From Negativicutes bacterium (GTDB lineage Bacteria > Bacillota_C > Negativicutes > Acidaminococcales > Acidaminococcaceae): a DNA stretch of 26,583 nt. The translations under genes and the position numbers were made by a program. Below are positions 1 through 26,583 of this stretch, piece after piece; the stretch's first letter is position 1; every line of letters starts with the position of its first letter. The notes below the pieces were generated by a model. The model worked only from the letters and a program-made list of their open reading frames with translations. It did not search any database and had not been told where the DNA came from. The DNA lies in assembly GCA_009930275.1 (NCBI GenBank), contig RZYP01000020.1:1-26583 (forward strand). Reading direction: 5' to 3'.

Positions 1-49
1 TGTGGTAGGAGTGATGAACCAATCCACAGCATCCCTTACAGTGTAGCAC

Positions 50-67
50 AGCCCTTGGAGAGGGGCT
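50..67 (+). terminator. Possible weak terminator hairpin at window start
   Basis: A 5-bp GC-rich inverted repeat (AGCCC 50-54, GGGCT 63-67) is followed by only a short T stretch. It could end a gene lying left of the window. The weak U-tract makes this a low-confidence call. Confidence 0.3.
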
Positions 68-105
68 TTAATAACTACAATTCTATAATACAAGGAGTGA
101 TAAGT

Positions 106-300
106 ATGTCAAGTAAGTTTTTAGCCAAAGCCCGTGAATTTTCCGAAAAAGAAGAAGGAAAAGCATGCAATGTTTTAGATGTTTCCGCAACTGCCGGAGA
201 AACGTATTATGACAGTGAACAGCCATTGGTGACTTCGGCAATGGAAATGATGTACTATCTGTCCCTTTGCCATGTCTATAGCGGTGAAATGGAGTATTGA
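106..300 (+). CDS. Small hypothetical protein (64 aa)
   Basis: The ATG at 106 follows a good ribosome site (AAGGAG, 92-97) at a normal distance, and a TATAAT-like box lies at 84-89, so this short frame looks expressed. The product is acidic, with a lysine/glutamate-rich first third (SSKFLAKAREFSEKEEGK) and a more hydrophobic, methionine- and tyrosine-rich C-terminus. I see no signal peptide, no clear membrane segment and no known motif. An in-frame upstream TTG at 55 would add residues with no ribosome site. It stands alone, 180 bases before a flavodoxin-like gene. I do not recognise the family; it could be a small intact protein or the remnant of a longer gene. Confidence 0.5.
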   Translation: MSSKFLAKAREFSEKEEGKACNVLDVSATAGETYYDSEQPLVTSAMEMMYYLSLCHVYSGEMEY

Positions 301-485
301 GAATCCATTAAAATTCTTTCTTTGTTGAGTGTTTGCAATTGAACTCTCTTTGGAATGAACTGTTTGCATAAAGCGGTTTATTCCCGAGAGAGTATTTATT
401 TTTAAAAATGAAAAAATGATGGCAGCAGGATTAAAAATATTGATAGCGAACAATAAATTTGTACACGAAAGCGAGGTTTCAAGTG

Positions 486-1028
486 GTGAAAAAAACAGCT
501 GTGATATATAAGTCAAAGTATGGAAGTACAAAAAAATACGCACAATGGCTGGCAGCGGCTTTGGGTGCCGACATTTTAGACGCCCAAAAAATATCTGCGA
601 AAGACATAGCGCCTTACGATAATATTATCTTTGGCGGTTACCTTTATGCCGGCAGTATTTCGGGTGTAAAGGTTCTGACATCGAATATGGATAAATTGCG
701 AGGAAAGCGCATTATTGTCTTTGCTGTGGGTTGTGCTCCTGAGAGAAAAGAAAACAACAGGCACATTATTTCTAAAAATTTTGCGGGTAATCTTAAAGAA
801 AATATATCATTTTTTTATTTGCGCGGTGCGTTTAATTACCAAAAATTGGGTTTGCTGGATAAATTTTTAATTTATATATTGAAAGCTAAGATCAAACGCA
901 CTAAGCCAGAGGAACTTGATGAAGACAGCAAAGGATTTTTGGAGGTATGCGAAAAACCAATGGACTGGACCAGCCTTGATTCTATCAAGCCCATAATAAG
1001 TTTTATGACTCAGGGAAAGCAGTTATAA
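486..1028 (+). CDS. Flavodoxin-domain protein
   Basis: Predicted FMN-binding electron-transfer protein of the flavodoxin fold, about 180 aa. The N-terminus has the strand-plus-phosphate-loop pattern (VIYKSKYGSTKKYAQWLA), followed by the hydrophobic strand and glycine-rich turn DNIIFGGYLYAGSISG, which matches the second flavin loop. Size and pattern resemble the protoporphyrinogen-oxidase-like flavodoxins (HemG/DUF5652-type neighbours) more than short electron-carrier flavodoxins, but I cannot assign a partner. The GTG at 486 is preferred because GAGG at 473-476 sits 9 bases upstream; an earlier TTG at 459 would add nine unconserved residues. It is monocistronic and followed at once by a strong terminator shared with the convergent glcD gene. 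No haem gene is nearby. Confidence 0.75.
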   Translation: MKKTAVIYKSKYGSTKKYAQWLAAALGADILDAQKISAKDIAPYDNIIFGGYLYAGSISGVKVLTSNMDKLRGKRIIVFAVGCAPERKENNRHIISKNFAGNLKENISFFYLRGAFNYQKLGLLDKFLIYILKAKIKRTKPEELDEDSKGFLEVCEKPMDWTSLDSIKPIISFMTQGKQL

Positions 1029-1042
1029 GAGAGGCAGATGTG

Positions 1043-1082
1043 AAAAGGCGGCTTGCCCACTACTGTGGGCAAGCCGCCTTTT
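1043..1082. terminator. Bidirectional intrinsic terminator
   Basis: A perfect 18-bp inverted repeat (1043-1060 and 1065-1082) has a 4-base TACT loop. The arms end in AAAA/TTTT, so it gives a U-tract in both directions. It lies between the flavodoxin-like gene (+) and the glcD-like gene (-) and probably stops both. Confidence 0.9.
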
Positions 1083-1099
1083 ATAGATATGCTTGATAA

Positions 1100-2506
1100 T
1101 CAGGCTTCAACGTCAATAATTTTGCCGGGATTGAGGATGAGATTCGGATCCATGGCCTTTTTGATGGCGCGCATTACTTCCAGTTCCGCCGCACCTGTAA
1201 ATTCTGCCATAAGTCCTTTTCTCTTGTAGCCTATACCATGTTCGCCTGAGAGTCGGCCACCAAGTTTGTAGACCTGGGTATAGAGTTCTCTTTGGAAGGT
1301 GCCTATTTTTGCTTCCCACTCATCATGAGAAAGCTCTTCATTTTTCAGGATATTCAAATGAATGTTGCCATCACCGGCATGGCTGGCAATGCGCGTAATA
1401 AGATCATATTTCTTAGCGAATTCGAGAATATTATCGATGATAAGAGGTTCTTGGTCAACCGGAACAACGATGTCTTCTTTGCAGACAACAATGCTTTCTG
1501 CACGAACCGCTTCGGCAAAAGCTTTACGAGCCTGCCAAATCTTGGCCGAGTCAGCAACGAGGACGCTGGAAGCTCCGTTCTCTGTGCAAAGTTCGTCAAG
1601 CAAAACCATTTTTTCGTCCAAATCGTCTTCGCTTGTTCCTTCAACCTGAATAATTATGTAATTGCCATTTTCGCTGTCAGGAAGAGTTTCATGCAGATAA
1701 CGCTCGACAGACTTTATAGTGATGTTGTCCATAAACTCGACGCAGGTAGGAGTTACGCCAGCCTTAATAACTTTATTGACAATGCCTATGGCGCTATCAA
1801 TGTCTGGGAAAACTGCCAAGAGGTCGATGAAGTATTTTGGGTTAGGCAACAATTTTACAGTAGCTTTAGTAATAATTCCCAATGTTCCTTCTGAACCAAT
1901 GATAAGCTGATCCAGGCAGTAACCGGTAGTCATTTTGTTGAGGCGGGCACCAAGGTGCAAGATTTCTCCAAGCGGAGAGACAACTTCGATTTCATATACC
2001 TGATGGCGGGTGGTGCCGTACTTGACGGCTTTGTTGCCGCCGGCATTAGTTGCAATGTTGCCGCCGATGAAACAACTGTCGCCACTGCATGGGTCTCCTG
2101 CATAGAAAAGATCCATAGCTTTAACTGCTTTTTGCAAATCATCCGTTCTTACGCCCGGTTCGACAACAGCGTACATAGCGTCTGTATTAATTTCGAGGAT
2201 TTTATCCATTTTTTCTAGACTGAGAACCATTCCGCCATAAATCGGAACAGCACCACAGGCAAGGCCCGTGCCGGCGCCACGAGGAACGATAGAGAAATGT
2301 TTTTCGTTGGCAAGCTTTACTAAATTTGCTACTTGCTCGGTATTTTCAGCAAAAACAACAACTTCCGGCATGTGGTGATATGCTGGGTCAGTTACTTCGT
2401 CATGGGAGTAAGGCTGCATGAGATCGTTGTCAGTAAGGACGTTTTTTTCGCCGACAATGGCCACAATAAGGGACAGCGTTTCTGGGGCAATTTTTTCATA
2501 CTTCAT
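1100..2506 (-). CDS. glcD: FAD-linked D-lactate/glycolate dehydrogenase, GlcD family
   Basis: Flavoprotein that oxidises a 2-hydroxyacid (D-lactate or glycolate) to the 2-oxoacid. The PCMH-type FAD domain fills the first half, with PRGAGTGLACGAVP and GGNIATNAGGNKAVKYG motifs. The C-terminal cap domain ends in the conserved blocks SHAGDGNIHLNIL and GEHGIGYKR, which supply active-site histidines in this family. At 468 aa it is full length. The start at 2506 is chosen for AAGGAG nine bases upstream; the frame stays open for 36 more codons, but these lie in the leader and cross a terminator-like hairpin. It stands alone: no iron-sulfur GlcF and no electron-transfer flavoprotein genes adjoin it, so its electron acceptor is unknown. 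Substrate choice between lactate and glycolate cannot be settled from sequence. Confidence 0.88.
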   Translation of the reverse strand: MKYEKIAPETLSLIVAIVGEKNVLTDNDLMQPYSHDEVTDPAYHHMPEVVVFAENTEQVANLVKLANEKHFSIVPRGAGTGLACGAVPIYGGMVLSLEKMDKILEINTDAMYAVVEPGVRTDDLQKAVKAMDLFYAGDPCSGDSCFIGGNIATNAGGNKAVKYGTTRHQVYEIEVVSPLGEILHLGARLNKMTTGYCLDQLIIGSEGTLGIITKATVKLLPNPKYFIDLLAVFPDIDSAIGIVNKVIKAGVTPTCVEFMDNITIKSVERYLHETLPDSENGNYIIIQVEGTSEDDLDEKMVLLDELCTENGASSVLVADSAKIWQARKAFAEAVRAESIVVCKEDIVVPVDQEPLIIDNILEFAKKYDLITRIASHAGDGNIHLNILKNEELSHDEWEAKIGTFQRELYTQVYKLGGRLSGEHGIGYKRKGLMAEFTGAAELEVMRAIKKAMDPNLILNPGKIIDVEA

Positions 2507-2585
2507 GTGAACAACTCCTTTTTGGTTATGGAAATATTGATATTTACAGCTGGCCAATCCAATGCCAATAGGTGAGACGAGTAAT

Positions 2586-2614
2586 AAAAAAATCTTGGCG
2601 TCACCATCGCCCAA
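2586..2614 (-). terminator. Terminator-like hairpin in the glcD leader
   Basis: On the minus strand a stem TTGG(G)CG / CGCCAA (6 bp with one bulged G) is followed by AGA and seven T residues (plus-strand A run 2586-2592). It lies between the promoter at 2642-2670 and the glcD start at 2506, so it sits inside the expected 5' leader. This position suggests attenuation rather than simple termination; this is an inference. Confidence 0.5.
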
Positions 2615-2641
2615 CTTGATTATGCTTATTACACTTCTTTA

Positions 2642-2670
2642 ATTATTCGTAATATCCTGCTAGGTGTCAA
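2642..2670 (-). promoter_or_regulatory. Sigma-A-type promoter for glcD
   Basis: Minus strand: TTGACA (2665-2670), 17-bp spacer, AATAAT (2642-2647). The expected transcript starts near 2635 and would have a leader of about 130 bases before the glcD start codon. Confidence 0.7.
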
Positions 2671-2715
2671 TATATTTGTGGAATATAATAATGAATACAT
2701 GAATTTTTATAATAG

Positions 2716-2754
2716 AACAAGCGAGCAATCCGTCGAGCGGAAAACTCGCTTGTT
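2716..2754 (-). terminator. Terminator downstream of pflA
   Basis: The 10-bp inverted repeat AACAAGCGAG (2716-2725) / CTCGCTTGTT (2745-2754) lies just after the pflA stop codon. The T-tract is better on the plus strand than on the minus strand, where pflA is transcribed, so efficiency on pflA is uncertain. Confidence 0.6.
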
Positions 2755-2760
2755 TTTGTT

Positions 2761-3489
2761 TTAACTAACATAATCGTTTTTCAATCCTGAACGCGCAAAG
2801 AAGTCTTTGACCCTTTGTATATCGGCTTTTGTTGCATCAGGAACATGGTCAAGTTTATAAGGTATCTTGAGTTCCTGCCATTTAGCCTTGCCCATTGTGT
2901 GATAAGGCAAGAGGTCAAGCTGTACTGTCGACGGCAGCTTTTTGATTATAGCGACTAACTTCGCTAAATCAGCTTCAGTATCATTTATGCCGGGTATTAC
3001 AACATAACGCAGGGCCAAAGGACATTTTGAAGCTGCGAAAAAAAGATTATCTATGATTTGATTATTATCTTTTCCAGTCAGGTCACGGTGGACTTTGTTG
3101 TCCGCTGCCTTTAGAGAGAAAAGAACCAAGTCGGTATTCGGGAGTATTTTTTCAAGCGCACTTTGTGGAGCAAATCCGCCTGTGTCCAGGGCGGTATTGA
3201 TGCCGTTCGCTTTACACTGTGCGAAGAGAGCGGCAACAAATTCTGACTGCAAGAGAGGCTCACCACCGCTGACTGTAATGCCGCCACCGGATTTTTCATA
3301 AAAAGTGCGATACTTTTCCATTTCAGTCATGATTTCTTCAATGGTAATTGTTAGCCCGGTTTTAACCCAGGTGTCTGGATTATGGCAGATATTGCAGGCC
3401 AGTTCACAACCTGCTAAAAACAAAACATATCTGATACCGGGGCCATCGACAGCACCGAAAGTATTTATGGAGTGGTAATATGCCTTCAT
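2761..3489 (-). CDS. pflA: Pyruvate formate-lyase activating enzyme (radical SAM)
   Basis: Radical SAM enzyme that installs the glycyl radical on PflB. Near the N-terminus it carries the cluster-binding CxxxCxxC motif (C28, C32, C35, in GCELACNICH), preceded by the family signature NTFGAVDGPGIRYVLFLAGC. SGGGITVSGGEPLLQ is the SAM-contacting GGE motif. The length of 242 aa matches the family. The chosen ATG (3489) begins at the conserved MKAYYHSINTFG block, 4 bases after the pflB stop, with GAGG about 12 bases upstream. An ATG at 3507 inside pflB would add six residues and has no ribosome site. It is co-transcribed with pflB, its substrate protein. Confidence in function is very high; the exact start is slightly less certain. 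Confidence 0.95.
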   Translation of the reverse strand: MKAYYHSINTFGAVDGPGIRYVLFLAGCELACNICHNPDTWVKTGLTITIEEIMTEMEKYRTFYEKSGGGITVSGGEPLLQSEFVAALFAQCKANGINTALDTGGFAPQSALEKILPNTDLVLFSLKAADNKVHRDLTGKDNNQIIDNLFFAASKCPLALRYVVIPGINDTEADLAKLVAIIKKLPSTVQLDLLPYHTMGKAKWQELKIPYKLDHVPDATKADIQRVKDFFARSGLKNDYVS

Positions 3490-3493
3490 AAAA

Positions 3494-5722
3494 TCACATT
3501 GCCTCATAAAAGGTGCGGCTTAAGACTTCCCGCTGGTGATCAGGGCTGAGTTTGATGAAGTTTACAGCATAGCCTGATACCCGAATGGTCAGCTGCGGGT
3601 ACATTTCAGGATGAGCCATAGCGTCAATCAGAACATCTCTGTTAAAAACATTGACATTGATGTGGTGCCCATTATGGACTGCGTAGCTGTCAAGAATGGC
3701 AACAAGGTTGGTGATGCGGGTTTCTTCAGTTTTGCCCAGTGCGCCGGGAACGATAGAAAAGGTGTAGGAAATTCCGTCGCGGCAATCATCGTAGGAAATA
3801 TTAGCAACTGATGCCATGGCTGCCAAAGCGCCCTTTTGGTCACGACCGTGCATTGGGTTTGCGCCCGGGGCGAAAGCCTCGTCAGCTTTTCTGCCATCAG
3901 GTGTAGCTCCGGTTTTTTTGCCGTACATAACATTCGAAGTTATGGTAAGAACGGACATGGTATGTGTTGACTGCCTGTACGCAGCATGCTTGCGCAGATT
4001 GGTTATGAATTCGTGTGTAAGCTCATGTGCCAGCGAATCAACTCTTTCGTCGTTGTTGCCGAAACAGGGGAATTCACCTTCAGTAATGAAATCAACGGTG
4101 ATTCCTTGCTCATTGCGAACCGGTTTTACACGAGCGTAGCGGATAGCGCTTAAAGAATCAACGGCGACAGACAAACCTGCAACGCCAAAAGCCATAAGCC
4201 TTTCAACCGTGCTGTCATGAAGCGCCATCTGGGAGGCTTCATAGGCGTAAGTATCATGCATTCTGTGAATAATATTCAATGTATTGACATATAGTTCTGC
4301 CAGCCATTCGAGAACGGCACTGTAGTTTTTACGGACTTCATCATAATCCAGGTAGTCGCCAGTAGGAACAGGCAGTTCTGGAGCAATCAACACCCCTGTT
4401 TTTTCATCGCGGCCGCCGTTAATAGACATCAGCAGAGCCTTGGCAAGATTGACACGGGCACCAAAATACTGCATTTGTTTGCCAATCCTCATAGCGGATA
4501 CGCAACAGGCGATGGCGTAGTCGTCACCGTAAACAGGTCGCATTAAATCGTCATTTTCATATTGAATCGCGCTGGTGTTGATTGATACCTTGGCACAGAA
4601 ATTCTTGAAAGGTTTGGGCAGTCTGTCCGACCAGAGAACTGTTAAGTTTGGTTCAGGGGAAGGACCTAGATTGAAAAGCGTGTTTAAAATCCTGTAAGAA
4701 TTTTTTGTTACAAGAGTTCGTCCGTCTTCACCCATGCCGCCGATAACTTCGGTAACCCAAAGGGGGTCGCCCGCAAAAAGGTCATTATAATCGGGCGTTC
4801 TGAGATGGCGGGCAAAACGCAGCTTTATAACCAACTGATCCATAATTTCCTGTGCTTCCGATTCTGAAATCAGACTATTTTTTAGATCACGGTCGATATA
4901 GATGTCGAGGAAGGTTGAAATACGGCCGAGAGACATGGCTGCGCCATTTTGCTCTTTGATGGCAGCCAGATAGCCGAAGTAAAGCCATTGCGCTGCTTCG
5001 TTGGCTGTAGTTGCCGGACCGGAAACATCGATGCCGTAGCTCAAAGCCATCGTTTTGATGCCTTTAAGTGACGAAATTTGCTGAGAAATTTCTTCGCGCA
5101 AACGGATAACGGCCTCCGTCATAGTTTCATTTTCCAGAGACTTCTGGTCAGCTTCTTTGGCCGCAACAAGTCTGTCTATGCCGTAAAGAGCGACTCTGCG
5201 GTAATCACCTATAATGCGGCCGCGGCCATATGCGTCGGGCAGACCGGTAATTATACCGAGCTTTCTGGCGAGCAGCATTTCATCGGTGTAGACACTGAAG
5301 ACGGCGCTGTTATGTGTAGTTCTATGATTGTTGTAAATATCACTTATAGCAGGATTCAACTCGTATCCATAGGCTTCGCATGCCTGCTCCGCCATGCGGA
5401 CCCCGCTGTTTACGATGACGCTTCTTTTGAGCGGGGAGTCTGTTTGCAGTCCGACGATTGTTTCTTTAAAACGGTCAATATAACCGGGTTTGTGCGATGT
5501 TATGGTTGAAACTCGTTCAGTATCGACGTCCAGAACTCCGTTGTTGGTTCTTTCTTTGGCCAGCAATTCCGTGCATTCCTGCCAGAGGGCGGCTGTTTTA
5601 GAGGTAGGACCCTCTAAAAAACTGTCGTTCCCTTCGTATGGTACATAATTTGCTTGTATGAAATTTCTAACATCAATCTCCTCTTGCCATTTACCATCGT
5701 TGAAACCTTGCCATTTTTGCAT
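3494..5722 (-). CDS. pflB: Formate C-acetyltransferase (pyruvate formate-lyase)
   Basis: Converts pyruvate and CoA to acetyl-CoA and formate under anaerobiosis, using a glycyl radical. Both hallmarks are visible: the adjacent catalytic cysteines C406-C407 ([12 protein letters not shown]), and the radical glycine G717 in [10 protein letters not shown] near the C-terminus. The product is 742 aa, close to the usual 740-760. A ribosome site (AGAGGTG) precedes the ATG at 5722. The minus-strand leader carries a promoter, a ZTP riboswitch and an intrinsic terminator, so expression should rise when ZTP accumulates, that is when 10-formyl-THF is short. This fits the enzyme's role as a formate source for one-carbon metabolism. 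The activase gene pflA follows immediately. Confidence 0.97.
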
Positions 5723-5766
5723 TTACATGCACCTCTTTCTTCAGTTTCAGTAAGCGTGAAGACGAC

Positions 5767-5804
5767 AAAAAACCGCCCGAGCAGCATACTGTTGCCCAGG
5801 CGGT
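5767..5804 (-). terminator. Riboswitch-controlled terminator upstream of pflB
   Basis: Minus strand: ACCGCC (5799-5804) pairs with GGGCGGT (5772-5778), with extra inner pairing GCAAC/GCTGC-type, followed by six T residues (5767-5772). The 5' arm is the same CCGCCTGGGCA segment that the ZTP aptamer needs, so ligand binding and termination should be mutually exclusive. Confidence 0.85.
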
Positions 5805-5866
5805 CGGCTTATTATACAATATGGTCCACGTGGTTATTCCACTGATCCGCCAGTCCCATATCGTGC
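5790..5866 (-). promoter_or_regulatory. ZTP riboswitch (pfl motif) upstream of pflB
   Basis: The minus-strand leader has the conserved blocks of the ZMP/ZTP (pfl) riboswitch in order: GGGACTGGCGG (ACTGGCGG at 5847-5854), a short hairpin region with the palindrome CCACGTGG, then GCCGACCGCCTGGGCA (CCGCCTGGGCA at 5793-5803). The first and last blocks pair through GGCGG/CCGCC. The family is named after its association with pfl genes and senses AICAR triphosphate as a sign of 10-formyl-THF shortage. A terminator overlaps its 3' block, and a consensus promoter lies just upstream, giving a complete ON-switch arrangement. I identified it by eye from remembered consensus, not by a covariance search. 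Confidence 0.85.
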
Positions 5867-5887
5867 TAAATATTTTAACTTGGTGTA

Positions 5888-5916
5888 ATTATATTATAAG
5901 CAATGAATTCAGTCAA
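5888..5916 (-). promoter_or_regulatory. Promoter for the ZTP riboswitch-pflBA transcript
   Basis: Minus strand: TTGACT (5911-5916), 17-bp spacer, TATAAT (5888-5893). Transcription would begin about 20 bases before the aptamer. Confidence 0.8.
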
Positions 5917-5965
5917 ACATTTTTTGTGTTAACTGAAAGAGCTTTGAAAAATATAAAATTCATAC

Positions 5966-5994
5966 TTGACAACAATGGTAGGAATTGCTAAAAT
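5966..5994 (+). promoter_or_regulatory. Promoter for nifS-nifU
   Basis: TTGACA (5966-5971), 17-bp spacer, TAAAAT (5989-5994), 46 bases before the nifS start. It diverges from the pflB promoter; about 50 bases separate the two -35 boxes. I see no IscR-like site that I can support. Confidence 0.75.
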
Positions 5995-6040
5995 AAAAAC
6001 AAATCATAGTAAAACACTAGGGTAAGAAAGGGGTACTGTA

Positions 6041-7216
6041 ATGAAACAAGTTTATTTGGATAATGCCGCAACTACAAAAGTTTTGCCAAGTGTTGCCGAG
6101 GCGATGTGCAAAACAATGATTGACAATTATGGTAATCCATCCAGCATTTATAGATTAGGTCAGCAAGCCAAGGAAGTGCTTGATACCGCAAGGCAGCAAG
6201 TCGCCGAATTACTGAACGCTTCGCCAAAAGAGATTATATTTACGGGGGGCGGAAGTGAAGGCGATACGATGTTATTGCTGGGTATAGCTCATGCTTATGC
6301 CAAAAAAGGCAAGCATATAATTACGACCGCCATTGAGCATCACGCTATCCTTCATACTTGCAGTGCCTTGGAAAAAGAAGGCTACAGCGTGACCTATCTG
6401 CCGGTTGATGAATTTGGCATAGTTAGCCCGGAAGTTGTTGAAGCTGCCATTACGCCTGAAACAATTTTAATTTCGGTGATGTACGCCAATAATGAAATAG
6501 GAACGATTATGCCGATAAGGGAAATCGGTGCTATCGCCAGAAAACACGGTGTGCTTTTTCATACTGACGCAGTTCAGGCCGTAGGTCATATACCCATTGA
6601 TGTGAAAGCTGACAACATTGATCTTTTAACGCTTACTGCTCATAAATTCCATGGACCGAAAGGTACCGGTGCTGTCTATATCAGACAAGGCGTCAAAATG
6701 GGGAGCCTGGTGTATGGCGGCGGTCAGGAAAAAGGACTGCGTGCCGGCACGGAAAATACTGCAGGAATTATGGGGCTGGGTTTAGCTTCTGTTCATGCTA
6801 AGGAACATATGAAGAAAAATAGTGAGCGCGTGGTTCGTCTTCGCAACAAGCTGATTGCCGGTATTTCGGAAAATATCAGCGAAGTTCGTTTGAATGGACA
6901 TCCAAGCGAAAGATTACCGAATAATGTTAATTTCAGTATCCGGTATATCGAAGGCGAGGGTCTCTTATTATTGCTTGATATGGCAGGGATAGCGGCTTCC
7001 AGTGGTTCAGCCTGCACCTCAGGTTCGCTTGATCCTTCCCATGTCTTGTTGGCCATTGGTTTGCCGCATGAAATAGCACATGGTTCCCTGCGTCTGACCT
7101 TATCAGAATTTACGATTGAGGAAGAGATTGATTATCTGCTTGAAAAATTGCCGCCTATTGTGGAGCGTTTGCGTCAGATGTCGCCTCTTTACAGCGAAAA
7201 GTACAACATAGTATAG
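6041..7216 (+). CDS. nifS: Cysteine desulfurase, NifS/IscS type
   Basis: PLP enzyme that takes sulfur from cysteine for Fe-S cluster assembly. Visible landmarks are YLDNAATT at the start, EHH (H101) that stacks on PLP, HTDAVQAVGH with D176, the PLP lysine K202 in TAHKFHGPKG, and the persulfide cysteine C325 in SSGSACTSG. The last motif is followed by the short loop typical of NifS-like (class I) enzymes. Length 391 aa is normal. AAGGGG precedes the ATG. It lies 15 bases upstream of a NifU-type scaffold gene, its expected sulfur acceptor. One oddity is GGGSEGDT, where the usual asparagine after the acidic residue of GGTEx(D/N)N is a threonine (T76). No iscR, hscA or ferredoxin gene follows. 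Confidence 0.94.
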   Translation: MKQVYLDNAATTKVLPSVAEAMCKTMIDNYGNPSSIYRLGQQAKEVLDTARQQVAELLNASPKEIIFTGGGSEGDTMLLLGIAHAYAKKGKHIITTAIEHHAILHTCSALEKEGYSVTYLPVDEFGIVSPEVVEAAITPETILISVMYANNEIGTIMPIREIGAIARKHGVLFHTDAVQAVGHIPIDVKADNIDLLTLTAHKFHGPKGTGAVYIRQGVKMGSLVYGGGQEKGLRAGTENTAGIMGLGLASVHAKEHMKKNSERVVRLRNKLIAGISENISEVRLNGHPSERLPNNVNFSIRYIEGEGLLLLLDMAGIAASSGSACTSGSLDPSHVLLAIGLPHEIAHGSLRLTLSEFTIEEEIDYLLEKLPPIVERLRQMSPLYSEKYNIV

Positions 7217-7231
7217 GAAAGTTGGTGTAAT

Positions 7232-7657
7232 ATGTATAGCGAAAAAGTAATGGATCATTTTTCTAATCCGAGAAATGTTGGTGTTATGGAAAATTTTTCC
7301 GGCGTTGGTATTGTTGGTAACCCTGTCTGCGGTGATATTATGAAAATTTTCATCAAAGTCGAAGACAATATTATTACAGGCATAAATTTTCAGACCTTTG
7401 GCTGTGGCGCGGCAATTGCCACCAGCAGCATGGTTACAGAATTGGCCAAGGGAAAAACGATTGAGGACGCTCTTAAACTTACCAATATGGCAGTTGCCGA
7501 GGCACTAGACGGATTGCCGCCGGTTAAGATGCATTGTTCCAACCTGGCTGCTGATGCCTTAAAAGCTGCAATTGTCGATTATAAGTTGAAAAATGGGTTA
7601 TCTACAGATGGTATAAGCCTCGATAAGAGTTGCTGCCATCATGGCTGCTGCGGCTGA
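7232..7657 (+). CDS. nifU: NifU/IscU-type Fe-S cluster scaffold protein
   Basis: Scaffold on which Fe-S clusters are built from sulfur delivered by the upstream NifS. The three cluster-binding cysteines are in place: C33 (GNPVCGD, with D35), C58 (FGCGAAIA) and C102 (KMHCSNLA). The 141-aa length corresponds to an IscU domain alone, without the ferredoxin and Nfu domains of full nitrogenase NifU. After the domain, about 20 residues lead to an unusual Cys/His-rich end, SCCHHGCCG (133-141), which could bind metal. No nitrogenase gene is present, so general Fe-S assembly is the likely role, serving for example the Fe-S fumarase and the radical SAM activase in this window. Confidence 0.93.
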   Translation: MYSEKVMDHFSNPRNVGVMENFSGVGIVGNPVCGDIMKIFIKVEDNIITGINFQTFGCGAAIATSSMVTELAKGKTIEDALKLTNMAVAEALDGLPPVKMHCSNLAADALKAAIVDYKLKNGLSTDGISLDKSCCHHGCCG

Positions 7658-7742
7658 TAGTATTACCAAAATAGGCTTTTATTCTGAAGAAATTAACTAT
7701 TCGGGAATTGGGAGAAATTTTAACTTTAAAATGGACATATAT

Positions 7743-7784
7743 AAACCACCATGGTATATTAAAAAAAATATGCCATGGTGGTTT
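7743..7784 (+). terminator. Long hairpin between nifU and the D-cysteine desulfhydrase-like gene
   Basis: An 18-bp stem (7743-7760 with 7767-7784, one G-T pair) encloses a loop of six A residues. The 3' arm ends GGTTT followed by AATTG, so the U-tract is short. It probably terminates nifSU, but it ends only 7 bases before the next gene's ribosome site and could also affect that gene's translation. Confidence 0.65.
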
Positions 7785-7806
7785 AATTGTGAGGGAGGAT
7801 AAAAAA

Positions 7807-8853
7807 GTGCAAGTTTCGGGTATTAAAAACTTATTAGAAAAGAAGAAGAAAGTTGCTTTGGGTTTCTTCCCGACACCATTTTATAAGTTGGAAAGGCTTT
7901 CTCAACAGTTAGGAGTAAATCTATATATTAAAAGAGACGATTTTACCGGGCAGAATCTTTTTGGCGGCAATAAGATCAGAAAGCTGGAATATTTACTGGG
8001 GCAAGCGGTAGAAAATGGTGCAGAATATGTTTTTACTTATGGTGCAACTCAGTCAAATCACGCAATGCAGACGGCAGCTGGCTGCAGAAAATTAGGGCTA
8101 AAACCGATTTTGTATCTTTTGGAGTTTGTTACTGCTAATGAGAGTAATTGCCAAGGCAATCTTCTTTTAGACAAGATTTTTGGTGCAGAAATACATATCA
8201 TCAAAACATTGCCGGGCGAAACCTTGTTTGACAGTACGGAACGTTATATGGCTTATGCCCGCAAACATATGGAGAAATTAGAATCAGAGGGCCACAAATG
8301 TTACAGTGTGCCACTAGGCGGTTCAAATTATGTAGGAACAATCGGATTTGTTGCCGCTTATGCAGAACTGCAGGAACAACTGGATTTATTGGGTCTTGAA
8401 GCCGATTATATTTTTCATGCCAATGGTTCCGGCGGGACTATGACTGGGCTGGCGGTTGGCAAAAAAATACTGGGTTCATCGTCCAACTTGATTGCAGTGG
8501 GGGCGGCAGAACATGATGCTGACTTTACGGTAGCAATGGCAGAACTTGGCAATGATGCTTTAGAATGGCTTGGAACAGAGCAGATCATGAATGCAGAAGA
8601 TTTTGTGATGGATGAAGAACATTTTGCGCCCGGCTATGAGATGCCTAGCAAGCAAGGGACAGAAGCAATAAAACTTTTGGCTACGCAGGAAGGTTTATTG
8701 TTAGACCCCGTTTATAGTGGCAAAGCTTTTGCTTGTCTTTTGGACTATGTCCGCACGGGTAAGGTGCCTCAGAACAGTAATGTTATTTTTTGGCATACAG
8801 GGGGAGCAACAGCCCTTTTCGCCGAAAAAGAAATCCTGGGAGAACTATTTTAG
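7807..8853 (+). CDS. dcyD: D-cysteine desulfhydrase / ACC deaminase family PLP enzyme
   Basis: Fold-type II PLP enzyme, 348 aa. The PLP lysine is K56 in LFGGNKIRKLEYLL, with the substrate-binding TQSNH block at 81-85 and a glycine-rich phosphate-binding segment HANGSGGTMTGL. The family splits into D-cysteine desulfhydrases (pyruvate, sulfide and ammonia from D-cysteine) and ACC deaminases. Bacterial members of this length with GGNKIRKLE are most often the former, but specificity is not proven by sequence. The GTG at 7807 is chosen because GAGGGAGG (7791-7798) is ideally placed; the upstream open frame runs through the hairpin at 7743-7784. Its place after nifSU suggests a sulfur-metabolism link. 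A strong terminator follows. Confidence 0.8.
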   Translation: MQVSGIKNLLEKKKKVALGFFPTPFYKLERLSQQLGVNLYIKRDDFTGQNLFGGNKIRKLEYLLGQAVENGAEYVFTYGATQSNHAMQTAAGCRKLGLKPILYLLEFVTANESNCQGNLLLDKIFGAEIHIIKTLPGETLFDSTERYMAYARKHMEKLESEGHKCYSVPLGGSNYVGTIGFVAAYAELQEQLDLLGLEADYIFHANGSGGTMTGLAVGKKILGSSSNLIAVGAAEHDADFTVAMAELGNDALEWLGTEQIMNAEDFVMDEEHFAPGYEMPSKQGTEAIKLLATQEGLLLDPVYSGKAFACLLDYVRTGKVPQNSNVIFWHTGGATALFAEKEILGELF

Positions 8854-8857
8854 AACA

Positions 8858-8890
8858 AAAAACGGTACAGCTTTAGGCTGTACCGTTTTT
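8858..8890 (+). terminator. Intrinsic terminator after dcyD
   Basis: Perfect 14-bp inverted repeat (8858-8871 and 8877-8890) with a 5-base loop; the 3' arm ends in five T residues. It lies right after the dcyD-like gene. Confidence 0.9.
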
Positions 8891-8924
8891 GCATATTGGC
8901 AATTTATTTGTTAAGTTGAGTTTT

Positions 8925-8999
8925 TGGTACGCCTGAGTGGAATCGAACCACCGCACGTGGCTCCGGAGGCCACTGCTCTATCCACTGAGCTACAGGCGT
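8925..8999 (-). tRNA. tRNA-Arg (anticodon CCG)
   Basis: All arms fold on the minus strand. The acceptor ACGCCTG pairs with CAGGCGT, the D stem is GCTC/GAGC, the anticodon stem GTGGC/GCCAC holds loop CTCCGGA with anticodon CCG, and the T arm GGTGG-TTCGATT-CCACT closes with one G-T pair. Discriminator A and an encoded CCA follow. It reads the rare Arg codon CGG. Confidence 0.96.
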
Positions 9000-9021
9000 A
9001 TATATGTTTGCTGCGGGTGTA

Positions 9022-9050
9022 ATTATAGCATAATCCACAGCCGTTAGCAA
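9022..9050 (-). promoter_or_regulatory. Promoter for tRNA-Arg
   Basis: Minus strand: TTGCTA (9045-9050), 17-bp spacer, TATAAT (9022-9027), about 23 bases upstream of the tRNA 5' end. Confidence 0.75.
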
Positions 9051-9137
9051 TTTTTTCTTATAATGGCTGTGTGTTTTACAATGTAGATAACAGCGACAAA
9101 AGATATTAAATATAATGTTAAGCCTATTGTTATCTGC

Positions 9138-9143
9138 TATAAT
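9138..9143 (+). promoter_or_regulatory. Extended -10 promoter for the LUD-DUF3842-CofE-like operon
   Basis: TATAAT (9138-9143) is preceded by TGC, an extended -10 element, 40 bases before the start codon. No good -35 box is visible at 16-18 bp. Confidence 0.45.
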
Positions 9144-9182
9144 AAAATTGTAGTTAGTATATTGTATATGGAGGGAGTTCTC

Positions 9183-9818
9183 ATGAATAGTCTTTTGAAA
9201 CATCACTATGAACTAACAGGCAAAAAAGTTGTAGAGGCCCTTAATAAAAATCGTTTTAAAGCAGAATACGCAGATACAAAAGCAGAGGCAGTTGAAGCAA
9301 TTTTGAAATTAATCAATGCCCAGGATACGATAGGTATGGGCGGTTCAGTAACGTTGGACGAGCTATCCATGGGAAAACTTCTGAACGAACTTGGCAATAA
9401 AATATTTAATCATCAAGGCTTGCCGCCAGCAGAAGCATATGCAGTCCGTCGCCAGCAACTGACAGCTGATGTTTTCCTGGCCAGCTCTAATGCGGTGACC
9501 ATGGACGGCGAGATTATAAATACTGATGGAACAGGCAATCGTGTAGCTGCGATGACTTTTGGACCAAAACGCGTTATTGTTGTCATGGGAGCCAATAAAA
9601 TAGTTAAAGACGAATTTGATGGCAGGAGAAGAATAGCGATGACAGCAGCGCCAATGAATGCTGACAGATTAAACAGGAAAACACCATGCGTTTTGACAGG
9701 CGTTTGTTCTAATTGCAATAGCCCGGAACGTATTTGCTCAATTACGACCATTTTACACAAGGCTCCGTCAACATCTGATTTTCATGTTATTATAGTTGGC
9801 GAAGCGCTTGGCTACTAA
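9183..9818 (+). CDS. LUD-domain (DUF162) protein, lactate-utilisation-like
   Basis: A 211-aa stand-alone LUD domain. The family hallmark DTIGMGGSVTLDELSM matches the GGSxTLxE loop of LutB/LutC-type proteins. A C-terminal GVCSNCNSPERIC block, with three cysteines, is shared by a subfamily of single-domain LUD proteins. LutABC proteins oxidise L-lactate, but this protein lacks LutB's ferredoxin part and no lutA is nearby, so a lactate role is not shown. The ATG at 9183 has GGAGGG at 9170-9175; the longer frame from 9162 starts at a TTG inside the region before that site. It is the first gene of a three-gene operon with a DUF3842 protein and a CofE-like protein, both of unknown function. Confidence 0.82.
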   Translation: MNSLLKHHYELTGKKVVEALNKNRFKAEYADTKAEAVEAILKLINAQDTIGMGGSVTLDELSMGKLLNELGNKIFNHQGLPPAEAYAVRRQQLTADVFLASSNAVTMDGEIINTDGTGNRVAAMTFGPKRVIVVMGANKIVKDEFDGRRRIAMTAAPMNADRLNRKTPCVLTGVCSNCNSPERICSITTILHKAPSTSDFHVIIVGEALGY

Positions 9819-9833
9819 AACGGGGTGTATGTT

Positions 9834-10253
9834 GTGAAAATTGTTTTTATTGATGGAATGGGCGGTGGCCTGGCGGCGCAAGTTATAAGCCAGCTCCCCA
9901 AAAAAGTTTTTGAAGAAGCAGAGATTATTGGACTTGGTACAAATTCTCTGGCCACGGCGGCTATGCTGAAGGCTGGAGTAAAAAAAGGCGCAACAGGCGA
10001 AAATGCTATATGTTTTTCTGTTACTAATGCAGATATTATAATTGGACCGATTGGGATCATCATCCCTAACACAATGATGGGGGAAATTAGCCCGAAGATT
10101 GCGGAAGCCGTGGCTTCAGCGCCTGGAAAAAAGATTTTGATACCAGTAAACCAGAGCCATGTGGAAATTATCGGTCTCACAAGCTGTTCTATGGCGACTC
10201 TTATTAAAGAAGCAATTGAAAGAATAAAAGAGTTGTGTGGCAACAATCATTAA
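9834..10253 (+). CDS. DUF3842 family protein
   Basis: A 139-aa protein with a Rossmann-like start (VKIVFIDGMGGGLAAQVI), then GLGTNSLATAAMLKAGV, GATGENAI and DIIIGPIGIIIPNTMMGEI, the conserved blocks I associate with DUF3842. The glycine-rich first loop suggests nucleotide or cofactor binding, but no reaction is known. The GTG at 9834 is preferred to the GTG at 9825 because GGGGTG (9822-9827) lies 6 bases upstream. The gene begins 15 bases after the LUD gene. It is followed after 44 bases by the long CofE-like gene, so it belongs to the same operon. Confidence 0.8.
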   Translation: MKIVFIDGMGGGLAAQVISQLPKKVFEEAEIIGLGTNSLATAAMLKAGVKKGATGENAICFSVTNADIIIGPIGIIIPNTMMGEISPKIAEAVASAPGKKILIPVNQSHVEIIGLTSCSMATLIKEAIERIKELCGNNH

Positions 10254-10297
10254 GATGGGTCAATGATGCATTTTTACTGAGCGGGAGGAAAGCATTA

Positions 10298-11482
10298 ATG
10301 GTGAGAATGGTTGGAACGGTGGTCAGGGGTCTTCGTACACCTATGATAAAAGAAGGAGACAACATAATTGATATTACCGTTGATGCCGTTCTGGCTGCAG
10401 CGGCAAGCGAAGGTTTTACGCTGAGAGACAGGGATGTAATCGGCATCAAGGAGTCCATTGTAGCCAGATCACAGGGAAACTATGCTACTGTAGAAGATAT
10501 AGGTGCCGACATAAAACGAAAGTTTGCCGGAAGTATAGCGGTTGTGTTCCCTGTATTGAGTCGCAACAGATTTTCTGTATTGCTCAAGGGAATTGCGGCC
10601 AGCGGCAGAAAAATTTATATGTTTTTGAATTATCCTGCCGATGAACTTGGCAATCATTTGATGGATGTCGAGAAGATGGATGACCTCGGTTTAAATCCTT
10701 CCAACGATGTTTTCACGGAAGAACAATATCGAACAATGTTCGGCAATGACTTTATGCACCAGTTTACCGGTATTGATTATGTTAACCATTACCGTGAAAT
10801 GGCTGGAGATAACATTGAATTTATCTTTACTAATAATCCTCGTCATGCATTGAGATATTCAAAAGAAGTTTTGGTAGCCGGTATCCATGAAAGGGACCGT
10901 GTTAAAAGAATCCTTTTAAAAGCCGGAGCAGAAAAAGTATTCTCGTTGGATGAAATTCTTGCCGAACCGGTTAATGGCGGCGGTTATAATGAGCAGTATG
11001 GGTTGCTTGGCTCAAATATGGCGGCACAGAATACTATTAAGCTTTTCCCACGCAATTGCCAGAAGGTTGTCAATGAAATTCAGAAAAAACTTAAAGTGAT
11101 AACCGGCAAAAATATTGAGGTAATGGTTTTCGGTGATGGCGGCTTCAAAGATCCGGCAGGAAGAATATGGGAACTTGCAGATCCTGTTATATCTCCTGGC
11201 TTTACCGCGGGACTTCAGGGCGTGACAAGTGAGATCAAAATCAAGTATATTGTCGATAGTGAGTTCAATCATCTGTCAAGTGACGAAATGGCAGAGGCTG
11301 TGAAGAAAAAAATCAACGGCAAGATTCAAAATATGCTGGGTAAGGAAGAGTCACTAGGCACTACGCCACGTCAAATTACTGATTTACTGGGCAGTTTGTT
11401 TGATTTGACAAGCGGCAGCGGTGACAAGGGAACGCCAGTAGTATTAGTTCAGGGGTATTTTGATAATTACGCAACTGAATAG
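10298..11482 (+). CDS. Long CofE-like (F420-0:glutamate ligase-related) protein
   Basis: A 394-aa protein whose first 100 residues resemble the coenzyme F420-0 gamma-glutamyl ligase fold: an N-terminal VGTVVRGLRTPMIKEGDNI, then LRDRDVIGIKESIVARSQG, the segment matching CofE's LxxGDVLVVAxKIVSKAEG. It then runs well beyond the roughly 250 aa of true CofE, with further blocks such as VMVFGDGGFKDPAGRIWELADP. The ATG at 10298 follows GGGAGG. It ends the LUD-DUF3842 operon and is followed by a terminator. No other F420 gene (cofC, cofD, fbiC) is in the window, and F420 is not expected in this kind of organism, so the substrate is probably something else. A second, shorter relative lies at 12567-13214. 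Confidence 0.72.
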   Translation: MVRMVGTVVRGLRTPMIKEGDNIIDITVDAVLAAAASEGFTLRDRDVIGIKESIVARSQGNYATVEDIGADIKRKFAGSIAVVFPVLSRNRFSVLLKGIAASGRKIYMFLNYPADELGNHLMDVEKMDDLGLNPSNDVFTEEQYRTMFGNDFMHQFTGIDYVNHYREMAGDNIEFIFTNNPRHALRYSKEVLVAGIHERDRVKRILLKAGAEKVFSLDEILAEPVNGGGYNEQYGLLGSNMAAQNTIKLFPRNCQKVVNEIQKKLKVITGKNIEVMVFGDGGFKDPAGRIWELADPVISPGFTAGLQGVTSEIKIKYIVDSEFNHLSSDEMAEAVKKKINGKIQNMLGKEESLGTTPRQITDLLGSLFDLTSGSGDKGTPVVLVQGYFDNYATE

Positions 11483-11489
11483 GTTTAAG

Positions 11490-11520
11490 AGGCGTTCATT
11501 TTTTTGTGACCGCCTTTTTT
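11490..11520 (+). terminator. Terminator after the long CofE-like gene
   Basis: Imperfect stem AGGCG-T-TCA / TGA-C-CGCCT around a T-rich loop, followed by six T residues, just downstream of the stop codon at 11482. Confidence 0.75.
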
Positions 11521-11533
11521 CTTGTTGCATAAG

Positions 11534-11562
11534 TTGAGGATGTCATACTAAAGTGCTATACT
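11534..11562 (+). promoter_or_regulatory. Promoter for the thioesterase operon
   Basis: TTGAGG (11534-11539), 17-bp spacer, TATACT (11557-11562). It lies 41 bases upstream of the GTG at 11604; an alternative upstream GTG (11553) would overlap the -10 box. Confidence 0.65.
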
Positions 11563-11603
11563 GTTGTGGTAGTAAAATTAACAGGAAAGAGAGAAAGATA
11601 GCA

Positions 11604-12029
11604 GTGATTGAGATTAAAGATCGTGTACGTTTTGTTGAAACTGATATGATGGGCGTGGTACATCACTCGAATTACCTGCGCTGGTTCGAAATGGGGCGCG
11701 TGGCTTATTTAAGGGCAGCAGGAGTAGAGCTGCTTGATTTAATCGAAAACGGGTTTCTTTTTCCAATTACCGAGGTGACCTGTAAGTATAAAAATTCAGC
11801 TAGATTTGACGATGAACTTGTTATAAGAGCTATAATGGCGGAGTTTACAAAAGCTAAGATGACTTTTACCTATGAGATCGTTCGAGCTGCAGACGAAGTG
11901 GTTCTTGCTGTCGGCAAGACTACTAACGCATTCACTAATCTGGAGGGAAAGGTTACTCGCCTGACGCCCAAGTATTACGATAGAATAGCAGCATTATATG
12001 AGCAAGATATGAAAGGTAGGAACCAATAA
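11604..12029 (+). CDS. Acyl-CoA thioesterase, YbgC/4-hydroxybenzoyl-CoA thioesterase type
   Basis: Hot-dog-fold thioesterase, 141 aa. The N-terminal block RVRFVETDMMGVVHHSNYLRWFE is the family active-site signature (usually Y/F-x-D-TDxxGxVyHxnYlxwfE), with the catalytic aspartate in ETDMMG and the histidines in VVHHSNY. The GTG start is placed after a GA-rich ribosome site (AGGAAAGAGAG, 11583-11593), because an earlier frame would begin inside the promoter. Natural substrates of this group vary (short acyl-CoAs or acyl-ACP). It is the first gene of an operon with a membrane-anchored protein of unknown function and a short CofE-like protein; this context differs from the usual tol-pal setting of ybgC. 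Confidence 0.85.
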   Translation: MIEIKDRVRFVETDMMGVVHHSNYLRWFEMGRVAYLRAAGVELLDLIENGFLFPITEVTCKYKNSARFDDELVIRAIMAEFTKAKMTFTYEIVRAADEVVLAVGKTTNAFTNLEGKVTRLTPKYYDRIAALYEQDMKGRNQ

Positions 12030-12031
12030 GC

Positions 12032-12577
12032 ATGTTTTTCTATATTTTAGGTGGAATAATCGGTTTTCTTGTGCTGGCTTTCGCACTTATTTGTATCTAT
12101 GCCTTTTATAAAGGAACTGACGATACGACTATTTTGGTTGAAAAAATGAGTCCGCTCAAGCTGGAAAGTATTTCAGAGACTGAAGCTGTTTTTACAATTG
12201 AGTTGCCCATGGTAAACACAGGAACTGAAGATGCTGCAATTTTAGATGTCTTCCCTCGCCCTTATCTGCCGCAGGAACAGTTTGACGCTGCTACAGTTTT
12301 TGGTCATATCGAGACACTTAATCGTAGGCGCAGCGATAATTATTTCGAGGCCATGATTTTAAAAGCCGCTTCTCAGTGTCCGTTGATTCTGACGCTGCGC
12401 TTTGTAGCGAATGATGGCAGAGACATCAGAGACGCACTAAGGAACATGGTAGATATGGATGTCGCAATTTATTACAATGGTCTGGCAAGAAAAGATATTT
12501 ATATTCGTAAGGTTTTCATAACCTTAATGGGTGAACAGATCAGGACTTTGGTAGGAGGTGCCGGAAATGGCAAATAA
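12032..12577 (+). CDS. Membrane-anchored hypothetical protein (181 aa)
   Basis: I do not recognise the family. One N-terminal membrane segment (FFYILGGIIGFLVLAFALIC, residues 2-21) is followed by a soluble domain of about 150 residues. There is no cleavage site or lipobox, so it is probably a signal-anchored protein. The soluble part alternates short hydrophobic strands (AVFTIELPMVNTG, LILTLRFVA, DVAIYYNGL), suggesting a beta-rich domain. It starts 3 bases after the thioesterase stop, with AAAGGTAGG upstream, and its last 11 bases overlap the start of the CofE-like gene. This tight coupling implies a shared function, but nothing in the sequence names it. Confidence 0.8.
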   Translation: MFFYILGGIIGFLVLAFALICIYAFYKGTDDTTILVEKMSPLKLESISETEAVFTIELPMVNTGTEDAAILDVFPRPYLPQEQFDAATVFGHIETLNRRRSDNYFEAMILKAASQCPLILTLRFVANDGRDIRDALRNMVDMDVAIYYNGLARKDIYIRKVFITLMGEQIRTLVGGAGNGK

Positions 12578-13214
12578 GTATGAGATAATTCCTGTTCCTA
12601 CCAGAATTCTTACAATTCATGACGATATTGTCGAGGCTATAAAAGAATACGGCGGCGATAAAATAGGGCCAGAAGATGTCGTTTGCGTGGCTGAAAGCGT
12701 TGTGGCTATTACCCAAGGAAGAGCAAGAAGGCCGGAATCTTTCAAACCTTGTTTCCTTGCTAAAGTTTTGTCGCAGCTGTTCCCTGCGCAGGGAAGTATA
12801 GCTGGCTGGCATAGCATGCAGTCTCTTATGGAAGTGGAAGGCCAGTTCAAGGTGTTGTTTGCCGTTATTTGCGGAGCTATTGCCAAGTGTTTCGGAGTTA
12901 CCGGCGTTTTCTATCGCATGGGCGGCGAACAGGCAAAATTAATTGACGATGTAACAGGCACTATGCCTCCATACGACAAGCACATAGTCTATGGGCCTGA
13001 TAAGCCGGTGCAGGTCGCCGAGGCAATTGCCAAAGCCACCGGAGCTTATGGTGCCGCAATTGCTGACGTTAATGATTTGAAGCGTTCCTGTGTATTGGGC
13101 GTATCCCAGGGTGTAGACAGTGACGAAGTTGCTCAGATATTGATTGAAAATCCGTTCGGCAATGCAAGCCAGAAAACACCAATAGTAATAATCAAGAATT
13201 ACAGGAGCAGATAA
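12567..13214 (+). CDS. Short CofE-like (F420-0:glutamate ligase-related) protein
   Basis: A 215-aa protein related to the gamma-glutamyl ligase CofE family. It has an N-terminal EIIPVPTRILTIHDDI, then GPEDVVCVAESVVAITQGR, equivalent to the DVIGIKESIVARSQG segment of the long protein at 10298-11482. The late block YGAAIADVNDLKRSCVLGVS resembles the C-terminal part of CofE. Ribosome site AGGAGG (12553-12558) fixes the ATG at 12567, inside the end of the preceding gene. A standard CofE makes F420 by adding glutamates; no other F420 biosynthesis gene is visible, so I treat this as a homologue of unknown substrate. A hairpin terminator follows. Confidence 0.75.
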   Translation: MANKYEIIPVPTRILTIHDDIVEAIKEYGGDKIGPEDVVCVAESVVAITQGRARRPESFKPCFLAKVLSQLFPAQGSIAGWHSMQSLMEVEGQFKVLFAVICGAIAKCFGVTGVFYRMGGEQAKLIDDVTGTMPPYDKHIVYGPDKPVQVAEAIAKATGAYGAAIADVNDLKRSCVLGVSQGVDSDEVAQILIENPFGNASQKTPIVIIKNYRSR

Positions 13215-13240
13215 CAAAATATATTTTATAGTATTTTAAT

Positions 13241-13303
13241 AACCGGCACTTTTCGTTGGATAGAGGCAAATAAACTGCCCCACAATGGAGATGCCGGTTT
13301 TTT
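13241..13303 (+). terminator. Large structured terminator after the short CofE-like gene
   Basis: Outer stem AACCGGCA (13241-13248) / TGCCGGTT (13292-13299) ends in six T residues. The 43-base loop can fold further (CGTTG/CAATG and GGCA/TGCC). It is large for a terminator and might be part of a longer RNA element leading into the next gene. Confidence 0.75.
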
Positions 13304-13330
13304 GTTTCCGTTGGGCAATGACAAAATTGT

Positions 13331-13362
13331 TGTCGGAGTTCAAAGATCCGGCAGGTTTTTTT
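13331..13362 (+). terminator. Second terminator-like hairpin, in the hyuA leader
   Basis: Stem TGTCGGA (13331-13337) / TCCGGCA (13347-13353), 9-base loop, then GG and seven T residues. Two alternative pairings would disrupt it: GACAA/TTGTC (13320-13324 with 13330-13334), and AGTTCAAA/TTTGAACT (13337-13344 with 13360-13367). It lies about 60 bases upstream of the hyuA start. Confidence 0.6.
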
Positions 13363-13424
13363 GAACTAATATTGAATTAACTAAGGAATGGTTGATGGGC
13401 AACGGTACGAAGAGGTGTTTTATT

Positions 13425-15083
13425 ATGCTTTTAGGAGTTGACGTAGGTGGAACCTTCACAGACGCGGTACTTGTCGGTGAGGGGAAAATTATAAATCAGG
13501 CTAAAGTAGCAACTACGCAGGGCGAAGTGCTGCAGGGGATATTGCAGGCGCTGGATGAAGCTCTCAAAGGTCATGATGCGGCTTCAATTTCCCGTGTTGT
13601 TGTTTCCAGTACAATCGTCACTAACGCGTTGACTGAGGGTAAGGTAGAACCTGTTTTTTTAGCCGTGATGGCCGGACCAGGCATGTCAACAAAAGATTGC
13701 TTCCCGGTAGAACCTTATTTGGCAGAAGGCTACGTGGACCATAGGGGTCAGATAATCAAAGGTGCTGGAATTAATCGAAAAAATGTAGAAGCAATGATGT
13801 CGGGTAAAGAGTTGGCAGCAGTTTCCGGTAAGTTTGCCGTACGCAACCAGACAAACGAGCAGGAATTACGCAAGGAATTAAAAGGTCTGGGGTTTGAAAA
13901 AATATTTGCTGGGTCTGAAATTTCGGGAGAGCTAAATTTCATCAGACGAACAAATTCAGCGTATTTTTCTGCTGCGGTATATCGTAAATTTCAAGAGTTT
14001 ATTCTTCAGGTTGAACACAGCATGCAAAAACGCGGAATCATCGCGCCTATCCAAATTTTGAAAGCAGACGGAGGTACATTGCCCTTGGCAGCGGCGCCGG
14101 AACAATCGGTTGAAGCTATTTTCACAGGCCCGGCGGCAAGTGTTTTGGGAATTGAAGCACTGGGCGCGCCAATGCTTAATGCGATTTCCCTTGATGTCGG
14201 CGGAACAACTACGGATATTGCTTTCTGGAAGGATGGCGGACCGCTTTTAGCCAGACGTGGCGCAAAAATTGCCGGATATCCTACGGCGGTTAGAGCTTTT
14301 CACATGCGTTCTATCGGCCTGGGCGGAGACAGCCGTATAAAGAAGACATCTAAAGGCTTTGAGATCGGGCCTGACCGTGTTGGGCCGGCGATGGCACTGG
14401 GGGGAAAAGAACCGACCTTGTCTGATGCATTAATTACCATTGGTTGTGTTTCTTTTGGCGACGCGTATAAGGCACGCGTAGCAATGTCTTTTTTGGCAGA
14501 ACCTACGGAAGCGGTTGAAGGCGTTGCGGAGCAGATTGTTGCTGCCGCGATAGCCAAAATTGAGAACAACATTCAAGAAATGATTCAGGAATGGGACTTG
14601 CAGCCGGTTTATACGGTTAACGATGTTCTTAAAGGTACGGCATTCGTCCCCGAACTACTGGTTGGCGTTGGCGGCGGTGCTCCGGGATTGATTCAAGCGC
14701 TGGGATTGAAGATGGGGCTGCCAGTAGAGATACCTGTCGGGGCTATGGTGGCTAATGCCGTTGGGGCTGCTTTGTCTCGTCCTACTTTGACGGCTACTTT
14801 GCGGGCAGATACGACGGAAGGATACTATATTATTCCGGAAGCCGGTATTCGCGAAAAAATCCCGCATTCTTTTTCATGCAAGGCGGCAGAAGAAATTCTT
14901 GCAGATTGCTTGCTCAGCCAGGCTGCGAAGTGGCAGCTGGAAGCAAAAAATGTCGAGGTTATAGCTTGCGAAGAATTCCCAACAATTCATGATTTTTATA
15001 CTACAGGTAAAATAATTTACTTAAAAATGCAATTAAAACCAGGTATAATTTATAGCGTCACCGGTCAGGAGGTGGCATTTTGA
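13425..15083 (+). CDS. HyuA-like hydantoinase/oxoprolinase N-terminal family protein
   Basis: Member of the hydantoinase A/5-oxoprolinase family (actin-like ATPase fold), 552 aa. The first phosphate loop is GVDVGGTFTDAVLV at the very N-terminus and the second is SLDVGGTTTDIAFW in the middle; GVGGGAPGLIQAL near the end completes the nucleotide site. Classic HyuA works with HyuB in ATP-dependent opening of hydantoin or oxoproline rings, but no hyuB is present here. Two ATGs are possible: 13395, and 13425 with AGAGGTG at 13411-13417. The second starts exactly at the conserved block and is preferred. The gene overlaps the following deacetylase-family gene by 4 bases. Function is therefore family-level only; related stand-alone members have no settled reaction. 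Confidence 0.82.
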   Translation: MLLGVDVGGTFTDAVLVGEGKIINQAKVATTQGEVLQGILQALDEALKGHDAASISRVVVSSTIVTNALTEGKVEPVFLAVMAGPGMSTKDCFPVEPYLAEGYVDHRGQIIKGAGINRKNVEAMMSGKELAAVSGKFAVRNQTNEQELRKELKGLGFEKIFAGSEISGELNFIRRTNSAYFSAAVYRKFQEFILQVEHSMQKRGIIAPIQILKADGGTLPLAAAPEQSVEAIFTGPAASVLGIEALGAPMLNAISLDVGGTTTDIAFWKDGGPLLARRGAKIAGYPTAVRAFHMRSIGLGGDSRIKKTSKGFEIGPDRVGPAMALGGKEPTLSDALITIGCVSFGDAYKARVAMSFLAEPTEAVEGVAEQIVAAAIAKIENNIQEMIQEWDLQPVYTVNDVLKGTAFVPELLVGVGGGAPGLIQALGLKMGLPVEIPVGAMVANAVGAALSRPTLTATLRADTTEGYYIIPEAGIREKIPHSFSCKAAEEILADCLLSQAAKWQLEAKNVEVIACEEFPTIHDFYTTGKIIYLKMQLKPGIIYSVTGQEVAF

Positions 15084-16396
15084 AACCAAACTTAGGACTG
15101 GTGTTTTTTCCGGCTTTTGATTGGATGATAAGCCCCTCGCACCCTGAACGCCAGGAGCGCCTCCTATATACCAGGGATCAGCTTCTGGAAGAAGGATTAT
15201 TCGACCTTGCGCAAATAAGGGAATATAGGCCAAGGATGGCCGAAATCAGCGATTTGCAGAGAGTCCATATAGGCGTACCGACAATATCAAAATTAATAAC
15301 GCCGGCGCATCTTGTCTCCGCAGGTGGATGCCTGACCGCAGCCGATGCCGTTATGAGAGGCGAAGTAAAGCGCGCATTTGCTTTGGTTCGACCGCCGGGA
15401 CATCACGCCATGCGCGTTGTGCATGGCATAAGAGGTTTCTGCGTCATAAACATTGAGGCCATAATGGTGGCCTACTTGCGGGAGAAATATGGCATTAAAA
15501 AAATCGCCGTTGTTGATACAGATGTTCACCATGGTGACGGTTCTCAAGACATTTTTTATCATGACCCCGATACACTTTATATATCTTTTCATCAAGACGG
15601 ACGTACTCTGTATCCCGGAACAGGCTTTCCCAATGAGGCTGGCAGCCCTGCGGCATTAGGAACGAATATCAATTTGCCGCTATTGCCCGGTACCGGGGAC
15701 GAAGGATTACACCGATTGTTCGATGGGATAATCAGACCTATTTTGGATGATTTTCAGCCGGAAATCATTATTAATTCCGCAGGACAGGATAATCACTTCA
15801 GTGATCCATTGGCTTCGATGGCGGTTACTGCGCAGGGATACGCCAGACTGGCGGATAAATTGAAGGCGGATATAGCCGTTTTGGAAGGCGGCTATTCGGT
15901 CGAAGCAGCATTGCCCTATGTTAATACCGGCATTATTTTGGCTATGGCGGAAATGGATTACAGCAATGTGGTTGAGCCTGATCAAACGGGGCTTCATCAG
16001 CAGGAAGCAAGATGCAATGCCAGAGTGGACGAGCTGATCGGGCAAATAGGTAATTTATGGAAAAACCGCCAAAGACTAAGCAAAGAGGCTTTGGTAAAAT
16101 GCGGCGATTCCTGGAGCCGCCGTAAGAGTATTTATTATGATGAAGAAGGTATAAGCGAGAATCAAGTTGAAACAGCCCACTATTGCAATAATTGCAAAGG
16201 CTATCTTACTATTCAGACAGCCGCGGAACACACGCGGTTTGGCAATCAAAGTGCTTTTATTGCCATTTTGGATTCCGGAATATGTTCTGGCTGCAGGCAA
16301 AAGGCTTATGATTTGGCATTAAAGGAAAAAAAGGCCGGAAACTGGCAGTACATAATGATTCAGGACAAGACTAAGGGTATTATCGAAAATATTTAG
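15080..16396 (+). CDS. Histone deacetylase/AcuC-family hydrolase with C-terminal zinc-finger-like tail
   Basis: Zn-dependent amidohydrolase of the arginase/deacetylase fold, 438 aa. The active site is complete: H108-H109 (RPPGHHAM), D148, H150 and H151 (DTDVHHGDG), D237 (SAGQDNHFSDP) and Y272 (LEGGYS). Bacterial members deacetylate acetylpolyamines, lysines or small amides. Beyond the roughly 300-residue catalytic domain is an extra 130-residue part with two CxxC pairs (C369/C372 and C402/C405), a likely zinc ribbon. The TTG start at 15080 is supported by AGGAGG at 15067-15072; the frame overlaps the hyuA stop by 4 bases, suggesting translational coupling. The operon also holds spermidine-unrelated genes (rph, rdgB), so the substrate is open. 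Confidence 0.85.
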   Translation: MKPNLGLVFFPAFDWMISPSHPERQERLLYTRDQLLEEGLFDLAQIREYRPRMAEISDLQRVHIGVPTISKLITPAHLVSAGGCLTAADAVMRGEVKRAFALVRPPGHHAMRVVHGIRGFCVINIEAIMVAYLREKYGIKKIAVVDTDVHHGDGSQDIFYHDPDTLYISFHQDGRTLYPGTGFPNEAGSPAALGTNINLPLLPGTGDEGLHRLFDGIIRPILDDFQPEIIINSAGQDNHFSDPLASMAVTAQGYARLADKLKADIAVLEGGYSVEAALPYVNTGIILAMAEMDYSNVVEPDQTGLHQQEARCNARVDELIGQIGNLWKNRQRLSKEALVKCGDSWSRRKSIYYDEEGISENQVETAHYCNNCKGYLTIQTAAEHTRFGNQSAFIAILDSGICSGCRQKAYDLALKEKKAGNWQYIMIQDKTKGIIENI

Positions 16397-16405
16397 GGGG
16401 AAGAA

Positions 16406-17140
16406 ATGAAAAGATTAGATGGAAGAAAAAATAATCAATTGCGTCCCATGAAGATGACGAAGGATTTTGTTATTTATCCGGAAGGCTCTGTATTTATTGA
16501 AATGGGTAATACCCGAGTTCTATGCAATGCCTCTGTAGAAGAAAAAGTACCAAGATTTTTAGCGGGTACAGGAAAAGGCTGGGTGACGGCGGAGTACTCT
16601 CTGTTGCCACGTTCAACGCAACAAAGAAACTCGCGCGAAGCGGCTAAGGGAAAACAAAGCGGCCGAACACAGGAAATACAGCGCCTGATCGGCAGATCCT
16701 TACGTAGTGTTGTTGATTTATCTCTGTTAGGAGAAAAATCAATCACTATCGACTGTGATGTTTTGCAGGCTGACGGCGGAACAAGGACGGCCTCGATTAC
16801 AGGGGCTTTTGTCGCTTTGGTGATTGCACTGGACAAAGTTTGCCCCAAAGACGCGCCGTTTCCAATCAAAGACTATCTGTCTGCGATAAGTGTCGGCATA
16901 GTTGGTGGCGAAGAAATTCTTGACTTATGCTATGAAGAGGACAGCAGCGCAGAGGTTGACATGAACATAGTAATGACAGGAAGCGGCGACTTTGTCGAAT
17001 TGCAAGGAACAGGTGAGGAATATACTTTCAACAAAAAACAACTGGAAAAAATGTTGGAACTTGGTGAAAAAGGATGTAAAAAATTAGTAGCAGACCAGAA
17101 AGAGATTTTGGGAAAACTTGCGGATCGGGTAGGTAAATAG
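16406..17140 (+). CDS. rph: Ribonuclease PH
   Basis: Phosphorolytic 3'-5' exoribonuclease that trims tRNA 3' ends. It begins with the family's [12 protein letters not shown], then has the RNA- and phosphate-binding region from [13 protein letters not shown] to [17 protein letters not shown], and the core signature [19 protein letters not shown]. At 244 aa it is full length. AGGGGGAAG precedes the ATG, 9 bases after the deacetylase-family gene. It is followed after 1 base by rdgB, a common pairing in Bacillota. Its active-site residues all appear intact. Confidence 0.97.
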
Positions 17141-17141
17141 G

Positions 17142-17732
17142 ATGCAGGAATTGGTAATAGCAACGACTAACGAAGGAAAACTCGAAGAATTCAAAGAATT
17201 GATGAAGGAAATGGAGGTCGAACTAAAATCATTGAAGGAATGGCCAGATACACCGGCACCGGAAGAAAGCGGAAAAACATTTGCCGCTAATGCCAGACAA
17301 AAAGCAATTTATTACGCGAAAGCAACCGGTAAGATTTGTATAGCCGATGACTCGGGACTCGAAGTACAGACGCTGAAGGGAGAACCGGGTGTCCGTTCCG
17401 CACGTTATGCCGGGGAGGAGGCTGATGCTGAAGCAAACAACAAACTTCTGCTGCAAACGATGAAATTCCATATGAAGCGTACCTGTCGCTTCCGCTGCGC
17501 GCTGGCAGTAGCGAATCCAGCAGGGAAAATTTTAGCGGAAACAGAGGGCGTTTGTGAAGGAATGCTCCTTCATGACAAGTTGGGCAATGAAGGCTTCGGC
17601 TATGATCCTCTGTTTTGGTCTACCGAGCTTCACAAAGGGTTAGGCGAGGCAACGATGGAGGAAAAGAACCAAGTAAGCCACCGAGCTAAAGCTATCAAAA
17701 AATTATGCGCAATGTGGGAGAAAATAAAGTGA
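17142..17732 (+). CDS. rdgB: XTP/dITP pyrophosphatase (non-canonical purine NTPase)
   Basis: RdgB/HAM1-family enzyme that hydrolyses dITP, XTP and similar nucleotides to monophosphates, cleaning the nucleotide pool. Motifs in order are IATTNEGKLEEF, GKTFAANARQKA, IADDSGLEV, GEPGVRSARYAG, FGYDPLFW and SHRAKA, all standard. Length 196 aa is normal. The ATG lies 2 bases after the rph stop, with GGGTAGG upstream. The last codons overlap the start of the phosphoesterase gene. Confidence 0.96.
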   Translation: MQELVIATTNEGKLEEFKELMKEMEVELKSLKEWPDTPAPEESGKTFAANARQKAIYYAKATGKICIADDSGLEVQTLKGEPGVRSARYAGEEADAEANNKLLLQTMKFHMKRTCRFRCALAVANPAGKILAETEGVCEGMLLHDKLGNEGFGYDPLFWSTELHKGLGEATMEEKNQVSHRAKAIKKLCAMWEKIK

Positions 17733-18238
17733 GAATCGGAATTGTAGGCGATACGCACGGCAGCAAGAAAGCAATGCGCCTTGTGCTGAGTGTGACGCCG
17801 CCGGTTGATTATTGGTTCCATACGGGAGATTACAGTCAAGATGGCCAGTTTTTGGCATATGAAACCAAGTTGCCGTTATTAGCTGTTGCCGGTAATACCG
17901 ACCCGGCTGAGGGCAAGGCAAACCTGGACGAGCTCGTTACGCTTGCCGATAAGCGAATCTGGCTCACTCATGGGCATCATTACATGCATGGCTACAAAAT
18001 TGACGAGATTGCCTGGTGGGCAAAAAAACTAGATGTTGATATAGCGGTTTTTGGCCATACTCATATCCCTATGGTCAAGTGGTACGGTGAAATACTGCTC
18101 ATTAATCCTGGAAGCCCCCTTTCACCAAGAGATGAGCAGGGTCCAACTTTTGCTGTTCTCACTATTAATGAGGGAGAAAAGCCTCAAGCAGAAATTATTC
18201 AAATTAAAAATATAAACTTGCAAAAATATAATGAATAA
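17729..18238 (+). CDS. YfcE/MJ0936-type metallophosphoesterase
   Basis: Calcineurin-like phosphodiesterase, 169 aa. The dinuclear metal site is visible: D8 and H10 (GDTHG), D34 (HTGDYS), N56 (AGNTD), H81 (THGHH) and H110/H112 (GHTH). Family members cleave model phosphodiesters; the natural substrate is not established. The GTG at 17729 is chosen because it begins at the conserved RIGIVGDTHG block and overlaps the rdgB stop (GTGA), with GGGAG about 10 bases upstream. The rph-rdgB-yfcE order is frequent in Bacillota. Confidence 0.9.
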   Translation: MRIGIVGDTHGSKKAMRLVLSVTPPVDYWFHTGDYSQDGQFLAYETKLPLLAVAGNTDPAEGKANLDELVTLADKRIWLTHGHHYMHGYKIDEIAWWAKKLDVDIAVFGHTHIPMVKWYGEILLINPGSPLSPRDEQGPTFAVLTINEGEKPQAEIIQIKNINLQKYNE

Positions 18239-18285
18239 TATAAACTAATAGTGTACGCTAATTCTAAATAAATGGGGGAATTAAA

Positions 18286-19512
18286 ATGACAATTAACGAA
18301 GAAGCTCTAAAAGTTAGACTACAATACAATGGTATATTGACTACTGCTAGTAAAGTACCTCTTAAAGATCGTCATGATTTGTCCGTTTTGTACACTCCGG
18401 GTGTAGCTGAACCGTGTAAAGTCATTAAAGAAGATAAAGATCTTTCATTTGAGTATACCTGCCGCGGCAATATGGTGGCAATTATCAGCGATGGTACCCG
18501 TGTACTGGGCCTTGGCGATATTGGTCCGGAAGCAGCAATTCCTGTTATGGAAGGAAAAGCCGTTCTCTTCAAAACTTTTGGGGATGTTGACGCTATTCCT
18601 ATTTGCCTTGATACAAAAGACCCAGACAAATTCATTGAAACCGTAAGGCTTTTACAGCCTTCTTTCGCAGGCATCAACCTGGAAGACATCTCTTCCCCAA
18701 AATGTTACGATATTGAGTGCAAGCTGAAAGAAATTTGTGATATCCCTGTTTTCCATGATGACCAACACGGTACTGCGATTGCCTTGTGCTCTGCAGTAAT
18801 TGGTGCATTGCGTTTTGTTAAGAAAGACCTCAAAACAGTTAAAATCGTGGTTAATGGCTGTGGCGCTGCAGGCTCCGCTATTGGCCGTCTCCTGGTAAAT
18901 ATGGGGGCAGAAAATGTTATCATGGTTGACCGCTTTGGCGCTTTATACGACGGAATTGACGCAAATCTCGACCGTATCCAAGCGTATTTGCAAACAGTAA
19001 CCAATAAAAATAAAGAAAAAGGCAATTTGGCTGATGTTGCTAAAGGCGCTGACGTGCTTGTCGGTGTTTCTGCACCGGGCGTATTCACCAAAGAAATTAT
19101 TGCCAGCATGAATAAAGATGCTATTGTTTTCGGTATGGCCAACCCTGTACCTGAAACTACCTATGAAGAAGCTATTGCAGCAGGTGCCAGAGTTGCTGGT
19201 ACCGGACGCAGCGACGCTCCTAATCAGGTTAACAACGTAACGGTATTCCCGGGAGTATTCCGCGGCGCTATGGATGTACGTGCAAGAGCGATTACGGAAG
19301 AAATGAAGATTGCTGCCGCTAACGCGATTGCCAACTTGATTGACGAGAAAGATCTGCGTGCTGATTATGTTGTACCTGATGCTTTCGATCCGCGCGTTGC
19401 ACCGGCCGTTGCTGCTGCAGTTGCCAAGGTCGCTATAGAAACAGGCGTTGCTCGTATTAATGTAGACCCTGAGGTTGTTAGAGCCAACACGATGAAACGT
19501 GTAGGTAGATAA
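18286..19512 (+). CDS. Malic enzyme (malate dehydrogenase, oxaloacetate-decarboxylating)
   Basis: Oxidatively decarboxylates malate to pyruvate and CO2 with NAD or NADP. Landmarks are LYTPGVAEPC with the catalytic tyrosine, GKAVLFKTFGDVDAIPI with the catalytic lysine, NLEDISSPKC and VFHDDQHGTAI for metal and malate binding, and the Rossmann loop NGCGAAGSAIG. At 408 aa it is the short prokaryotic type with no phosphotransacetylase domain. GGGGGAA precedes the ATG. It lies 16 bases upstream of the fumarase subunits, so malate can pass between fumarate and pyruvate in one operon. Cofactor preference cannot be told with confidence. Confidence 0.94.
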   Translation: MTINEEALKVRLQYNGILTTASKVPLKDRHDLSVLYTPGVAEPCKVIKEDKDLSFEYTCRGNMVAIISDGTRVLGLGDIGPEAAIPVMEGKAVLFKTFGDVDAIPICLDTKDPDKFIETVRLLQPSFAGINLEDISSPKCYDIECKLKEICDIPVFHDDQHGTAIALCSAVIGALRFVKKDLKTVKIVVNGCGAAGSAIGRLLVNMGAENVIMVDRFGALYDGIDANLDRIQAYLQTVTNKNKEKGNLADVAKGADVLVGVSAPGVFTKEIIASMNKDAIVFGMANPVPETTYEEAIAAGARVAGTGRSDAPNQVNNVTVFPGVFRGAMDVRARAITEEMKIAAANAIANLIDEKDLRADYVVPDAFDPRVAPAVAAAVAKVAIETGVARINVDPEVVRANTMKRVGR

Positions 19513-19528
19513 TTGTCGGAGGTGCTGT

Positions 19529-20374
19529 ATGCGTAATATTGATGTTAAAGTTGTGACTGAAGCAGTTAGTAAATTATGTAAGGATTCTTGTTATTATTTG
19601 CCGGATGAAATGATGGCGGTCTTGGAAAAATCTGTTGAAACAGAAGAATCGCCTCTCGGCAAGGAAATCCTGGAAATAATTGTTGAAAACGCAAAACTCG
19701 CAAAAGAAACTGACTGTCCCATCTGCCAGGATACCGGTCTAACGGTTGTTTTTGCTGAAATAGGGCAGGACGTGCATTTTGAAGGCGGAGATCTTTATTC
19801 CGCAATTAATGCCGGTGTTGCCGACGGCTATGTTAATGGCTACTTGAGAAAGTCATCCGTTGATGATCCTTTGTTTGAAAGAAAAAATACGCAGGATAAT
19901 ACGCCTGCCATTATCCATACGACGATAGTCGAGGGAGACAAGGTCAAACTTACTGTTTCTCCTAAAGGCTGCGGCAGCGAAAATATGGGTGCTTTAAAGA
20001 TGTTAAAACCTGCTGATGGCGTAGAAGGCGTCATTAAGTTTGTTGTGGATACGGTACGCAGTGCCGGACCAAATCCCTGCCCTCCTGTTACTGTTGGTAT
20101 AGGCATCGGCGGTAATATGGAAAAAGCAACTTTGCTGGCAAAGCATTCTTTGATACGCACTGTTGGTGAACATAACCCGAACCCGAAATACGCAGAGCTT
20201 GAAAAAGAAATCCTGCGTCGTGTGAACATGACAGGGGTCGGACCTTCAGGTCTTGGAGGCTCTACGACAGCTGTTGCGGTTAATATTGAGTATGCGCCGA
20301 CACACATTGGAGCACTGCCCGTTGCAGTTAACCTTAACTGTCATGCCGCGCGCTGCGCCCAAGTAGTCTTATAA
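19529..20374 (+). CDS. fumA: Class I fumarate hydratase, alpha (N-terminal) subunit
   Basis: Fe-S-dependent subunit that interconverts malate and fumarate with the beta subunit next door. The three expected [4Fe-4S] ligands are visible: C66 (CPICQDTG), C184 (GPNPCPPVTVG) and C271 (NLNCHAARC). The SPKGCGSENMG block is the substrate-loop motif, with cysteine where glycine or alanine is common. Length is 281 aa, typical for the split form also found in tartrate dehydratase. Tartrate dehydratase cannot be ruled out, but the malic enzyme upstream favours fumarase. GGAGGTG precedes the ATG. Confidence 0.93.
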   Translation: MRNIDVKVVTEAVSKLCKDSCYYLPDEMMAVLEKSVETEESPLGKEILEIIVENAKLAKETDCPICQDTGLTVVFAEIGQDVHFEGGDLYSAINAGVADGYVNGYLRKSSVDDPLFERKNTQDNTPAIIHTTIVEGDKVKLTVSPKGCGSENMGALKMLKPADGVEGVIKFVVDTVRSAGPNPCPPVTVGIGIGGNMEKATLLAKHSLIRTVGEHNPNPKYAELEKEILRRVNMTGVGPSGLGGSTTAVAVNIEYAPTHIGALPVAVNLNCHAARCAQVVL

Positions 20375-20386
20375 GGGGGAGTAGAA

Positions 20387-20950
20387 ATGTCAGAACAAAC
20401 GATTAAATATATAACTACGCCGCTTACTGATGAAACAATAAGATCCTTGAAGGCAGGCGACAGTGTGCGTATAACGGGTCCTATCTACACGGCACGTGAT
20501 GCTGCTCATAAAAGGATGACTGAGGCTTTAGCACGCGGAGAAAAACTTCCAATAGACATTAAAGGCAATGTAATCTATTATGTCGGCCCATCGCCGGAGA
20601 AACCAGGGCAGGTTGTCGGTTCTGCCGGACCTACGACGAGCGGACGCATGGATCAATATACGCCAACTCTTCTCGAACAAGGTATGAAGGGTATGATTGG
20701 TAAAGGCTCACGTTCGCAGGCAGTAATTGATTCTATCGTTAAAAATTGCGCGGTTTACTTTGTTGCAATTGGCGGAGCTGCCGCAGTTATCTCTAAGTCA
20801 ATCAAGGCTCAGGAATTATTGGCCTATGGGGATCTTGGCCCGGAAGCAATCAGGCGTTATGACGTGGTTGATTTCCCGGCAATCGTATGTATTGACTGTG
20901 AAGGTAATGATTTCTACAAGGTCGGTTTAAAAAAATACAGCAAGGAATAG
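20387..20950 (+). CDS. fumB: Class I fumarate hydratase, beta (C-terminal) subunit
   Basis: Partner of the alpha subunit, 187 aa. Conserved blocks include LKAGDSVRITGPIYTARDAAHKR, YYVGPSPEKPGQVVGSAGPTTSGRMD, MIGKGSRS and ELLAYGDLGPEAI, as in the C-terminal domain of FumA/FumB and TtdB. It starts 12 bases after the alpha subunit with AAGGGGGAG upstream. The symbol means the beta subunit, not the E. coli FumB isozyme. No clear terminator follows; the tRNA-Pro promoter begins 8 bases later. Confidence 0.93.
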   Translation: MSEQTIKYITTPLTDETIRSLKAGDSVRITGPIYTARDAAHKRMTEALARGEKLPIDIKGNVIYYVGPSPEKPGQVVGSAGPTTSGRMDQYTPTLLEQGMKGMIGKGSRSQAVIDSIVKNCAVYFVAIGGAAAVISKSIKAQELLAYGDLGPEAIRRYDVVDFPAIVCIDCEGNDFYKVGLKKYSKE

Positions 20951-20957
20951 AAAAACA

Positions 20958-20986
20958 TTGACCTGACCAATTTTATTCGGTATAAT
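20958..20986 (+). promoter_or_regulatory. Promoter for tRNA-Pro
   Basis: TTGACC (20958-20963), 17-bp spacer, TATAAT (20981-20986), 14 bases before the tRNA. Confidence 0.8.
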
Positions 20987-20999
20987 AAACTTCGTGATT

Positions 21000-21076
21000 C
21001 GGGGCGTGGCTCAGTTTGGTAGAGCACCTCGCTTGGGACGAGGGGGTCGCAGGTTCAAATCCTGCCGCTCCGACCA
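21000..21076 (+). tRNA. tRNA-Pro (anticodon TGG)
   Basis: The acceptor CGGGGCG/CGCTCCG (one G-T pair), D arm GCTC/GAGC, anticodon stem CCTCG/CGAGG with loop CTTGGGA (anticodon TGG), and T arm GCAGG-TTCAAAT-CCTGC all fold. Discriminator A and an encoded CCA follow. Confidence 0.97.
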
Positions 21077-21097
21077 TTTTATTGATGAATCACTTTT

Positions 21098-21127
21098 TGG
21101 GCATCCGTTATGGATGCCCATTTTTTT
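21098..21127 (+). terminator. Terminator after tRNA-Pro
   Basis: 9-bp stem TGGGCATCC (21098-21106) / GGATGCCCA (21112-21120), followed by seven T residues. Confidence 0.92.
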
Positions 21128-21137
21128 ATGAAATTTC

Positions 21138-21166
21138 TTGACATTCCTAGTTGGCTGGTGTAGTAT
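21138..21166 (+). promoter_or_regulatory. Promoter for the SAM riboswitch-metQ transcript
   Basis: TTGACA (21138-21143), 17-bp spacer, TAGTAT (21161-21166), about 14 bases before the likely start of transcription and 20 before the aptamer. Confidence 0.78.
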
Positions 21167-21186
21167 ATCAAGTAACTTAATAATTA

Positions 21187-21290
21187 CTCTTATCAAGAGC
21201 GGTCGAGGGACAGGCCCGATGACACCCGGCAACCAAGCGTTTACGTGATTGGTGCTAAATCCTGCAAGATAGAATCTTGGGAGATGAGAG
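21187..21290 (+). promoter_or_regulatory. SAM-I riboswitch (S-box) upstream of metQ
   Basis: The S-box core is easy to read: CTTATCAAGAGCGGTCGAGG, then GGACAGGCCCGATGA, CCCGGCAACC, GGTGCTAAATCCTGC and the closing GATGAGAG. Helix P1 is CTCTTATC (21187-21194) with GATGAGAG (21283-21290), 8 bp with one G-T pair. Downstream, GAGGAAAG (21288-21295) can instead pair with CTTTCCTC (21310-21317), which would block the terminator at 21308-21332. This is the standard OFF-switch: SAM stabilises P1, frees the terminator arm and stops transcription. Confidence 0.96.
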
Positions 21291-21307
21291 GAAAGCGGTT
21301 TTATACT

Positions 21308-21332
21308 CTCTTTCCTCGGAAAGAGTTTTTTT
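21308..21332 (+). terminator. SAM-controlled terminator before metQ
   Basis: CTCTTTCC (21308-21315) / GGAAAGAG (21318-21325), then seven T residues. The 5' arm is shared with the antiterminator of the S-box. Confidence 0.9.
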
Positions 21333-21375
21333 ATTTTGAGAGGTTATTAAGAAAAATGAAATGGGAGAGATGAAC

Positions 21376-22197
21376 ATGAAAAAATTATTGGCAGTTGCAC
21401 TTGCTCTTGTGAGCTTGCTCGCAGTCGTTACCGGTTGCGGCGGCGACAAAAAGGAAGCAGAAAAGGGTGCTGCAAAAAAAGTTGTTTTGAAGGTTGGGGC
21501 AACACCTGTTCCTCATGCTGAACTGTTGAATCTGGTAAAACCTATTTTGGCTAAAGACGGTATTGACCTGCAAATTATAGAATTCAGTGATTATGTTAAA
21601 CCAAACTTATCGTTGAATGATAAAGAGCTAGATGCTAACTTCTTCCAACACACTCCTTACCTGGAAAAATTTGCTTCTGAACGAAAACTGGCCCTTACAA
21701 CTTTGACAAAGGTTCACATTGAGCCAATGGGTATTTACTCCAGGACTATAAAGAGTCTGGATGCTTTGCCGACAGGCGCAAAAATTGCCATTCCGAATGA
21801 CCCCACCAACGGTGGCCGCGCTTTAGCACTTTTACAAAGCGCTAAACTTATAAAAATGAAAGATGGTGTAGGTATTAATGGTACACCGAGTGATATAGTA
21901 GATAACCCGAAAGGTTTCTCGGTTATAGAAGTTGAAGCAGCCTTGCTGCCACGTTCTCTTGATGATGTAGCTATCTCCGTTATCAACTCTAACTTTGCCA
22001 TGGAAGCAAAATTGAATCCTGTCAAAGATTCTCTTTTCACCGAACCCAAAGAATCGCCTTATGCCAACATAGTTGCTATTCGTAAAGGCGATGAGAATCG
22101 TCCGGAACTTCAAAAGTTAGCTAAAGCTTTGACCAGTCCGGAAGTTAAGAAATTTATCGAAGACAAATACAAAGGAGCTGTTGTTCCCGCGTTTTAA
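21376..22197 (+). CDS. metQ: Methionine ABC transporter substrate-binding lipoprotein
   Basis: Captures methionine at the cell surface for a MetNI permease. The first 20 residues are a lipoprotein signal peptide (MKKLLAVALALVSLLAV) ending in the lipobox VVTGC, lipidated at C21. The mature part is a NlpA/MetQ-type binding protein: VGATPVPHAELLNLVKPIL, DANFFQHTPYLEKF and AIPNDPTNGGRALALLQ are family blocks. Length is 273 aa. The ATG at 21376 has GGGAGAG upstream; an ATG at 21361 would add five residues before the signal peptide and overlap the ribosome site. The SAM-I riboswitch upstream confirms a methionine role. metN and metI are not next to it, so the permease must be encoded elsewhere. Confidence 0.95.
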   Translation: MKKLLAVALALVSLLAVVTGCGGDKKEAEKGAAKKVVLKVGATPVPHAELLNLVKPILAKDGIDLQIIEFSDYVKPNLSLNDKELDANFFQHTPYLEKFASERKLALTTLTKVHIEPMGIYSRTIKSLDALPTGAKIAIPNDPTNGGRALALLQSAKLIKMKDGVGINGTPSDIVDNPKGFSVIEVEAALLPRSLDDVAISVINSNFAMEAKLNPVKDSLFTEPKESPYANIVAIRKGDENRPELQKLAKALTSPEVKKFIEDKYKGAVVPAF

Positions 22198-22220
22198 GTT
22201 TTCACAGCAGTAAAAAAAGT

Positions 22221-22260
22221 CCCCCTCAGTGTTTCGCTTAGTGCGAGAAAAATGAGGGGG
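22221..22260 (+). terminator. Terminator after metQ
   Basis: CCCCCTCA (22221-22228) / TGAGGGGG (22253-22260) with inner TCGC/GCGA pairing, followed by ATTGTTT. The stem is strong and the U-tract is short and interrupted. Confidence 0.75.
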
Positions 22261-22289
22261 ATTGTTTATGTTATAAAAAGTGTAAAATA

Positions 22290-22318
22290 TTGACAAAATT
22301 ATGTGTCTATGATACGCT
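22290..22318 (+). promoter_or_regulatory. Likely promoter for the structured RNA upstream of speD
   Basis: TTGACA (22290-22295), 17-bp spacer, TACGCT (22313-22318), preceded by TGA, which can act as an extended -10. The -10 is poor, the -35 perfect. Expected start near 22325, just before the RNA's closing stem. Confidence 0.55.
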
Positions 22319-22330
22319 TTTACTAGTGAC

Positions 22331-22569
22331 AAGGATTAGATTATTAGATTCAAAGTGACCTTCCCAATAATGGGAACTACGGCCATACGGACAGCCGGGT
22401 CAATTGCCGATTGGCAACTAAGGTTGCCTTATTGATTGAGTTAAAAGCTCAAATTTTATAAGTTGGTTACTTCATAACCGTGTGTGTTAAACTGCACAAT
22501 ACTTGTGAAACGGTCAATAAGAGTAGTGAAAGTAAATTTTTGCTCAATCGACTCTAATATCTAAAATTG
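22331..22569 (+). ncRNA. Structured non-coding RNA or leader upstream of speD, family not identified
   Basis: This roughly 240-base gap has no good ORF but folds extensively. A closing stem joins 22336-22348 to 22553-22564 (12 bp, one bulge). Inside, TGACC/GGTCA (22356-22360 with 22398-22402) encloses two hairpins: TTCCC/GGGAA (22361-22365, 22372-22376) and CGGC/GCCG (22380-22383, 22394-22397). Then come TTGCC/GGCAA (22404-22417), TAAGG/CCTTA (22419-22431) and GGTTA/TAACC (22465-22479). The long-range pair GATTGAG/CTCAATC (22434-22440 with 22543-22549) competes with a local TTGAG/CTCAA hairpin. It lacks the T-box, S-box, SRP and RNase P signatures. A named class such as the raiA motif is possible, but I could not confirm it. 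It may be independent or part of the speD leader. Confidence 0.7.
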
Positions 22570-22631
22570 TGAATAAATAAAATGAATGCAAATTCAATAA
22601 TAAATAATACAATTAATTAGAAATGACTAAG

Positions 22632-22675
22632 CTCAGGTAGTGTTGTGGTTAAATACAATATACCTGAGTATTTTT
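22632..22675 (+). terminator. Terminator just upstream of speD
   Basis: Stem CTCAGGTA (22632-22639) / TACCTGAG (22661-22668), extended inside by TGTTGT/ACAATA, then TATTTTT. It ends about 10 bases before the speD ribosome site. It may end the structured RNA or attenuate speD; no clear promoter lies between it and speD. Confidence 0.85.
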
Positions 22676-22697
22676 GTGTTTTTTTAAGGAGGTAAAA

Positions 22698-23468
22698 ATG
22701 GAGAACAAATTAAAACTTTACGGTTTCAACAACTTAACGAAGGCGCTTAGCTTTAATATTTACGACGTCTGCTACGCCAAAACAGAAAGAGAGCAAAGGG
22801 ACTATATTGCCTATATCGACGAGCAGTATAATTCTGAGAGGCTGACCAAGATTTTGTTGCAGGTTACCGACATGATTGGCGCAACAGTACTGAACGTTGC
22901 TAAGCAGGACTATGACCCGCAGGGGGCCAGCGTTACCGTTCTGATTGCCGAGGAGTCGATGATTCCGTCAATGGATGGCGATACAATTGTTGCACATCTG
23001 GATAAAAGCCATGTTACTGTTCATACTTATCCTGAGTTTCATCCGGACAACTCCATTGCTACCTTTCGCGTTGATATAGATGTGGCTACTTGCGGCGAAA
23101 TTACTCCGCTCAGCACTCTCGACTTTTTAATTGGCAGTTTTGATTCTGATATCATAACCATGGACTATCGCGTGCGTGGTTTTACTCGTGACATAGATGG
23201 TAAAAAATTATATATCGACCATAATATAACTTCAATTCAGGATTACATTGACGTCAAGACCTTGGAAAAATATGATGCTATCGATATCAATATGTATCAG
23301 GCTAATATTTTTCATACGAAGATGTTAATCAAAGAAGTTGATTTGCAAAATTATCTGTTCAAAACCGACGTCTATGAATTGCCGCCGAAAACAAGGCTGA
23401 AAATAACTAATAGTTTAAGACGTGAAATGATCGAAATTTTCAGCGGTATGAACGTATACAAGGAGTGA
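22698..23468 (+). CDS. speD: S-adenosylmethionine decarboxylase proenzyme
   Basis: Makes decarboxylated SAM, the aminopropyl donor for spermidine. It is the longer, E. coli-like type (256 aa), not the roughly 125-aa Bacillus type. The self-cleavage site is [14 protein letters not shown]104 would become the pyruvoyl group, with H109 and E113 nearby; C132 in [12 protein letters not shown] is the other conserved processing residue. The ATG at 22698 has AAGGAGGT at 22686-22693. It is the first gene of the polyamine operon and follows a terminator and a structured RNA, so it may be subject to attenuation. Confidence 0.95.
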
Positions 23469-23476
23469 AATAAAAA

Positions 23477-24934
23477 TTGACTAAGCTTTCGCAGGAGAAG
23501 GCTCCGATTTTAGAAGCTTTGGAAGAATTTAAAAGAATGCGCCTGGTGCCTTTTGATGTTCCGGGTCATAAAAGGGGCAGGGGCAACAAGGAGTTGACCG
23601 AGTTTTTGGGCGAAAAATGCCTGACTGTTGATGTCAACTCCATGAAACAACTTGATAATCTTTGCCATCCTGTAGGAGCAATCCGGGAAGCGGAAGAATT
23701 GGCGGCGGAAGCTTTTGGCGCTGAGCATGCCTTTTTTATTGTCAATGGGACAACGGCCGCGGTCCAGGCAATGGTTCTAACGGCCTGCAAACGTGGAGAA
23801 AAAATAATTTTACCGCGCAATGTTCACCGCAGTGTCATCAATGCGATGATTTTATGCGGCGCTGTGCCTGTTTACATCAATCCCCAGATGAATGAAGCTC
23901 TCGGTATTTCTCTAGGCATGGAGGTTTCTGATGTAAAAAAAGCAATAGAAGAAAACCCGGATGCCAAGGCAGTGCTTGTTAATAACCCAACTTATTACGG
24001 TATTTGTTCCAATCTCAAGGCGATAACGGAGCTGGCACACGCAAATAACATGCTTGTTCTGGCAGACGAAGCACATGGTACACATTTTTATTTCGGGGAA
24101 AACATGCCAATCTCCGGCATGGCGGCAGGTGCCGATATGGCATCTGTGAGCATGCACAAGTCAGGAGGATCTCTTACACAGAGTTCATTCTTGCTTTGCG
24201 GGAAGAATATCAATTCCCAATATGTAAGACAAATAATTAATTTGACGCAGACTACCAGCGGTTCCTATCTTTTGCTTTCCAGCCTTGATATTTCCAGGAG
24301 AAATCTGAGCCTGCGAGGTAAAGAGATTTTCAAGTCAGTCGTCGATATGGTAGAGTATGCAAGGCAGGAAATAAATCAAATAGGAGATTATTACGCTTAT
24401 TCTCGTGAATTAATAAACGGCGACAGCGTTTTTGATTTTGATGTTACCAAATTGTCCGTTAATACTTTCGAAACCGGACTGGCTGGCATCGAAGTATATG
24501 ATTTGCTGCGTGATGAGTATGATATCCAGATAGAATTTGGTGATTTGGGGAATTTTTTGGCGTATGTGTCTGTTGGTGATAATTATAAAAACATTGAACG
24601 CTTGATTGGTGCATTATCGGAAATAAGGCGTTTATACAAAAAAGACAAGGCTGGTATGCTGCGGCACGAGTATATACCGCCAATGGTTAAATTAGCACCG
24701 CAGCAAGGTTTTTACGGAGAGAAAGAACAGGTTGTTTTGGAGGAGAGCGCAGGCAGAATTTGCAGTGAGTTTGTAATGAGCTATCCGCCGGGAATTCCAA
24801 TTCTGGCTCCAGGTGAAGAAATTACCGCGGAAATTATTGAATATATCAAGTACGCTAAAGAAAAGGGCTGCTTCTTAACCGGCCCGGAAGATATGGAAGT
24901 TAGAAAGATTAATGTTTTGAAAGGAGGGTGTTAA
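23477..24934 (+). CDS. speA: Orn/Lys/Arg decarboxylase family enzyme, probably arginine decarboxylase
   Basis: PLP-dependent decarboxylase of the short fold-type I group (Bacillus SpeA/YaaO-like), 485 aa. FDVPGHKRGRG opens the domain, DEAHG (197-201) contacts PLP, and K228 in SMHKSGGSLTQSS forms the Schiff base. The C-terminal domain has SYPPGIPILAPGE, typical of the family. Arginine is the likely substrate because speB (agmatinase) is two genes downstream: arginine to agmatine to putrescine. Lysine or ornithine cannot be excluded from sequence alone. It starts at a TTG (23477), 8 bases after speD, with AGGAG about 11 bases upstream. Confidence 0.88.
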   Translation: MTKLSQEKAPILEALEEFKRMRLVPFDVPGHKRGRGNKELTEFLGEKCLTVDVNSMKQLDNLCHPVGAIREAEELAAEAFGAEHAFFIVNGTTAAVQAMVLTACKRGEKIILPRNVHRSVINAMILCGAVPVYINPQMNEALGISLGMEVSDVKKAIEENPDAKAVLVNNPTYYGICSNLKAITELAHANNMLVLADEAHGTHFYFGENMPISGMAAGADMASVSMHKSGGSLTQSSFLLCGKNINSQYVRQIINLTQTTSGSYLLLSSLDISRRNLSLRGKEIFKSVVDMVEYARQEINQIGDYYAYSRELINGDSVFDFDVTKLSVNTFETGLAGIEVYDLLRDEYDIQIEFGDLGNFLAYVSVGDNYKNIERLIGALSEIRRLYKKDKAGMLRHEYIPPMVKLAPQQGFYGEKEQVVLEESAGRICSEFVMSYPPGIPILAPGEEITAEIIEYIKYAKEKGCFLTGPEDMEVRKINVLKGGC

Positions 24935-25786
24935 GTGGATCTTTGGTACAGTGAAGCACACACAAAATCCGTTAAATTTGCGATTCAGGTTGACAAACAA
25001 CTTTTCAGCGCACAAAGCGACTTTCAGAGAATAGATGTTTTCCAATCCGAAGAATTTGGCAAGTTTCTGACTCTTGATGGTTACATGATGCTGACTGAAA
25101 AAGATGAATTTATCTATCACGAGATGATAGTACATGTTCCCATGGCAGTACATCCGAACGCGAAGAAGGTTTTGGTTATTGGCGCCGGCGATGGCGGTGC
25201 AATTCGTGAACTGACCAGGTATAAAACAATTGAAAGAATTGATTTTGTCGAGATTGACGAGATGGTTGTCGATGTATGCAAAAAGTATCTTCCTCAGACA
25301 GCCTGTTCTTTTGATGATGAACGGGTTCATGCCTATTTTCAGGATGGCCTGAAGTTTATCAGGAAGCATGAGAATGAGTATGACCTGATAATAGTGGATT
25401 CGACTGATCCCTTTGGACCGGGCGAAGGTCTCTTTACCAAGGAATTTTACGGTAATTGCTATAAGGCTTTGCAAGAAGATGGCATCATGGTCAATCAGCA
25501 TGAAAGCCCGTTTTACGAAGAAGATGCTATCGCTATGAAGCGCGCTCATAAGAGAATTGTGGAATCTTTCCCCATCAGCCGTGTTTATCAAGCTCATATT
25601 CCGACCTATCCTTCCGGCCACTGGCTTTTTGGTTTTGCTTCCAAGAAGTATCACCCTGTCCGTGATCTACAGGCCGACAAGTGGAACGGTCTAGGACTAA
25701 AAACCCGCTATTATAATACAAATCTGCATAAAGGCTCATTCTGTCTGCCTAATTATGTACAGGAGATGCTGCACGATGTTGAATAA
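24935..25786 (+). CDS. speE: Spermidine synthase
   Basis: Transfers an aminopropyl group from decarboxylated SAM to putrescine. The Rossmann core has VIGAGDGGAIRE (from residue 81), E106 in FVEIDEMVV and the catalytic DSTDP (D155-D158). HIPTYPSGHWLFGFAS is the family's late block. Length 283 aa is normal. The GTG start directly follows the speA stop, with AAGGAGGG just upstream. The last 11 bases overlap the speB start. Confidence 0.97.
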   Translation: MDLWYSEAHTKSVKFAIQVDKQLFSAQSDFQRIDVFQSEEFGKFLTLDGYMMLTEKDEFIYHEMIVHVPMAVHPNAKKVLVIGAGDGGAIRELTRYKTIERIDFVEIDEMVVDVCKKYLPQTACSFDDERVHAYFQDGLKFIRKHENEYDLIIVDSTDPFGPGEGLFTKEFYGNCYKALQEDGIMVNQHESPFYEEDAIAMKRAHKRIVESFPISRVYQAHIPTYPSGHWLFGFASKKYHPVRDLQADKWNGLGLKTRYYNTNLHKGSFCLPNYVQEMLHDVE

Positions 25787-26583
25787 AAATGTAGAAACTT
25801 TTATTGCCTGCGATAAAGATTACGACGAAGCAAAAATAGTGTTATTCGGTGCTCCATTTGATTCCACGACCTCCTTCAGACCGGGGACCCGTTTCGCCAG
25901 TAAGGTTATGCGCAGTGAATCTTTTGGCATAGAAACATACAGCCCTTATCAGGACAAGGATTTGGCAGAATCCTCCATATTTGACGGAGGCGATCTAGAG
26001 CTGCCTTTCGGCAATACGGAAAGAGTTTTGGCAGAAATCGAAGAATACACGGCAAAGATTGTACAAGACGGTAAAATACCCGTTATGATCGGCGGCGAGC
26101 ATCTTGTCACTTTGGGCGCCGTTCGCGCTGTTGCTAAAAAATATCCGGATTTGCACATCATACATTTTGATGCCCATACGGATTTGAGGGAAGATTATCT
26201 CGGCGAACCATTGTCTCATGCCACGGTTATCCGCAGGCTCTGGGATATTGTCGGCGATAACAGGATTTATCAATTCGGCATCAGGTCCGGTGAAAAATAT
26301 GAGTTTGATTTTGCCACTGAACATACCACAATGAATAAGTTCAATCTTAACGGTTTAGCCGATGCAGTCAAGGCGCTGCAGGGAAAACCTGTATATTTTA
26401 CGCTTGACCTCGACGTTCTTGACCCGTCGATTTTCCCGGGAACGGGAACACCGGAAGCCGGAGGCATCTGCTTCAACGAGCTTTTGCAGGCTGTCATAAG
26501 CATGACAGGGCTCAACATAGTTGGCTGTGATATCGATGAATTGTCACCTGTTTACGACCAAAGTGGCGTTTCCACCGCGGTTG
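25776..26583 (+). CDS. speB: Agmatinase (partial, cut by the window end)
   Basis: Ureohydrolase that converts agmatine to putrescine and urea. Only the first 269 codons are in the window; the frame is still open at the last base. The Mn-binding residues are present: H109 (GGEH), D132, H134 and D136 (FDAHTDLR), and D211 and D213 (TLDLDVLDP). The ATG at 25776 has AGGAG ten bases upstream and overlaps speE by 11 bases. The agmatinase assignment rests on the operon; guanidinobutyrase and arginase are alternatives, but the context favours agmatinase. SHATVIRR replaces the usual SHGTxFRR. Confidence 0.92.
   Translation, partial: MLNKNVETFIACDKDYDEAKIVLFGAPFDSTTSFRPGTRFASKVMRSESFGIETYSPYQDKDLAESSIFDGGDLELPFGNTERVLAEIEEYTAKIVQDGKIPVMIGGEHLVTLGAVRAVAKKYPDLHIIHFDAHTDLREDYLGEPLSHATVIRRLWDIVGDNRIYQFGIRSGEKYEFDFATEHTTMNKFNLNGLADAVKALQGKPVYFTLDLDVLDPSIFPGTGTPEAGGICFNELLQAVISMTGLNIVGCDIDELSPVYDQSGVSTAV

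Follow-up and report, generated by a model that had tools for sequence, protein, structure and literature searches.

A conserved 5' leader RNA of polyamine genes, modelled in part by Rfam RF02440, as a probable transcription attenuator and candidate polyamine riboswitch

The gap between metQ and speD in the window (the whole stretch of 26,583 nucleotides analysed here, contig RZYP01000020.1 of the Negativicutes assembly GCA_009930275.1) contains a likely promoter, a structured RNA, an intrinsic terminator and then the start of speD, and the speD-ldc-speE operon has this RNA as its 5' leader (Table 1). We regard it as fairly probable that the RNA attenuates transcription in cis, most likely as an OFF riboswitch for a polyamine of the spermidine type. 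Comparison of the homologous sequences brought out a conserved fold with covariation, a polyamine-gene context, a predicted terminator, and a complementarity of the terminator arm to the 3' strands of P8 and P6 that appears specific to each locus.

The TTGACA promoter that a previous reading of the letters alone (hereafter, the sequence-only reading) had placed before the RNA was found again. Its extended but weak -10 (TG-A-TACGCT; TGATACGCT), as read from the sequence, ends at 22318, and the promoter was absent from the listing of the consensus scan; the transcript would start near 22325. The match of the second gene of the operon to the LdcC subfamily (7.1e-32) was far under the curated NCBIfam cut-off. 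Two riboswitches in contexts ordinary for their classes were also observed in the window: a SAM-I riboswitch (RF00162; 84.4 bits) at 21187-21290 (+) before metQ, with a terminator-like hairpin at about 21305-21332 (by eye), and a ZMP/ZTP riboswitch (RF01750) at 5787-5867 (-), upstream of the genes for pyruvate formate-lyase and its activase. Another hairpin-forming stretch (22220-22261, by eye) trails metQ.

Table 1. Positions of the leader RNA, its helices and the neighbouring elements in the window
Feature	Position	Strand	Remark
Likely promoter	22290..22318	+	TTGACA at 22290-22295, 17-nt spacer, weak -10; inferred from reading of the sequence
P1, 5' strand (closing stem)	22337..22351	+	partner 22550-22563; best fold of the window
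P2/P2a domain	22356..22402	+	contains invariant GGCCATACGGACAGCC; RF02440 (with 22403-22410, the entire RF02440)
P3 hairpin	22413..22428	+	both-sided changes at all six pairs
P4	22430-22435:22514-22519	+	encloses P5-P8 (22430..22519); missing from the single-sequence best fold of the window
P5	22436-22442:22446-22452	+	inside P4
P6	22454-22463:22501-22510	+	inside P4
P7	22465-22468:22476-22479	+	inside P4
P8	about 22483-22487:22494-22498	+	alignment poor; in A2, 55.3% of cells pair
Putative antiterminator strand (P8-3' and P6-3')	22495..22508	+	complementary to terminator 5' arm 22633-22647
P9/P9a and 3' strand	22520..22555	+	in most relatives, 3' strand has the 5' leader as alternative partner (P1)
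Intrinsic terminator	22631..22686	+	hairpin 22631-22669, -19.0 kcal/mol, then T-rich tail
Ribosome binding site of speD	about 22686-22692	+	from sequence; directly after the terminator
speD, S-adenosylmethionine decarboxylase	22698..23468	+	TIGR03331, 411.3 bits (cut-off, 255.8)
Orn/Lys/Arg decarboxylase family gene (ldcC-like)	23477..24934	+	best NCBIfam match, LdcC subfamily
speE, spermidine synthase	24935..25786	+	TIGR00417, 335.3 bits (cut-off, 249.55)

The search against Rfam that the sequence-only reading had proposed gave a strong match: positions 22356-22410 matched RF02440 (SpF59_sRNA, ldcC RNA; type label, 'Gene; sRNA') with 65 bits (cut-off, 37.2) over model positions 1-54 of 54. 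The hallmark of RF02440, namely the UGACC/GGGUC helix, the apical hairpin and GGCCAUACGGACAGCC, was present in the alignment and supported by covariation. The model (length, 54 nt), which represents about one quarter of the RNA, shares P2 and the invariant core with the RNA of the window; the full RNA has in addition P1, P3-P9, a conserved 3' half and an expression platform. Because this 5' quarter is RF02440, the RNA is not wholly undescribed; the name 'ldcC RNA' implies that somebody had linked the RNA to ldcC. The suggested identities as raiA (RF03072) or a divergent 6S RNA (RF00013; accessions as given in that reading) were rejected, as were T-box and SAM-I, since none of them was among the five Rfam covariance-model matches at E<=5 in 22180-22720; at this threshold, RF00162 had no match in 22180-22720, and its sole match in the window was the one before metQ. 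Among 14 control genomes, RF02440 matched one (Lactococcus lactis). No description of the RNA was found in the open-licence literature, and one may exist in a subscription journal. A search of the main text of PMC11109978 and PMC6429828 for six polyamine terms found none of them.

The genome contigs were scanned for homologues with a 21-base core pattern with one base free, and at least 118 stretches were found; the pattern itself fixes 20 of the conserved positions. When the window was aligned with 111 of the 118 listed loci (those with 80 bases before and 330 bases from the core), the conserved RNA was roughly 220-230 nt (about 22337-22563); near-invariant blocks reach 22555, and the conservation is weaker from about 22339. 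The GGCCATACGGACAGCC block was invariant across the loci, being fixed by the search pattern in the listed named loci. Both ends of the RNA were recognised in 104 of 119 sequences (the 118 listed loci and the window). The regulatory element including the terminator runs to about 22686, and is longer than the extent of 22331..22569 previously given to it. One Paenibacillus match was found in plasmid records (80.5% identity by blast over window positions 22378-22558), where the RNA has no annotation; there were no matches to the core pattern in viral contigs and no match in phage records.

The first homology downstream of the RNA, judged against nine reference proteins, was to a polyamine gene in 113 of the 113 listed named loci with room for it; the other 5 of the 118 end too early. 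The next gene among these 113 was speD in 39, ldc in 36, carboxynorspermidine synthase in 22 and potA in 16, and the first polyamine gene was located 221-655 nt from the core. Thirty-five first ORFs had no Spe hit; according to NCBIfam, 17 of these were carboxynorspermidine synthase, 14 PotA and one PotC, and the remaining three had no match at 1e-60. Three gene sets were recognised (SpeD/Ldc/SpeE; carboxynorspermidine synthase and decarboxylase; PotABC), and the regulated genes share one pathway. Genome searches were performed with the full model R1 (198 positions; the window scores 192 bits and is itself one R1 row) and with R2. The latter is based on the sequence of the 3' core alone (40 of the 79 rows available) and was aimed at forms that lack the 5' domain. 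SpeD, Ldc or carboxynorspermidine synthase was downstream at 27 of 27 R1 loci and 34 of 34 R2 loci; together, a polyamine gene was next in 43 of 43 distinct genomes, four of which (G002, G004, G006 and G010) had served as search centres, the core being known to occur in them, while the rest may overlap the 118 listed named loci. At one locus (L129:25-1131), a second, distant Ldc-like protein with 31% identity to that of the window is encoded before the RNA, and another Ldc follows the RNA.

The common denominator to which these gene groups point is a polyamine, that is, spermidine or a close triamine. Polyamine or SAM sensing had been raised from the position of the RNA between metQ and speD; the link to polyamine genes (113 of 113 listed loci with room) fits the former, and the carboxynorspermidine synthase and potA loci tell against the latter. 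A riboswitch for SAM, decarboxylated SAM or methylthioadenosine would sense a substrate of SpeD or a by-product of SpeE, and a SAM-I riboswitch is present before the neighbouring metQ. However, neither the carboxyspermidine route nor uptake involves SAM, decarboxylated SAM or methylthioadenosine, and 22 of the 113 listed loci precede the synthase of this SAM-free route and 16 precede potA; moreover, the stretch has no SAM-family match at E<=5, and metQ is followed by a hairpin-forming stretch of its own. We give this alternative hardly any credence: the carboxyspermidine and transport contexts argue for spermidine or a related polyamine, not SAM.

The predicted folding energy of the leader (22323-22690) was -95.2 kcal/mol, and none of 100 shuffled sequences was as low (mean, -70.3; sd, 4.6; z = -5.4); this and the covariation among the homologues agree with the highly structured RNA claimed by the sequence-only reading. 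The covariation was evaluated with alignment A2, which consists of 87 of the 102 sequences of suitable length; 15, including close copies and sequences of unusual length, were dropped by hand. Ten helices with 56 pairs were considered, and 93.3% of the cells pair (shuffled, 88.1%). Both-sided changes were observed at 27 of the 56 pairs (shuffled, 14.8) and in 280 cells (shuffled, 87.3), so that the homologue check came out in favour of the stems, and the pairing fell to 33-48% when the partners were slid by 1-3 columns. With 35 sources picked to include divergent matches, in an alignment fitted to the structure, 47 of the 56 pairs had both-sided changes. Covariation in A2 was clear in P2a, P3, P5 and the first pair of P2 (UA, GC or CG), and less so in P9a. 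P4, P6 and P9 hardly vary in A2, and P4 and P6 have some both-sided changes in A3; the pairing support for these three helices comes mainly from the divergent set because the best-conserved positions hardly vary. A conserved, covarying fold in the 5' leaders of distant bacteria, which is a criterion for riboswitches, is indicated by these alignments.

In the best fold of the window, P1, P2a, P3 and P5-P8 are present, P9 is missing in addition to P4, and the 5' strand of P2 is paired with 22512-22516, not with 22398-22402. RNAalifold with A2 predicted 42 pairs without P6 and P7, placing the 3' strand of P6 in a small local hairpin. Both predictions speak against a single static structure and would fit strands with two partners. 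Coding, or attenuation by a leader peptide, was rejected because the spacings of the conserved blocks fall in all three frames. A pseudoknot of the P7 loop (ACUUU) with AAAGU of the P9 5' strand was considered and is not claimed, since its variants seemed, by eye in A2, not to covary. Large insertions between intact conserved blocks were seen by eye in the P5 and P7/P8 regions of three loci (L034, L094 and L044).

The closing stem, for which 12 bp had been claimed, has 11 pairs in the best fold of the window (22337-22341 with 22559-22563, and 22343-22348 with 22553-22558) and is supported across the loci. A first test, in which the 34 nt preceding GACC were paired with the 30 nt that follow the RNA, was weak (own, -9.3; cross, -8.3) because the partner in most relatives is the end of the RNA itself; the target region was then changed to the last 22 nt of the RNA and 8 nt more. 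With this region, the own pairing was -18.2 and the permuted pairing -14.4 (sd, 0.26; 101 of 104 sequences), and none of 5,000 permutations was as good, neither here nor among 16 loci less than 75% identical. P1 usually has the form of GAGUC...GCAnAUA with UAUUUGC...GACUC; that of the window lacks the usual GCAnAUA strand and is weaker by the same measure (-9.8 vs -18.2). P1 and P9/P9a would be mutually exclusive because both use one strand in most relatives, and the assignment of either to a state is a guess. The competing long-range pair that had been proposed before (22434-22440 with 22543-22549) is not conserved: among the 87 sequences, 7 of 7 pairs can form in one (the window), 6 in one, 5 in six, 4 in 67, and 3 or fewer in 12. 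The switching RNA for which this pair was adduced nevertheless has good support from the covariation, the expression platform and the polyamine gene at every listed locus with room for one; other exclusive pairings are conserved.

A strong terminator after the RNA, directly before the ribosome binding site of speD, had also been recognised correctly. Terminators of -12 kcal/mol or lower were predicted before the gene in 99 of 104 sequences (loci from the listed matches and the window), compared with 5 of 206 after dinucleotide shuffling of these stretches. The antiterminator duplex of the window (22495-22508 with 22633-22647) was predicted at -14.5 kcal/mol. A sliding profile over 96 sequences (three were dropped, having no recognisable P6 motif) peaked at P8-3'/P6-3' (-15.4, and -14.5 one 6-nt step on), with values from -4 to -12 elsewhere. 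On average, the terminator arm paired with its own RNA at -15.69 and with permuted ones at -13.12 (sd, 0.25), and 0 of 5,000 permutations were as good; the result was the same (0 of 5,000) among the 16 loci less than 75% identical. When the transcript ends at 22652, the two states of the window differ by 1.6 kcal/mol (-77.7 and -76.1). In the complete leader, the antiterminator state (-82.5) lies 12.7 kcal/mol above the terminator state (-95.2), and therefore switching would have to occur during transcription. Sequence and energies together suggest an expression platform with mutually exclusive structures, and the predicted pairing pattern fits a transcription-attenuating off-switch.

These data also bear on the type label of RF02440, according to which the RNA would be a trans-acting small RNA with an incidental leader position; a terminated leader would likewise appear as a short transcript. 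This is very unlikely in our opinion, since the terminator arm is a better match to the RNA of its own locus than to those of other loci, a polyamine gene comes next in every listed locus with room, and a single match per genome was found in each of 11 genomes.

For the attenuator, we infer a polyamine as the ligand, its direct binding, the OFF sign and a role of P1/P9. When the ligand is bound, the RNA would close as P1 with P2-P8 formed, the 3' strands of P6 and P8 would be held in this fold, the terminator would form, and the operon would not be transcribed. Without the ligand, P6 and P8 would open, 22495-22508 would capture the 5' arm of the terminator (22633-22647), and RNA polymerase would read into speD. 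The second exclusive pair, P1 vs the local P9/P9a hairpin, probably couples the ligand binding to this choice. The presence of both biosynthesis and uptake genes suggests an OFF switch, and direct polyamine binding is our best guess from the sequences.

The anatomy of attenuation would suit equally well a sensor acting in trans, such as an RNA-binding protein, which would report the polyamine state to an RNA without an aptamer of its own. Against this unlikely reading, matches over the whole length of the 198 model positions, with strong sequence conservation, extend from Bacillus and Paenibacillus as far as Synergistota and a Spirochaetes MAG, and conservation of this kind is more typical of a metabolite aptamer. 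Polyamines bind RNA generally (PMC10853860), and could stabilise a compact fold without any specific pocket; this is quite improbable, however, as the invariant GGCCATACGGACAGCC suggests specific contacts.

The distribution of the RNA was examined with the same models. R1 matched 18 of 299 sampled Bacillota genomes, the search centre included. SpeD was found in 68 genomes of the same draw, including 15 of the 18 with the RNA; 53 of these 68 had no R1 match in such scans, which use stricter filters, and the RNA is not a constant partner of the spe genes. R2 matched 25 of 398 Bacillota genomes, including all the 18 R1-positive ones and seven others new to that draw, and 11 of 100 genomes of one class in a further search. 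Matches were obtained in 7 of 61 genomes of the phylum to which the Synergistaceae MAG belongs; in that of the Spirochaetes MAG, 1 of 80 genomes was matched, which is the search centre itself, so that a misbinned contig is possible there. Two loci (L132:1501-1708 and L135:1501-1679) have, by eye, a promoter-like sequence inside the model match, and their RNA would therefore be about 110 nt. These shorter forms have no RF02440 match and lack P2-P5, and they keep the GCAAAUA strand of P1, the ACUUGUG strand, the 3' core and the GCAAGUG terminator arm (by eye) as well as the P9/P9a region. The RF02440 match was missing in 10 of 13 tested R1 loci, picked mostly among the lower-scoring ones. The 3' half, and not the Rfam part, would thus be the common denominator.

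The demonstrated bacterial spermidine riboswitch is a variant of SAM-I. PMC10853860 describes it as such a variant, calls it rare, and states that definitive evidence for a spermidine riboswitch class had been lacking until then. Its mode of action is like the one proposed here, as it is a leader of ldcC, speE and speB and a genetic OFF switch with a terminator and an antiterminator; however, it has the SAM-I fold, whereas the RNA of the window has another architecture and no SAM-family match at E<=5, and would thus differ from it structurally. Unlike that riboswitch, the present family also precedes carboxynorspermidine synthase and pot genes. The odc1 and potE motifs (PMC8632094) and the speF motif (PMC11477304) are likewise leader RNAs at polyamine-related genes, with ligands not known. 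odc1 and speF are described from alphaproteobacteria, unlike the RNA of the window; odc1 differs from it further in consisting of a single extended hairpin and having a pseudoknot where translation starts, and potE in being a weak riboswitch candidate with no obvious expression platform (PMC8632094).

We lean slightly towards regarding the RNA as a second natural class of polyamine-sensing riboswitches, a non-SAM-I class that is present in Rfam as a 54-nt 'sRNA' and that would be widespread in Bacillota and modular, with a dispensable 5' domain, and connected with two synthesis routes and uptake. The comparison suggests that the Rfam entry covers no more than a quarter of the RNA and that the most universal part lies outside this entry. 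Few RNA-binding metabolites are as abundant as the polyamines. If the above reading is true, the RNA would offer at once a large fold for structure determination and a class of ligands for testing, one RNA class would control two unrelated routes of spermidine synthesis as well as polyamine uptake, and it would show how many bacteria control the synthesis and uptake of spermidine.
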